A DNA stretch of 47,995 nt. It comes from a virus. A model generated the notes under the pieces. It saw only the letters and a program-made list of their open reading frames with translations, was not told the DNA's origin and searched no databases. The translations under genes were made by a program, and so were the position numbers. Numbering within the stretch: the stretch's first letter is position 1; every line of letters begins with the position of its first letter. The stretch is from IMG/VR virus record IMGVR_UViG_3300038856_000020, positions 1 to 47,995 of that record, one strand, 5' to 3'. Positions 1-47,995 of the stretch are shown piece after piece.

Positions 1-127
1 TTATACCATCTTTGTCTATAAGTAAAGTTACAATCCCTTAATGTTTACACCGTTAACAATAGATTGCCTTTCTACCACTAAAGTATTACCTCTAAAGAGA
101 TGTTGCACTACCACTTTTGTTTATGCT
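1..127. repeat. Left copy of 127-bp terminal redundancy
   Basis: These 127 bases are identical to the last 127 bases of the window (47869-47995), which shows the contig closes on itself. A length of exactly 127 is also a common de Bruijn k-mer size, so the overlap is more likely an assembly artefact of a circular or circularly permuted genome than a biological terminal repeat. The unique genome is then 47,868 bp. Confidence 0.95.
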
Positions 128-182
128 AAGCTGACCGCATAATAAAAAGACCGTCTAAGCGGCAACGCTGTTTCTCAATTGA

Positions 183-210
183 ATAGGGGTTACACATGTT
201 GCAAACATGT
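183..210. promoter_or_regulatory. Operator-like palindrome next to a repeated 10-mer
   Basis: A perfect 7-bp inverted repeat with a 3-bp centre (ACATGTT, GCA, AACATGT) lies at 194-210. It directly follows ATAGGGGTTA (183-192), a 10-mer that recurs at 562-571 (reverse) and 647-656. The site is upstream of the first plus-strand gene, so a repressor-binding site is plausible. No binding protein can be named. Confidence 0.4.
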
Positions 211-284
211 ATCTATGTTGCGCGACTGGCCGCAGGATTGTGGCTTGTCTGCTTTGTTCTCTCTCTGGTTGCGAGGGTGATGTA

Positions 285-509
285 ATGACCTACTATCAGA
301 CAACCGCTTACGGCGTCTCTCTGGGTGGCATTCTGATTCACGTTAGAGCCACCTTTGACCAAGCCCACAAGCAAGCCAAGGGCTACCCCAGGGCTACGGT
401 TATACCTCTCTGCGGTGATGCTGGCCTAGCGGCCTTGGACTGGTTTACGATCCGCGACAAAGCGAGACTGGCGAGACCGCACAAAACACGATTTGTGTAT
501 GGCCGGTAG
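285..509 (+). CDS. Small hypothetical early protein (74 aa)
   Basis: This is the first plus-strand gene after the control region. ATG 285 was chosen because GAGGGTG lies just upstream. An upstream ATG at 207 would add 26 Cys-rich residues but lacks a clear ribosome site and overlaps the palindrome. The product is compact, with one hydrophobic patch and an Arg/Lys-rich C-terminus. It is not recognised. A terminator-like hairpin follows 20 bp downstream, so it may form its own short transcript. Confidence 0.5.
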   Translation: MTYYQTTAYGVSLGGILIHVRATFDQAHKQAKGYPRATVIPLCGDAGLAALDWFTIRDKARLARPHKTRFVYGR

Positions 510-528
510 GCTCTAGACCAAAGGGATT

Positions 529-555
529 GCCTAGCCTGAAAAGCTAGGCTTTCCC
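529..555 (+). terminator. Hairpin terminator after the first gene
   Basis: GCCTAGC (529-535) and GCTAGGC (543-549) form a perfect 7-bp stem with a 7-nt loop, followed by TTTCCC. This fits a weak intrinsic terminator closing the 285-509 gene before the promoter at 585. Confidence 0.55.
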
Positions 556-561
556 TCCCGT

Positions 562-656
562 TAACCCCTATCCGAAAAAATTATTTGACAAGGGATTAAG
601 TCACCCCTATTTAAGCGATTGTTAGTGGAAGTATGAGCGCGCTCCGATAGGGGTTA
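562..656. repeat. Inverted 11-mer flanking a promoter
   Basis: TAACCCCTATC (562-572) is inverted as GATAGGGGTTA (646-656), and the core ATAGGGGTTA also occurs at 183-192. The two arms bracket the promoter at 585-613. AAGGGATT also recurs at 521-528, 590-597 (inside the promoter spacer), 684-691 and inverted at 32-39. The placement suggests protein-binding sites controlling this promoter or an origin-like iteron set. Confidence 0.45.
585..613 (+). promoter_or_regulatory. Sigma-70 promoter for the hairpin-rich region
   Basis: TTGACA (585-590), a 17-bp spacer and TATTTA (608-613) make a near-consensus host promoter. The spacer holds one copy of the repeated AAGGGATT motif. Transcription would start near 620 and run into a stretch with no credible gene until 1018. 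Confidence 0.7.
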
Positions 657-985
657 TGGTCGCTCAAAGATAAGCTAGCCCGTAAGGGATTGCCCACGCG
701 CGGCCTTGCCCGTGCTAACGGCTTTCGACTGGCAAGAGGCGAAGAGCCTCACTCTAGTTGAGTGGTTGAAAGACTGTGGCACGGGGTGAACAAGGTACAC
801 TAAGGGGCAAACTGTAGGTCTCAACCTATGGTTGCAAGGGAATAAATGAAGCGCTTGCTACCCTATTCGGAAAGCCGCAGCAATAAGCCAGCGCCTTATG
901 CGCTGGCCAATGTTGCCGCTAGGCTCTATACCACTTGCTTTGTGGGTTATGCCTAGATGATAGACGGCAAGGGAATTTATTCCCA
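620..985 (+). ncRNA. Candidate structured non-coding RNA
   Basis: About 365 bases downstream of a strong promoter hold no gene with a ribosome site but many stems. They include 736-740/746-750 (GAGGC/GCCTC), 750-754/760-764 (CACTC/GAGTG), 887-894/900-907 (GCCAGCGC/GCGCTGGC, 5-nt loop), 919-924/951-956 (CTAGGC/GCCTAG, enclosing 931-934/942-945) and 971-976/979-984. I found no tmRNA, RNase P or group I intron signatures. It may be a stable RNA or a long leader of the 1018 gene. Exact ends are not known. Confidence 0.4.
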
Positions 986-1017
986 ACTCCTCCAAACTTA
1001 GGGAGATGTGGCAAACA

Positions 1018-1347
1018 ATGTCAGATGAAATTAACAATAGCCTTGGATGGATATTCAAACCAAAGTCAAAGCGTAAAGAAACGCAATGGCAAGGCAAGAA
1101 CACAAGGCGCAAACGTGACGCCATGAACAAGTTAGGGCATGGTGGTAAAAAGTATCGCGGCAAGCGCGAACATGTTAGACCTGCTACCATCAAAGGCTAT
1201 GGAATGCCTCTAGAGATTATCTCTTACGAGATAATTTTTGGTAAACGAAAGCCACCATTACGCGGTATCCCTGCGAATACTCCAAGGGATACCCTGCAAA
1301 GATTGGCAATCGGATTGCGTGGCAAGATACGTGCAATCTACGGCTGA
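1018..1347 (+). CDS. Basic hypothetical protein (109 aa)
   Basis: A strongly basic protein rich in Lys and Arg, especially in residues 14-60, which would suit nucleic-acid binding. The family is not recognised. ATG 1018 is preferred. An in-frame ATG at 1006 touches the AGGGAG ribosome site at 1000-1005 and so is too close to use. It follows the hairpin-rich stretch and precedes the structured leader of the 1458 gene. Confidence 0.6.
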   Translation: MSDEINNSLGWIFKPKSKRKETQWQGKNTRRKRDAMNKLGHGGKKYRGKREHVRPATIKGYGMPLEIISYEIIFGKRKPPLRGIPANTPRDTLQRLAIGLRGKIRAIYG

Positions 1348-1355
1348 CACAATCG

Positions 1356-1435
1356 GAGAGTGCAAGGTAACGTGACACACCTTGCATTCTCTCTACGTGT
1401 GTCACATCAACCAAAAGTTGGTTAACCAACCAACT
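1356..1435 (+). promoter_or_regulatory. Leader with predicted pseudoknot and hairpin
   Basis: Stem 1 pairs 1356-1368 with 1379-1393 (GAGAG plus TGCAAGGT with ACCTTGCA plus CTCTC, one TT bulge). Its loop, 1372-1378, can pair with 1399-1405 (GTGACAC/GTGTCAC), giving an H-type pseudoknot. If stem 1 opens, a competing 9-bp stem 1372-1380/1397-1405 forms. A third hairpin, AGTTGGT/ACCAACT (1416-1422/1429-1435), lies just before the ribosome site of the 1458 gene. This looks like translational or attenuation control of that gene. Confidence 0.5.
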
Positions 1436-1457
1436 AACAGGCAAGGAGTGCCAAGAC

Positions 1458-2066
1458 ATGGCCACCAAGTCGCAAGTCCTGGGTGACAACATCAAGACGT
1501 TGTTCCTTGGAAAAGAAGCATGGGCAACGCTTCTGAAAGCCGTCAAGCAAACGGAAGCAACCATGCGCAAGCAAGCCCAACAACTGGCTGAGAACGCCGT
1601 TGCAGACATGTATCTGCACGGTAGCACGGCGCGTTTCTGCATGGGTATTGAAGCCCTGCAAGGGCGCAAGGGCAAGCCGGATGGGCGTGCGTCGCAACGG
1701 GTGCAAGCGTTCATCGCTTATGTTCGGGCAGTCAGCGGCCAACAAGTCGCCAAGCTGCAAGAACTGGAAGACGGGCATCTCTCCTGCAAGATGAAGGATG
1801 GATGGACAACCGAGAACTTCGATCTGAAGCTCCTCGAAACTCCATACTACGCCTACATGAAGGAGACTGTACCTGCTGAAGTGTCCATCACTGCAATCTT
1901 GCAACGTATGGACAAGCTGACCGTTGACGTGCGTACCCGTGGCGACAAGATCATGAAAGCAAGGGCTGACAACCTCGCCCAATTGGTCGAAGACTTCAAG
2001 ACCAAGGTCGCCGAACTACCCACCCTCAAGGTGGAAGAACCGAAGACCGGTCCTGCTGAAGCCTGA
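1458..2066 (+). CDS. Hypothetical alpha-helical protein (202 aa)
   Basis: Not recognised. The sequence is hydrophilic and appears mostly helical, with no signal peptide or membrane segment, and ends in an acidic Pro/Glu tail. Base composition is more GC-rich than the small genes after it. AAGGAG at 1444-1449 supports the start. The gene is framed by its own structured leader (1356-1435) and a strong terminator (2086-2128), so it is probably expressed as a separate, regulated, possibly abundant product. It could bind its own leader, but nothing in the sequence proves that. Confidence 0.75.
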   Translation: MATKSQVLGDNIKTLFLGKEAWATLLKAVKQTEATMRKQAQQLAENAVADMYLHGSTARFCMGIEALQGRKGKPDGRASQRVQAFIAYVRAVSGQQVAKLQELEDGHLSCKMKDGWTTENFDLKLLETPYYAYMKETVPAEVSITAILQRMDKLTVDVRTRGDKIMKARADNLAQLVEDFKTKVAELPTLKVEEPKTGPAEA

Positions 2067-2085
2067 CACATCTCCCATCCGAAAG

Positions 2086-2128
2086 GGGTGGATAGCTGTT
2101 AACGTTGTCCACCCTATTCTTTCTTTTG
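2086..2128 (+). terminator. Intrinsic terminator
   Basis: GGGTGGA (2086-2092) pairs with TCCACCC (2108-2114), and the stem is followed by the T-rich run TATTCTTTCTTTT. It ends the single-gene unit 1458-2066. Confidence 0.75.
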
Positions 2129-2173
2129 TTTATTTGTTTATTTACTTTCAAACAAGCAAAGGAGTAAACAACA

Positions 2174-2389
2174 TTGGCACTTGTTAATGATGACCGTCCT
2201 TCTGGGGCGTGGGCTGTGCAGTTCGTACATAAGTACAAGGAGCCAGCAATCATCATGATTGGACAACCAGATTCGACAGGAAAATGTATTTGTCATGTCC
2301 AACCTGAATCAGAATGGAAAGAGAAACCGGACATGCCCACAGATAAGTGCTGGCTTCTAGATCGTGTCATTGTTGAAAGACTAAAGTAA
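2174..2389 (+). CDS. Hypothetical protein with TTG start (71 aa)
   Basis: AAGGAG at 2159-2164 sits nine bases before TTG 2174, the only reasonable start. The product is a small soluble protein with two cysteines (GKCICH). Family not recognised. It begins a run of small genes, each with its own good ribosome site. Confidence 0.65.
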   Translation: MALVNDDRPSGAWAVQFVHKYKEPAIIMIGQPDSTGKCICHVQPESEWKEKPDMPTDKCWLLDRVIVERLK

Positions 2390-2465
2390 CATTCAACTAA
2401 GGAAATCGTTTAATCTTTTATTTGTTTTTTCTTTTAGCTCCTGAAAAGAGAAGGAGTAACAAGCT

Positions 2466-2696
2466 ATGAACACCCTTCGTTGGTCCATCAAAGACGCTTT
2501 CGATTGTGCTGAGAAGGAGTTACAACAACTCAAACTCCAAAGCCTCTTTGTTTACATTGATTGTCGTGATAGGATGTACCTAGAAGCAGGAGGTATCAGA
2601 ATCACAAGTGACTATCGACAGGCAAGACTATATGCTGTTGGTAAAGTCTGCCGTCTATCCCTGAGCAACGATCAACTCACAGAGAACTGGGAGTAA
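2466..2696 (+). CDS. Hypothetical protein (76 aa)
   Basis: Starts at ATG after GAAGGAG (2450-2456). Small soluble protein, predicted helix then beta strands. Not recognised. The stop is three bases before the next gene's ATG, so the two are probably translationally coupled. Confidence 0.65.
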   Translation: MNTLRWSIKDAFDCAEKELQQLKLQSLFVYIDCRDRMYLEAGGIRITSDYRQARLYAVGKVCRLSLSNDQLTENWE

Positions 2697-2699
2697 ACC

Positions 2700-2858
2700 A
2701 TGCTCGAAGATGTGATCGGAGGAGCTTGCATTCTCTTTCTCTATGTCAATGCTCTCAATTTCTTAGAGACTGAAGAGGAAAAAGACTGGACTCATACGAT
2801 TCGATCTGTCTTGATTTATGTGAGTGTTTTCACTGCGCTCGTTATTCTCTGGAACTAA
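2700..2858 (+). CDS. Small two-helix membrane protein (52 aa)
   Basis: An ORF of 53 codons with ribosome site GGGAG at the end of the preceding gene. Residues about 6-21 and 36-51 are hydrophobic, separated by an acidic loop (ETEEEKDW), so a membrane hairpin is likely. Function unknown. It neighbours other tiny membrane proteins (2882, 3430, 3532), typical of host-takeover genes. Confidence 0.6.
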   Translation: MLEDVIGGACILFLYVNALNFLETEEEKDWTHTIRSVLIYVSVFTALVILWN

Positions 2859-2881
2859 CAGAAACCGAAGGAGTAACCGTC

Positions 2882-3130
2882 ATGTGCCCTTCAGATATGT
2901 TGATAACAGCTATGGTGAGTGGAATACTTGGCGGACTCACCTTACTTGTCATCGTCTATCTCTGCTTTATGTGGGGCTACAATAATGCCCACCGTGAGGT
3001 GGATGAAGCAAGGAGAACATCCATCTATGGGAGAAGGATCACGAAAAGTGCAAGACCAAGCAAACCTCCCTCGAAAGAGGGAAGCCAAGCTCAACCTGTC
3101 CGATCCAGTGCAGGTGAAGGGGCAGCGTGA
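2882..3130 (+). CDS. Single-pass membrane protein (82 aa)
   Basis: Starts after AAGGAG. Residues about 7-31 form one transmembrane helix, followed by a basic, Ser/Pro-rich cytoplasmic-type tail. Not recognised. The tail is overlapped in another frame by the 3027 gene for 104 bases, which is unusual. Either the tail or the overlapping gene may be an accident. Confidence 0.6.
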   Translation: MCPSDMLITAMVSGILGGLTLLVIVYLCFMWGYNNAHREVDEARRTSIYGRRITKSARPSKPPSKEGSQAQPVRSSAGEGAA

Positions 3131-3233
3131 CCGTGGGCTGTGGCTCAAGAAGCGCAAGGTGCTCGGCCTGTTCGGCGAGTACATGATCGAAGCTCTCGAC
3201 CGTAAGGTTGAGGATCAAAGGAGAGCACGTTGA
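3027..3233 (+). CDS. Basic hypothetical protein overlapping its neighbour (68 aa)
   Basis: ATG 3027 follows AAGGAG at 3010-3015 with an 11-base gap. The protein is very Lys/Arg-rich and soluble. It overlaps the 2882 gene by 104 bases in another frame and its last bases overlap the TTG start of the 3230 gene. That chained overlap supports its being real. An in-frame ATG at 2919 exists but has no ribosome site. Family not recognised. Confidence 0.5.
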   Translation: MGEGSRKVQDQANLPRKREAKLNLSDPVQVKGQRDRGLWLKKRKVLGLFGEYMIEALDRKVEDQRRAR

Positions 3234-3433
3234 AGAAACCATCCAAGTTCTCCCTCAAGGGGAGAGGTCTGCGATACTCCGAACTCTATCAGAACTGGAA
3301 GGGAGCTACCGTGTCCGGTAAGAAGGACGAAGCAGACAAGCTCGGAGTCCTTCACTCGAAACAGTTCCTCGGTAAGCAATACACCGAGAACATGGAACTC
3401 CTGCGCAGGCAGAAAGGAAGAGCAGCAGCGTGA
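3230..3433 (+). CDS. Basic hypothetical protein with TTG start (67 aa)
   Basis: AAGGAG precedes TTG 3230 and the start overlaps the previous stop. The product is rich in Lys, Arg and Gly with no cysteine. Function not recognised. Its stop overlaps the GTG of the next tiny gene (GTGA), so translation is probably coupled. Confidence 0.6.
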   Translation: MKKPSKFSLKGRGLRYSELYQNWKGATVSGKKDEADKLGVLHSKQFLGKQYTENMELLRRQKGRAAA

Positions 3434-3516
3434 TTGTCAAGCTCTTTCTCTTGAGTGTGATCATCATCTGTCTCATCATCTTTGTATTGATGGAGATAGG
3501 TATTATCAAGGATTGA
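3430..3516 (+). CDS. Membrane micropeptide (28 aa)
   Basis: GTG 3430 overlaps the preceding stop codon, with AAAGGAAG upstream. Residues about 4-21 are almost all Ile, Leu and Val, forming one transmembrane helix with a short charged tail. No function can be assigned. It is one of several phage membrane micropeptides in this genome. Confidence 0.5.
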   Translation: MIVKLFLLSVIIICLIIFVLMEIGIIKD

Positions 3517-3531
3517 ACCGGAGGTTCTCGG

Positions 3532-3642
3532 ATGAACATGAAGGATGAACTAATCAAGCTAGGTAAGATCATGGGCTACATCATAGCCCTGTCTGTGTCT
3601 GTTCACGTCGTCATGCAAGGTCTTCGGTACCTGACAGGATAA
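3532..3642 (+). CDS. Small amphipathic or membrane peptide (36 aa)
   Basis: ATG 3532 follows CGGAGG. The first 12 residues are charged and the middle (about 13-28) is hydrophobic. It is the last gene before the terminator at 3659. Not recognised. Confidence 0.5.
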   Translation: MNMKDELIKLGKIMGYIIALSVSVHVVMQGLRYLTG

Positions 3643-3658
3643 GATTCTTCCCCAACTT

Positions 3659-3690
3659 CCCGGTGAAACCGAAGTAGCCGGGTTCTTTTA
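3659..3690 (+). terminator. Intrinsic terminator
   Basis: CCCGG (3659-3663) pairs with CCGGG (3678-3682) around an inner alternative stem CGGT/ACCG (3661-3664/3668-3671). TTCTTTTATT follows. It closes the run of small genes 2174-3642. Confidence 0.6.
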
Positions 3691-3734
3691 TTAATTTCTT
3701 CAGAGTTTATTAACTCCAATGAAGGAGGTGTACG

Positions 3735-4271
3735 GTGACTGAGAAAACAATCACCATTACGGAGGCTCTTGCTGAACTGAAGACAATCGGCAAGCGTATC
3801 CAATCGAAGCAAGCGTTCATCAGAGAGAACGTGATCCGGCAGGAGAACCTGCGTGATCCCCTCGAAAAGCAGGGAGGATCACCCAAGCTGGTCTCCGAGG
3901 AAGGACAGTCCATCGTGGACCTGTGTGCTCGTGTGGTCAAGATCAGGATCGCTATTCAACAGGCGAACAACTCCCACTCCATTCGCATTGGTGAGTGGGA
4001 ACAGACCATCGCTGAGTGGTTGGTGTGGAGGCGTGAAGTCCTGCCCTTCCAACTGAAGTACATGCAAGGGCTGCTCAATCTCATCCACGATACGCGTGAC
4101 TCGTCTGGTACTCGGGGCCGGAGGATGATGAACGAAGAGTCGAAGATTGATTACGTGGTCAACCTCGACGAGAATGCCCTGCGTTCCGAGGTGGAATTCA
4201 TCCAAGAGGTGGAAGGACAGCTCGACGGACAACTCTCCCTGAAGAACGCGACCATCACGGTCACGGTCTAA
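3735..4271 (+). CDS. Helical protein, weak DIP1984-like resemblance (178 aa)
   Basis: GTG 3735 follows a strong GAAGGAGGTG ribosome site. The protein is long-helical, with coiled-coil potential in residues 5-45 and 145-170. The order of its blocks (an Ile/Asn segment before a hydrophilic helix with an Arg-Arg pair, then KIDYVVNLDENALR near the end) weakly recalls DIP1984-family proteins, whose function is unknown. A profile search would settle that. The next 309 bases lack any gene and look like a structured RNA. Confidence 0.65.
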   Translation: MTEKTITITEALAELKTIGKRIQSKQAFIRENVIRQENLRDPLEKQGGSPKLVSEEGQSIVDLCARVVKIRIAIQQANNSHSIRIGEWEQTIAEWLVWRREVLPFQLKYMQGLLNLIHDTRDSSGTRGRRMMNEESKIDYVVNLDENALRSEVEFIQEVEGQLDGQLSLKNATITVTV

Positions 4272-4580
4272 CTCAATCAGTTTCCTTGGTACAGCGAAGC
4301 GAAAGGATGGTAAGCATAAATAAGCTTTGGCATTTGGCATATTCGGTGTGACTACTGCCTAAGTGTAGTCCGTTAGAAGATGACAAGCTCAGCGTTTAAA
4401 GTTACCTCGCGTGGACCGTATGGAAAACGCAGCAAACCACAACGCTGAAAGTTCAAAGCTATCTTGAAAACCCACTGTTATCCTGCTCCACCCAGAGATG
4501 GGTGTGAGAGTGCACCGTTTACCAGCACTGTTTCGGGGTAGTGGCTGCTGTATCAAGGGATACTTTCAGGAGAAGAAAAC
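4272..4580 (+). ncRNA. Candidate structured RNA or long 5-prime leader
   Basis: This 309-base gap contains no credible gene but has a dense set of stems. These are GACTAC/GTAGTC near 4350-4370; TCAGCGTT (4389-4396) with AACGCTGA (4441-4448), an 8-bp long-range stem; TTCAA/TTGAA near 4452-4468; CACCC/GGGTG (4489-4493/4500-4504); CAGCACT paired to AGTGGCTG with one bulge near 4524-4548; and GTATC/GATAC near 4550-4563. The ribosome site of the 4581 gene follows immediately. It may be an independent RNA or a regulatory leader. No named RNA family was recognised. Confidence 0.45.
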
Positions 4581-4817
4581 ATGACCACTGATGAATTTAT
4601 TAAGAAGTGGGGAGTGATCTTCTGTTATGAAGAACAGAAGAACATGGGGAAAGATCTTGACAAACTTGTTAATAAGTACCGCAAGAGAACTGAACAAGCC
4701 CTATGTCAAGCTGAAGTCAAGCACAACTTGTGGCAGCATATGTGTAAGAAGCATAACAATTTAAAGCGTAGAGTTAGATACCACGCTGACAAACTCTACG
4801 ACCTAACAAATTCATGA
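4581..4817 (+). CDS. Hypothetical basic helical protein (78 aa)
   Basis: First gene after the structured stretch, with AGGAGAAG before ATG. The sequence is Lys/His-rich and helical, with a possible coiled coil across residues 20-75. Not recognised. It is 11 bases upstream of the 4829 gene. Confidence 0.65.
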   Translation: MTTDEFIKKWGVIFCYEEQKNMGKDLDKLVNKYRKRTEQALCQAEVKHNLWQHMCKKHNNLKRRVRYHADKLYDLTNS

Positions 4818-4828
4818 CGAGGTGAGCT

Positions 4829-5131
4829 ATGTCCATACTCTTCCGTGCATCTAACATGCACGAAGCACAACAACTCTATCGCAGTCTGCGAGAAGCAGAG
4901 AGGTGGGAGAAGGACGTAAGCAAGCATAGGACTGAACTCCTCAGACAATGTAACAGACTGATGTTCGGACAGCACAGAGGTGATGGGTCTTGGCGAACCA
5001 TCATCGACTTCCCCTATCTCACACCCACCCTCAAGCAAACTGTCATCACTGGTATGTTCTCAACTCTTACAGACCATCAGCAAGAACTACGCAATCAGCT
5101 AATCCTGTTAGGAGTGGACCATTCATCATGA
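4829..5131 (+). CDS. Hypothetical helical protein (100 aa)
   Basis: GAGGTGAG precedes ATG 4829. Residues 8-45 form a charged helix (HEAQQLYRSLREAERWEKD). No family recognised. The end (VDHSS, stop) overlaps the next ATG through TCATCATGA. The same junction sequence recurs before the gene at 5655. Confidence 0.65.
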   Translation: MSILFRASNMHEAQQLYRSLREAERWEKDVSKHRTELLRQCNRLMFGQHRGDGSWRTIIDFPYLTPTLKQTVITGMFSTLTDHQQELRNQLILLGVDHSS

Positions 5132-5607
5132 ATACATACATCACCAAGACTGCCTTCCCTTTATACAACCTGCTGAACATACATAGCAACGAACCCTATG
5201 TTCTCATTTCATGTCTCTCATCCAGAGAGTTCCGAGATGTAGAGGAGAGGTTCAACATGTTCAAGTCTGGCTCCTCATCTCGAAACATGATTGAGCACCT
5301 CACTCTACAGTTCCACGACTGTGAACCAAACAAGACTGTGGATGGTGTGCCTGTCAAGTTCGGAAACTTAGAATTCTTCTCTGAAGAGCACGCACACAAG
5401 ATTCTCACCCTTCATGAGAAAATGATAGATACCGGTATAAACAGACTCTACGTCCACTGTTGGGATGGAGTGTCTCGCAGCCCTGCTGTGTGTGCTGCAC
5501 TTGATAACATAGAGGGTAAACCAGACGACCATTGGTTTAAGAATTACTCACCTAATCCATATGTATATCGTACACTCATCGAAACCTACTACAAAATTGT
5601 GAGTTAG
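5128..5607 (+). CDS. Tyrosine/dual-specificity phosphatase-like protein
   Basis: A 159-residue protein carrying the protein-tyrosine-phosphatase signature HCWDGVSRS, with Cys111 as nucleophile and Arg117 as phosphate-binding residue (C-X5-R). Asp64 in FHD could be the general acid. The length matches small dual-specificity phosphatases. It may dephosphorylate host proteins or a phosphorylated small molecule; the substrate cannot be read from sequence. ATG 5128 overlaps the previous stop. An upstream in-frame start at 4990 is rejected because it lies inside the preceding gene. It opens the enzyme-rich cluster at 5.1-12.4 kb. Confidence 0.8.
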   Translation: MNTYITKTAFPLYNLLNIHSNEPYVLISCLSSREFRDVEERFNMFKSGSSSRNMIEHLTLQFHDCEPNKTVDGVPVKFGNLEFFSEEHAHKILTLHEKMIDTGINRLYVHCWDGVSRSPAVCAALDNIEGKPDDHWFKNYSPNPYVYRTLIETYYKIVS

Positions 5608-5654
5608 ACCATGATCTACCTGAAGCACTGTCACATCGAAGTGGACTATTCATC

Positions 5655-6050
5655 ATGAGTAAAGAACTTATGGAAATATACACCATCATCTCTAGATATG
5701 GTTTATCAGACTGGCTGAGGTTAAAGAAAGAGAAAGAAGAATGGGGTCTTGATTCTGGGAAGAGCCATATATATATCTGCTACTATGAAAGTCTTATAGA
5801 AGAATCGAACAAAAAATATCCTGATCTGTGTAAGTATATATTTCCTCATTTTGATAACATCATTGATCGTAAATTCAAGAACTTTAATTATCACACAGAA
5901 AAAGATCACAGAGGATATTATATTTGGCATGGTCTTGGTTTTTGTATTTCCCTATCCTTCTTGGAAATCATAACCGAGAGAGAAGATAAACCTTTCTTCT
6001 CATGGTTACACGGTAAGAAATTACAATTTCATACTCAGAGTGGAATATAA
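5655..6050 (+). CDS. Hypothetical AT-rich protein (131 aa)
   Basis: An aromatic-rich, Lys/Glu-rich protein of unknown family. Its gene is visibly richer in A and T than its neighbours, which suggests separate acquisition. The bases before its ATG (GTGGACTATTCATCATG) nearly repeat those before the 5128 gene. A 15-codon ORF at 5611-5658 ends VDYSS and overlaps this start, mimicking the VDHSS end of the 4829 gene. Confidence 0.6.
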   Translation: MSKELMEIYTIISRYGLSDWLRLKKEKEEWGLDSGKSHIYICYYESLIEESNKKYPDLCKYIFPHFDNIIDRKFKNFNYHTEKDHRGYYIWHGLGFCISLSFLEIITEREDKPFFSWLHGKKLQFHTQSGI

Positions 6051-6051
6051 C

Positions 6052-6462
6052 ATGATGAAGCAGAACCTTTTTGTTTACGGCACGCTTAAGAGCGGTGAGT
6101 GTAACAACTTGTTCCTCAGAGACCAGGACTTCCTCGGAGAAGCAGTATCAGTCAAGAAATTCTTGCTCGAAGATTGTGGAGTGCCATGTCTGTGCCCCTA
6201 TGACTGTGCCAGAAACAGAAGGGTACAGAGGAAAGCAGGATACATCAAGGGTGAACTGTGGAGTGTGGGCAGGGTAGCCATGCGTCCTATCGACAGGTTG
6301 GAAGGTAATTATGTTCCTCTGATCAGCAGGTTCAGACTTGAGAGTGGTGTGGTGAAGACTGCTCTTGTTTACACCATGATGAATTGGAACCTCACCGATG
6401 ATGATGGATGTCAAACACCTGACGAAAATGGAATACTTGAGTGGAGCTGGAGGAGAAGATGA
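6052..6462 (+). CDS. Gamma-glutamylcyclotransferase-like (AIG2/GGCT) protein
   Basis: A 136-residue protein starting with FVYGTLKSG, the substrate-binding loop typical of the gamma-glutamylcyclotransferase/AIG2 fold. It continues with GYIKGELW and IDRLEGNY, which match the family strand and the Glu-containing helix near the active site. The known reaction releases 5-oxoproline from gamma-glutamyl amines or peptides. ATG 6052 was chosen; ATG 6055 and GTG 6040 are alternatives. It lies upstream of amidoligase and amidotransferase genes, an association known for this family in phages. Confidence 0.8.
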   Translation: MMKQNLFVYGTLKSGECNNLFLRDQDFLGEAVSVKKFLLEDCGVPCLCPYDCARNRRVQRKAGYIKGELWSVGRVAMRPIDRLEGNYVPLISRFRLESGVVKTALVYTMMNWNLTDDDGCQTPDENGILEWSWRRR

Positions 6463-6542
6463 TTGTCTCAATCACTGCCGGTACTGTGGTTCTCGTCGTC
6501 ACTGTCATTATCATGAACCTTCACCGCCTGGTGAAGAAGTAA
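6459..6542 (+). CDS. Membrane micropeptide (27 aa)
   Basis: ATG 6459 overlaps the previous stop, with AGGAG immediately upstream. Residues 2-19 are hydrophobic (IVSITAGTVVLVVTVIIM), followed by a basic end. Probably one transmembrane helix. Function unknown. Confidence 0.5.
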   Translation: MIVSITAGTVVLVVTVIIMNLHRLVKK

Positions 6543-6567
6543 TCCGAACAGAAGGAAACTTATCAAC

Positions 6568-7071
6568 ATGAAAACCAATCAATTCTACGGCCACAAGCTT
6601 CCCGAAGAGCCTGTCAACATCTTCGAGAAGTACGGTCCTATCAACGGGTATGACCTGTTCGAAACTTATAACAGCTATAGTGTAGACAACAGGAAAGCTG
6701 AACTTGGTATCAAGTTGGACAGTACTGAAGCAGACTCCAGTGGTCCTGTTGAATTTTACAAGTCCGTCTTGCTTCGACTGAGCAACGACATCCAACGAAT
6801 TCGAGATGTATTCTTACGCACTCCTCATGAGTTGAGGCAAGGATGGATGGTCGAGACTGTCGCTGGTAAGATGTGGATTTACAAGACCTTTGATGTGGCC
6901 AAGAATCCACCAAAGATTGCACACTCTCTCCCCGTCAGACACGAAGGCAAGACGCATCTCATCTGTCTCGATGAGAACTTGGTTCCTGTTCATCCTGTCA
7001 ACTTGACACATCATGATCACGTCAGATGTTTGCTTGATCTTTACCGCCACATCGCTCTTAATTCACTCTGA
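6568..7071 (+). CDS. Hypothetical protein (167 aa)
   Basis: A soluble protein of mixed alpha/beta character with a His-rich stretch near the end (LTHHDHVR). No recognised motif. ATG 6568 follows GAAGGAAAC. It sits between the cyclotransferase and tRNA-Arg and ends nine bases before the tRNA. Confidence 0.65.
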   Translation: MKTNQFYGHKLPEEPVNIFEKYGPINGYDLFETYNSYSVDNRKAELGIKLDSTEADSSGPVEFYKSVLLRLSNDIQRIRDVFLRTPHELRQGWMVETVAGKMWIYKTFDVAKNPPKIAHSLPVRHEGKTHLICLDENLVPVHPVNLTHHDHVRCLLDLYRHIALNSL

Positions 7072-7079
7072 ATTACTCA

Positions 7080-7156
7080 GTCCCTGTAGCTCAATTGGAT
7101 AGAGCAGTGGACTTCTAATCCACAGGTTACAGGTTCGAGTCCTGTCAGGGACGCCA
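7080..7156 (+). tRNA. tRNA-Arg(UCU)
   Basis: A complete cloverleaf: acceptor GTCCCTG/CAGGGAC, anticodon stem GTGGA/TCCAC, loop CTTCTAA with anticodon TCT at 7114-7116, a TTCGAGT T-loop, and an encoded CCA end. It reads AGA, a codon used heavily throughout this phage, so it probably supplements the host. Confidence 0.97.
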
Positions 7157-7189
7157 TTGTTGCTTCTTCTTTGTTGTTGGAGAAAGAAA

Positions 7190-8044
7190 ATGCCCAGCTA
7201 TGGTATTGAATATGAAATTCCAGGGACAAGACAGAACGCAATCTCTTCCATGAATCGAGGAGACTACGAAGAACTGTCTAAAGTCTTCGACTTTGGGGAA
7301 GACTTCGACTGTTGTGAGTTCAGGAGTAAGATATCTAACTCATTCAAGCAAGCTTCCAACAAAATGGAGGCTATGCTTTCAATGACTGAGAAGTACAAAC
7401 GTCATCCTTTGTTTACCCCAAGAGGAGATCTTGGTATTCACATCCACATTGGGATGCAGTCGTTCGACAATGAAAGAAGATTGGGTCGTCTGCTCATGTT
7501 CCTCAACGATCAGAAAGATAAGGAAAGAGCAGACAACTTCTTCAAACTAAGTGGAAGAATAGTATATCACGGGTACTATATGAATGCGAAACCCAGTCTG
7601 TTTGCTTATAAAATAGGCAACTATCTTGTCCTGAATGGGAGACAATACAACCTACACAAAGGCAGTAGACTGAGTAGTCGTGAAAGAGAAAACAAATATG
7701 AGTTACCAGACAAGACACCCTTCTATAAATTTTACACAGAAAGCAGTGTTAACAAGAAATCATACTGGTTGCCAAATTATGGAAGAAATTGCATTCTCGC
7801 GCCCAATTACTTAGGCACCCTTGAGCTTCGTATGTTTGCAAGTGATCCCAAGAGATTACTGCCCGCCTTGCAATTCGCAGAAGCCTTGCGTGAATTCAGT
7901 TATGAATTGAAGCATATCACACCAACCCCAACCTACCATCACTGGTACTCCTTCGTCAGTAGCTTTGATAAGTATAAGGATTTGATCAAGCTGTGTGAAG
8001 ACGAGGAGGTTTCACCCAAAAGGAGTAAGAAACATGCCGCGTAA
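7190..8044 (+). CDS. Amidoligase family protein A (284 aa)
   Basis: This has the pattern of the COOH-NH2 ligase (amidoligase, glutamine-synthetase-like) family. The first strand carries paired acids (YGIEYEI, Glu7 and Glu9), then CCEFRSK (Glu43), GIHIHIGM (His84 and His86) and TLELRMFAS (Glu212 and Arg214), followed by a helical end. These enzymes use ATP to join a carboxylate and an amine as an amide or peptide bond. ATG 7190 follows TTGGAG; an upstream start at 7157 would lie directly against the tRNA and is rejected. The substrate is unknown. Confidence 0.8.
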   Translation: MPSYGIEYEIPGTRQNAISSMNRGDYEELSKVFDFGEDFDCCEFRSKISNSFKQASNKMEAMLSMTEKYKRHPLFTPRGDLGIHIHIGMQSFDNERRLGRLLMFLNDQKDKERADNFFKLSGRIVYHGYYMNAKPSLFAYKIGNYLVLNGRQYNLHKGSRLSSRERENKYELPDKTPFYKFYTESSVNKKSYWLPNYGRNCILAPNYLGTLELRMFASDPKRLLPALQFAEALREFSYELKHITPTPTYHHWYSFVSSFDKYKDLIKLCEDEEVSPKRSKKHAA

Positions 8045-8264
8045 AAACCTCGATGTCAATCACATCGTTGTCAAGGTGAGACGAGATGAACTGGTTGAAC
8101 TCATCAAACATAACCTCAACGAAGCAATGTCGTTTGTGGACGAACACAAGTTCGACGCTGATCATCTGAAGACATTCAACTTCCTTCAGGCAAGAGCTAA
8201 TACATATGCTGAAGCTCTGTCTCGGAGAGTGGAAAAGCGTCTCAAGAAAGATTCGGCTGCCTGA
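8034..8264 (+). CDS. Hypothetical protein between two amidoligase genes (76 aa)
   Basis: ATG 8034 follows AAAAGGAG and overlaps the previous stop by 11 bases, so it is probably translationally coupled. The product is basic and helical, ending KKDSAA. No family recognised. Its position between two amidoligase genes makes it a candidate partner or acceptor substrate, but this rests on location only. Confidence 0.65.
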   Translation: MPRKNLDVNHIVVKVRRDELVELIKHNLNEAMSFVDEHKFDADHLKTFNFLQARANTYAEALSRRVEKRLKKDSAA

Positions 8265-8303
8265 AAGAGCAGGTAGAAACCCAAAGAAGGGAGGGTGTTC
8301 ACC

Positions 8304-10145
8304 ATGTTGATGGACTCAGTTCCTTATGAAGACCACGGTCCGTTCAGGGTCTATCAAACAGCACACAACAATCTGAATGTGTGGTTTCACCCTGACTTAA
8401 CAGTCAAGATGTTGAGCGAGTTCGGTTCATCATTGATTGAAAGATACCACACAGAGGGAATCCCAATAACTTGGGAGAACAACAACATAGTTGGATTCTT
8501 CTGTGCTTGCTTTCATCTAGTAGAAAACAGAAAGAATCTGACGGCCTATCTTAAGAGTCAAGGTTTCACCCTCACTGAGTTTATATTTCTACTCAGAGAT
8601 AAACCAGTAAATATGCTTACAGTGCCGAAAGCAAGATGGCTGGAGTTTCGTAACACACGAATGGAACTGACATCCATTAGTATTAATGTCATGATCGGAC
8701 ACGGTAGCGCAATCTCCCTGAAACACATAAAGACTCATCTTGACAGCAAGGTGATAAACACGTGTGGATATACTGGAACATACAAGAACACTCATGAAAT
8801 ATTCAACACACATATTTATTACTTTGTTCCTGCTCGTAACACACTGTTGAATGATTCAACCATACCACCTCATCACAGAAACTTTATCTGTCCAAACTGT
8901 AGTACTATATTAAAGAACTACACTCAACTCGTTGAGATAATCGAGCGAGATGTATTAATAAGATACAAATGCGCTCACTGTATGGGAAGAGAATTACGAG
9001 AACAAGTCCAAGAACCTGGGCCTGGCTCCTTCTTGAAGAAACTTGTTTATCCTCTTGTTAAGTCAGTTCCTCACAAGATTCTAAACTACACCGCAGACCC
9101 AATGAGATATGCAGAAGGATTCTTGTTAGGTAAGAATGAAATACAACAGAGGGTAAGAAGTAGAGATGTGACTTGCTACCTGGGTGTTGAGTTCGAGGTA
9201 ACATTCCCAACAATATCTTCAAGTGATAGGCTGTCTATCTTCTACAAGGATGTGATTGAATCGCTCAACAACACTGCCATATTAAAGTACGATTCTTCTG
9301 TTGGTTTCACCGAGAACAGGGAGCCAATACCTAATGTCATGGGCTTTGAAATAACATCCGTTCCGATGACATTCAAGAAACAACGGGAAGTGTGGAAACC
9401 ATTCTTTGAAAAGTTTGGAAGCAAGTTATTGGTTGATAAACATCCTTCAGGTATTCATGTTCACGTCAGCAAGAATGCCTTTACCAACTTCAATAGACAG
9501 AAGCTCCACTACTTCATGAACCGCGAAGTCAACAGAGAGTTCATGCTTCTCATCTCAGAGAGGAAGGAAGAACACTTCACCAAGTGGTGTCGTACAAACT
9601 ACGTCAAACTGGACAGAAGAACAGGCCGCAACTCACAACACGATTCAAATGGAAACATTACCAAGTATAGGGTGGTGTACACCAGACCTTATACTGAAGA
9701 GTTTCGATTGTTCAATGCTGTCAAGAAGTATGAACTCTTCATGAAGAACCTTGAGTTCATCATGGCAGTCAAACAATTCACTGAAGAACAGAGCATGAGG
9801 CTCTTGGATTACCGAAGCTTCGTTGAGTGGGTAGGCCAAAGAGGATTTACGTATCCCAATCTTTGTGACTTCCTGTTTGGAAAGGGACTCATCAATCGGA
9901 AGGGTGAAGTACAGATAAGCAAATCTTCTGTTGACAAGATGATTAACATGGAAGCTGAGAGATACGCTCACCTGAAGAACAAGCTAAAGAAAAAGACTGC
10001 TTCACCTTATCGGTCTCCGGAATATGTCAGAGACTACTTCCCAGAAAGAGACCCATCCCTCACAATAGCTTCTACTTCACCTTTCAGAGAGACAGTTAGA
10101 GAATTCTATACAACACCCCTAACGACCACACTCAGAAGAGGTTAA
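8304..10145 (+). CDS. Amidoligase family protein B with zinc-ribbon-containing N-terminal half (613 aa)
   Basis: Residues 1-190 are an unrecognised domain. Next comes a CPNC...CAHC zinc ribbon (Cys196, 199, 223, 226) and then an amidoligase domain at about 290-510. Its marks are YLGVEFEV (Glu296, Glu298), GFEITS (Glu349), GIHVHVS (His385, His387) and EEFRLFN (Glu466, Arg468). A basic tail follows. The core resembles protein A, but the protein is more than twice as long. The N-terminal half may select the acceptor or bind nucleic acid. ATG 8304 follows GGGAGG with nine bases between; a GTG at 8295 is less likely. The next gene starts two bases after its stop. Confidence 0.78.
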   Translation: MLMDSVPYEDHGPFRVYQTAHNNLNVWFHPDLTVKMLSEFGSSLIERYHTEGIPITWENNNIVGFFCACFHLVENRKNLTAYLKSQGFTLTEFIFLLRDKPVNMLTVPKARWLEFRNTRMELTSISINVMIGHGSAISLKHIKTHLDSKVINTCGYTGTYKNTHEIFNTHIYYFVPARNTLLNDSTIPPHHRNFICPNCSTILKNYTQLVEIIERDVLIRYKCAHCMGRELREQVQEPGPGSFLKKLVYPLVKSVPHKILNYTADPMRYAEGFLLGKNEIQQRVRSRDVTCYLGVEFEVTFPTISSSDRLSIFYKDVIESLNNTAILKYDSSVGFTENREPIPNVMGFEITSVPMTFKKQREVWKPFFEKFGSKLLVDKHPSGIHVHVSKNAFTNFNRQKLHYFMNREVNREFMLLISERKEEHFTKWCRTNYVKLDRRTGRNSQHDSNGNITKYRVVYTRPYTEEFRLFNAVKKYELFMKNLEFIMAVKQFTEEQSMRLLDYRSFVEWVGQRGFTYPNLCDFLFGKGLINRKGEVQISKSSVDKMINMEAERYAHLKNKLKKKTASPYRSPEYVRDYFPERDPSLTIASTSPFRETVREFYTTPLTTTLRRG

Positions 10146-10147
10146 AC

Positions 10148-11017
10148 ATGTGTGTCATCATATACAAACCAGCATCCATCACATTCCCGAAGCAAGACAT
10201 CGAAGCTGCACTACACCACAACAGCGATGGCTTCGGTTATATGTTCGTGGATGACGGTAGAGTCCTGACATCAAGAACAACCAAAATTGGTGCTGATGAA
10301 ATCATGGGTATCTTCAAGCAGAACATGAAGAAAGATACCTTCTATCACCTGAGACATAGAACTCATGGTGATGTGAGTGAGGAGAACTGCCATCCATTTG
10401 AAGTGATGAACAAGGAGCAACATGGTGTTGACTTGTTCATGATGCACAACGGAACAATACCCAAGTTTGGTTCGAATGCTGGTGGAAAGAGCGACACCTT
10501 GGACTACATTGAACAAGTTCTCCAACCTATACTTCAAGAGAACCCAAAGCTATTGTTTAATACAAGTTTCCAGAAACACATGTTGCTTCCGTCTATCGGT
10601 GGGTGGTCTCGTATCGCTTTCCTGAACAGTGAAGGAGAACAACTGATAGTCAGGAAGGAAGACGGTAAGACAAGACACGGTTGTTGGGTCAGTAATGACA
10701 GTTATTTTTCCCTCCCCCAGAACCAACCTTGGCGAGTTTACAATCAGAGTGGGCAAGATGGTGGACAGGGGGGTACTTCCTATAGTGGCAAGGGTTACTG
10801 GAAAGGTAACAAGTTCACACCTCAAAGCAACGTAACACACATAAACCATAAAGGTAAGAAAGATGAACGTAAACTTCAAGGTCTCGGGCTTTCACAGATT
10901 ACTGAGGATGAACTCAAATTTGCTACGAGAGCCGAGATTCTCCTCATCGCTATTCACGAACCCCACGAACTTGCAAACATTGTCTTCGATCTCCTACATC
11001 CCGGAGAAGCTGGGTAA
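10148..11017 (+). CDS. Class II glutamine amidotransferase (289 aa)
   Basis: An N-terminal-nucleophile amidohydrolase: MCVIIYKP places Cys2 at the new N-terminus after Met removal. The family motifs NSDGFGYM (25-32), HLRHRTHG (67-74) and MMHNGTI (98-104) follow. It should hydrolyse glutamine to release ammonia or act on a related amide. No synthase domain is fused; residues about 200-289 are a Gly-rich linker and a charged end. Being two bases downstream of amidoligase B suggests it feeds ammonia to, or edits the product of, that ligase. Confidence 0.88.
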   Translation: MCVIIYKPASITFPKQDIEAALHHNSDGFGYMFVDDGRVLTSRTTKIGADEIMGIFKQNMKKDTFYHLRHRTHGDVSEENCHPFEVMNKEQHGVDLFMMHNGTIPKFGSNAGGKSDTLDYIEQVLQPILQENPKLLFNTSFQKHMLLPSIGGWSRIAFLNSEGEQLIVRKEDGKTRHGCWVSNDSYFSLPQNQPWRVYNQSGQDGGQGGTSYSGKGYWKGNKFTPQSNVTHINHKGKKDERKLQGLGLSQITEDELKFATRAEILLIAIHEPHELANIVFDLLHPGEAG

Positions 11018-11039
11018 AGCTCTACAAATCTCAGACTTC

Positions 11040-11588
11040 GTGAAGAGGAAGGCTTCAAACAGGAGCTACTACACTCCTGACTTTCCTTACTTCATGGAAA
11101 AAGGATATAACTATGTGTTCCTGTTTCTCTACGCACCACTGAGATACGAAAGAGAAATATTCAGTGTGGCTAAGGAGCACGGAGAATTCATCGGATACGC
11201 AGAGACAGTATCTTCCACATTCAAGATGATGTGCTTCTATGATGAAAAGACAGACATAAGATATGGTGGAGTATACCACGCATCGGCCAACAACAATCAG
11301 ATTAATCACGGTGCTCTGGATACAGGACGTATAAGCGGTAGAGTCTTCAGAATACCTGTTGACAAGCTGTATGAAGTTGACAAGGTGGCAATGAACCAGA
11401 TGTCCTTTGAACGTTCGATCATCAACATCAGGATGTTCGACAAGAAGCAAGAAAGAGATGCCGCATACTGGTACATTGTTAAACCTCATCACTGGTATGA
11501 TCACAAGAACAGAAAAGACAGAGGGTATAAGATGTACAGAAAAAGTCAAGGAGCTAATCTCTTCTGGGAAGAGAGAAATACTGGTTGA
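11040..11588 (+). CDS. Divergent cyclotransferase-fold (GGCT-like) protein
   Basis: The segment YVFLFLYAPLRYEREIF followed by GEFIGYAETVSS resembles the start of gamma-glutamylcyclotransferase-fold proteins, where Y-G-T-L-R has become Y-A-P-L-R. GRVFRIPVDKLYEVD and a last strand AAYWYIV also fit the fold. It is a remote match, and the altered loop may mean a changed activity. The start is uncertain: GTG 11040 leaves 22 bases after the previous gene, and ATG 11094 begins right at the fold. Neither has a clear ribosome site. It lies downstream of the amidotransferase. Confidence 0.5.
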   Translation: MKRKASNRSYYTPDFPYFMEKGYNYVFLFLYAPLRYEREIFSVAKEHGEFIGYAETVSSTFKMMCFYDEKTDIRYGGVYHASANNNQINHGALDTGRISGRVFRIPVDKLYEVDKVAMNQMSFERSIINIRMFDKKQERDAAYWYIVKPHHWYDHKNRKDRGYKMYRKSQGANLFWEERNTG

Positions 11589-11613
11589 CATTCACCAAAT
11601 TATGTGATATAAT
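11585..11613 (+). promoter_or_regulatory. Consensus sigma-70 promoter
   Basis: TTGACA (11585-11590), 17 bp and TATAAT (11608-11613) with TGA before the -10 make a perfect extended host promoter. It overlaps the end of the previous gene and drives the zinc-ribbon gene, amidoligase C and the primase-helicase. Confidence 0.88.
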
Positions 11614-11633
11614 AAGAAGAAAAGGAAGTAAAC

Positions 11634-11849
11634 ATGAGGTGTCACATTTGCAACACGAGGCTTGAAAGCAATGAAATTAAGAGGAATAAGGATACGAATA
11701 AATATGAGCCGTGCCGTACGTGCATCGAAATCAGTGAACGTACCTACAGCTCTGACTTTGAAGAAGATACGCTTCACACGGTAGATGCTGAGGACTTCTT
11801 TAACTCAAGAGCAGAAAAGGAAACAGGACATGTTAAGGTTTGGATTTGA
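11634..11849 (+). CDS. Small zinc-ribbon protein (71 aa)
   Basis: CHIC (Cys3, Cys6) and CRTC (Cys27, Cys30) form a likely treble-clef or zinc-ribbon knuckle, followed by an acidic tail. AAGGAAG precedes ATG. It is the first gene behind the consensus promoter and overlaps amidoligase C by 20 bases. It may be a binding partner of that protein, much as amidoligase B carries its own zinc ribbon. Function otherwise unknown. Confidence 0.65.
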   Translation: MRCHICNTRLESNEIKRNKDTNKYEPCRTCIEISERTYSSDFEEDTLHTVDAEDFFNSRAEKETGHVKVWI

Positions 11850-12438
11850 GTTAGAGGGATTTTATCACGCAGGAACAGAAAATATTACAGTTCCTCCAAA
11901 GGAATACCCCAGAGATTCTTTTCCCGGGTTAGTGGAAATAAGAACCTCAGGAGGTAAATCCCTGGAACTTTCTTATATGGAACTCCTATATAAGGCATCT
12001 CAATATATCTCAACAACTTCTTTTTCCAAGGTATCACATGTTTTCTCTGGAAACGAATTGAGACAGATAAGGCAAGTTCATTTTGAGAAAGGAGGACTTA
12101 AGATAGAAAATATTTACGGAAAACCACCAAGGTTATTGGGAAATAAAATCTTAGCATCCCTCCAGATAAATATTTCAGACCTTCACACCGATTCCTATAG
12201 AGACTGTAGAGGGACATTAACTCCTGCATCTTATGGGTTATTCGACTTTGTATCAATAATAAGAAATTTAGACGAAGAGTTTAAACAAGAAATAAAGGAA
12301 AGTAACAGACAACCAGGGTTCTATTGTATAAAGGATGGATATCGGCTAGAATACAGAAGTCTTCCCAACTCAGTATTTTCACCTGACATTACTTCTGGCA
12401 ATGAGTTCCTAGACAGAGTAAGAAAGTGCTACAAATAA
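11830..12438 (+). CDS. Amidoligase-like protein C with altered active site (202 aa)
   Basis: Retains the family acids in FGFELEG (Glu7, Glu9), LVEIRTS (Glu36, Arg38) and RLEYRS (Glu174, Arg176). The histidine pair of the HIHIG block is replaced by LQINIS (Gln112, Asn114). Short for the family and AT-rich compared with neighbouring genes. It may be a catalytically weakened or regulatory paralogue, or a ligase with different metal binding. ATG 11830 follows AAAGGAAAC; the upstream start at 11785 lies deep in the zinc-ribbon gene and is rejected. Confidence 0.6.
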   Translation: MLRFGFELEGFYHAGTENITVPPKEYPRDSFPGLVEIRTSGGKSLELSYMELLYKASQYISTTSFSKVSHVFSGNELRQIRQVHFEKGGLKIENIYGKPPRLLGNKILASLQINISDLHTDSYRDCRGTLTPASYGLFDFVSIIRNLDEEFKQEIKESNRQPGFYCIKDGYRLEYRSLPNSVFSPDITSGNEFLDRVRKCYK

Positions 12439-14045
12439 AAAAGATAAAGAGAAGAGCTTGCCCTCAGTGTCCGTCGAGTGACGGGTATGTTACGTGGGAA
12501 GATGGGAACAGTTATTGTTTTGTTTGTGGATTTAAACCAAGACAGCTTCAAGGGAAGCAGATGACAGAAGAAAAAGAAAATACACTCCCAAGAGGAGAGT
12601 TCATAGAGCTAACAGATAGACGTATACCTTTGGAAGTATGCATGAGGTATGGTGTTACCTGTGAGACTGATGACAATGGTAACACAGTCAAGCACTTTTA
12701 TCCTTACTCTTCCAACAGAACAGGAGAGATTGTTGCGGTCAAGACCAGGCTAACAGATGTTAAAGCTTTCTATTGGACAGGAACTCAACAACATCTGGGA
12801 TTATTTGGACAACAGTTGTTCCCTTCCGGAGGAACAAAGAGGATAACCGTAGTTGAAGGAGAACTCGATGCGCTTGCTGTTGCAACTATTAACGATGGTG
12901 GGGATTGGCCTGTTGTTAGTGTCCGTAGTAGTTCATCCGCTTCGTCAGATATCAGAAACAATCTCCAGTATCTCCTCCAGTATGAAGAAATCTACCTCTG
13001 CTTCGACGGAGACACAGCCGGGAGAAAAGCAACGGAAGAGGTAGCTTCTCTCCTACCTATTGAGAAGACCTTCATTGTCAGACTGGATGAAGGAAAGGAC
13101 CCTTGCGATTATCTGAAGGAACGAAGAGAGCAGGAATTCAGACGTGCTTTCTTCAGGGCTGAGAGGTATTCACCTGAAGATATCTTTGTCCTCACCAAGG
13201 ACAAGGCTACTGAAATCCTGAAAGAACACAAGAACAAGGAGAGTTACACGCTCCCGTTCGAAGACATCCAAGACAAGATGCAAGGACTTCGGCTGGAAGA
13301 AATGACACTAATCACTGCGGACCCTAAGGTTGGTAAGAGTGAGTACGTCAGGGAGATTGAATACTATCTCATTGACGTATTGGTAAGAATAGATCACATC
13401 ACCGAGGGATCGAGGAAGATTGGTATCATCCACATCGAAGACCCAAGGGACAGGACAATCCTATCCTTGGCAAGTAAGGCTGTTAACAAACCATTCCTCG
13501 AATTCGTTAAAGGTGATCAAGCTCTCATCGAGAAGGGTATTGAACTCATCACCAAGGATGAGAAGTTGGTTATGTTGGACAGACAAGGTAGCTTCGAGCC
13601 TGAGGAGTTACTCAACAAAGCAAGATATCTGAGACTATCTCATGATTGCAGAGTCATTGTGTTTGACAATCTGAGTATGCTCTTCTCAGGTAGAGGAGAG
13701 AAGGAAGAACCTAAAGCTATAGCAAAACTTGTCACTGACTTGAAGATCATGGCTAAAGAACTAGGCTTTCATGTTATCATGATTGCCCACTTGAACGATG
13801 ATGGTAAGACGCTCGGTAGCAGAGCACCTATGAGAGTGACGGATAACTGGATTAACTTGGAGAGGGACATAGAGAACCCTGACCCTGATATCAGGAGAGT
13901 GATCAGAACTTCCTTGAAGTATTGTCGTTACACAGGTGACACTGGTCCTTCAGGAAGTGTTTGGTTAAATCCTGACACAGGGAGACTGGAGAAGTACGTT
14001 TACCCGTTCGAGTTTGGAGAGGAAGACAATGGCCAAGAGAGTTGA
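12426..14045 (+). CDS. Primase-helicase, T7 gp4-like (539 aa)
   Basis: Has an N-terminal zinc-binding primase domain (Cys12, Cys15, Cys31, Cys34), a TOPRIM domain with EGELDA (Glu144) and FDGDTAG (Asp194, Asp196), and a DnaB-type helicase with Walker A DPKVGKS (about 299-305) and Walker B VIVFDN. It unwinds the fork and makes primers. It starts at GTG 12426, overlapping the amidoligase C end by 13 bases. The only ATG downstream would remove the zinc domain. Length is close to T7 gp4. Confidence 0.93.
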   Translation: MLQIKKIKRRACPQCPSSDGYVTWEDGNSYCFVCGFKPRQLQGKQMTEEKENTLPRGEFIELTDRRIPLEVCMRYGVTCETDDNGNTVKHFYPYSSNRTGEIVAVKTRLTDVKAFYWTGTQQHLGLFGQQLFPSGGTKRITVVEGELDALAVATINDGGDWPVVSVRSSSSASSDIRNNLQYLLQYEEIYLCFDGDTAGRKATEEVASLLPIEKTFIVRLDEGKDPCDYLKERREQEFRRAFFRAERYSPEDIFVLTKDKATEILKEHKNKESYTLPFEDIQDKMQGLRLEEMTLITADPKVGKSEYVREIEYYLIDVLVRIDHITEGSRKIGIIHIEDPRDRTILSLASKAVNKPFLEFVKGDQALIEKGIELITKDEKLVMLDRQGSFEPEELLNKARYLRLSHDCRVIVFDNLSMLFSGRGEKEEPKAIAKLVTDLKIMAKELGFHVIMIAHLNDDGKTLGSRAPMRVTDNWINLERDIENPDPDIRRVIRTSLKYCRYTGDTGPSGSVWLNPDTGRLEKYVYPFEFGEEDNGQES

Positions 14046-14370
14046 CAGCAGATTCGAGCCAACATTCAGCTATAAGATAGACCACGGCAAGTGTGAGATA
14101 GATATCTATCCTGCTGCTTACTCAGAGGTCTGTGAAGCAGAGAAGGAACAAGGAGGATTCTGCTTCTGTAGAAGTAGTAAAGAATCTCCTTGCTATGGAT
14201 ACACTCTACCCCAGATTGCTACCATTGTCTTCGTCAGACTGATGGCAACAAGAAACGAACACTTGGAAGATGTTCTTCTCCTTCAGAGAATGAGGTCAAA
14301 GATACTCTCCTTGAAACCTTCTACAATCAAACACCACATTGTTCTGCTCGCCAAGGACTATGAACATTGA
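14029..14370 (+). CDS. Hypothetical protein (113 aa)
   Basis: ATG 14029 follows TGGAGAGGAAG and overlaps the helicase end by 17 bases. Four cysteines (CE, CEA, CFC, PCYG regions) in the first half could bind metal, but the spacing fits no named finger. Not recognised. It is transcribed with the helicase and is last before the divergent promoter island. Confidence 0.6.
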   Translation: MAKRVDSRFEPTFSYKIDHGKCEIDIYPAAYSEVCEAEKEQGGFCFCRSSKESPCYGYTLPQIATIVFVRLMATRNEHLEDVLLLQRMRSKILSLKPSTIKHHIVLLAKDYEH

Positions 14371-14470
14371 CCGGCGGGATAGCTGCTTTCAATTACGCAG
14401 GGGACAAGCCGGGCTATATATCCTACATTATTTCTTTCCCTATATAACTATATAGTTTACCCTGGGCTTA
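14371..14470 (-). promoter_or_regulatory. Leftward leader element matching the one at 47504
   Basis: Reading leftward from the promoter at 14477-14505, the transcript contains TGTAAGCCCAGGGT, then AACTATATAG, AATGTA and TATATAGCCCGG. The same blocks occur in the same order after the rightward promoter at 47471. No gene lies on this strand here, so the RNA is either a short non-coding RNA or antisense to the plus-strand genes ending at 14370. A CCGGC/GCCGG stem lies near its distal end. Confidence 0.5.
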
Positions 14471-14476
14471 CACCCT

Positions 14477-14505
14477 ATTATAGCATACTTTTGTTCATTT
14501 GTCAA
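14477..14505 (-). promoter_or_regulatory. Consensus sigma-70 promoter, leftward
   Basis: On the minus strand TTGACA (14505-14500), 17 bp and TATAAT (14482-14477), with TGC before the -10, match consensus. It points into plus-strand genes, which suggests a non-coding or antisense transcript. Confidence 0.8.
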
Positions 14506-14519
14506 CAAGAAAATAAAGC

Positions 14520-14548
14520 TTGACATTCCAGATATTATATGTTATAAT
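14520..14548 (+). promoter_or_regulatory. Consensus sigma-70 promoter, rightward
   Basis: TTGACA (14520-14525), 17 bp and TATAAT (14543-14548) with TGT before the -10. It is divergent from the promoter at 14477-14505 and serves the 14576 gene and the DNA polymerase operon. Confidence 0.88.
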
Positions 14549-14575
14549 GTTTGGTATAGTAGGAGGAGAGGCAAG

Positions 14576-14926
14576 ATGCCTGTTTGGAAACCTCTACCGG
14601 TTGAGAAAGAACCAAGAGTTGTCCTTCATCCTTGGTGCCGCATAAAACCTAATGAGTTAATGGAAGTTAACTTTCATCTTGTTGGAATAAGACCAGACGG
14701 AACAGCAAGAGTCTCTTCCAGGATAGTTAACTTTGGACATCCAATCAAGAGGTGGAGAGGAGAGGAAGAAGAAGATAACTTCCTGTTCAGAACAAGATCA
14801 GGGAGGCTTTACCTCTGCCTGGGAGAACCTCTCGAATATTTGAACACTGAGATGGAGTACCTCGTTAACGCTTGGTTAAGAACAATATCGGGAGGAGTCA
14901 CTTCATACATCATAGATAGCCCCTGA
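14576..14926 (+). CDS. Hypothetical protein behind a strong promoter (116 aa)
   Basis: A TAGGAGGAGAGG ribosome site and a consensus promoter suggest high expression. The protein is beta-rich, with an acidic EEEED stretch about residue 63 and no membrane segment. Not recognised. It is first in the polymerase operon. Confidence 0.65.
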   Translation: MPVWKPLPVEKEPRVVLHPWCRIKPNELMEVNFHLVGIRPDGTARVSSRIVNFGHPIKRWRGEEEEDNFLFRTRSGRLYLCLGEPLEYLNTEMEYLVNAWLRTISGGVTSYIIDSP

Positions 14927-14995
14927 GAGCCTCACAGAAGCCCGAGCACGCACGTTTTGAATTTCCAGGTACATATTACTACCCAATTTATAAAC

Positions 14996-15020
14996 GCTCA
15001 CCAGTGAGCTTCTATTCGCT
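14996..15020 (+). terminator. Weak hairpin before the polymerase gene
   Basis: GCTCAC (14996-15001) and GTGAGC (15004-15009) form a tight stem followed by TTCTATTC, 30 bases before the polymerase start. It may attenuate transcription or sequester nothing at all. The 112-base gap contains no gene. Confidence 0.3.
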
Positions 15021-15038
15021 TCTCAGAGTATATCCGTG

Positions 15039-16907
15039 ATGAAAACAGTTGTTTGTGATATTGAGACAGACGGACTCGACGCCACCAAGATATGGGTGGT
15101 TGTCTGTAAGGACCTGGAAACAGGTCAATTAGATGTTTTTAGAATGGACGAGAGCGATCCAACAAAACATCTGCTAGATTTTGAACGCTACGCTCAGTCT
15201 GTGACAAGCTGGATAGGACATAACTTCTTGTCCTTCGATCTTCCAGTCATCAAGAGACTAGTTGGGATTGATATCCCGGTAGATAAAGTCCAGGATACGC
15301 TCATTCTTGCACGATTTATCAGACCTGGCAAGCGGAATAGCCTTGAAGTTCTAGGTGAACTGATTGGTTTTCCCAAGACCTCTCTTGACACGTGGCAAGT
15401 ACTTACCGATGAGATGGTTGAATACTGCATCAACGATGTTGAAGTGAACCACAAACTTTATCGGTGGTTAGAACCTCGGTTGAGATGGTTCTCTGAACAC
15501 TCTATCCGTTTAGAGCATGACCATCAGGCCATCATGAACCAGCAGAAACGTGATGGTTTTCCATTCGATCTCGAAGGAGCAATCAAATTAAAAGAGGAAC
15601 TCGAAAGGAAGAGAAGTGAGGCCGAGAGCCTGATATGGAAGGACCTCAAGCCAATCGTAATTCCGGGAGAGCTGGTTACTCCAAAAGAAACGCTGTCTGG
15701 TGAAGTTCACATGCAGGGCGTCAAGCGTTTGGGGAACTACAAATCCTTATGTGAAGCAGGTGTGCCCCTGCAACACATCGAGTTCCAACCATTTGATCTG
15801 AATTCTCCCAAGCAGATCGTGAAACGTCTCGAACCTTTCTGGACCCCGGTCATCCGGACCAAGGGTGGTGAGAAGACTTCAAGAGAGTTTCAGAGTGGAC
15901 GGTTAACCGAAGAGGAATTCAGGGAGAAGTCAAGATATCAGTGGAAGGTTTGTGACGAAAACCTTGAAACAATATCTGAACATGCTCCCAGAGGCTTACA
16001 GAAGCTCCGTGAGAGGGCTGTCTTAAAGGCTAGGATAGACACGCTATCCCAACTTGTAGCGGCTACTGGAAGCGATCTGAGAGTACGTGGTGAGGTTATC
16101 AGCTTGGGTGCTACCACTCACCGATGTGCCCACAGAGAACCTAACTTGGCTAATATTCCAGCAAGAGGGAGTTCCTTATATGCCTCGGAAATTAGAAGTC
16201 TGTTTCGTGTGGAAGAAAGAAGTCACTCACTTCTCGGAGTTGATGCATCGGGAATACAACTTCGACTACTTGCACATTACCTCAATTCTGAAATCTATAC
16301 TCAGGTTGTCACGCGAGGGCAAAGCTCAGACAGATCAGACGTACACTCGTACAACTGGAGAACATGTTTCAATCTCCCTGAAGATTATTGGGTTAGCGAC
16401 GAGAATCGAGAAAAATCCAAAACTAATATCTATTCTTGGATATTTGGTGCTGGTGAAAGTAGGACAGCAAACATCCTTGGTCTTTCGAGACCTGAAGCCA
16501 GAGAAGTACGGAAACGTCTGGTTCATAACACACCTGGACTGAAACAATTCATTGATGAAATTGTCAAGCCTGCTGCCAGGAAGGGATTTGTTAAAGCTAT
16601 TGATGGTAGACTGATACCGGTTGAAAGCAAGCACCTCGTTGTTGCTGTTCTCCTTCAGTCAGCGGAAGCTATTGTGATGAAGGAAGCACAGCGTAAATGG
16701 GTAGCTGATGCTACTCGCTTAGGAATACCATTCTGGTTGTGTGCGTTTGTTCATGATGAATGGCAAACAGAAACATTTTCAGATATGGCTACGGAACTCG
16801 GACAACTTAAGATCGAATCTATTCGTTGGGCGGGAGAGTTGTTCGAGTTAAATTGCCCGCTCGACGGACAAGCTCAAATCGGTAACTCTTGGAAGGAGAC
16901 ACACTAA
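15039..16907 (+). CDS. Family A DNA polymerase with 3-prime exonuclease (622 aa)
   Basis: The replicative polymerase. The exonuclease domain has DIETDG (Asp7, Glu9), HNFLSFD and YCINDVE (Tyr129, Asp133). The polymerase domain has motif A LLGVDASGIQLR (Asp402), motif B REKSKTNIYSWIFGAG and motif C VHDE (572-574). It is about 80 residues shorter than T7 gp5, roughly the size of T7's thioredoxin-binding insertion, so it may work without thioredoxin. ATG 15039 was chosen over the GTG just before it. Confidence 0.95.
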   Translation: MKTVVCDIETDGLDATKIWVVVCKDLETGQLDVFRMDESDPTKHLLDFERYAQSVTSWIGHNFLSFDLPVIKRLVGIDIPVDKVQDTLILARFIRPGKRNSLEVLGELIGFPKTSLDTWQVLTDEMVEYCINDVEVNHKLYRWLEPRLRWFSEHSIRLEHDHQAIMNQQKRDGFPFDLEGAIKLKEELERKRSEAESLIWKDLKPIVIPGELVTPKETLSGEVHMQGVKRLGNYKSLCEAGVPLQHIEFQPFDLNSPKQIVKRLEPFWTPVIRTKGGEKTSREFQSGRLTEEEFREKSRYQWKVCDENLETISEHAPRGLQKLRERAVLKARIDTLSQLVAATGSDLRVRGEVISLGATTHRCAHREPNLANIPARGSSLYASEIRSLFRVEERSHSLLGVDASGIQLRLLAHYLNSEIYTQVVTRGQSSDRSDVHSYNWRTCFNLPEDYWVSDENREKSKTNIYSWIFGAGESRTANILGLSRPEAREVRKRLVHNTPGLKQFIDEIVKPAARKGFVKAIDGRLIPVESKHLVVAVLLQSAEAIVMKEAQRKWVADATRLGIPFWLCAFVHDEWQTETFSDMATELGQLKIESIRWAGELFELNCPLDGQAQIGNSWKETH

Positions 16908-17137
16908 TGATTACGATCAACAAACCGCAACCCGTTGCTACCATTGACGTCCGTGTCGTGAAGAACGGTACGTCGGCTGTCGTGCAAGTCACGGACAATC
17001 AGACTGGTCGTTCGAGCAACCTGTTCGGCATCGACAACAGCGGGCGTCTGTTCCGCTACAGCGGTATCCCGGCTTCTCTGGGTTTTGCATTGGACCGTCA
17101 AGGCCGCCTGCAAATTCAGGAAAACAGCAGCTGGTAA
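16907..17137 (+). CDS. Small beta-rich hypothetical protein (76 aa)
   Basis: ATG overlaps the polymerase stop (TAATG), with AAGGAG upstream. Rich in Gly, Val and Ser with alternating hydrophobics, which suggests a small beta barrel. The gene is more GC-rich than its neighbours. Not recognised. Position suggests a replication accessory factor. Confidence 0.65.
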   Translation: MITINKPQPVATIDVRVVKNGTSAVVQVTDNQTGRSSNLFGIDNSGRLFRYSGIPASLGFALDRQGRLQIQENSSW

Positions 17138-17227
17138 TATGTCCTCCAGTTCCTGAACAAAGAACAGGGAGGGAGCCTTTAAAGCCTCCTCTCTGAACAA
17201 TTTCAACTCAAATGAGGAGAACTTCAA

Positions 17228-17467
17228 ATGTCCCTTAAGCACAAAATCAACCGTGCCACCGCTTCTGTCGAACTCGATACGACCAGAACGAGTACAGGAA
17301 GTGCAGCTCTCTTCGACAGCACCAATGGTCTGTTCATCGCTACCTTCGGACAAAAGGGTTTGCAACTGTCGTCTGGCATTAGCGGCGGACCCTACAAGAC
17401 CAAGACTGACCGTCGCGGCAGGAATCGCATCCTTGTGACCAACGGTTCGAAGACTCAACGGTCGTAA
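17228..17467 (+). CDS. Small hypothetical protein (79 aa)
   Basis: GAGGAG precedes ATG. The product is beta-rich with a very basic Gly/Arg C-terminus, and resembles the 16907 product in composition. Not recognised. A GCAGC-GAAA-GCTGC tetraloop hairpin follows at 17471-17484, between this gene and the ssDNA-binding protein. Confidence 0.6.
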   Translation: MSLKHKINRATASVELDTTRTSTGSAALFDSTNGLFIATFGQKGLQLSSGISGGPYKTKTDRRGRNRILVTNGSKTQRS

Positions 17468-17513
17468 CTCGCAGCGAAAGCTGCCTGGATCAACAACGTG
17501 AAGGAATAACAAC

Positions 17514-17999
17514 ATGTCACGACAAGACTCCAGCTATCACCGCATCACCGGTGAGCTTCACTTCACTCAGAATCTTCGTAAACCAAATACAAGGTTCGAT
17601 CCCGATGGGTTCTGGCCCATCACTGTGAAGAATCTGGACAAGGCTGCACTTGCTGAACTCGAAGCTGCTGGTATTTCCCACCTTGTGAAAGAAGGAACGG
17701 AAAGCAAGGCAGAACTCGGTAAGTATATCCAGTTCAAGAGGAAGGTAAAGAGGAACGACGGAACCAAGAACCCTCCGCCTCAAGTGGTTAATGCCGAGGC
17801 TGAACCATTTGCAGGAAATATTGGATACGGTTCTGTCGGTACTGTTGCATTCCGTACCTTCCCAACTCGCAGTGGTCGTGGTCACGACTTCGAAGGAGTG
17901 CAAATCTTGAAGCTCGTACCGTATGAAATCAAACTCTTTGATGCGGTGAAAGAAGCCGACGAAGAAGGTGACTCTCCGTTCGCCGGAGCAGAAGCCTGA
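17514..17999 (+). CDS. Single-stranded DNA-binding protein, phage type (161 aa)
   Basis: A beta-rich OB-fold-type protein containing GNIGYGSVGTVAFRTF and FEGVQILKLVPY, motifs seen in T7 gp2.5-like phage ssDNA-binding proteins. It has the acidic tail they use to contact polymerase and helicase (EADEEGDSPF). It coats unwound strands during replication. The strong ribosome site and GC-rich codons suggest high expression. Identification rests on pattern and context. Confidence 0.7.
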   Translation: MSRQDSSYHRITGELHFTQNLRKPNTRFDPDGFWPITVKNLDKAALAELEAAGISHLVKEGTESKAELGKYIQFKRKVKRNDGTKNPPPQVVNAEAEPFAGNIGYGSVGTVAFRTFPTRSGRGHDFEGVQILKLVPYEIKLFDAVKEADEEGDSPFAGAEA

Positions 18000-18007
18000 A
18001 TCAAGCT

Positions 18008-18036
18008 GGAAGGGGGTTAACGCTCCCTTCCTTCTC
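18008..18036 (+). terminator. Hairpin terminator before tRNA-Thr
   Basis: GGAAGGG (18008-18014) pairs with CCCTTCC (18025-18031), followed by TTCTC. It may end the ssDNA-binding transcript or provide a processing site for the tRNA that starts one base later. Confidence 0.5.
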
Positions 18037-18110
18037 GCCGGAGTAGCTTATTTGGTTAAAGCCCCACATTGTAAGTGAGAAGTAGAGAGGTTCAAATCCT
18101 CTCCCCGGCT
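18037..18110 (+). tRNA. tRNA-Thr(UGU), imperfect stems
   Basis: Cloverleaf with acceptor GCCGGAG/CCCCGGC (one A-C mismatch), anticodon loop ATTGTAA (TGT) on a CCCAC/GTGAG stem with one C-A mismatch, and a perfect T arm AGAGG/CCTCT. CCA is not encoded. It reads ACA, common in this genome. The mismatches suggest either decay or a tolerated variant. Confidence 0.75.
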
Positions 18111-18165
18111 CTTTATCAATCAAGAAAGAAATGTAAATTTGAACTCTCTATTTGGAGACAAGGCG

Positions 18166-19098
18166 ATGACACAACACCCTCTCGCCAATGTTGTGGATGA
18201 TGTTTACGAGTTGTTACGTCATCCAGGAAACTACGACATCAAGGAAGAGCAGGTCAGTGATCTTGGTTTACGTATAGCCAAGGCAATAGCCAAGCAATTC
18301 TCAAAGGAAGAAGAGAAAGAACGTACCTACATCTGGCCCTCTCAGTTGGGTACTCCTTGTGACAGGAAGGTGTGGTATCATCACAACCCTGATGTCAGGG
18401 AACTTCCTCCTCATCCTTGGACACGTATCAAGTTCATGCAAGGGGATATTGCTGAAGAGATCGCTCTTGCCTTGGTCGAATGGACAGGGAAACATGAAGT
18501 AACTGAACGTCAAGGGTATGTTGAATGGAAGGACAAGGATGGTCGTATTCTTCTTAGAGGTAAGAAAGATGCCAAGATCAATGGCATCCCTGTTGAGATC
18601 AAAGCCCAAGCAGATATGGCTTACACTCGCACAGCAACAGGTAAGCTCCTCGAAGAAGACCCATTCGGTTACATTGTTCAATTGAGAAGCTACATTCTTG
18701 AAGAGGATCAAGAACAAGGTGGGGCCATTCTGGCAATCAACAGAACAATGGGACATATGCACATCCTTCCTGTTCCTGCTCACAACCTTCCCGAGATAAG
18801 AGAGAGGATTGAACACCTCACCAGAGTACTGGATAACAGAGAGGTTGAACCTGATCGAGTTTATGAGGATGAGCCTGACGGATACACTCATAAAGAGAAG
18901 GGATTCATCCCTAATGGGAACAGAGTCTTAGGGCTTGCTTGTCAGTACTGCCCATTCAGATATCATTGTTGGAGAGACTCTAATGATGGTAAGGGACTTC
19001 GTACATTCAAGAGTAGTCGAGGTCCAGTCTACTTCACCAAGGTGGTGAAAGAACCCAAGATGCAGGAGGTACATACAAATGGCGACGGAAGTCAGTAA
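18166..19098 (+). CDS. Cas4/RecB-type PD-(D/E)XK exonuclease with iron-sulfur cysteines (310 aa)
   Basis: The nuclease core has GKKDAK (Asp135), VEIKA (Glu144, Lys146) and QLRSY (Gln173). A lone Cys65 in GTPCDRKVW plus C-terminal Cys259, Cys262 and Cys268 (CQYCPFRYHC) match the 4Fe-4S arrangement of Cas4/AddB nucleases. It probably degrades host DNA or processes phage DNA ends, standing where T7 has gene 6 exonuclease. ATG 18166 follows TTGGAGAC. The next gene overlaps it by 20 bases. Confidence 0.85.
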   Translation: MTQHPLANVVDDVYELLRHPGNYDIKEEQVSDLGLRIAKAIAKQFSKEEEKERTYIWPSQLGTPCDRKVWYHHNPDVRELPPHPWTRIKFMQGDIAEEIALALVEWTGKHEVTERQGYVEWKDKDGRILLRGKKDAKINGIPVEIKAQADMAYTRTATGKLLEEDPFGYIVQLRSYILEEDQEQGGAILAINRTMGHMHILPVPAHNLPEIRERIEHLTRVLDNREVEPDRVYEDEPDGYTHKEKGFIPNGNRVLGLACQYCPFRYHCWRDSNDGKGLRTFKSSRGPVYFTKVVKEPKMQEVHTNGDGSQ

Positions 19099-19423
19099 GG
19101 TGGAAGAAACTGGTCCTATTCGGGTGTTTGATGAAGAACAATCCTCAGCCCTTCTTCGCTCTCTGGTTGGAGATATCCTCATCTCTCTGAATATAGCGAA
19201 AGAGTTTTACGTTGTTCTGGCTGATCTGGAACTCGATCTGGAGTCCTATCCGAATATCAACGAAGCAATGGCCCAGTTCGAAACCTTCATTCAAAACAAG
19301 GACCCCGAATGGTGGGAATGGTACCAAGAGACAATGGGCGAGGACCCCGCTGAAGAAGGTGAGGTTGCTCAGATCGAAGACAAAAGTGAAGAAAGGGCAG
19401 AGAGTGAAAACAAAGACGCTTGA
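19079..19423 (+). CDS. Acidic hypothetical protein (114 aa)
   Basis: CAGGAGG precedes the ATG. Very acidic, especially the last 30 residues. No Cys, no membrane segment. A DNA-mimic role is possible because of the charge, but no motif supports it. It overlaps both the exonuclease and the glycosylase-like gene. Confidence 0.65.
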   Translation: MATEVSKVEETGPIRVFDEEQSSALLRSLVGDILISLNIAKEFYVVLADLELDLESYPNINEAMAQFETFIQNKDPEWWEWYQETMGEDPAEEGEVAQIEDKSEERAESENKDA

Positions 19424-20054
19424 AGACGCTGATAAATTTACTCTCGATGAGTTGAGGGATCAGATGGTTTGTCATTGCAGGCCAACTTTTCCCTTGACTT
19501 CCGAAGAAGATTGTGGGATACTAATAGTAGGAGAAGCTCCAGGAACAGAGGAGTTCAAGACAGGACTACCCTTCTCTTCTAACGGGAAGAACGCAGGTAG
19601 TGTGTTGAACGATTGCTTGCAAGATGCTGGAGTCTTAACTTCTTCGGTAAGCATTACCAATGTCTTTCTGGAGAGACCACCGAGTAACAATGTGAGCAGA
19701 TTCTTCACGGATGAGAAGCAAAAAGGAACAGAACATCTGGGAACATTCAAGGGCAGGTATCTTCTTCCTTCCATGTACCCTCATGTGTTGTTTCTCAACA
19801 AGTTAATCACTGAAGTTGTTAAACCCAAGGTGATTGTGAGTTTAGGTAACATACCTTTGTGGTTCTTTACTGGACAAGATTGCGGTGTTACCCGTAAAGT
19901 TGGGACAACAGATATCATTAATGGTATTCCTGTAGTCTTCACCTTTCACCCTGCTGCTGTGTTGTGGGGCAACAGAAAGATGCAGATGAAAGGACAGATA
20001 ACAGAAGCATTTGTTTTAGCATATGAAAAAATTCAACAACAAAAAGAAGGGTAA
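19404..20054 (+). CDS. Uracil-DNA glycosylase superfamily protein (216 aa)
   Basis: ILIVGEAPGTEEFKTGLPFSSNGKNAG matches motif 1 and the following loop of family 4/5 uracil-DNA glycosylases, and FTFHPAAVL matches their C-terminal His motif. It probably removes uracil or damaged bases from DNA. The four iron-sulfur cysteines of family 4 are not clearly present. GTG 19404 is the likely start because it overlaps the previous gene modestly; ATG 19464 would cut off 20 residues. Confidence 0.82.
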   Translation: MKTKTLEDADKFTLDELRDQMVCHCRPTFPLTSEEDCGILIVGEAPGTEEFKTGLPFSSNGKNAGSVLNDCLQDAGVLTSSVSITNVFLERPPSNNVSRFFTDEKQKGTEHLGTFKGRYLLPSMYPHVLFLNKLITEVVKPKVIVSLGNIPLWFFTGQDCGVTRKVGTTDIINGIPVVFTFHPAAVLWGNRKMQMKGQITEAFVLAYEKIQQQKEG

Positions 20055-20466
20055 GTTCAGGAGCTTGCTAGAGTTCTCTGTTAATTGGCAGTTAATTGCC
20101 AAGAAGAGAAAGATCAAGTTTAAACACTTCTATGAACTGGACAAACTGTTTTATGGTTTGGTGACAGTTAAGGACCAGAAGGTTGTCATAGTTCCCAGAA
20201 CATATAACCCTGACTTCACTATCATTAACAAAGATGGAACCAGATGGTTCTTGGAAGTCAAGGGTTACTTTCCTGAAGAGCAACGAGAGAAGATGCTCGC
20301 TGTCAAGAATGACTGGTCTGAAGATATCATACGTTTCTACTTCGCCAAGGATAATTATATTCGAGGCCGAAGAGGACCAAGGTACTCAGATTGGTGTATA
20401 AAGCATGGGTTTGAATACTGTGTTGGGCAATTACCAGAGGAGTGGTTCAATGGCTCTACCAATTGA
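20023..20466 (+). CDS. Endonuclease I, Holliday-junction resolvase, T7 gp3-like (147 aa)
   Basis: The catalytic set of T7 endonuclease I is present: Glu17 in RSLLEFSVNWQL, Asp64 in YNPDFT, Glu78 and Lys80 in FLEVKGYF. Length matches T7 gp3 (149). It resolves branched DNA during replication and packaging and helps break down host DNA. It overlaps the glycosylase gene by 32 bases. Confidence 0.92.
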   Translation: MKKFNNKKKGKFRSLLEFSVNWQLIAKKRKIKFKHFYELDKLFYGLVTVKDQKVVIVPRTYNPDFTIINKDGTRWFLEVKGYFPEEQREKMLAVKNDWSEDIIRFYFAKDNYIRGRRGPRYSDWCIKHGFEYCVGQLPEEWFNGSTN

Positions 20467-20671
20467 ACGTGGTATCTTTAAAGGATGGTGGTACTTTGGA
20501 CAAGAACACAGGAAATTGAGAAGATATCGTTGGGTATCGGCTTGGTTGTCTCTTGTGGAGAGTATCATTTTCATTCTAAGTTTCAGTAGAATTACTCCAG
20601 ATTGGTCAACAGACCGTCTGGCTGAGTTGATCACTAAGAAGTACATCTGGAAAAGGTTGAGAAATGAGTAA
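20450..20671 (+). CDS. Hypothetical protein with one hydrophobic helix (73 aa)
   Basis: ATG 20450 follows GAGGAG and overlaps endonuclease I by 17 bases. Basic N-terminus, a hydrophobic segment about residues 29-43 (WLSLVESIIFILSF), then a Lys/Arg-rich end. Possibly membrane-associated. Not recognised. Confidence 0.55.
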   Translation: MALPIERGIFKGWWYFGQEHRKLRRYRWVSAWLSLVESIIFILSFSRITPDWSTDRLAELITKKYIWKRLRNE

Positions 20672-20765
20672 GAAACAACGTCGTGAAAAGCTTCGTTCCA
20701 CATCACTGTGGAAGCACATTTACATTCTTGCTATCAATACTATCTTCGGAAAGAAGAAGAGGTGA
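20664..20765 (+). CDS. Basic micropeptide (33 aa)
   Basis: ATG 20664 overlaps the previous stop region with AAAGGTTGAG upstream. It has basic ends around a short hydrophobic core (IYILAINTIF). Its stop overlaps the GTG of the phosphoesterase, so it may mainly serve translational coupling. Confidence 0.5.
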   Translation: MSKKQRREKLRSTSLWKHIYILAINTIFGKKKR

Positions 20766-21298
20766 GCAGCACCTTCTTTGTCTCTGACACACACTTCGGA
20801 CATGTTAACATACTGAAGTATGAGCCAGAGAAACGTCCCTTCTCTTCTATTGAAGAGCATGATGAAGAGTTAATCAAGAGGTGGAACTCTGTTGTCAAAC
20901 CTGCTGACAGGGTCTACCACCTCGGGGATGTAGCAATCAACAGAAGATGCTTGTCAACAGTAGCAAGATGTAATGGAAGAAAGAAGCTGATCAGAGGGAA
21001 CCATGATTTGTGGTCCTTGAAGGATTATCTACCTTACTTTGATGATATTCTTTCAATGAGGTTCTTCGCTAACTTGTTTATTGCTTCTCACTTTCCCATT
21101 CATCCCTCTCACATGAGGGTTAAGTTCAACATACATGGACACTTACACTCAAACAAGGTGCAGATGGTACACCCTTACAAGAAACATGAGACGATAGACG
21201 ACCCAAGATATATGAATGTGAGTGTTGAACATACCAATCTAACACCTGTTTCAATAGACGATGTGTTGAAAGAACTGAAAGAACGTGAAATGGAGTAG
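20762..21298 (+). CDS. Calcineurin-like metallophosphoesterase (178 aa)
   Basis: Has the five metal-binding motifs: SDTHFGH (Asp9, His11), GDV (Asp56), GNHD (79-82), a late SHFP and GHLH. It likely hydrolyses a phosphodiester in a nucleotide or nucleic acid. Similar small phosphoesterases occur in T7-like phages. GTG 20762 overlaps the micropeptide stop; an ATG at 20708 in the same frame is inside that peptide and lacks a site. Confidence 0.88.
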   Translation: MSSTFFVSDTHFGHVNILKYEPEKRPFSSIEEHDEELIKRWNSVVKPADRVYHLGDVAINRRCLSTVARCNGRKKLIRGNHDLWSLKDYLPYFDDILSMRFFANLFIASHFPIHPSHMRVKFNIHGHLHSNKVQMVHPYKKHETIDDPRYMNVSVEHTNLTPVSIDDVLKELKEREME

Positions 21299-21301
21299 TA
21301 A

Positions 21302-21538
21302 ATGATGTCTCTATCAATAGGTTCTGAATTCACTGATTTCGGTGACGGTAATATAAGAAAAGTACTTGAAGCATCTTTCGATGTCGATTCTGAGGATTTT
21401 CCAATAACTCTTAAACTGTATGAACTGAACTCTAACATAACTGTGATTGATAGAGCATTTACTATCGAGGAAGCTAGGGAGCTTCTCTTATCTTTAAAGG
21501 ATATATTTGAATTAGGTAAAATAGATGGTCAAGATTGA
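21302..21538 (+). CDS. Hypothetical acidic protein (78 aa)
   Basis: GGAG precedes two adjacent ATGs (21302, 21305). Mixed alpha/beta and acidic. No recognised family. It overlaps the next gene by 14 bases. Confidence 0.6.
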   Translation: MMSLSIGSEFTDFGDGNIRKVLEASFDVDSEDFPITLKLYELNSNITVIDRAFTIEEARELLLSLKDIFELGKIDGQD

Positions 21539-21797
21539 AACAGAACAAGACGTGAAAGTCTTGCTAGGTAGGTTAGAGGATGTCTACAATCCTGAAGAAC
21601 CTGAAGACTTGATTGATCTCCTGTGGGAAGCAGGGATTGATGGGACTATGTTGTTTACTTTTTTAATTGAGCAGGGACTAATTAACAATGACAACTTACC
21701 CTGGCTCTTCGAGGGACCTCCGAAAGGAGCGGAGACGGAAGAGGAGGAAGAGGAACCTTGTTGCCAAGCAACTACAGGAACCGAGGTTCCGTTCTAG
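21525..21797 (+). CDS. Hypothetical acidic protein (90 aa)
   Basis: Helical first two thirds, then a run of glutamates (about 71-77) and CC near the end. The last 110 bases are shared with a different-frame ORF encoding a strongly basic peptide (21688-21858), so the poly-Glu tail could be a by-product of the overlap. Not recognised. Confidence 0.55.
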   Translation: MVKIETEQDVKVLLGRLEDVYNPEEPEDLIDLLWEAGIDGTMLFTFLIEQGLINNDNLPWLFEGPPKGAETEEEEEEPCCQATTGTEVPF

Positions 21798-21858
21798 AGT
21801 GACTAGAAACAAGAATAAATATAACAGAAAAGATAACCTCCGGGAGGAAGAAGAATAA
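21688..21858 (+). CDS. Arg/Lys-rich peptide overlapping the upstream gene (56 aa)
   Basis: ATG 21688 follows CAGGGA at a longish distance. About 40 percent of residues are Arg or Lys (for example KERRRKRRKR). The ORF fills the gap to the next gene exactly, ending two bases before ATG 21861. Could be a nucleic-acid-binding peptide or chance coding in a purine-rich tract. Confidence 0.4.
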   Translation: MTTYPGSSRDLRKERRRKRRKRNLVAKQLQEPRFRSRVTRNKNKYNRKDNLREEEE

Positions 21859-21860
21859 AA

Positions 21861-22154
21861 ATGACTTACGAAGAATTTGAAAACATTAATGTATATCGTC
21901 TTCCGTCTATTCAAGAGTACCTTGGGCAGGAACTACGCAGGAGTGTAGAGTTTGCTGGTAAGGTAACAGACGAGAAGCTCCGTAACTTTATGAATGAACA
22001 CATTGCTCTTCAGATTAGTCTGGAGAAAGCTCTGTTGAAGTCTCTGTCCAAGCAACTGGAAATTGGAAACAATGCAGAACAGTCTGCTATCGGAAGTAAT
22101 ATTGTTAAACTTCCTGGTTCTTCTCCGGACTCTGATGTTGGAGAGGGTGAATAA
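21861..22154 (+). CDS. Hypothetical protein upstream of ribonucleotide reductase (97 aa)
   Basis: GGGAGGAAGAAG precedes ATG. Helical, with an acidic Ser/Gly end. Not recognised. It ends two bases before the reductase start, so the two are coupled. Confidence 0.6.
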   Translation: MTYEEFENINVYRLPSIQEYLGQELRRSVEFAGKVTDEKLRNFMNEHIALQISLEKALLKSLSKQLEIGNNAEQSAIGSNIVKLPGSSPDSDVGEGE

Positions 22155-22156
22155 AG

Positions 22157-23869
22157 TTGGTGTGGAAATCTGAACACAATCCGGCATTCCGCTCCAAGTT
22201 TAGCGAGGATGTATTCAATCAGAAGTACGCTCACGTAGGGTGCGAAACGTGGGATGCTCTAGCTAAGGTACTGGTATATGACGTCTGTATCTGTCCTGAG
22301 CGAGGGAAGCTGCTTCCTCAAGATGAGATTGATTCCTTGGTGGAAATCATTCGCAGGATGTACTTTATTCCAGGTGGAAGATATCTCTATTATGCGGGAC
22401 GATCGAGGAAGTACTTTAACAACTGTTTCCTTCTTCGTTCAGAAGAAGACACACGTGAAGATTGGGCTAATCTTTCTTGGAAAGCCGAGAGTTGTCTCAC
22501 TACCGGTGGGGGAATCGGGAACAATTACTCGATATATCGTGAGGAGGGGGCGTTGCTGTCTGGAACGGGTGGCTACGCATCTGGTCCCATCTCTAAAATG
22601 GAAATGATTAATGAGATTGGACGTAAGGTTATGCAAGGTGGTAGTCGCAGGTCTGCCATCTATGCATCTCTCATTCACACACATCCGGATGTTTTCAAGT
22701 TCCTTCTTGCCAAGGATTGGTACGATCTTCCTGTTTTAGGAGCTTACCTTGAAAATGGGAAACAAGCAACAGTAGGAGATCTTAAAGAGAAAGACTTCAA
22801 CTTTCCTGCTCCTCTGGATATGACTAATATCAGTGTTAACTACGATACTGACTGGTTGCTCAACTATTGGAAGAGTGGAGATGTTGGAGATGTATTCAGG
22901 AAGAACATTCAGCAAGCCTGCCGTACTGGAGAGCCTGGGTTCTCTTTTAATTTCTTTGATAAGGAGAATGAGACGCTTCGTAATGCATGTACTGAAGTCA
23001 CTTCTGAGGATGATAGCGATGTCTGTAATCTTGGGAGTGTCAATATGGGCCGTATCCCTGATCTTGATACATTTCGGAGTGTTGTCATACTCTCTACAAA
23101 GTTCCTTATTTGCGGCACTCTCAGAGCAGATTTGCCATATACCAAGGTAAGGGAAGTAAGAGAGAAGAACAGACGGCTTGGCTTGGGCTTGATGGGTATC
23201 CATGAATGGTTATTGAAGAAAGGACATAAGTATGAAGTCGTTCCTGAGATTACACGATGGCTGCATGTGTATGCACAAACAAGTGATACGATTTCAGCAA
23301 GATTTGCAGATAGTCTCGGAGTCTCAAGACCTGTCGCTCGAAGAGCTATTGCTCCTACGGGCACGATTGGTATCCTTGCGGGCACAACTACAGGCATCGA
23401 GCCACTTTTTGCAACGTCTTATAAGCGAAGATTCCTTAAGGGAACGCGATGGCATTATCAGTATGTTGTCGACTCGACCGCTGATGAGTTAATTAATCTT
23501 TATGGAGTCAATCCAAATGAAATTGAAACCGCTCTCGATTTGGCTAAAGAACCTGAACGTCGCATCAAGTTTCAAGCAGATGTTCAAGACTATGTGGATA
23601 TGGCAATCTCATCCACTATTAATCTTCCTCGGTGGGATTCTCCCGATAACAATGCTGATACAACCCTACGGCTGGAGTTCATTCTTGCGAGTTATAGCCA
23701 TCGTTTACGTGGCTTCACTTGTTATCCTGATGGTTCGAGAGGCGGACAACCATTGGAAACAGTTGAATACAGAGAAGCAAAAGAAAAACTAGGGGAGACA
23801 TTCGAAGAAAACACAAAAACGCATGATGTTTGTGACATCACTGGTAAGGGTGGTGTTTGTGGAATGTAA
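22157..23869 (+). CDS. nrdJ: Class II (cobalamin-dependent) ribonucleotide reductase
   Basis: Reduces ribonucleotides to deoxyribonucleotides for phage DNA synthesis. The active site has Cys90 (FNNCFL), the N-x-C-x-E centre as Asn276, Cys278, Glu280, CNLGSVN (Cys290) and PTGTIG (400-405). The C-terminus CDITGKGGVCGM holds the shuttle cysteines (559, 568). No small-subunit or activase gene is nearby, which together with the 570-residue length supports class II. N-A-C-T-E replaces the usual N-P-C-G-E. Start is TTG 22157 or GTG 22160. Activity depends on host adenosylcobalamin. Confidence 0.9.
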   Translation: MVWKSEHNPAFRSKFSEDVFNQKYAHVGCETWDALAKVLVYDVCICPERGKLLPQDEIDSLVEIIRRMYFIPGGRYLYYAGRSRKYFNNCFLLRSEEDTREDWANLSWKAESCLTTGGGIGNNYSIYREEGALLSGTGGYASGPISKMEMINEIGRKVMQGGSRRSAIYASLIHTHPDVFKFLLAKDWYDLPVLGAYLENGKQATVGDLKEKDFNFPAPLDMTNISVNYDTDWLLNYWKSGDVGDVFRKNIQQACRTGEPGFSFNFFDKENETLRNACTEVTSEDDSDVCNLGSVNMGRIPDLDTFRSVVILSTKFLICGTLRADLPYTKVREVREKNRRLGLGLMGIHEWLLKKGHKYEVVPEITRWLHVYAQTSDTISARFADSLGVSRPVARRAIAPTGTIGILAGTTTGIEPLFATSYKRRFLKGTRWHYQYVVDSTADELINLYGVNPNEIETALDLAKEPERRIKFQADVQDYVDMAISSTINLPRWDSPDNNADTTLRLEFILASYSHRLRGFTCYPDGSRGGQPLETVEYREAKEKLGETFEENTKTHDVCDITGKGGVCGM

Positions 23870-23875
23870 CAAGAG

Positions 23876-23949
23876 GTTGGTGTAGCTCAACGGTAGAGCG
23901 CCGGTCTCCAAAACCGGAGATGAGGGTTCGATTCCTTCCACCTTCGCCA
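23876..23949 (+). tRNA. tRNA-Trp(CCA) with acceptor mismatches
   Basis: Anticodon stem CCGGT/ACCGG with loop CTCCAAA (anticodon CCA at 23908-23910), a good T arm GAGGG/CCTTC, discriminator G and an encoded CCA end. Acceptor stem GTTGGTG/CACCTTC has two adjacent U-U mismatches, which is unusual. It starts six bases after the reductase stop. Confidence 0.85.
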
Positions 23950-23968
23950 AAAATAAAGGGGAACAGTG

Positions 23969-24301
23969 ATGGTTAATTTTGATTTTAGAATTTCTGATGA
24001 AGTTGTTGATCTGTTAAATGAGTTCGATGAACTCACGATGGATCATCTCTACGACACAATGGATATGGATGACAGGGAAATCTTCAACTGTCTTACTCTC
24101 AATCTTTGTGCCGGAACGGGTGAGTTCACCAAGCTTACCAGTCAGTCAGAAGCTGGTACTTATATTGAAAGAGAAGAATACGAAGACAAGCTCGCAGAAG
24201 TTCTGGTGTTTGTGTTTATCTTGTGGAAGTTCTGTGGATATGATCTTCGTAGTGCTCTGGAGCGTAGACTTGTTGAAGTTCACGAAGACTTGGGAGTTTA
24301 A
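23969..24301 (+). CDS. Hypothetical acidic protein (110 aa)
   Basis: AAGGGG precedes ATG. Rich in Asp and Glu, mainly helical, with a hydrophobic stretch about residues 78-90 (VLVFVFILWKFC). No family recognised. Confidence 0.6.
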   Translation: MVNFDFRISDEVVDLLNEFDELTMDHLYDTMDMDDREIFNCLTLNLCAGTGEFTKLTSQSEAGTYIEREEYEDKLAEVLVFVFILWKFCGYDLRSALERRLVEVHEDLGV

Positions 24302-24305
24302 ATAA

Positions 24306-24512
24306 ATGCTGGAACTGTTCTTGTTTGCTTGGTTCCTCGGAGCTTTCCTTGTTTGGTTTAAAACTTTGTTTGGAGTGTTGAACAATCTACCAAAAGGTGG
24401 TTTAGATCGGGAAGGTTTCTGGATATTGACTAAAATATTCACCATCGCACTTCTTGAATGCTTGTTAACGTGGCCTGTTATGTTGTTTAGAGCCTGGAAG
24501 AGGAGAAAATAA
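24306..24512 (+). CDS. Membrane protein (68 aa)
   Basis: Two hydrophobic segments (about 2-25 and 40-62) around a short polar loop, with a basic end. A small inner-membrane protein. It could aid lysis or host takeover, but it lies on the early strand, away from the holin. Confidence 0.6.
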   Translation: MLELFLFAWFLGAFLVWFKTLFGVLNNLPKGGLDREGFWILTKIFTIALLECLLTWPVMLFRAWKRRK

Positions 24513-24513
24513 A

Positions 24514-24765
24514 ATGGGTTTCTTTGGACCTCTATCTATCGCCCTCGTAGGAGGGCTTATGTGGTGGGCTGCGGGATTGCAAGAAGCTATTGTTATGCAA
24601 TTCGCGGGAACCATCTTTACTTTGTTTCTCTTATGGATGACCATGCCTGTAGGTATGGCTCTCAGACCTAAAGAGATTCCTCTGGCTTTCGTTGAAGTCT
24701 TTTTCACTTGGCCGATTCGTTTGATGCATGTCATCGTTTATATGATGGGTCCTCCGAAGGAGTAA
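24514..24765 (+). CDS. Membrane protein, three helices (83 aa)
   Basis: Hydrophobic segments at about 6-22, 27-50 and 58-77. GAGGAG lies before ATG, one base after the preceding stop. Its C-terminal pattern (FTWPIRLMHV) resembles LLTWPVMLFRA in the previous gene, hinting at an old duplication. Function unknown. Confidence 0.6.
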   Translation: MGFFGPLSIALVGGLMWWAAGLQEAIVMQFAGTIFTLFLLWMTMPVGMALRPKEIPLAFVEVFFTWPIRLMHVIVYMMGPPKE

Positions 24766-24768
24766 CAT

Positions 24769-24981
24769 TTGGTAGATAATGTTAATCCTGACCACTACAA
24801 ACTACCTGGTGGTTTGCAAGTCATAGACATGACTCAACATCTGTCATTCTGTTTGGGTAATGTGATTAAATATGTGTGGAGAGCAGGCAGGAAGAGTGAA
24901 GACACCAAGCTGGAAGACCTGGAGAAGGCTCGTTGGTACCTTGAAAAGGAGATAGAACTATGGGAGAAAGAGAAAAGATAA
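24769..24981 (+). CDS. DUF3310 protein, related to T7 gp1.7 nucleotide kinase domain (70 aa)
   Basis: NPDHYKLPGGLQVIDMTQHLSFCLGNVIKYVWRAGRK is a clear DUF3310 sequence. The domain is found in T7 gp1.7, which phosphorylates dGMP and dTMP. TTG 24769 follows AAGGAG with the family sequence beginning four residues later, so TTG is the real start. It would support nucleotide supply along with the reductase. Confidence 0.88.
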   Translation: MVDNVNPDHYKLPGGLQVIDMTQHLSFCLGNVIKYVWRAGRKSEDTKLEDLEKARWYLEKEIELWEKEKR

Positions 24982-25172
24982 TTCGCAACTCAGCTTACTG
25001 CAAGATATGTGATGAACACATTGAGAGCACTCATCGTCATGACTTTGTTTGTTGTAGAGGACAACACGTCTGTGTTGACGGAGGAAAAGAATATCTTCGT
25101 AGAGTGGGAAGTGATATTTTTAATTCAGATGTCTGTGAGGATACTTCAATAACGGAAGGAGGTGATGCCTAA
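24960..25172 (+). CDS. Small Cys/His-rich DUF7695-like protein (70 aa)
   Basis: NSAYCKICDEHIESTHRHDFVCCRGQHVCVDGGKEYLRR follows the pattern of a small phage metal-binding family (CxxC, RHDFV, VDGG-EYLRR), which I recognise as DUF7695-like. It probably binds zinc. Overlaps the DUF3310 gene by 22 bases. Function unknown. Confidence 0.7.
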   Translation: MGEREKIIRNSAYCKICDEHIESTHRHDFVCCRGQHVCVDGGKEYLRRVGSDIFNSDVCEDTSITEGGDA

Positions 25173-25219
25173 TGAGACCCAGGGAAACTCCAGATTACCC
25201 GATTAACCCTATGGTTTGA
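25172..25219 (+). CDS. Possible 15-residue peptide behind a full Shine-Dalgarno
   Basis: The 11-base AAGGAGGTGAT at 25156-25166 is the full complement of the 16S rRNA tail and lies five bases before ATG 25172 (TAATG overlap with the previous stop). The peptide reads MRPRETPDYPINPMV. It ends inside the 3-prime end of the convergent minus gene. It may be real, or the ribosome site may be chance coding for Glu-Gly-Gly-Asp. Confidence 0.35.
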   Translation: MRPRETPDYPINPMV

Positions 25220-25454
25220 GGATGGGTGGGTGGGATAGAATAAAGATTTGTTTGAAGTTCCTGGCTACTTCCAGACCAAACAATACAATAGCTCCGAGGG
25301 ATGTGAGGACAACAAGGACAGCTTTACCGAAAGAGTGAAGTTTGTCAAACTTATCTGTTGATTCTTTGATTACTACAAGTTCTCCTCTCACCTCGGAGAG
25401 TTCTCTCTTGAGGTCTTGAACTTCCTTTAACAATTGTTCTTCATTATTGGTCAT
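25209..25454 (-). CDS. Coiled-coil single-pass membrane protein, possible lysis accessory (81 aa)
   Basis: Residues 5-40 form a charged coiled coil; residues about 43-64 form one transmembrane helix (AVLVVLTSLGAIVLFGLEV). The layout recalls XhlA-type phage membrane proteins. Last gene of the late operon, next to the holin, so a lysis role such as antiholin is likely. No spanin motif or lipobox. Confidence 0.6.
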   Translation of the reverse strand: MTNNEEQLLKEVQDLKRELSEVRGELVVIKESTDKFDKLHSFGKAVLVVLTSLGAIVLFGLEVARNFKQIFILSHPPILKP

Positions 25455-25476
25455 TTATTTATAAAAGTCCTTGTTG

Positions 25477-25911
25477 CTAAACATCCTTCTTCTTTCCAGG
25501 ATTAACAACACCCTTCACCTTCTCGTAGGTTCTGTAACCACCATACCCAAGAAGATAACACAAGAGAGCGATAAGCTCCTTGAGGTCCAGTGAGGGCGGG
25601 TTTTGTATTACCTGTCCAGCTATCAAGAAACCCCACTCTATAAGGGGACGCAAGATGATTTGATAAGCGAGACCCGCTCCACAGACCCAACCAATGAAGG
25701 GACGCCACCCGGCAACAAAGATTGAAGAGTGTTTGGCTTCCTGCATATTTAATTCAATGTTCTTAAGAGCAGGAAGTTGTTCCACTTGCATCAAGGCAAG
25801 CCTGGCTTTAGCTCTTTCTTCATCGGAAGTAAACAAGTCATCCAGAATACTTCCAATTCCCTTCACTAATCCTTCCGCCCCACTGGCTATTAAACTAGCT
25901 GGTCCCACCAT
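25477..25911 (-). CDS. Holin, 3TM family-like (144 aa)
   Basis: GWRPFIGWVCGAGLAYQIILRPLIEW is characteristic of the three-transmembrane phage holin family; a further segment at about 112-125 is hydrophobic. It would form inner-membrane pores at the end of infection. An N-terminal amphipathic region and basic tail complete it. No endolysin gene follows, which is unusual. Confidence 0.75.
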   Translation of the reverse strand: MVGPASLIASGAEGLVKGIGSILDDLFTSDEERAKARLALMQVEQLPALKNIELNMQEAKHSSIFVAGWRPFIGWVCGAGLAYQIILRPLIEWGFLIAGQVIQNPPSLDLKELIALLCYLLGYGGYRTYEKVKGVVNPGKKKDV

Positions 25912-25912
25912 A

Positions 25913-28219
25913 TCACTGTTCCTCTCTACTGATCAGTTCCCCGATCAAATCACTTCTGGCTTGGGCCGCAGATTCTGCTTCTTCAATAGTTTTAAATGAA
26001 GGAAACTTCTGTCCAGATGTTACAGCGAGTTCGATAGCTTTTTCATCTGAAACTTTCTTTCCATTCCAAATAGTAGGGATATTGGTTGGTCGTCCTTTGT
26101 TCAGACTTTCTTCAGTCACTGTTATGCTTTCCTCAGTTGCAACACGGCCTCCTGATCTTTGTAATCTAGGTCTGGACAAGTCAATAGGAATACCTTGTGC
26201 ATCTCTTATTTCACTAGGTCTGGACTCACCAACAGCCACAGTCTCATCTGGTAGGGGAATAGGAACACCTCCAACACTTCTAGCTACTTCCTGACCTTTC
26301 TTCTCTGGCAACAGATTATTACCTTGGGCCAGCAACCTTGCAATTCCTACATTAGAGGCGTTTGGAGCTAATCCAAGAAGAGAAGAATTGTCAAACTCTT
26401 TGAAGTCATTAATCTTCCTCCTCAACTGATTCATTCTAATCAGAGCATTTGGAGAATATCTGCCAAAATCGAAGAACCTTCTGGGAGGAACATTACCATG
26501 ACCTTCAGTGATTCTAACAACAGAATTCCTAGCCTTGTCGTTCAGACCACTCTTGGTCACTTTGTTTATTGCGTTTAAGGAAACATTCCCTCTCATATCA
26601 GCTTCTGTCAAATCAACATTATTCTTCCCATCACTAACTCTGATGAAGTAGTCACCAGTTGTGTCATTCACTTGGAAGGAAAGAGTTGCATCTTTAATCT
26701 TCTGCTCAGGAGGAGTTGCTGAAGCAACAGAATTGAATTCGGACAACACAGTCCTGAGAACAAATTCACCGCCTTTGTTTGCCAAGTCTGCATTTTGTTG
26801 TCTACCTTTCAGCAGCTTGTCTCTAACAGCGGGAGTAGCTAGCTCGTTGACTGCTTGTCTCACCTTGGAAGGATCACTCAAGAAAGTATCACTGGTGTCA
26901 GCAACATCTTCCAGAGAGTGCATAAATCCATTGAGAGATTTAGCATCTAGAGAAATGTTAGCGAGACCTCGAACTTGCTTGTAACCAAGACGACCAGCAG
27001 CACGGCGTTCATTAGGCGAAAGATTGTCGAGAGTACCACCTTGTCCCTCCATTCTCCTTGAGACTGCTCTAAGCCACGCAGACCCTTCTCTGTTTGTAGT
27101 TGCCAGAAGCTCGGGGTCTAAACTGTCAACGAATTTATTAGCATAAGCTTCTCCACCTACAACTCTTAACGCTGCAATTGTCGGAGCAGTCTGATATAGA
27201 TTGTTAACAACATTCTCTTCCAGGGCTTTATTAAGTCTTGCCTGTCTCCCTATCAAACCAAAGTCTTTATCTGTTAAAGCATCTCTGTAAGGTTTGAAAT
27301 AATTGTCTTCCATGTAATCAATTACCTCTTGACGTTCAGAGAAGTTTAAGCCACTTTCAGAGAGACGTTCCAACATCTCTTGTCTGACATCGTCTAGCTG
27401 AGTCAAAGCACCCTTAGTGGTGTCATCTCCAAACACAATAGTGTTAACTATGTCAGGAGAAGGATTAGGAATAGATGCAATCTGAGTTGCCACCTGGTCT
27501 GTTCTGTTAACAAACTCCTTGGATAACAGAAGAACCATACTGTCCATATGAGGTTGCATCTCTGACCGGACACTCCCACTTCTACTTCCTGTTGTTCCGC
27601 TCCCACCGAGCTTGGCGTTCATTCTTTTGATTTGATTCTCAACAAGCTGGCTTTCTGCTCTCAGATTGTTAAGTTTCATGACTCTATCAACAGTAGCTGT
27701 TGAATTAACAACACCATTTTCAATAACAGCAACACCATCCCTGATAGCATCAGTCACAACTTGACGTTCGAGACTATCTCTGTCTTGTTCTCCTTCCAGA
27801 GCAAGATTACGTAGAGCTATCCGAGGGTCTTGACCTAACAGTTGTCTGGCTCTCGCATCAATGAACATCTCTTGACCTGGGTTGTTCTTCTTCAGTTTCC
27901 TAACCTCAGCATCCAGTTGTCTGACGTATTGAGTCCGAGTAATTCTACCTTGGTTCAGAGCTTTTTGTCTGTTTTCGATAGTCGTGAAGCCGTCCTTGAT
28001 CTCTTCATTAAGACCAAGCTCAGTATCTAATCTATTGACAACTTCAGCCAGTTGCTCATTGGCTTCTCTCTGTTCTCCTCTCTCCTGAGCACCAGTAACA
28101 GCTTCTCCAACCTGAGCCAGCCCTCTTCCAATAGTTCTACCAACGTCACTAGGGCGTGTTAGAGTAAAGGGAGCAGGGGCTGAACTGGAAGGGGATAGTT
28201 CTGCTGAGAATGTAGGCAT
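25913..28219 (-). CDS. Internal virion protein, T7 gp15-position (768 aa)
   Basis: A long, helical, charged protein of the size and location of T7 internal core protein gp15. The C-terminus NIPTIWNGKKVSDEKAIELA...FPSFKTIEEAE is a short module seen at the ends of other phage virion proteins. It is probably ejected with the DNA. It starts three bases after the next virion gene ends. No enzymatic motif seen. Confidence 0.6.
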   Translation of the reverse strand: MPTFSAELSPSSSAPAPFTLTRPSDVGRTIGRGLAQVGEAVTGAQERGEQREANEQLAEVVNRLDTELGLNEEIKDGFTTIENRQKALNQGRITRTQYVRQLDAEVRKLKKNNPGQEMFIDARARQLLGQDPRIALRNLALEGEQDRDSLERQVVTDAIRDGVAVIENGVVNSTATVDRVMKLNNLRAESQLVENQIKRMNAKLGGSGTTGSRSGSVRSEMQPHMDSMVLLLSKEFVNRTDQVATQIASIPNPSPDIVNTIVFGDDTTKGALTQLDDVRQEMLERLSESGLNFSERQEVIDYMEDNYFKPYRDALTDKDFGLIGRQARLNKALEENVVNNLYQTAPTIAALRVVGGEAYANKFVDSLDPELLATTNREGSAWLRAVSRRMEGQGGTLDNLSPNERRAAGRLGYKQVRGLANISLDAKSLNGFMHSLEDVADTSDTFLSDPSKVRQAVNELATPAVRDKLLKGRQQNADLANKGGEFVLRTVLSEFNSVASATPPEQKIKDATLSFQVNDTTGDYFIRVSDGKNNVDLTEADMRGNVSLNAINKVTKSGLNDKARNSVVRITEGHGNVPPRRFFDFGRYSPNALIRMNQLRRKINDFKEFDNSSLLGLAPNASNVGIARLLAQGNNLLPEKKGQEVARSVGGVPIPLPDETVAVGESRPSEIRDAQGIPIDLSRPRLQRSGGRVATEESITVTEESLNKGRPTNIPTIWNGKKVSDEKAIELAVTSGQKFPSFKTIEEAESAAQARSDLIGELISREEQ

Positions 28220-28221
28220 GT

Positions 28222-31200
28222 TTATTGTTCCTCGTCTGGCTTTCGTTCAGTGACTTGTTTGAACTTGTTGGTAATACCCTTTTGAGACAACCATTGTTCA
28301 ATCATAGGTCTCATCTTGGGTCCTGCCTTGTTGAGTGCAGTCGTCTGGATGCGTCTCCAATCTCTTGGGTTACTTACTTCTCTGATGAATGCAATCTGTT
28401 TACCAAAGGCTCTGGCTTTATCTTCGTCTCCTTCAGTTAATGCTCTGTACTGTTCAAACAACAAGGAAGACACAGTATTTGCTTTATCTGAGATACGTTT
28501 GTCTGTTTCTCTAAGCTGACTGTTCATCTCATAATAGAGATTGACATCTTCGAGAGGAATACCAAACAGAAGACCGATAGCTTCTTGAGTATTAACGTCC
28601 TTGATTATTGGGGTCTTGTCTTTACTGCTCAGATACATTCCAGTTTCAAGAGCGAACGCCATCCTGCTCGCTCTGTTCCAGGATGAAATATTCTGGGCAA
28701 TGTCGTTAATGAGAGAGGGAGTGACATCAACAATCTCGTTGAAGCTCAGGTCTCTCATATTGACAATCTTGGCAAATGAATTAAGAACGTCATTACCAAC
28801 ACTTACAGATGCACCACCAGCAATCTCCATGAAGCTCTTACCCTCCATGATATCTTGGAAGATATCTCCACCACCCATGATACCTGCTCTTGCAGAGAAG
28901 TCTGTGTCCATACCCAAGGTACCAAAAATGAAGTTGTCCAACACACCATCAAACAAGAGTTGTTCTGTCTCTACATCCAGAGCTTCACCAGTTGCTTCTT
29001 GAAATCTATCCTTAACCCAATCAAGAGTGGGAATACCAGCAGAGCCATATAACAAGAATTGACCAATAGCAAGCTGAGCCTTCTGTCTAGCCTTCAGATC
29101 AGGAGAACCACCTAACATCTTGGGAAGCATAAGTTCAACCAAGCGTGCTTGATAGGACATAAACTGAGTAGGAATGGATAACACCCCTCTCTGCCACCAG
29201 GCATTGCTGGCTCTGGACATATTAATAGCAAGTAGGTCTGTCTCTCTAACTAACTGTTCGAACTCTCTACCTTGGAGTTTCTTACCAGGATTATCTTTCT
29301 TCCACTTCCTCCAAGCCATATTGAAGGCAACAGTCTTGTTTAGTCTCTCACCTTCGATGAAGGGAATACGACCAGCTTCCAAGACTCTAGTGGTTGGATT
29401 AGTTAATATGTTACCAGGAAGACCTGAGGCAAGCTCATCGTAGATAGGGATGTTACCAGACACATCAAATGCTCCGCTTCGTCTCAGGTCATCGACGTAT
29501 TCAACGAACTCATCTTCGCTAAGACCGTGAAGGGACTTGAACTTCTTCCCAATATATCTGACAACAGGCTCCTTGGCATTGATCATAGCCATTCTGGTAG
29601 GAACGTAAGACATCCAACCCTTAGCTCCATTTATTGGATCAATGGAGAGAGCAGCAAATGCAGTCTGAGATTGAAGAAGGGTTTGAGATATGTCAAACAA
29701 ACCAAGCTTGAGGTTAAATGCGAAGCTCCTCAGAGCAACAATAGGATCAGAAGAGGTCGTATCCATCACCCATTTAGTTGCTTTAGTTCCAATGATTCCT
29801 TCCATTCTGTTGGCTATGTTTCTCATACTCTCTTGGAACCACAAGGTTTCTTGAGAAGGAGTACCAATCAACTGAAGGTGCGCTTTACGCATTGATTCAC
29901 CTTTAGCTATGATCTCAGACGGTGTCCCTGATTTCCACGTAGCACGATTAAAGTTCTGGACTCTGTTAAGAGAAGGATTAATCTCAAGATGATCTTTAAA
30001 TGTTTCCAGGAAAGTGTCAACGTTGACTCTGGTCAGGTCTCCGAACGCAGATACTCTGATGGCATGGTTGACACCAGCAGCAGCACTTCGATACGGATTT
30101 AGAATGTCAGCTTTTTCTCCTTCAGGATCGAGCAAGTGCTCTCCTTTTCTCCCATAGAACAATCTACCTGAAGTCCTGTACCAGTCGTGAATGTCATCTA
30201 ACTCGTCTGTTGCACTGCCGAGATATTGTCCTGAATTATGTATCTGAAGAGCTTCTCTGTCAAACACAGAGTCGAATGGAGTGTTAGCTTGAATGAGGTC
30301 TTCATCTACCATTCTGGAGAATTCACCAAAATCAGGAAGATAGGTATTCTCTGAGATGATACGAGTTGCTTCTGTTTCAGTTATCTCATTAGCAACTGCT
30401 CTCAAGTAAGCTTGTCTTGCTGTTTCCCATCTCTCTGCAAGTCTCTTGGCCTCATCTTTAGTTCGTGCCACGAAGTGAGTTTGTGGTCTCATAAAGAAAC
30501 GAGAACCACCTTCTTCCAACATTCGTGCTTGCTTGATGAAATACTTACCTTCGTAGATACGGTGTCCACCAGGGACATAGTTTAATTGAATGAAGTCCAG
30601 GATTTGTTGATCAATTTCTTGATCCTTGGCAAGGATGTACCTGAATGGAGTGCCAACATTACGTATAAGATCATCGCTTTCGTGAGGATCAATGAGCTTG
30701 TAACCTTGCTCTTTCAGTTCTGCGATGTCTTCATTGGTCAAAGAGCCAGGACGAAGAACCTTATCTTGATCTATACGATAGACAAAGTTTTCTCTCGCTC
30801 TCTCTACTTCATCCACAATTCTCCCGTTACCGGACCACTGTTGAGCAGGACCAGCTACATTAATTTTCTTAAAGCCATTACGAGCAAGCTCAGCATGAAT
30901 ATCTGTGTTGTGAAGGAACCAATCGAGATCGTTCAGGTCCTTCATAGCGAAGTAACCACTTACTTCATCATCAGTCGGTAATCTTTTATGAAGTTGTTGG
31001 TAGACTTTCTGAAGCTCCTCAATAGTGTACCACTTCGGAGGTACTTCGTTTGTCTGACCGTGATATAAGACTTCATTAAGAGCCTTCTTACCCCAAGAAG
31101 GAACCTTTCTCAGGTCTTTAGTAAAGTCTCTGAATTGTCTTTGTAGTCTGGCTGCTTGAGAAGAAGCAAAATGGTTGCGGTTCTTGTTTAAATTCTCAAG

Positions 31201-32973
31201 AACACTATCAGCACCAGTCAAGAACCGTTTGATACGATTGGTAACAGGAATTCGATCAGGATCAACAACAAACATACTCCTGACAGTGTCTGTAGCTTCT
31301 GAGACTTGGTCCTTAACCTTGATGAAGAAGATACCAGAAGAATCATCTATTTCAAACTCTCCTGGTCTGAAACCATACCTCTCTTCAGCAGCAAGCTCTG
31401 CTGCCTCTTTGTTTGAGAATCCTTGTCTCTTATATCGCCCATTTCCTATGTAAGCATATCTTACCAGAGTGTCATTAAAAGGATTACGTTCTGTGTAGAA
31501 GTCCACCAGCTTACCGTCTTCAAGACGACCAACAAGTCTTTCATCTGTTTCAGCAATAGCCGCAATTTCTTGTTCTTTGCTGAGTCTCTGAACTCTGGGG
31601 CCAAGGATAACTTGATCTCTGATTTGATTACGTCTAAGAGATTCTCTCTCAAGTCTGTCAGTCAGTTCACCAGAGATTCCAGTACCTATTGGTGCATCTG
31701 TCTGTAAGTCAGAAGGTAATACTTGATTGAAGACATCATCTATCTGATTGACAGAGTGAAGTCCAGCAGCCTCTCTAGCTATACTGGCTGTTTCGTTTCT
31801 TTTACCCGACCCTCTTGGACCCCTGGGGATTTCTTCAAAAGGTACATCTTCAACATCTGCCCCAGATATTCTTCCGCCAATTGTCGGTTGGGGAGGAAGA
31901 ACTTCACCGTGTAAAACTCTCTCAGTACTAACATCTCTGGTTTCTGTGAGAGCTACCGCTCTGTTGAACTCCTCTTCGGCAACTTCAACAGCAGCTTTTC
32001 TGTTACCTGTGCTCCTGAACAGATTAGCTGGTTGACGAAGAAGTTTACCTGCTTTCAAGATGGGAACAGTCAGAGCCACTTCTCCAACTAACATAGTGTT
32101 AGCCAAGACTTTATCTGTCGCTGATTGTTGACGAAGTTCTTGCAGAAACTCAAGAGCCAGGGTAGGATTGGGGCCAAAGAAATTGTCTTCCAGATCAAGA
32201 ACAAGCTTGGTTAAAGCTTCATCATACTCTCCACTCTCAACATCCAGAGTCATGAGAAAACGTTTCTGATTCTCCACATCATTACCAGTTAGATGTGCAC
32301 CTAGAGCGCCCTTAACTCTGTTCTGTTTAAAGAAGTCCGTCCTGAATGGAAGCAAGAATATCTCAGCAAAGTCTCCAATGTCTTGAGCTAGTCCTTGTTC
32401 TTGCACTCTCTTTCTGAAATTTTCAACAACAGCGTCCAAGCGCGCAAGCCGATAGCTTTGAGCTTCAATAGCGTCCATTCGTTCTGGTTGTTGTTCCAGT
32501 GCAGCAGCTTGGATGGGATCATTGAAAGCAGCTTCTACCATAGCAGCAGAAGCTTCTCTCTCCATTATTCCGTCTGTGTTAACAGGATTAACAATGTTAA
32601 GAAGCTCATCAGGGTCTTCAGTTTGAGACAGAAGTTCAAAATTATTTCTCAAAATATCGACTTGACGTTGAGTAGATTTAAGAGCAATCTCATCTCTGAT
32701 TTGTTGTTCTTCCCCAGCCTTGAGTTTTTCTTTTAGTATATTCAGTCTCTCTTGTTCTGCTTCAACGAACAAGTCTCTGGGTGGATCAATTCTATTAAGA
32801 GCCAAGGCGGCAGTAGTCGCACGAAGAGATAGAGTATCCTCGTCTATAACAAAGTCTTCAGCACTCATAAAAGGAACTACAGAAACAGTAGCTCCGTCCT
32901 CTGCTGCAACTATATCTACCGGTACATCATTAGCCAAGACCTGCTCTCCTGTCCCTACCTGCTTGAATTCCAC
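28222..32973 (-). CDS. Giant internal virion/ejection protein, T7 gp16-position (1583 aa)
   Basis: The largest gene, in the place of T7 gp16. N-terminal 350 residues and C-terminal 350 residues are helical and charged; the middle is mixed. No lytic-transglycosylase motif was recognised in the N-terminus, unlike T7 gp16. A hydrophobic stretch near LANTMLVGEVALTVPIL (about residue 290-310) could insert in the membrane. Expected to form part of the ejection channel. It overlaps the preceding gene by 44 bases. Confidence 0.65.
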   Translation of the reverse strand: MEFKQVGTGEQVLANDVPVDIVAAEDGATVSVVPFMSAEDFVIDEDTLSLRATTAALALNRIDPPRDLFVEAEQERLNILKEKLKAGEEQQIRDEIALKSTQRQVDILRNNFELLSQTEDPDELLNIVNPVNTDGIMEREASAAMVEAAFNDPIQAAALEQQPERMDAIEAQSYRLARLDAVVENFRKRVQEQGLAQDIGDFAEIFLLPFRTDFFKQNRVKGALGAHLTGNDVENQKRFLMTLDVESGEYDEALTKLVLDLEDNFFGPNPTLALEFLQELRQQSATDKVLANTMLVGEVALTVPILKAGKLLRQPANLFRSTGNRKAAVEVAEEEFNRAVALTETRDVSTERVLHGEVLPPQPTIGGRISGADVEDVPFEEIPRGPRGSGKRNETASIAREAAGLHSVNQIDDVFNQVLPSDLQTDAPIGTGISGELTDRLERESLRRNQIRDQVILGPRVQRLSKEQEIAAIAETDERLVGRLEDGKLVDFYTERNPFNDTLVRYAYIGNGRYKRQGFSNKEAAELAAEERYGFRPGEFEIDDSSGIFFIKVKDQVSEATDTVRSMFVVDPDRIPVTNRIKRFLTGADSVLENLNKNRNHFASSQAARLQRQFRDFTKDLRKVPSWGKKALNEVLYHGQTNEVPPKWYTIEELQKVYQQLHKRLPTDDEVSGYFAMKDLNDLDWFLHNTDIHAELARNGFKKINVAGPAQQWSGNGRIVDEVERARENFVYRIDQDKVLRPGSLTNEDIAELKEQGYKLIDPHESDDLIRNVGTPFRYILAKDQEIDQQILDFIQLNYVPGGHRIYEGKYFIKQARMLEEGGSRFFMRPQTHFVARTKDEAKRLAERWETARQAYLRAVANEITETEATRIISENTYLPDFGEFSRMVDEDLIQANTPFDSVFDREALQIHNSGQYLGSATDELDDIHDWYRTSGRLFYGRKGEHLLDPEGEKADILNPYRSAAAGVNHAIRVSAFGDLTRVNVDTFLETFKDHLEINPSLNRVQNFNRATWKSGTPSEIIAKGESMRKAHLQLIGTPSQETLWFQESMRNIANRMEGIIGTKATKWVMDTTSSDPIVALRSFAFNLKLGLFDISQTLLQSQTAFAALSIDPINGAKGWMSYVPTRMAMINAKEPVVRYIGKKFKSLHGLSEDEFVEYVDDLRRSGAFDVSGNIPIYDELASGLPGNILTNPTTRVLEAGRIPFIEGERLNKTVAFNMAWRKWKKDNPGKKLQGREFEQLVRETDLLAINMSRASNAWWQRGVLSIPTQFMSYQARLVELMLPKMLGGSPDLKARQKAQLAIGQFLLYGSAGIPTLDWVKDRFQEATGEALDVETEQLLFDGVLDNFIFGTLGMDTDFSARAGIMGGGDIFQDIMEGKSFMEIAGGASVSVGNDVLNSFAKIVNMRDLSFNEIVDVTPSLINDIAQNISSWNRASRMAFALETGMYLSSKDKTPIIKDVNTQEAIGLLFGIPLEDVNLYYEMNSQLRETDKRISDKANTVSSLLFEQYRALTEGDEDKARAFGKQIAFIREVSNPRDWRRIQTTALNKAGPKMRPMIEQWLSQKGITNKFKQVTERKPDEEQ

Positions 32974-33385
32974 CTAATGTTGAAAACGCAGCACTGCCGA
33001 TGCCTTGTGCAACTCCACCAATGGTTTCTAGTCTATTGGCCCTGGCCAAAGCACGGCTTCCTTGAAGAGACAACCTGGTGTCTTGTCTCAGGAACGACAG
33101 ATTTCTGTTGAGTTGAGAAGTAACATCTGAGATACCTCCTGTAACAGAAGAAGCAGAACCCGGTGTAACACCAGCAGAGATACTACTAGCAAGAATATTA
33201 GCTCTTGTTCTCTGAGCCTCTCTGATTTGTCTAGCTCGTTCTCTACGTTCTTGTAGTTGAACTTGCCGTTGTCTTGCTTCTTCTGCCCGGCTTCTTTCTT
33301 GAGAGGCCGAGATGGAAGTTACAGTGGCCGTCGCTGTACTGGCAACGAGCGCTGCGATAGCGGCGATCTCAAGACCTGTTCCCAT
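32930..33385 (-). CDS. Internal virion protein, T7 gp14-like (151 aa)
   Basis: An N-terminal hydrophobic helix (residues 5-25) is followed by a long Arg/Gln/Glu-rich coiled coil and an Ala/Gly/Ser end, the composition of T7 gp14-type core proteins that enter the outer membrane during ejection. Order gp14-gp15/gp16 fits. Precise homology was not checked. Confidence 0.65.
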   Translation of the reverse strand: MGTGLEIAAIAALVASTATATVTSISASQERSRAEEARQRQVQLQERRERARQIREAQRTRANILASSISAGVTPGSASSVTGGISDVTSQLNRNLSFLRQDTRLSLQGSRALARANRLETIGGVAQGIGSAAFSTLGGIQAGRDRRAGLG

Positions 33386-33795
33386 TTAACATAACACCTT
33401 TGCTTCATTAATACATGTGTGTCGCTCTCCGCATATGGTTCAAAACCTAACATACTTTCGAACTTTCTGGTTTTAATATCCCACACTCTGAGAACAACAA
33501 CCATCCATTCAATTCCATAGTTAGGTAGTTGTTGTTTTAGAATGTGAGCAACGTCGAGCAGTTTCTTATAGGTTCCAAAATTCCACTTCTTCAACATCAT
33601 GTGGAGTTCAACAGTATTAAACCTGAACTCTCCGTAAATTGTGAAGTCTTTATCTTCTAGTATCTTCCTTCTCGGAGGATTACTATTCACCAGTTTCCCA
33701 ACCCAAAATCTGGAAGGAACTTTCTCAAGTAAACCTGAACTAAGAACAAGAAGTTTCTCAGGAACTTTTAACTTTGGAACCATTATCTTTTGCAT
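33319..33795 (-). CDS. Hypothetical protein in the virion cluster (158 aa)
   Basis: Mixed alpha/beta, basic, with no recognised motif. Its last 67 bases overlap the gp14-like gene in another frame and its start overlaps the 33758 gene. ATG 33783 is an alternative start. May be a small structural or assembly protein. Confidence 0.55.
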   Translation of the reverse strand: MQKIMVPKLKVPEKLLVLSSGLLEKVPSRFWVGKLVNSNPPRRKILEDKDFTIYGEFRFNTVELHMMLKKWNFGTYKKLLDVAHILKQQLPNYGIEWMVVVLRVWDIKTRKFESMLGFEPYAESDTHVLMKQRCYVKWEQVLRSPLSQRSLPVQRRPL

Positions 33796-34093
33796 TCTTC
33801 AACCTGACAGGACTAGAGGTAAGATAATCTTTAAGATGTCTTTTGGCTTCCATTACGGAAGTATATTTACCCAAGAGTTTTCCAGGAGTTTTCCCTTTGC
33901 TGTATTTAATCTTGTACAAACCATATTGTTTATCAGGATAACAGAATATCTTCAATTCTCCAAAATCTTCAATCAAGTATTTCTGTTCATCATCATCCAG
34001 GTCTGGAACATACGCTCCATTAAGATAATCTTCCTTGGTTAGAGAAGACTCAGTTTGGCTGAACATATCGTTTACTTTGTTGATTTGAGTCAT
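33758..34093 (-). CDS. Hypothetical protein in the virion cluster (111 aa)
   Basis: Acidic first half (YVPDLDDDEQKYLIEDFG), basic second half. It overlaps the adaptor gene by four bases (ATGA). Not recognised. Confidence 0.6.
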   Translation of the reverse strand: MTQINKVNDMFSQTESSLTKEDYLNGAYVPDLDDDEQKYLIEDFGELKIFCYPDKQYGLYKIKYSKGKTPGKLLGKYTSVMEAKRHLKDYLTSSPVRLKNAKDNGSKVKSS

Positions 34094-34854
34094 CTTGTTT
34101 TCCTCCCGTAATCAGGGGTTTGAGGAGCATTAGAAACATCAACCTTGCTTCTGTGTCGTCTTGTCATAGCCTTAAGCTTCCTTGCTCTCTGTTCTGCTTT
34201 TTGATTGGTGAACTGTTTGAGTTCAATAAAGCACTGAGACTTAGCTTCATTATATAGAACAGGAAACAAGTGATCATCTATGTCAGGAGTGAAAGCATCA
34301 CTCAGAGTAAACGTTGGAAAGCTTCTTCCTAGAGCTAGAGTCCTTGCAGCAGTAAGCGTAGTCTCTTCGGCTGAGTCGTAGGAATCAAATATGATTGTCT
34401 CATCATCAAATGTAGTAAAGAACTCTGGCATTTTATCATTACGAATGAGTAAGAAACCGCCATCAGGATGAGTTATCTTGTCTACAGTAGTAGCACTTTC
34501 GTCTCTTGAATTGACAAACTCAATAAAATCGAAAGGGTCTTTCCACTGCATTGTTATATAGTTTAAATTAGAATTTGCAGTCGTTTCGTAATTATATTTA
34601 ATCCATTCTACATTGTCCACACCAGACGGTAAAGTCATGTGAGTAGGTCTGGCAGTTGTGCCAGACGCAACTAGCTGTACAATCTCTTTGTGTTCTGGAA
34701 TGATACTCTCAGCAGCAAGATCGTAGAAAGTGTCATGAAGAATATTAGCAACCTGAAGAGACTCTGCTGTATCTGTGATAGAATTCACTTCGTCTGCATC
34801 CATTGTTGATAAGATACCCTGTACCATATCCAGTAGTGTACGTTTAGCACTCAT
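34090..34854 (-). CDS. Tail adaptor, tail tubular protein A-like (254 aa)
   Basis: The N-terminal helices (DMVQGILSTMDADEVNSITDTAESLQVANILHDTFYDL) match the pattern of T7 gp11-like adaptors that join portal to tail. A beta-rich middle and helical end with many Lys/Arg fit. It lies directly beside the nozzle gene, as in T7-like phages. Confidence 0.7.
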   Translation of the reverse strand: MSAKRTLLDMVQGILSTMDADEVNSITDTAESLQVANILHDTFYDLAAESIIPEHKEIVQLVASGTTARPTHMTLPSGVDNVEWIKYNYETTANSNLNYITMQWKDPFDFIEFVNSRDESATTVDKITHPDGGFLLIRNDKMPEFFTTFDDETIIFDSYDSAEETTLTAARTLALGRSFPTFTLSDAFTPDIDDHLFPVLYNEAKSQCFIELKQFTNQKAEQRARKLKAMTRRHRSKVDVSNAPQTPDYGRKTR

Positions 34855-34884
34855 CTAAATAATCACTCCGCTCATCCAAGCCTC

Positions 34885-37725
34885 TCACGATTGATCTCCT
34901 TTATTTACTTCTATAGCCCAACCGAGCAACTCTAATGGTTTATCGGTTTCTGCTTCAAATCTTAGTTTCAAAGCTCTACCTCTTCCTCTAATCTTCGTTC
35001 GGTTGACAATCGTACTTCTGTCATCTCGAAGATCTCTGGCTATATTGTGCTTCTTCGTGAACTTGGAAGAATCTACTGCATCTGCGAAATCCCACTTCCC
35101 TTGAACTGTTCCAGCCGCTCCTGTCTCTTTCTTCACAAAGGAATAGAGATATGGAACAGTCTTGAGAGAGGAAGGTTCTTCCACATACTCGTGGCCTGTC
35201 TCCAAGTAAGAGGAATATTCTTTCCCGCTCGTATGAGTTGACAACCAGTCAGAGTAGACATCTTCTCGACGGAAGTCTCCGAACGTTACTTCTAGATCAG
35301 TAGATACTTCACCTTCATCTACATCTGGGTCTTTGATCGTCACGAAGAAATTATCCAAGATATAATTGATTCCAACCTGAGTATCATTGAGTACTCGAAC
35401 TTCTATGTCGATAGATCGACAACCAACTGCTGCCGTAGGACCCAATGTATTCACATCAGGTTCTTGTCCGGATACTGTCGAAGGATAGTTCTGGTCAGTA
35501 AGAGACAGAGTAGTGATAGTTGTCCCTCCCGATGTCTTAAAGGTTATCGTAGCACCATGTTGATCAAAAGGAGGTCCCGGATTATAGGAAATAGATTCCC
35601 ATCCTACTTCAAATTCATACGTCCCATCATCTATCGCGTCAAGAACATCGGAAGGAAGAGAACTGATATCCATCGTCCGGGAAAGAGTCGCTGTCGTACT
35701 GGCTCCAGGATTAGCTCCATCGAATACGTTTGCAAAGTAAGTATCCCAAGAAGCTGGCTTCGGAATGGCACTGGCAAAGAAAGGACCAGCTCCGGAAGAT
35801 ACCGCCCACCCGTTATCTGTTGTCCATCCCGTTAGACTTCCTTCTTCGAAATCCCAGTTCGACAAGGAGAGAGAAGCTGGAACATTTCGGAAAAGAGGAT
35901 TCTTCTTGATTAGATACTTGATGGTAGAATCTGAAGTAGAAAGAGATAAGATATTTACCGTGACATCAACCGAGCTATCAGTAACTGTGAAGCCTCCATC
36001 TGTAACAACCTCACTGTCATTGAATGAACCTACGGCAGGCAAGGAGATAATTCCTGCGATGTAAGGATCTTGAACCAAAGTCCCAGCATATAAACTCCAC
36101 GGAAGGAAGGCTGCTCTTTTCAGGTCGAGAATCAATAATTGATCATATTCGAAATTAGTTTCTCCCGCACTCGGGAGAGTGGAGCGGTACAACCAGACGA
36201 CTCGGTTATTCAAAGGATCGTATGCACCCGTAGCATGTAGACGAGAGAGAGGAGGAATATTATCTTCATAGAATGATTGGATACTAGGTTCAGAGATATT
36301 CTGTAGAATGGGAGATTCATCTACTTCAGAAGCAGTGATGAGGTAGATACCGCTATCACTCCAGAAGATAGTATTTCCTCGGGCATCTATAGTAGAGAAG
36401 GGAGAGATGCAATTGACAGAAGCAACTTTCTTCACACGAAAAGCTTCGGCAGTGAAACCGCTTTCTGTCCCTCCCCCTATAGCCCAGATTCCGTTTGAAG
36501 CCATCACGAGAAGCCACTCTCCAAAAGGTTGAAGTTTCACTACCTTAGCCACTTCAGGAATCTTGATAGTTCCTCCATCCGTAGCAATTACTTGAGAATT
36601 GTCTTCATCGGTCGGATCATTCTTCTGATAACACTTCGGAATCTCTGTTTCACTTTCGAGTACTTGTGAGAAGAAGATCGTAGAATGCAACTTTCCTTGT
36701 TGTCCAGCGTACCATACTCGACCAGCAAAGAATCCGATAGTCGAGGGACGGGAAGGACCAAAGCTTTCAGGATCGAGAGTAATCGTCGTTGGAGTTGTCT
36801 CGAACCAACCACTGGTCTCCAGGTATGTGAAAGCTCTGTCTCGATGGAAAGCGTCGATGATAAAATGACCGCGAGGAGCACGTGATGTACCCTTCCCGGC
36901 TAATGTATCACCGTGAGTGAAACCAGCTTCAAACGCTCCGTCTCTCTTTCGAGTCCACCAGATATCATTATTCGAAGGATATTTTCCATTCTTCTCAAAG
37001 ACCACGGGAAGAAGAAATTCACTATCAAACTTTACATCTGTTCCGGTTCCATCAACTTCAATAACTTTCTCCAGGAACCATCCTTGATTAAAGAGATTAT
37101 AATGATGTTCGTCTGAAAGAGTAGTTGGACGTTCATCATCTTCGAGTCCATCATCAACTCCTTCAATATCACGAACTTTGATCGTGATTTTTGTCGAAGT
37201 TATTTCATTCGTTTCGGGATCGTACTTCACGTAGAAAGGATCAATATCTTCTCCAGCAACGAAAAGGAATCCATTCCCGGTAGCAGTCGTGACAGGATTT
37301 CCTGCACTCAAGAGTCCCGCTGATCCGATTGACTTGAAGTCATCCATGTCGATCGGGGTTGAAGTAGATGTCCGAGTATCTGTCATAGTCTGAACAGCAA
37401 CAGGTTGGACAGTCGTGTTGAAGAAGTAGAGTTTATTACCTACTTGCCAAGAAGCGAACTCAAGATTGCCTTCGCCTCCCGGAGATACCCATCGGCCCGA
37501 AGCTAAGTAGGCTTCTTCTAATTCACTTGGAGTATTTGAAAGGACTGATACAACATGACCAGACTCCAAGTCGAACCCTTTCCGGCGACGACGTGTAGAT
37601 TTATTAGTGATGTCGAAATTCAATTCATCCGTGCTTGCATTCTCAGGGAAAGCAAGATCACTGGCCTCAGTGACAAGACCCTTTGTAAAATCTCTACGAA
37701 GAATTTGACCACGTTGATTAGCCAT
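34885..37725 (-). CDS. Tail nozzle, tail tubular protein B-like (946 aa)
   Basis: Begins RRDFTKGLVTEASDLAFPENASTDELNFDITNKSTRRRRKGF, the typical N-terminus of podovirus tail tubular protein B/nozzle proteins. The body is beta-rich (beta-propeller in T7 gp12). Larger than T7 gp12 (794) by about 150 residues; extra beta domains lie around 600-830. Its start overlaps the previous stop by one base. Confidence 0.78.
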   Translation of the reverse strand: MANQRGQILRRDFTKGLVTEASDLAFPENASTDELNFDITNKSTRRRRKGFDLESGHVVSVLSNTPSELEEAYLASGRWVSPGGEGNLEFASWQVGNKLYFFNTTVQPVAVQTMTDTRTSTSTPIDMDDFKSIGSAGLLSAGNPVTTATGNGFLFVAGEDIDPFYVKYDPETNEITSTKITIKVRDIEGVDDGLEDDERPTTLSDEHHYNLFNQGWFLEKVIEVDGTGTDVKFDSEFLLPVVFEKNGKYPSNNDIWWTRKRDGAFEAGFTHGDTLAGKGTSRAPRGHFIIDAFHRDRAFTYLETSGWFETTPTTITLDPESFGPSRPSTIGFFAGRVWYAGQQGKLHSTIFFSQVLESETEIPKCYQKNDPTDEDNSQVIATDGGTIKIPEVAKVVKLQPFGEWLLVMASNGIWAIGGGTESGFTAEAFRVKKVASVNCISPFSTIDARGNTIFWSDSGIYLITASEVDESPILQNISEPSIQSFYEDNIPPLSRLHATGAYDPLNNRVVWLYRSTLPSAGETNFEYDQLLILDLKRAAFLPWSLYAGTLVQDPYIAGIISLPAVGSFNDSEVVTDGGFTVTDSSVDVTVNILSLSTSDSTIKYLIKKNPLFRNVPASLSLSNWDFEEGSLTGWTTDNGWAVSSGAGPFFASAIPKPASWDTYFANVFDGANPGASTTATLSRTMDISSLPSDVLDAIDDGTYEFEVGWESISYNPGPPFDQHGATITFKTSGGTTITTLSLTDQNYPSTVSGQEPDVNTLGPTAAVGCRSIDIEVRVLNDTQVGINYILDNFFVTIKDPDVDEGEVSTDLEVTFGDFRREDVYSDWLSTHTSGKEYSSYLETGHEYVEEPSSLKTVPYLYSFVKKETGAAGTVQGKWDFADAVDSSKFTKKHNIARDLRDDRSTIVNRTKIRGRGRALKLRFEAETDKPLELLGWAIEVNKGDQS

Positions 37726-38648
37726 CAGGATGAAACTCGTCTACCGTAAAAATAAACAGGACCCCCAGTAATAGCACCGCCTGTCGAGAAGAAATCGAAA
37801 GCATCTACCGCTGAGGTTGTATTTAGAAGACCATGCCCTGCAACATAAAAGGTTGAACCTCCATCCCGGTGCACAGCTCCGCTCCACCAAATCGGTTTTG
37901 TCTTGGAAGTATTACCCGGATTTAATATCTTGGCTTTGATATAAGCCGAGCACGTTCCTCCATCCAGTAATTCAGTCCACTCAAGAAGAGTAGAAGCAGC
38001 AGAATTTCTATTTTGGATAGTTCCACTATCGAAATATCTGCGAGATTCCCATTCATATTGACCACTCGTCGTCAGAAAACCCCCTCCCTCTACTCTAAAT
38101 TGGCTCCACAGAGGGCGTCCAGAAGCACCTGTTGTGCGAACATCAGTAGCAATCATACAAATCTCAGAGAAATCTGCTGCATCATCTGTTACTGTATCGA
38201 ACAGAGTAATAGTCCCGCCGTCTGTAATAGTGCTTTGTGTTTTCAGGAGTTCCCACTTGATGTCTGCGATAGCAGACGAAGCTGTCAACGTAACAGTTGG
38301 TCCTGATAAACTTAAGTCCCAAGTAGAATCAAAATTGATATCAGAAGGAGTTGATAAAATCACTGTTCCGTTGTCAGAGACACTCACTCCAATTAATGTT
38401 GCCCCAGCTAGAACTTGACCAAGATTCGCAATCTCATTATCTGAAACAGCATCAGGAAGGTTGATAACAGTATATGTATCGTCCATATCAATGCTGGTTT
38501 TCATCACGTTCGGTTGAGCGCCATCTCTCGACAGAGTATTTTCTAAAGCTTGTTGAATCAGAGTAAAATTATAGTTGATAATACGAGTAGCTTCAGCTTC
38601 ATCTACCCCGGATATGTTCACTAAATCCGTCGTCGTAAGTTTAGCCAT
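37725..38648 (-). CDS. Tail appendage protein, paralogue 2 (307 aa)
   Basis: Residues 1-80 share MAKLTT, NTLSRDG, IDMD-TYT and LGQ with the neighbouring 301-residue protein, and both end in GG-V-YGRR or GKR. The middle has diverged. Beta-rich, likely a short fibre or receptor-contacting appendage. One-base stop/start overlap joins the paralogues. No T7 gp17-like fibre was found, so this pair may supply host recognition. Confidence 0.65.
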   Translation of the reverse strand: MAKLTTTDLVNISGVDEAEATRIINYNFTLIQQALENTLSRDGAQPNVMKTSIDMDDTYTVINLPDAVSDNEIANLGQVLAGATLIGVSVSDNGTVILSTPSDINFDSTWDLSLSGPTVTLTASSAIADIKWELLKTQSTITDGGTITLFDTVTDDAADFSEICMIATDVRTTGASGRPLWSQFRVEGGGFLTTSGQYEWESRRYFDSGTIQNRNSAASTLLEWTELLDGGTCSAYIKAKILNPGNTSKTKPIWWSGAVHRDGGSTFYVAGHGLLNTTSAVDAFDFFSTGGAITGGPVYFYGRRVSS

Positions 38649-39553
38649 TAAGACGACCTCTTGCCATAAATTAACACAGTGCCTCCCGTTATCGCATCCG
38701 TATCTGCCCGGAGACGAATAGCGTCTATCTCATTCGTCGTCGTAATTGAACCGCCTCCACTGATGCGATAAGAAGTACTTCCTTGCTCTGTGGTGCCATC
38801 AAAGAAAACAGTTTTTCTTCGTGCACTTCCCGGAGAAGATAAACTGATTGTGTGATAACAACTATCTGACCCACTACCTAATTCTGCTGGAGAGAATCTC
38901 ATCGAAGAATCGCCCGTACTATTTGCAGAAGTATTTGTTCCACTGTCGTTCCGATGGAACATATGCCAACGGTAGTTGGTTCCAGCCAAGAAAGAACCTC
39001 CGCTCTCTCTGACTTGAAAAGAAACAGTATCTGTCGAAACCCCATCTGTCGTTAGATTGAGGATGATAACTTCAATTTCAGCATAATCATCTGGTGTATC
39101 GCTACCAGAAAAGAAAGCCAGAGTTTGATCATCTCCTGTCAACGTATATGATTGAATAAGTCTCCCATCCGATTGATCAACCACAGTGATTGTAGCAGTA
39201 CTATCACCATCATCAGCGACAGTAATACCACTTCCAAAATTTAGATCACTGGCAGATGCTACTACTTCAACCGTTTCCGAAGAGATTGAAGGCCCTGTAT
39301 ATAGGACTCCAAGAGAGATAGTCTGTCCTAGTGTAACAGGCTCGTCGGAAGCTACAGCGTCTCTGACATTGATGAAGGTATAAGTACCATCCATGTCGAT
39401 GTTCGTTGCCATTGTGTTTGGAGTTGTACCATCTCGTGAGAGGGTATTCTCCATTGCTGTCTCGGTAGCAGCGAAGTTATCGTTAATTGTGCTGACAGCA
39501 GAAGCTTCATTTGTAGCTAGTTGTGTCAGATCATCTGTAGTTAGTTTAGCCAT
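38648..39553 (-). CDS. Tail appendage protein, paralogue 1 (301 aa)
   Basis: Paralogue of the adjacent 307-residue protein: conserved N-terminal 80 residues (helical, then a beta turn TYTFIN) and C-terminal 30 residues, variable centre. Rich in Thr, Ser and Gly. The helix-rich start probably docks on the nozzle, while the centre contacts receptors. Inferred from composition and position. Confidence 0.65.
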   Translation of the reverse strand: MAKLTTDDLTQLATNEASAVSTINDNFAATETAMENTLSRDGTTPNTMATNIDMDGTYTFINVRDAVASDEPVTLGQTISLGVLYTGPSISSETVEVVASASDLNFGSGITVADDGDSTATITVVDQSDGRLIQSYTLTGDDQTLAFFSGSDTPDDYAEIEVIILNLTTDGVSTDTVSFQVRESGGSFLAGTNYRWHMFHRNDSGTNTSANSTGDSSMRFSPAELGSGSDSCYHTISLSSPGSARRKTVFFDGTTEQGSTSYRISGGGSITTTNEIDAIRLRADTDAITGGTVLIYGKRSS

Positions 39554-39557
39554 TTAC

Positions 39558-40061
39558 TTATGCCCACTCCCAAACCATTAGTAGATGACAAGCAGCAGCA
39601 CCAGAAGGACCACCGTTCGAATCTATCTGTAAGACACTGTCCGCCGTGAATGTCGTATTCACTGTCGGGGTAGAGCTGTCATAATCACCAGCAGCACTGC
39701 CGGATTGTGTAATCGTAACTGTCCCGTCTGTAATCGCTGAACCACCAACACCGTTTGTAAAGGTGAGAACTGCATCAGCCCCCGCAATTGCAGCATCAAG
39801 AGTAGTAGCAACTTTCACCAAGGTAGCCGCATAGGGAACAGGAATGTAGTGTGTTGCTGTAACACTCAAGTCAGAGATTGGGTGGGTTTGTACCCAACGG
39901 TTAACACCGGGGATTGAAGACGTATCAATATTATCTGCATCTATCTTTGCCCATGCACCACTACCCGCGCCATCAGCTACATAGACAGTATGGACCGAAG
40001 CAGCAGCTACGCCCTTCGGCTCGTGAATAGAAGCACCTGTAAGAGTATTATGTTCAGCCAC
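39558..40061 (-). CDS. Virion beta protein with EHNTLTGASIHEPKG start (167 aa)
   Basis: The first 40 residues (HNTLTGASIHEPKGV...YVADGAGSGAWAKI) are a recurrent start of phage fibre or head-decoration proteins; the remainder is Thr/Ser-rich beta. Start is GTG 40061. It lies between the decoration genes and the appendage pair. Confidence 0.6.
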   Translation of the reverse strand: MAEHNTLTGASIHEPKGVAAASVHTVYVADGAGSGAWAKIDADNIDTSSIPGVNRWVQTHPISDLSVTATHYIPVPYAATLVKVATTLDAAIAGADAVLTFTNGVGGSAITDGTVTITQSGSAAGDYDSSTPTVNTTFTADSVLQIDSNGGPSGAAACHLLMVWEWA

Positions 40062-40063
40062 AG

Positions 40064-40129
40064 TTACTTACCTTTTCCAGTTTTCTTGGTTTTCACTTTC
40101 GGATTTTTATATCCAGTCTTCTTAGGCAT
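40064..40129 (-). CDS. Basic micropeptide (21 aa)
   Basis: ATG 40129 follows AAGGAAGAAG on the minus strand. Eight of 21 residues are lysine, with GYKNPK. Its end holds the ribosome site of the next gene. Similar tiny basic peptides occur in phage structural clusters; function unknown. Confidence 0.5.
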   Translation of the reverse strand: MPKKTGYKNPKVKTKKTGKGK

Positions 40130-40138
40130 ATCTTCTTC

Positions 40139-40170
40139 CTTGTTAGAGAAGAAGGGGAAGGATGTTCCCC
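40139..40170 (-). terminator. Terminator inside the late operon
   Basis: On the minus strand GGGGAA/TTCCCC (40170-40165/40159-40154) with a 5-nt loop is followed by TTCTTCTC. It lies after the head genes and could lower expression of tail genes relative to capsid genes. Confidence 0.5.
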
Positions 40171-40188
40171 TCCCCTCCTCTTTGTTTA

Positions 40189-40410
40189 TTATGCATCATC
40201 CGCCCAGAGAGGGCACTTGTAAACAGTACCCGCAATCTCCACTCGAAAGTAAGCATCTTCAGCAGTAGTACCAATCGTGTCGTTGGTCAGAGCAGCGACA
40301 GTAGCACCACGAAGAATGGCAGTAGTATTAGCATCGTCAATCTTCACCGCTAGACATTCAAGTTCGAGGTTGTTGTAGTCAATACTATTACCTTTATTTG
40401 CTTCAGCCAT
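40189..40410 (-). CDS. Small head or decoration protein (73 aa)
   Basis: Small Ala/Thr-rich beta protein with two cysteines, starting MAEANKGNSIDYNN. Good ribosome site (AAGGAG). Follows the other putative decoration proteins. Not recognised. Confidence 0.55.
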   Translation of the reverse strand: MAEANKGNSIDYNNLELECLAVKIDDANTTAILRGATVAALTNDTIGTTAEDAYFRVEIAGTVYKCPLWADDA

Positions 40411-40420
40411 TTTCTACTCC

Positions 40421-40864
40421 TTAGGTATCAGCGAAGGTCGGAGCAGTCGCAGCCACAACAAAGCCGGAAACAATCCAGTTTGTTCCATCGCAGAACAGAT
40501 TCACACGAGTGCCAACATCCGGAACGAGAACGTTCAGGATAGCATTCGTGCTACCGTTCGGAGCAACAGGAACCACTTCGTCACCGGCAGAACCAGCATC
40601 CGTGTCGAGGTGGACGACACCACCCAACATGAAGTTGGCAGCTACCGCTGCGTCGATGTTCCAGTCCTGAGCGTCAGCAGCGACACCCTTGTAAACAAAG
40701 GTGTATTCCAAACCTCGTTCAGCCGTTGGGAGAGTGATCAGACAGTCAGCCGTGAGTCCAGGCATGACGTGAATCTTCCCACTATCCGCAGCCAACACTG
40801 TGTACGTAGCCGCATCAGCAACTGCAACAAACTGGTCAGTCGTAAATGATTTATTCAGTCCCAT
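40421..40864 (-). CDS. Putative head decoration protein (147 aa)
   Basis: Ala/Val/Thr-rich beta-sandwich type with repeated DAATYTVLAADSG-like strands. GC-rich, codon use typical of high expression, with GGAGG before ATG. Located just downstream of the capsid gene, as decoration proteins commonly are. Confidence 0.55.
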   Translation of the reverse strand: MGLNKSFTTDQFVAVADAATYTVLAADSGKIHVMPGLTADCLITLPTAERGLEYTFVYKGVAADAQDWNIDAAVAANFMLGGVVHLDTDAGSAGDEVVPVAPNGSTNAILNVLVPDVGTRVNLFCDGTNWIVSGFVVAATAPTFADT

Positions 40865-40875
40865 TTACACCTCCC

Positions 40876-41364
40876 TTAGGTATTGTAATACTGGATGGTC
40901 AGAATACCACGACCAGCGGTGAAAGCTTCACCCTGTGCTTTGGCAACAACAATACCAGCATTAGTGAGGTCAGTATCAATCAAGACACCATCACACTCAA
41001 TTACATCACCAGCAGCGTCAATATCGGCTTCAAGAATGCCGTCATCGAGACCGTCGTAATCCAGTTCAGTGGTAAGGTCTTGGTCGATAAAACCAAGATC
41101 AAGAGACGCACCTTCCGCAGCCGAATCGAAAGCAGTATCAACATACAGCGTAGCCGAAATAATACGCGCGCCATTAGGGATCGGGCAACCAGCACCAATC
41201 ACCGTAACACTCGTAGTGCTCAGATCACTGTAAAGAAAGTCGATAACAAGTTCATTATACTGGTTTCCACCAGTATTCATGAAACCTGCTTTCGGAGTGG
41301 CGTCAGCTTCAGACGTCCCAAACTTCACGCGGAGGCCATCCGCATTATCCCATGTACTCATCAT
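40876..41364 (-). CDS. Putative head decoration protein (162 aa)
   Basis: Acidic, beta-rich, no cysteine-rich motif apart from two Cys. GGAGG precedes ATG-ATG (41364 or 41361). It starts nine bases after the capsid gene's stop, suggesting co-expression at high level. Confidence 0.55.
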   Translation of the reverse strand: MMSTWDNADGLRVKFGTSEADATPKAGFMNTGGNQYNELVIDFLYSDLSTTSVTVIGAGCPIPNGARIISATLYVDTAFDSAAEGASLDLGFIDQDLTTELDYDGLDDGILEADIDAAGDVIECDGVLIDTDLTNAGIVVAKAQGEAFTAGRGILTIQYYNT

Positions 41365-41372
41365 ACACCTCC

Positions 41373-42314
41373 TTACGACACTTGGTCAGTGTCAGTGAGA
41401 ACAGTCACCAGATTTTCCGGACGGAACAGCTTGAAGCCGTAACGGCAGGTGGTGATATATTCTTCGCGTTGACGATCTTTGTTGAACTCGCTGTCAACCG
41501 TGGGAGCTTGACGAATGAGACCAACAGTGTTGAGTACATCAGGCGCAGCCGAGAAGAAGAAGTTAGCTTTACCTGCGGCAGTCGTCTTGCCGTCAATCGT
41601 TTCGTTAGCCGTCGGGAGATTTTGCGAGACCCACACATCGAAGCCGAACACATTCATCACGAACTTCATACCGGTGGAGATGCCATCGCGCACGATGCCT
41701 TCCCAACGAGGGTTGTTCGAAACATTAACCAAGCTGGTCAACGTAGTGAGAGTGTATTCAACAGAGGGGTCACAGATGAACACGAGGTTCGTCATCGGCA
41801 CGTTTGCCTTTTGAAGGGCATACCGGGCACGAGCAAAGTCTTCCAGTTCAATAACCTCACTGGTTCCACCACCAACGAAGCGGTGGTTCGCGCCGTTAAT
41901 TGCGTTGAGGTCTGAAGCTGTTTGACCAGAGTTAATAGCTTCAAAGATGTCAACTTCAATGGACTTCATAATCGCTCTCGATTGTTTGGGAACAAACGAG
42001 GAAACGAGTTCAGAAGCATAGAAGCTGTCTTGCAGCATCTTACGAGTCACGTAAGTAGCCGAAGACTTGTATTCATTAATGGTAAACGTGAAGTTACCAG
42101 TATCCATCGCGGTATACTGGACAGCTTCGTCTTCAACGTAATCGTTTACCTCAGCCTGACCGATACTAGGAATGTTCAAAGTATCACCATCAGGGAAGTC
42201 CGTGATCATTCGGACGTACTTCATACCAATGAGTTCGTCCTCCAGAACTTCCTTGATCTGCTTTGACCAAAGATTAGATCGGATCAGGTGTTCGTTGGTA
42301 TCAGTTGTCCACAT
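41373..42314 (-). CDS. Major capsid protein (313 aa)
   Basis: Forms the icosahedral shell. Length, GC-rich codon use and position between scaffold and decoration genes fit, as does an HK97-fold-like pattern: an N-arm helix, FDVWVSQNLP (late strand), and a C-terminal AFRP-like KLFRPENLVTV. Close resemblance to podovirus capsid proteins is expected but not tested here. Confidence 0.82.
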   Translation of the reverse strand: MWTTDTNEHLIRSNLWSKQIKEVLEDELIGMKYVRMITDFPDGDTLNIPSIGQAEVNDYVEDEAVQYTAMDTGNFTFTINEYKSSATYVTRKMLQDSFYASELVSSFVPKQSRAIMKSIEVDIFEAINSGQTASDLNAINGANHRFVGGGTSEVIELEDFARARYALQKANVPMTNLVFICDPSVEYTLTTLTSLVNVSNNPRWEGIVRDGISTGMKFVMNVFGFDVWVSQNLPTANETIDGKTTAAGKANFFFSAAPDVLNTVGLIRQAPTVDSEFNKDRQREEYITTCRYGFKLFRPENLVTVLTDTDQVS

Positions 42315-42349
42315 ACTTACCTATCCTTTCTTTATTAGAGTGTAGACCA

Positions 42350-43138
42350 TCAGGAAAACTTACCAGCCTTCATGTCTTCAAACATTTGCTTTTGAACACG
42401 AGGACTCCAGTAGAGAGCAGGATTTTCTTTTCTCAACTTCTCATAGTCTTCCCAACTACCAGGTTCTGGGGTTGAAGTTTGAAAATCTTCAGTACGTATT
42501 GAAGTTTGAACAGGAGAGCTAGGAGTAGCCTTCTTGAGTTTATCATGAGTGATGCCCATGAGTTCAAGGAAAGCCTTGGGAGAGCGTTGAGCAGTCTCTA
42601 ACAGAAACTCCTTACCCACACCCAACTCTTTGCTCCTTCGATCAAGATGTTCACCAGCCTTGTCACCATAGACTCTCGTCATGGCTTCATTGACAAGTGT
42701 TCTGTTTGTGGTTTCCAGTTCTTTCTTCTGAGAATCAGTTAGCTGATCCTTTACGATCTTCGGAATTTCTTCCTTCAATAGCCGAACGATCTCATCCGTT
42801 CCTGACATACGTGCCTGGTCTTGCTCGTTGCCGGTGTTCGAAGATAAAGGTTTCTGTTCGGTGGAACGTTGTTGTAGTCTTTCGATAAGGTCGTCAACAG
42901 ACTTACTCTTACCCACACGTTCCTTAAGCTCCTCGATTTCAGACTTAAGTTGTTCAACATATGAGTCACTTTCAGCCTTTCCTCTTGCCAAGTCTTCGAG
43001 AGATTTGAACTTCTTACCTTCGCCAACAAGTTGATCAAGGTAGTGAGTTGATGCCTTCTGTGGTTCAGCAGGCTTCCCTTCGTCTTTCGGAGCTTCACTT
43101 GGCTTGTTAAATATATCTTTGTTTTGTTCTTCGGACAT
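42350..43138 (-). CDS. Scaffold protein (262 aa)
   Basis: Low-complexity, very charged, helical protein with a coiled coil (YVEQLKSEIEELKERVGK) and a C-terminal helix-turn rich in Lys. Placed between portal and capsid genes, the scaffold position in T7-like phages. Directs procapsid assembly and is lost on maturation. Confidence 0.8.
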   Translation of the reverse strand: MSEEQNKDIFNKPSEAPKDEGKPAEPQKASTHYLDQLVGEGKKFKSLEDLARGKAESDSYVEQLKSEIEELKERVGKSKSVDDLIERLQQRSTEQKPLSSNTGNEQDQARMSGTDEIVRLLKEEIPKIVKDQLTDSQKKELETTNRTLVNEAMTRVYGDKAGEHLDRRSKELGVGKEFLLETAQRSPKAFLELMGITHDKLKKATPSSPVQTSIRTEDFQTSTPEPGSWEDYEKLRKENPALYWSPRVQKQMFEDMKAGKFS

Positions 43139-43140
43139 GG

Positions 43141-43410
43141 TTATTCCCTGTTGTTTATCAGATCATAGAGATACTGGTTAATCTTATTGTAAGCAACTTC
43201 TTCACCATCTTGGAAAGCTCTGTAGTAAGGCCATCCGGGAATGTCAAAGTCCTTTGCTTTAGTACCTAGACTTGCTCTTTCATTCTCCACAACCTTGGCA
43301 ATTATCTCCAATACGTGTGAAGCACTTCGAGCAGACTTCTTGAACTGAATCCATTCTTCTTCAGTCTTGAAGAGTTTACGGAAGTTGGAGCTGGGCTGTT
43401 TCGAGTCCAC
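43141..43410 (-). CDS. Hypothetical protein between portal and scaffold (89 aa)
   Basis: GTG 43410 overlaps the portal end by 35 bases. Helical and charged with a conserved-looking DIPGWPYYRAFQDGEEVAYNKI. T7-like phages often carry a small protein at this spot. Not recognised further. Confidence 0.6.
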   Translation of the reverse strand: MDSKQPSSNFRKLFKTEEEWIQFKKSARSASHVLEIIAKVVENERASLGTKAKDFDIPGWPYYRAFQDGEEVAYNKINQYLYDLINNRE

Positions 43411-45148
43411 TGGTTAAATCCTCTTCTGCCAATCCTTGTTCTGCTGAATTAGCCAATCGTTGTGTTTCTTCTGCTTCCATCAATCTAACATTACGGCTAA
43501 CAAGATCATATGCTTGGAGATCGAGAAGGTCTTCCATCATCTTGGCAATCTTGAAACCAGAGAAGTGAGCCTTGACTGCTTCGTCTTGTCCCACCCCAGA
43601 GTTCATAAAGTTAACCAAGTTCTGGACAGTTTCTGCTTTCTCAGCAAAGTGACGGGCACCAATTGCTCTGATTGCCCCTGTTGCCGTGAGGTCTTCACGG
43701 GTGATACTCTGGAAGACAGCCGCGTCTGTTTCTTCATCGAAGATGCGGATTTGGTCAACTGTATCCAGATTACGTCTACCAATCTCAAGGAAAGCATTCA
43801 AGATCGGTTCAACAAAAATCTCCTCGAAGTATTGAACCTTGTTCCGGAATACCCTGCTCGCAGCATTTTGTAAGACGTCAACTTCAAACGCAGTCTTCTC
43901 CCCCGGAGTTCTGATACCCATAGCTTCTCTAGGGGCACCAGCCATCTCCTCCATTGTTCTTTCGATCTCAGCAATCTGGAGGTCTGCATTCAGAGCAGCA
44001 GTATCCAGTTGCATTGTAGTAACATCACCATCCTCTGCAATGTAAATCTTTTCGAGAGGACCCCATCTGAAGTCAGAGACATCACCAATGATTTTCAACG
44101 GAGGAAAAGCAATCAGATCAAACACATCAGCCTTGAGGTTTTCAAGGTGATCCAGTCTGTACTGTAAACCTACCAGATTATCCAGAGGTCCCATTGCGTA
44201 GAGGTTGTCAGGTCTCAGTCTCCAACCTGCATGAAAGATAGCAGGGTTTCCACTATAGGTTTGGATTTCCTCATCTTGGAGAACATAGCTTCTATCTGCA
44301 ATGGTTATGATTCTGTTCTTCTTGTACTCTCCAGTTTCAACATCGTAGATGTCACCATACACCTGAATGAGTTCAACCATTCCCGAAGAGAGATATTCGT
44401 GGAAGTTGGAGAAACCATCTATCTGGAGGGCTTCATTCTTCTCGAAGTCGTCTGAACCTTCAGACTGGAGAGTTCTCCTGAGTTCAACTATCTTTGTAAA
44501 TACGTCAGCAAGATAACCACGTTCAGGTTGTTCTTCGATTATCTTCTTGATCTCACCCAAGGAAACAATGTTCCTGATCATCTTGGGAGAGTTGATGAAG
44601 TCTGGGGCCAGAGGATTAAACACAATATCGTATGGTGAGATACGGTTCAACACAGGACCAACATAGACTTCTCTCTCCTCCCCACCAGTGTCTGTTATTG
44701 TTTTCCTAACGAAATCAACCTGAGCGAAAGCATTCCCGTAATCAATGTAATCCAGAACAAGCCTGGACATCTTGGTAACAAATTCGGACAAACGGACCTT
44801 GTTAGAAACGTAAGCTTCAATTACCCTGCGCTTCTCCTTGTTCTCTTCTTCCTCATTGTTCCCAATGTATTGGAACCAGTTCCTCTTGGGAAACAGAGCA
44901 GACATGTAGTTGGCGTGTAGATTGTCCCTGATCTGTGTCAGCTTAGGTCTGTGAGTCTTGTTCTTCCAAGGGAGAGTTTCGTTGGTTGTTCCCACAGTTG
45001 AGGTTGCAAACAGATAGTTTCTCAGTTCAACCTTCTGGTCTAACCAATTACGTCTTGCAATATCCCACGAAATAAACTTGTCAACCAGTTCTCTGGCCAA
45101 GTTGTCTGGTTGGATTATTGCATCAATGTCAATTACTTTACCTGTCAT
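43376..45148 (-). CDS. Portal (head-tail connector) protein (590 aa)
   Basis: Portal of T7-like type: an N-terminal WLDQKVELRNYLFATSTVGTTNETLPWKNKTHRPKLTQIRDNLHANYMSALFP region, a central beta/wing region and a C-terminal helical barrel. Forms a dodecamer at one vertex. Position downstream of the terminase is standard. Larger than T7 gp8 (536). Confidence 0.85.
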   Translation of the reverse strand: MTGKVIDIDAIIQPDNLARELVDKFISWDIARRNWLDQKVELRNYLFATSTVGTTNETLPWKNKTHRPKLTQIRDNLHANYMSALFPKRNWFQYIGNNEEEENKEKRRVIEAYVSNKVRLSEFVTKMSRLVLDYIDYGNAFAQVDFVRKTITDTGGEEREVYVGPVLNRISPYDIVFNPLAPDFINSPKMIRNIVSLGEIKKIIEEQPERGYLADVFTKIVELRRTLQSEGSDDFEKNEALQIDGFSNFHEYLSSGMVELIQVYGDIYDVETGEYKKNRIITIADRSYVLQDEEIQTYSGNPAIFHAGWRLRPDNLYAMGPLDNLVGLQYRLDHLENLKADVFDLIAFPPLKIIGDVSDFRWGPLEKIYIAEDGDVTTMQLDTAALNADLQIAEIERTMEEMAGAPREAMGIRTPGEKTAFEVDVLQNAASRVFRNKVQYFEEIFVEPILNAFLEIGRRNLDTVDQIRIFDEETDAAVFQSITREDLTATGAIRAIGARHFAEKAETVQNLVNFMNSGVGQDEAVKAHFSGFKIAKMMEDLLDLQAYDLVSRNVRLMEAEETQRLANSAEQGLAEEDLTSGLETAQLQLP

Positions 45149-45161
45149 TCGCTCCGCTCAA

Positions 45162-46709
45162 TCAACCTATTCCACCAAACTTACTGTTATACATCATGTT
45201 CATTTCTTCTCTCTGGAAAGTACCTTCTGCTTCTCTAGCTGGAGCTTTAGCGATATCAATCGCCTGACTTAGAGCATCCTTAACATCATCGTGAGGGGGG
45301 TTGTCACTCACCAGTTCTTCCTCCAACACCTGAATACTCCCTCCCTGAAAATGATACACCTGTCTATTTTCATATCTAGGTCGAAGAACAGCGTCCATTC
45401 TCTCTTCCTTGGTCCCCATGTGTCTGGTGGGGCGATACTCATCAATAGCGAGAAAGATCCCATATTCCTTAATGTATTCTTTAAGAGAATTAACAATAGC
45501 CTTCTGTGCTACATTAACCTCTGCCCTTATCTTTCTGAACTGCCACTTGTTGTACAGAATTGATATGCGATCGAAGTAGTCCTTGATCTTGTCTGTCTTG
45601 AACCTGTCAATATCGAGGACAAAATAATTATGTTGAGAATCCATTCCGACGACAACAATAGACGTGTAGTCTGCTCTTGCAGCCGTTGAATAAGCGAAGT
45701 CCACTGCCGCAAAAACATTAAGTTTTCTCCTTCCCCTTATGTGCCAGCTACCGTTCCTTCTCTCCAGGAACTCTCTCTTGAAGTACTGGAAGTATTCCGG
45801 TTTAATCCCTCCCTCTCCGGGAGCATTAGGATCGTTATAGTACTGTGCACGAAACTGTCTCTTGTCCAGGTATTGTCCTCTCTTCTTCGAGAGAATCTGT
45901 TGGTCGAAACCAAACCACTTACCATCTGCCCTTCTCTGTCTCGACCATATGAAGTTACCGGTACCGTCCCCCCTATCTTCAACCTGACGCTGGAACACTT
46001 CGTAGATTGGTTCCCTCCCTGTAATTTCTCCAGCCTTGTTGTAGATTTCTTCTTCCATTTCCTCCAAGCGAGAGTAGAGGTCTCTAGCGTGATAGCGAGT
46101 TCCTACTGCCCACTCTCTGGCTTCCGCTCCTTCAATCGAAGCCAACAAAGAATATTGTTCTTCAACCTTCTTGCGGCCGTCAACAGAGTATGCGTTTTCC
46201 TGGACCACCACGTCATCAAGTACTGCGATGTCACAGTGTAGGCCAGTGAGAGAAGTAGTGAGACCACCAGTAAATATCGTTGGGTCCCGGACTCCTTCCT
46301 GCTTTCTCTTTGGGTGGTCGACTGCAATTTCATACTGTGTCCATTTCTCTCTCTTACCATCATCCGTGCTAACCATTTCAGGCCAGAACAGACGGTAAAT
46401 ATCCGAAGTAAAGATATCTTGAATAAACTTGAGTTGCTTTTCAGCCAACCTTGCAGTAGACGAGATATATAATACTCTCAAGGTAGGGTCTCTGGTAATA
46501 TACCAAGCCACCCTGTAGGCTATCATTGCAGACTTCTGGTGATCTCTTGGAAGGAGAACTAATTGGTGGCTCTTGGCTTCAGAGCGCTCCCAGAACCTGA
46601 ACAACTCCTTGTGAACGTTCCCAAGAACTCTGTGAGGTGAAACCAGGTTGATAAAGGTTTCGAGGTCATTCTCCGCTGCCTGTCTCAGTAGTTGGTGTTC
46701 CTCTCTCAA
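45162..46709 (-). CDS. terL: Terminase large subunit (515 aa)
   Basis: Packaging motor. ATPase with an unusual Walker A, PRDHQKS (54-60), in place of G-x4-GKS, similar to the PRxHxKS form seen in some phage terminases, and Walker B IAVLDD (Asp165, Asp166). The nuclease domain has AAVDFAYS (Asp337) and PHDDVKDAL (Asp474/475). Overlaps the upstream gene by 44 bases. Confidence 0.9.
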   Translation of the reverse strand: MREEHQLLRQAAENDLETFINLVSPHRVLGNVHKELFRFWERSEAKSHQLVLLPRDHQKSAMIAYRVAWYITRDPTLRVLYISSTARLAEKQLKFIQDIFTSDIYRLFWPEMVSTDDGKREKWTQYEIAVDHPKRKQEGVRDPTIFTGGLTTSLTGLHCDIAVLDDVVVQENAYSVDGRKKVEEQYSLLASIEGAEAREWAVGTRYHARDLYSRLEEMEEEIYNKAGEITGREPIYEVFQRQVEDRGDGTGNFIWSRQRRADGKWFGFDQQILSKKRGQYLDKRQFRAQYYNDPNAPGEGGIKPEYFQYFKREFLERRNGSWHIRGRRKLNVFAAVDFAYSTAARADYTSIVVVGMDSQHNYFVLDIDRFKTDKIKDYFDRISILYNKWQFRKIRAEVNVAQKAIVNSLKEYIKEYGIFLAIDEYRPTRHMGTKEERMDAVLRPRYENRQVYHFQGGSIQVLEEELVSDNPPHDDVKDALSQAIDIAKAPAREAEGTFQREEMNMMYNSKFGGIG

Positions 46710-47238
46710 CCTTTTCCATCCTCTTCATAGCGTCTGTTAACATTCTTCTTTGACGCAGAGTGAAATCATCATCATCTGCTTTCTTCTCAGATTTATTCTT
46801 CCACACCTCACAAGCCAGGAACCTTGCACTTTGTTGAGAGGTCTTACTGTTAGAATCAAAACTATCCTTGATAATCTCTCTCAGGGCATTGCTCTTGATC
46901 TTGACACTCAAATCTCTCCTCCACTTGGGGAGAAGGTCCTTGATCTGGTGCATCTCGCAAACACGCAACCAGTGTTCGTAGTCAAAGAAATATTCTTCAG
47001 CAAACAAGAACTCAGCAGGGTCTTCTGTTTCGAGATACAACTTCCTCAAAGACTGGCTCCTCCTACCATCTTCCATTTCAATGTCATCAACATTCAAGGT
47101 GTACAAGACATTGCTGAAGTCTTTACCACAAGTCTCGAAGAACAAGGAAGAAGTCATATACCTGTTGAAAGAATCCTTAAACTTAAGTTCTCTCTCAGTC
47201 TTGTCCCTTCTTGTTAACTGAGACAGATGTTCACGCAT
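46666..47238 (-). CDS. Probable terminase small subunit (190 aa)
   Basis: Directly upstream of terL in the late operon, helical, acidic/basic patches with a basic end before TTETGSGE. No conserved motif allows a firm call, so the assignment is by location. ATG 47238 overlaps the stop of the preceding micropeptide. Confidence 0.5.
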   Translation of the reverse strand: MREHLSQLTRRDKTERELKFKDSFNRYMTSSLFFETCGKDFSNVLYTLNVDDIEMEDGRRSQSLRKLYLETEDPAEFLFAEEYFFDYEHWLRVCEMHQIKDLLPKWRRDLSVKIKSNALREIIKDSFDSNSKTSQQSARFLACEVWKNKSEKKADDDDFTLRQRRMLTDAMKRMEKVERGTPTTETGSGE

Positions 47239-47341
47239 AAGCAACAATCAATCCAATAAAAGAAATCAACAAAGCAATACCTAAAAGAACTGAACCAACA
47301 TTCGAGGTCTTCTTCATAAATTCAAATTCAAGTTGCTTCAA
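47231..47341 (-). CDS. Membrane micropeptide, first in the late operon (36 aa)
   Basis: TTG 47341 follows AGGGAG with nine bases between; ATG 47317 (28 aa) is the alternative. The segment SVLLGIALLISFIGLIVAYA is one transmembrane helix. Stop overlaps the next ATG. It could be a small lysis or membrane protein. Confidence 0.5.
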   Translation of the reverse strand: MKQLEFEFMKKTSNVGSVLLGIALLISFIGLIVAYA

Positions 47342-47365
47342 AGTCTGTTTCTCCCTAAACAGTTT

Positions 47366-47400
47366 AATCTTCCATTCTATATCGAATCTTCCATTCTATA
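47366..47400. repeat. Tandem 16-bp repeat at the late promoter start
   Basis: AATCTTCCATTCTATA occurs twice (47366-47381 and 47385-47400) with a 3-bp spacer, about 5-40 bases downstream of the leftward -10 box. Such tandem sites straddling the transcription start look like an operator pair for late-gene control. Confidence 0.6.
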
Positions 47401-47405
47401 CTAAC

Positions 47406-47434
47406 ATTATACCATACTTTAAAGCAAATGTCAA
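47406..47434 (-). promoter_or_regulatory. Consensus sigma-70 promoter for the late operon
   Basis: Minus strand TTGACA (47434-47429), 17 bp, TATAAT (47411-47406), TGG before the -10. It reads into the micropeptide, terminase and all structural genes. The tandem repeat lies right behind it. Confidence 0.88.
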
Positions 47435-47470
47435 GAACTATTTAACAAAAAGGTTAAATTAATTTTCTTC

Positions 47471-47499
47471 TTGACAAACGTATAAAAATATGTTATAAT
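47471..47499 (+). promoter_or_regulatory. Consensus sigma-70 promoter, rightward early
   Basis: TTGACA (47471-47476), 17 bp, TATAAT (47494-47499) with TGT before the -10. Divergent from the late promoter by 36 bp. In the circular genome it reads through the closure point into the early genes from base 285. Confidence 0.88.
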
Positions 47500-47503
47500 A
47501 TTA

Positions 47504-47620
47504 TGTAAGCCCAGGGTGATATATATAACTATATAGAGAATAGGTTAAATAACCCTAAAATGTACAAACTGTATATAGCCCGGGATATCCCCTCCACTAA
47601 AAATGGAGATATTCCCCGGC
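47504..47620 (+). promoter_or_regulatory. Rightward leader element with hairpin
   Basis: Contains TGTAAGCCCAGGGT, AACTATATAG, AATGTA and TATATAGCCCGG in the same order as the leftward leader at 14371-14470. A large hairpin follows: CCGGG-TATC-TCCA (about 47580-47598) pairs with TGGA-GATA-CCCGG (about 47604-47620). Likely an RNA-level control element. Confidence 0.5.
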
Positions 47621-47790
47621 TGGTAGGCGGGTTAGTTTCCTGGAACAGATTCTTTCATAGTTCCTATCGTTTAGAAAAATTACTAGAAAAATTCGAGGGT
47701 GAATGCACTACAACGACAACCCCCGCACCCCCTGCTACCACTTTCGGATTATATATTCCTACCATCAATGATCCCTTGCATACTACTTAA
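47560..47790 (+). CDS. Doubtful leader ORF (76 aa)
   Basis: An ATG without ribosome site opens 76 codons over the leader hairpin, ending in a Thr/Pro-rich tail. The related leader at 14371 has a stop as its second codon, so the shared sequence is not coding. The remaining bases to 47868 hold no other gene. Listed only because the region would otherwise be empty. Confidence 0.2.
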   Translation: MYKLYIARDIPSTKNGDIPRLVGGLVSWNRFFHSSYRLEKLLEKFEGECTTTTTPAPPATTFGLYIPTINDPLHTT

Positions 47791-47868
47791 GGATTAATCC
47801 TGAGCTGAGATTATTTACTTGACAAACCCTAGGTTTTATGAGCAAGAACAAAACGTGAACGTGATGTA

Positions 47869-47995
47869 TTATACCATCTTTGTCTATAAGTAAAGTTACA
47901 ATCCCTTAATGTTTACACCGTTAACAATAGATTGCCTTTCTACCACTAAAGTATTACCTCTAAAGAGATGTTGCACTACCACTTTTGTTTATGCT
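47869..47995. repeat. Right copy of 127-bp terminal redundancy
   Basis: Identical to bases 1-127; marks circular closure of the contig. The text before it (47821-47868) includes an isolated TTGACA without a fitting -10. Confidence 0.95.

Follow-up and report, generated by a model that had tools for sequence, protein, structure and literature searches.

We analysed a 47,995-nucleotide stretch of viral DNA (the window), which represents a marine-type, Zobellviridae-like podophage with a Zobellviridae-like terminase (59-64% to Lentibacter, Celeribacter and Roseobacter phages). Immediately upstream of its primase/helicase gene lies a cassette (Table 1) for which the original prediction had proposed amide or gamma-glutamyl chemistry, carried out by three amidoligases, a class II amidotransferase and two cyclotransferase-fold proteins. 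Open reading frames are present at all positions to which it had assigned a gene, and we refer to genes by their starts below. Profile comparison linked the product of 6568 to none of the other cassette genes, family searches gave nothing significant for that of 11634, and AAAAGGAG sits upstream of the ATG at 8034. Searching the window with one phage ATP-grasp profile revealed no ATP-grasp ligase, and profile comparison found no member of the phiEco32 gp85 type, a conserved family of 190-aa partner proteins; the cassette may therefore be rewired or degenerate. Defence-system models run on the window returned nothing convincing.

Table 1. Predicted genes and features of the cassette and its downstream boundary
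Position	Strand	Feature	Basis
6052..6462	+	GGCT (gamma-glutamyl cyclotransferase; GGACT/AIG2-like)	Pfam PF06094, PHROG 2520, motifs
6568..7071	+	Hypothetical protein, 167 aa, within cassette	No family match
7080..7156	+	tRNA-Arg (TCT) inside cassette	ARAGORN; Rfam tRNA 74.7 bits
7190..8044	+	Amidoligase_2-type, glutamine-synthetase-like ligase, 284 aa	Phage amidoligase profile, motif columns
8034..8264	+	Small ORF, overlaps 3' end of 7190-8044	ORF call
8304..10145	+	Amidoligase_2 ligase with CxxC...CxxC zinc-ribbon-like segment	Profile, phmmer
10148..11017	+	Class II (Ntn) glutamine amidotransferase (GATase), Cys2 nucleophile	Pfam PF13230, catalytic columns
11040..11588	+	Hypothetical protein; start uncertain (10863, 11040 or 11094)	No family match
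11634..11849	+	Small CxxC-type ORF, 71 aa	ORF call
11830..12438	+	Probable third glutamine-synthetase-like carboxylate-amine ligase	Motif order, one homologue
12426..14045	+	DNA primase/helicase, cassette boundary, directly downstream	PHROG 239, E 2.3e-130

Sequence comparison gave solid support for 8304 as an Amidoligase_2-type ligase with every motif residue (GxExE, HxH and ExR) present. Its product matched Pfam Amidoligase_2 weakly (0.009), below the Pfam cutoff, and scored E 1.6e-40 with an Amidoligase_2 profile from about 120 phage relatives, a value reached partly by construction, since the profile was seeded with the 8304 core itself. Independent support came from phmmer matches down to 4e-14, and the product was aligned with proteins of MW202733, MEP402 and Marvin. 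The zinc-ribbon-like segment precedes the ligase domain, and we prefer the start at 8304 to that of the longest ORF (8295) because GGGAGG stands directly before the latter. An IMG/VR scan for close relatives of the 8295 ORF returned none. Following a gap of 2 bp, 10148 solidly classifies as a class II glutamine amidotransferase (PF13230, E 2.8e-6, above the Pfam cutoff) with intact catalytic residues: its product starts with Met-Cys, contains THG-x5-NCHPF, HNG and SDT, and has catalytic columns that are invariant in the alignment, bearing out the Cys2-nucleophile amidotransferase predicted here. GATase and amidoligase genes were neighbours in 113 of 120 IMG/VR loci, all picked by a GATase DNA motif.

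The assignment of 7190 as a second Amidoligase_2-type ligase with the full set of motif residues is likewise solid. Its product had no Pfam match; with the phage amidoligase profile, the same one that was seeded with the 8304 core, it gave an E of 1.4e-13 and an hhalign probability of 97%, and the aligned motif columns comprise G5-x-E7-x-E9, E43, H84-x-H86, R123 and E212-x-R214. Searching with its AlphaFold model (pTM 0.66), Foldseek returned viral matches that were amidoligases (prob 1.00), while the best PDB match was glutamine synthetase, a weak one (E 0.04). No close relatives of 7190 were found by the IMG/VR scan or by tblastn in phages.

For 6052, family and motif matches solidly indicate a gamma-glutamyl cyclotransferase: the product matched GGACT (PF06094, E 3.7e-10, above the Pfam cutoff), PHROG 2520 and phage GGCT profiles (hhalign 97%), and carries YGTL and DRLEG, corresponding to the YGxL and catalytic Glu motifs. 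The second cyclotransferase fold, expected at 11040, was not supported by our searches, which gave no match in Pfam, PHROGs, PDB sequences or cassette profiles, no D-x-x-E catalytic Glu motif of GGCT in the product and no relatives in a motif scan.

The product of 11830 is probably a third glutamine-synthetase-like ligase, judging from its motifs, which appear in the order GFELE, EIR, QIN (replacing HxH) and EYRSLPN. It yielded no significant profile match and was Pfam-negative, including for COOH-NH2 ligase PF14395, and thus lacks both the profile match and the HxH that mark the Amidoligase_2 and COOH-NH2 ligase families; its best profile match was a weak one to COOH-NH2 ligase (53%, 31 columns around EYRSLPN). 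The pattern GxExE..E..[HQ]x[HN]..ExR, drawn up after inspecting the three genes that it matches, picked out 3 of the 184 window ORFs (7190, 8304 and 11830), and it occurred in 0 (11830), 11 (7190) and 33 (8295) of 20,000 shuffled sequences each. A 27-base motif of 11830 led to the only homologue found (L143:5947-6606, minus strand; E about 5e-49, 51% identity, motifs conserved), in a distant 170-kb phage that has most of the cassette, with an ATP-grasp, two GATases, a COOH-NH2 ligase, a C26 hydrolase and a GGCT. The IMG/VR close-relative scan and tblastn in phages gave no relatives of 11830, and alignment-based scans added none; a second 11830 motif hit two stretches, both unrelated. Hence, two of the three predicted amidoligases, 7190 and 8304, were confirmed by profile and complete motifs, and 11830 is a probable one that has QxN instead of HxH and no profile support. 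None of the three was found to lack the shared glutamine-synthetase-like fold, the finding that the original prediction had named as its refutation, although the AlphaFold model of 11830 is too uncertain (pLDDT 32.5) to bear on this. The number of ligases, in turn, is not striking as had been supposed: three C-N ligases per cassette are the usual complement, as in LUZ24 and phiEco32, and StenR_269 has three amidoligase-like proteins plus an ATP-grasp. What stands out is the apparent lack of an ATP-grasp in the window.

Together, families and catalytic residues support the proposed amide or gamma-glutamyl chemistry, and the gene association cited for it is real. Gene order, the conserved association and the gene identities apart from 11830 and 11040 are established, and by sequence the cassette is a divergent member of the LUZ24/phiEco32 kind that differs by the apparent absence of ATP-grasp. 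As a whole, we probably have before us a divergent LUZ24/phiEco32/Zobellviridae amide-ligation cassette for glutamine-fed carboxylate amidation or ligation, with gamma-glutamyl removal by GGCT. The reactions, substrates and purpose that we infer are as follows. The class II GATase 10148 would hydrolyse glutamine, and its partner amidoligase 8304 would amidate a carboxylate at the expense of ATP, with the ammonia so released, or a different amine, as nitrogen donor. Further ATP-dependent amide or gamma-glutamyl bonds would be formed by 7190 and probably also 11830, which may take the roles that COOH-NH2 ligase and ATP-grasp have in other phages, and the GGCT 6052 would take off the gamma-glutamyl group as 5-oxoproline. 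All of the 14 COOH-NH2-ligase cassettes whose flanks we examined have a GGCT and/or a peptidase-C26 gamma-glutamyl-type hydrolase, which suggests that gamma-glutamyl removal is a needed step. Position and analogy suggest an early role in infection, in which the cassette may modify a molecule of the host: a protein, a small metabolite or a peptide from the cell envelope. In Kuravirus SU10, a relative of phiEco32, mass spectrometry detected homologues of the ATP-grasp, the GATase and the GGCT (YtfP/UPF0131), which are listed among the early gene products (PMC4281155). The literature searched contained no assayed cassette member and no function for such cassettes.

Several alternatives concern the target. 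The cassette could alter the host wall or envelope, by peptidoglycan stem-peptide amidation or amino-acid ligation, and so block superinfection, which we regard as possible, if somewhat unlikely. An envelope role has been proposed for phiEco32, as quoted in PMC10580990, with the superinfection-block idea attributed to Iyer et al. 2009, and glutamine-fed peptidoglycan amidation occurs in bacteria, as PMC3267633 describes for MurT/GatD. However, we recognised neither a signal for envelope targeting nor a gene for a transporter or a Mur ligase, the hosts of amidoligase/GATase-bearing phages include mycobacteria and Gram-negative groups, which differ in their walls, and our literature search found no experiment on such a role. 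That the cassette tags host or phage proteins with glutamyl or other amino acids, in the manner of RimK or Pup ligase, is unlikely: ATP-grasp members of related phages are annotated as S6 glutaminyl transferase and Dop, a Pup ligase relative, is among the PDB structures that Foldseek listed for 7190 (E 0.13, not significant), but the window has no detectable ATP-grasp and no recognised tag protein or protease. We also rather doubt that 11830 is no ligase and 7190 a decayed paralogue, leaving the 8304-10148 pair and GGCT as the only functional parts. The missing family match and HxH of 11830 and the Pfam failure of 7190 would fit this, yet the 11830 motifs are conserved at 51% identity in so distant a phage, and 7190 retains every motif residue.

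DNA base hypermodification, in which an amide-linked group on phage DNA would shield it from restriction, appears improbable. The cassette adjoins replication genes, and Gordonclarkvirinae, the phiEco32 group, are reported to be remarkably resistant to restriction-modification without a known modification pathway (PMC11990801); phiEco32 has the cassette, and the group members Bas90 and Bas92 have its COOH-NH2 ligase. This resistance, which DNA modification would explain if true, offers a concrete way to test cassette function, but the BASEL authors propose deoxyuracil instead. Moreover, phage tf is annotated with an amidoligase and a GATase, and its DNA is cut by RsaI, HpaI, EcoRV, SmaI and HaeIII (PMC3517423). 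The window proteins scanned included no recognisable base hydroxylase, DNA methyltransferase or carboxymethyltransferase. A phage precedent for an amide ligase on a DNA base exists in the 5cxmC-glycine ligase CmoY (PMC12783734); however, CmoY is an asparagine-synthetase homologue of another fold that works with CmoA/CmoX, none of which was recognised in the window. It is very doubtful that an amide- or amino-acid-linked DNA modification is made here by glutamine-synthetase-like ligases only, with 11830 founding a new HxH-less family.

Returning to the amide-ligation cassette, we compared it with known relatives, which were chosen by similarity matches and are not independent samples. The known set comprises COOH-NH2 ligase (317 phage records match the LUZ24 type alone), amidoligase, class II GATase, ATP-grasp, and GGCT and/or C26 hydrolase, and it also precedes primase/helicase in LUZ24, UFV-P2, phiEco32, Klyazma and all-k141_1748665. 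LUZ24 (gp14-gp23) and UFV-P2 share with the window an Amidoligase_2, a class II GATase and a GGCT immediately before primase/helicase, and they carry a COOH-NH2 ligase, to which 11830 bears a weak similarity. They also have an ATP-grasp and a member of the conserved gp17 family (190 aa), neither of which was found in the window, whereas the window has two Amidoligase_2 proteins and a different GGCT/ligase order. The same enzyme families lie beside primase/helicase in phiEco32 (gp77-gp88), which differs in host group, in a much longer GATase (676 aa) and in its ATP-grasp; there, as in LUZ24, the three C-N ligases are COOH-NH2 ligase, amidoligase and ATP-grasp. The Zobellviridae Klyazma, HP1, all-k141_1748665, KZY1 and Vibrio 1.208 match the window in broad phage group, set and location, but carry PF14395 COOH-NH2 ligase and ATP-grasp, some also with C26 hydrolase. 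Profile comparison led us to reject the idea that every hypervariable 300-aa protein in other cassettes is a ligase, with the exception of two proteins in StenR_269.

Among annotated phages, the nearest relatives of 8304/10148 are the pairs of zinc-ribbon-like amidoligase and class II GATase in Methylophilales MEP401/402 and Manatee Spring MW202733, which, unlike in the window, stand alone in the stretches examined, where the annotation lists neither a GGCT nor a further ligase. StenR_269 resembles the window in its amidoligase-like paralogues (three), GATase, GGCT and a tRNA-Arg inside the cassette, although tRNAs are not conserved across the cassettes compared, and differs in having an ATP-grasp and two GATases. 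Such cassettes recur in many phages, and the version described here, which has no recognisable ATP-grasp, narrows their common core to an amidoligase, a GATase and a gamma-glutamyl remover.

The putative amide-ligation cassette (genes named by start coordinate) contains four enzymes whose original family predictions were borne out. Gene 6052 was assigned to the gamma-glutamyl cyclotransferases (GGCTs) by Pfam and carries both the YGTL and DRLEG motifs, while 10148 matched the class II glutamine amidotransferases (GATases), with catalytic residues invariant across seven aligned phage proteins. Gene 8304, proposed as an amidoligase, scores under the Pfam cutoff; it has many phage relatives, and phmmer matches down to 4e-14 provide independent evidence of its family. 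Its E value of 1.6e-40 against a profile built from these relatives is partly circular, because the profile began from 8304's own core. A CxxC..CxxC segment precedes its ligase domain, as in MW202733, MEP402 and Marvin. The second amidoligase, 7190, was left out of profile building and was nevertheless recognized by the phage amidoligase profile (E 1.4e-13; hhalign, 97%), with the invariant amidoligase columns aligning with its motif residues. An AlphaFold model from an alignment with 51 amidoligases was of moderate quality (pLDDT 66, pTM 0.66); in Foldseek, its viral matches were amidoligases and its top PDB match, weak at E 0.04, was a glutamine synthetase. This structural result indicates consistency rather than proof, because the alignment itself supplied the family. 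Gene 11040, the second proposed cyclotransferase, yielded no trusted library or profile match and lacks the DxxE motif; its sequence gives the assignment no support, though it may have a very divergent form of the fold.

The prediction of three amidoligases thus stands for 8304 and 7190, on profiles and motifs, but 11830 shows ordered motifs without being recognized by the cassette-family profiles. In 11830, GFELE, EIR, QIN and EYR follow the ligase-motif order with roughly similar spacing. The corresponding pattern matched 3 of the 184 window ORFs, namely the three proposed ligases, and none of 20,000 shuffled 11830 sequences, which is suggestive only because the pattern was written after the sequences had been seen. 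When 11830 was compared at the profile level together with its homologue, the best match was the COOH-NH2 ligase family (53%), limited to the EYRSLPN stretch. The sole homologue found (51% identity) lies in a 170-kb IMG/VR phage that also encodes a GGCT, two class II GATases, an ATP-grasp, a C26-family hydrolase and a COOH-NH2 ligase (hhalign, 97%); a search for Amidoligase_2 in this genome found none. GATase and GGCT thus accompany the 11830-type gene in both genomes that carry it, few as two genomes are. In the 170-kb phage, the homologue sits outside the cassette, whose genes are about 11 to 21 kb away. By eye, its neighbours (loci L143 and L146) resemble RtcB, two RNA ligases, a nicotinamide phosphoribosyltransferase and an NMN adenylyltransferase-Nudix protein.

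The 47,995-base virus contig carries a perfect terminal repeat of 127 bp. The terminase it encodes shares 59-64% identity with the terminases of Lentibacter, Celeribacter and Roseobacter phages and of an oyster Cobavirinae phage, and the structural genes of the contig give matches to podophage families; on these sequence grounds, we treat the phage as Zobellviridae-like. The same cassette families adjoin primase/helicase genes in LUZ24, UFV-P2, phiEco32 and the Zobellviridae phages examined, and all or part of the set occurs in MW202697 and in Proteus, Vibrio, crAss-like and Rhizobium phages. In contrast, T5S1-k141_653015, a Cobavirinae relative by terminase, has CobS/CobT-annotated genes ahead of its replication genes in the cassette's stead. 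Among 120 IMG/VR loci gathered by a GATase motif, an amidoligase adjoined the GATase in 113, an adjacency not built in, because the motif picked GATases rather than amidoligases. Two neighbouring amidoligase matches occurred in five loci, one of them (L044) seemingly a split gene and two others (L017, L065) apparently identical. A GGCT and/or C26 hydrolase was present in all 14 COOH-NH2-ligase cassettes whose flanking sequence was examined, although these were chosen as similarity hits and are hence not independent samples. Most cassettes (L127, L129, L134, L137, L139) also have one or two hypervariable proteins of 280-400 aa adjoining the ligase genes, with almost no sequence in common between phages.

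Three ligases per cassette, originally considered striking, proved normal for C-N ligases. The window cassette is set apart by ligase type, with two, and probably a third, being glutamine-synthetase-like. It is also unusual in that a profile built from the ATP-grasps of phage cassettes found none in the window, and in that no member of a conserved 190-aa family was found.

Coordinates of additional features in the window and in comparison loci
Feature	Locus	Position	Strand	Remark
Dual-specificity-phosphatase-like protein	Window	5125-5607	+	HCWDGVSR (CX5R) motif; PHROG 5614; just upstream of cassette
tRNA-Arg (TCT)	Window	7080-7156		Within cassette
Uracil-DNA-glycosylase superfamily protein	Window	19212-20054	+	Replication module; E 1.1e-14
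tRNA-Arg (TCT)	L005 (StenR_269)	5643-5800		Within cassette; not kept in other cassettes checked
Tandem amidoligase-matching ORFs	L044	4915-5800		145 and 135 aa; apparently one gene broken by frameshift or sequencing error
Uncharacterised 190-aa family	L142	6805-7395		Conserved; flanked by COOH-NH2 ligase and amidoligase genes in many cassettes; has further relatives
Uncharacterised 190-aa family	L129	7804-8421		As for L142
YVDD (reverse-transcriptase-like) protein	L147 (170-kb phage)	5650-7212	-	By eye; between GATase and C26 hydrolase genes of cassette

As to the target, a role in the cell wall and superinfection was put forward by Iyer et al. (2009), as given in a passage of PMC10580990. Modification of the phage's own DNA seems quite unlikely to us, because its link to restriction resistance is a correlation and the DNA of phage tf, which carries an amidoligase and a GATase by annotation, is cleaved by RsaI, HpaI, EcoRV, SmaI and HaeIII (PMC3517423). 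The correlation pairs one cassette-bearing group with one phenotype: Gordonclarkvirinae are reported to withstand restriction-modification without a known pathway (the BASEL paper, PMC11990801), and phiEco32 has the cassette, whose COOH-NH2 ligase also occurs in Bas90 and Bas92. The authors of the BASEL paper, however, suggested deoxyuracil, and neither amidoligase nor ATP-grasp turned up in a search of its text. In kuravirus SU10, cassette homologues were seen by mass spectrometry and listed among early gene products (PMC4281155), and we infer early expression in the window phage.

Judging from the enzyme families, the class II GATase 10148 would deliver ammonia to the amidoligase 8304, the remaining ligases would form amide or gamma-glutamyl bonds, and the GGCT 6052 would release 5-oxoproline. 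Gamma-glutamyl protection is known in polyamine catabolism (PuuA/PuuD) and in butirosin synthesis (BtrJ/BtrG), and the predicted chemistry of the cassette would, by analogy, resemble both.

Follow-up and report, generated by a model that had tools for sequence, protein, structure and literature searches.

The 47,995-nt viral stretch analysed here, referred to as the window, carries two copies (A and B) of what appears to be a cis-acting, non-coding cassette, composed of a strong sigma-70 promoter followed by a melting-prone, AT-rich and putatively structured leader. Each copy is tentatively read, at a probability of roughly 30%, as a transcript-primed replication origin of the T4 (oriF/oriG) or T7 type that would make use of the host RNA polymerase. 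The task of the cassette, be it to supply a primer for DNA copying or to modify the host RNA polymerase, is accessible by inference only. The features discussed are collected in Table 1.

Table 1. Coordinates of the two cassettes, their partner promoters and associated features in the window
Feature	Coordinates	Strand	Description
Promoter A	14477..14505	-	TTGACA-N17-TATAAT, 12/12, TG extension before the -10 box; reads leftward
Promoter B	47471..47499	+	TTGACA-N17-TATAAT, 12/12, TG extension before the -10 box; reads rightward, over the contig joint and on towards the early genes
Promoter P2, partner of A	14520..14548	+	12/12 consensus; directed into the ORF at 14576 and the gene for DNA polymerase
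Promoter P4, partner of B	47406..47434	-	12/12 consensus; reads into the terminase/structural operon
Leader A	14371..14472	-	homologous to leader B; 3' hairpin end, CCGG at 14374-14371
Leader B	47504..47621	+	homologous to leader A; 3' hairpin at 47577-47621
TGTAAGCCCAGGGT (14-mer)	A 14472-14459; B 47504-47517	A -; B +	
AACTATATAG	A 14457-14448; B 47527-47536	A -; B +	8 nt out of register between the copies
AATGTA	A 14429-14424; B 47559-47564	A -; B +	6-mer, of little weight
TATATAGCCCGG (12-mer)	A 14420-14409; B 47572-47583	A -; B +	
TCCCCT	A 14404-14399; B 47588-47593	A -; B +	fifth shared word
Least stable 50-bp stretch of the genome	47454..47503		promoter B to leader start; nearest-neighbour profile
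Second least stable 50-bp stretch	14414..14463		inside leader A; nearest-neighbour profile
76-aa ORF starting inside leader B	47560..47790	+	probably not a gene
DNA polymerase gene	15036-16907		read from promoter P2
Terminase large subunit gene	45162-46709		in the operon read from promoter P4

From its sequence, the window is assigned to a Zobellviridae-like podovirus, a virus of bacteria. Its terminase is 59-64% identical to those of the Zobellviridae cobaviruses SIO1, P12053L and ICBM1-3, and the identity of its DNA polymerase to the cobavirus enzymes is about 36%. The gene order is of the Zobellviridae type, with a replication arm read rightward and a structural arm read leftward, and the replisome is T7-like, comprising a DNA polymerase and a primase/helicase. 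No match to an RNA polymerase was found among the window proteins searched, and cobavirus SIO1 is described as lacking this enzyme (Bischoff et al. 2019, PMC6775973). The contig ends overlap by 127 bp (1-127 and 47869-47995). An overlap of equal length is present in G003, the closest relative contig, so that this feature may be a k-mer overlap left by the assembler and not a genuine terminal repeat. An Rfam search of the whole window returned three tRNAs and nothing else, with no match to either leader at E values up to 1. The tRNA genes are Arg-TCT (7080-7156), Thr-TGT (18037-18111) and Trp-CCA (23876-23949); for ICBM1 and ICBM2, none are reported (Bischoff et al., PMC6775973). The region 6040-11017 gives matches to a gamma-glutamyl cyclotransferase, a class-II glutamine amidotransferase and, weakly, an amidoligase, and clusters of this kind are annotated in MW202697 and PQ867843.

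The similarity of the two leaders goes far beyond chance, and the copies are truly related. Local alignment from just after the -10 boxes gives a score of 45.8; none of 5000 dinucleotide shuffles exceeded 29.6, and the best of about 3780 genome windows reached 24.4. In a self-BLAST of the genome, the sole dispersed repeat is 47459-47540 versus 14517-14436 (82 nt, 80.5% identity, E=1.5e-14), the remaining match being the terminal overlap. The four words that the initial annotation had reported in the same order behind both promoters were all located, and the separation of 15 kb in the circle given there agrees with a circular distance of 14.9 kb. The homology itself also stands, but the block is longer than first described, extending over about 14371-14518 and 47462-47621. 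It starts at ATTTTCTT, about 8 bp upstream of the -35 box, spans the promoter and continues through the 14-mer, the AT-rich stretch, the 12-mer and TCCCCT to a closing CCGG. The leaders are about 100-118 nt long and lie on opposite strands, and the AT-rich stretch of each is 76% AT versus a genome average of 56%.

A protein-coding explanation of the shared leader fails. In copy A the ATG is directly followed by TAG, as had been pointed out before, and no credible minus-strand ORF was found downstream. The ORF that starts inside leader B has neither a Shine-Dalgarno site nor a Pfam match, and tblastn against 50,697 phage records returned nothing for it. Beyond B, a strong Shine-Dalgarno site is first seen at an ORF about 1.8 kb further on, and genes with weaker sites could intervene. 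The earlier proposal of conservation at the nucleic-acid level holds as far as the shared leader is untranslated, whereas conservation as RNA is less certain: identity is alike in the leader (77/98) and in the promoter region (33/42), and a run-length test on the conserved blocks is non-significant (P=0.18). Because of these two results, selection on the leader RNA is considered likely, short of proof, and a fairly recent duplication with drift could also be the source of the similarity.

Both cassettes belong to divergent promoter pairs, an arrangement that the initial annotation had overlooked. Perfect (12/12) promoters number only five in the entire window, and four of them fall into the pairs 14505-/14520+ and 47471+/47434-. 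In the A/P2 pair the -35 boxes are 14 bp apart, and the ATG at 14576, downstream of P2, is preceded by AGGAGG. Copy A sits between the primase/helicase and DNA polymerase genes, and its promoter points into the primase/helicase gene in antisense orientation and has no operon to drive; copy B is located at the divergence of the early and late transcription arms. The starts of P2 (14520-14571) and P4 (47434-47380) have TTGACATT and the initial transcribed motif GTT(TG/A)GTATAG in common, and AGTATAGAAT of this start is also present after a promoter at 5856 of MW202697. Separately, the leader of the late promoter 47434- contains an exact tandem repeat, AATCTTCCATTCTATA, in two copies 19 bp apart (47366-47400).

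In the preferred reading, host RNA polymerase would initiate from the cassette promoter, and the untranslated RNA would remain hybridised to the AT-rich stretch as an R-loop. The T7-like DNA polymerase and primase/helicase would then extend this RNA, with forks presumably leaving leftward from A and rightward from B. Such an origin is ranked first because it alone explains both the otherwise useless transcription from A and the easiest-melting stretches. A further reason is that some source of primers is needed by a T7-like replisome whose phage brings no RNA polymerase; given that SIO1 lacks the enzyme, host RNA polymerase would have to provide the primer. The two lowest stabilities of the genome coincide with the B and A cassettes, A being barely ahead of the third-ranked stretch (-1.072 vs -1.080). 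No gene is served by A, which lies beside the replication genes, and B occupies the early/late divergence in the manner of active T4 origins, which are located where transcription diverges (PMC3016281). Unstable stretches are also found at the same junction in cobaviruses: in ICBM2 the perfect rightward promoter of the junction is followed by a leader that is the least stable 50 bp of the genome, and in several other members the junction holds one top-ranked unstable stretch. Furthermore, the GC skew at third codon positions switches sign at A, from -0.087 on the left to +0.031 on the right, a shift that fits a leftward fork and is non-significant in a gene-level test (p=0.11). Against an origin, it must be considered that intergenic promoter regions are AT-rich in any case and that an equivalent of A is missing from most relatives. 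In addition, T4 R-loops need no specific sequence (PMC3016281), so that it would be left unexplained why the 14-mer and the 12-mer, both of which contain GC, are conserved.

Nearly as likely as the transcript-primed origin is a put-like RNA antiterminator, in which the leader would fold on the nascent RNA and make the host RNA polymerase pass terminators or Rho sites. The layout matches that of phage HK022, whose genome has two similar put RNA elements, each placed behind a promoter of its own (PMC9378689). A location at the beginning of the transcript is consistent with this role, as are the long, Rho-accessible untranslated runs with which both transcripts open. Pairing within the leaders points in the same direction: the first conserved block of either RNA, together with the AU run that follows it, can pair with the second, UAUAUAGCCCGG, and in both RNAs the second block can alternatively pair with a downstream segment to give a 3' hairpin. 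The 5' helix and the 3' hairpin are thus predicted to compete for one block. In the predicted folding of growing transcripts the first pairing is favoured early, and at full length the pairing flips to the second in B and only partly in A. Support for the leader structure is modest, with duplex p values of 0.09 (A) and 0.011 (B) for the first helix and 0.16 (A) and 0.047 (B) for the second. The folding-energy z-scores of leader B are about -1.8 to -2.3, with -3.2 for its 3' hairpin; those of leader A, about -1 to +0.8, are unremarkable. This ordinary folding energy of A speaks against an antiterminator, as does the fact that A has no operon to antiterminate. Neither the Rfam search nor a by-eye comparison with putL from the HK022 record revealed any likeness, and A and B are the only two leader sequences from which pairing can be judged. 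An attenuator was considered and rejected, as the hairpins are not followed by a U-run.

A DNA operator appears unlikely. Here the block would bind a phage or host regulator controlling P2 (replication) and P4 (late), and A and B would be minor or autoregulated arms. Each cassette does lie upstream of a divergent gene promoter, the leaders contain AT-rich near-palindromes (CTATATAG and CTATATAGTTATATAG), and P2 and P4 share the initial sequence GTT..GTATAG. However, the spacing differs, the 14-mer being 48-61 bp from the -35 box of P2 and 70-83 bp from that of P4; the perfect promoters A and B would be left unexplained, and no regulator was identified in the window.

Less probable still is a promoter cassette that was duplicated or is mobile, with the promoter as the only part that matters and the leader similarity as a remnant of duplication. 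The equal similarity of promoter and leader and the run pattern described above are compatible with it, and promoters with short shared leaders do occur in relatives. In Siovirus P12053L, the promoter/leader segments 30125-30156 and 38631-38662 are identical at 32/32 positions, and the same holds for ICBM1 and SIO1; these paired promoters serve the capsid gene and the late operon and have the first 22 transcribed nt in common. Nevertheless, the 14-mer and the 12-mer of the window are intact, unlike the middle, where differences and gaps have accumulated, and the homology ends sharply at the distal CCGG, within the 3' hairpin. The least probable option is a small-RNA family, in which A (perhaps also B) would give a short, stable transcript with a protein or RNA as its binding partner, and A might serve as a decoy for the leader of B. 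In favour of it, A is antisense and does not code for protein, and the two RNAs are alike in sequence. Against it, no convincing intrinsic terminator follows A, Rfam gives no match, and B runs on towards the early operon.

No copies of the cassette were found in IMG/VR, GTDB genomes or INPHARED phages, collections from which the records nearest the window may be absent, and no homologue of the element was found in the related phage genomes examined. The 14-mer has 45 matches in IMG/VR, none of them accompanied by the second block, and a search of the same collection for both blocks returned zero matches. In GTDB, both blocks gave 65 matches; only two of these come with a promoter matching 9 of 12 positions or with an AT-rich spacer, and both are unconvincing. 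The promoter combined with GCCCAGGG gave 20 matches, mostly coding or due to chance, the promoter combined with the GTAAGCCC pattern gave none, and blastn of both leaders against phages returned merely short AT-rich or promoter-like matches. Leaders of superficial similarity follow the promoters 7869+ and 20683- of G003, but their alignment is non-significant, with shuffle p values of about 0.07 to 0.56. In ICBM2, a perfect antisense promoter is present just before the primase gene (2672-2600, minus strand, leader AGGGCTTGTCCCTGACAAGGG) in a position that recalls copy A, with no clear homology to it; no perfect antisense promoter near primase was found in CRP4, CRP5, ICBM1, P12053L or SIO1.

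What the related phages do have at the early/late junction are perfect promoters with foldable AT-rich leaders, the z-scores of the junction leaders being -5.1 for ICBM2 (early), -2.7 for CRP5 (11-of-12 promoter) and -2.2 for an IMG/VR cobavirus group. Because the relatives show junction leaders but not this cassette, structured junction leaders seem to recur in the group, whereas both the cassette described here and the doubling of it appear confined to the lineage of the window. Dispersed intergenic AT-rich repeat pairs of unrelated sequence occur in CRP4 (1668-1748/39797-39886) and PQ867843 (569-661/11961-12043).

For Zobellviridae-type podoviruses, with their T7-like replisome and, in SIO1, no RNA polymerase, a description of how replication is primed or the host polymerase controlled was not found. 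A duplicated non-coding cassette heading the replication and late operons offers two exact loci at which these questions can be addressed. A wider proposition, which is doubtful at present, is that T7-supergroup phages without an RNA polymerase might replicate from paired host-polymerase promoter/leader cassettes, with RNA structure helping to set the primer; A and B would then be one such pair.

Among known systems, the Siovirus leaders (AGTCTTAACAAGTCTCCCCTGC) resemble A and B in that two perfect promoters per genome, in the same virus family, have a common transcript start. They differ in being only 22-32 nt long and in lying on the same strand, with one before the capsid gene, and they have no apparent sequence homology to A and B. 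The mobile promoter/stem-loop cassettes of T4-type phages, reportedly described by Arbiol and co-workers in 2010, likewise combine a promoter with a foldable element repeated in one phage genome; in contrast, A and B are only two copies, have the promoter first and then the hairpin, and are placed at divergent promoter pairs. The put element of HK022 opens the transcript with two stem-loops of about 70 nt and acts via the zinc-binding domain of the RNA polymerase beta' subunit. As with putL and putR, A and B are two similar, in their case putatively structured, elements at the untranslated start of transcripts made by host sigma-70 RNA polymerase; they differ in their greater length, in showing no sequence likeness, in the lack of an operon behind copy A and in the weak support for their structure.

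The T7 primary origin consists of a promoter and an AT-rich unwinding region. T4 oriF and oriG, of about 100 bp each, are likewise built from a promoter and an A+T-rich unwinding element (PMC3016281). Unlike A and B, which are homologous, oriF and oriG share little sequence, and the T4 and T7 origins use MotA-dependent or T7 RNA polymerase promoters, whereas A and B have host sigma-70 promoters. The likeness to these origins lies in a promoter placed directly before a very AT-rich melting stretch, in an untranslated RNA, and in a location near replication genes or at a divergence of transcription.
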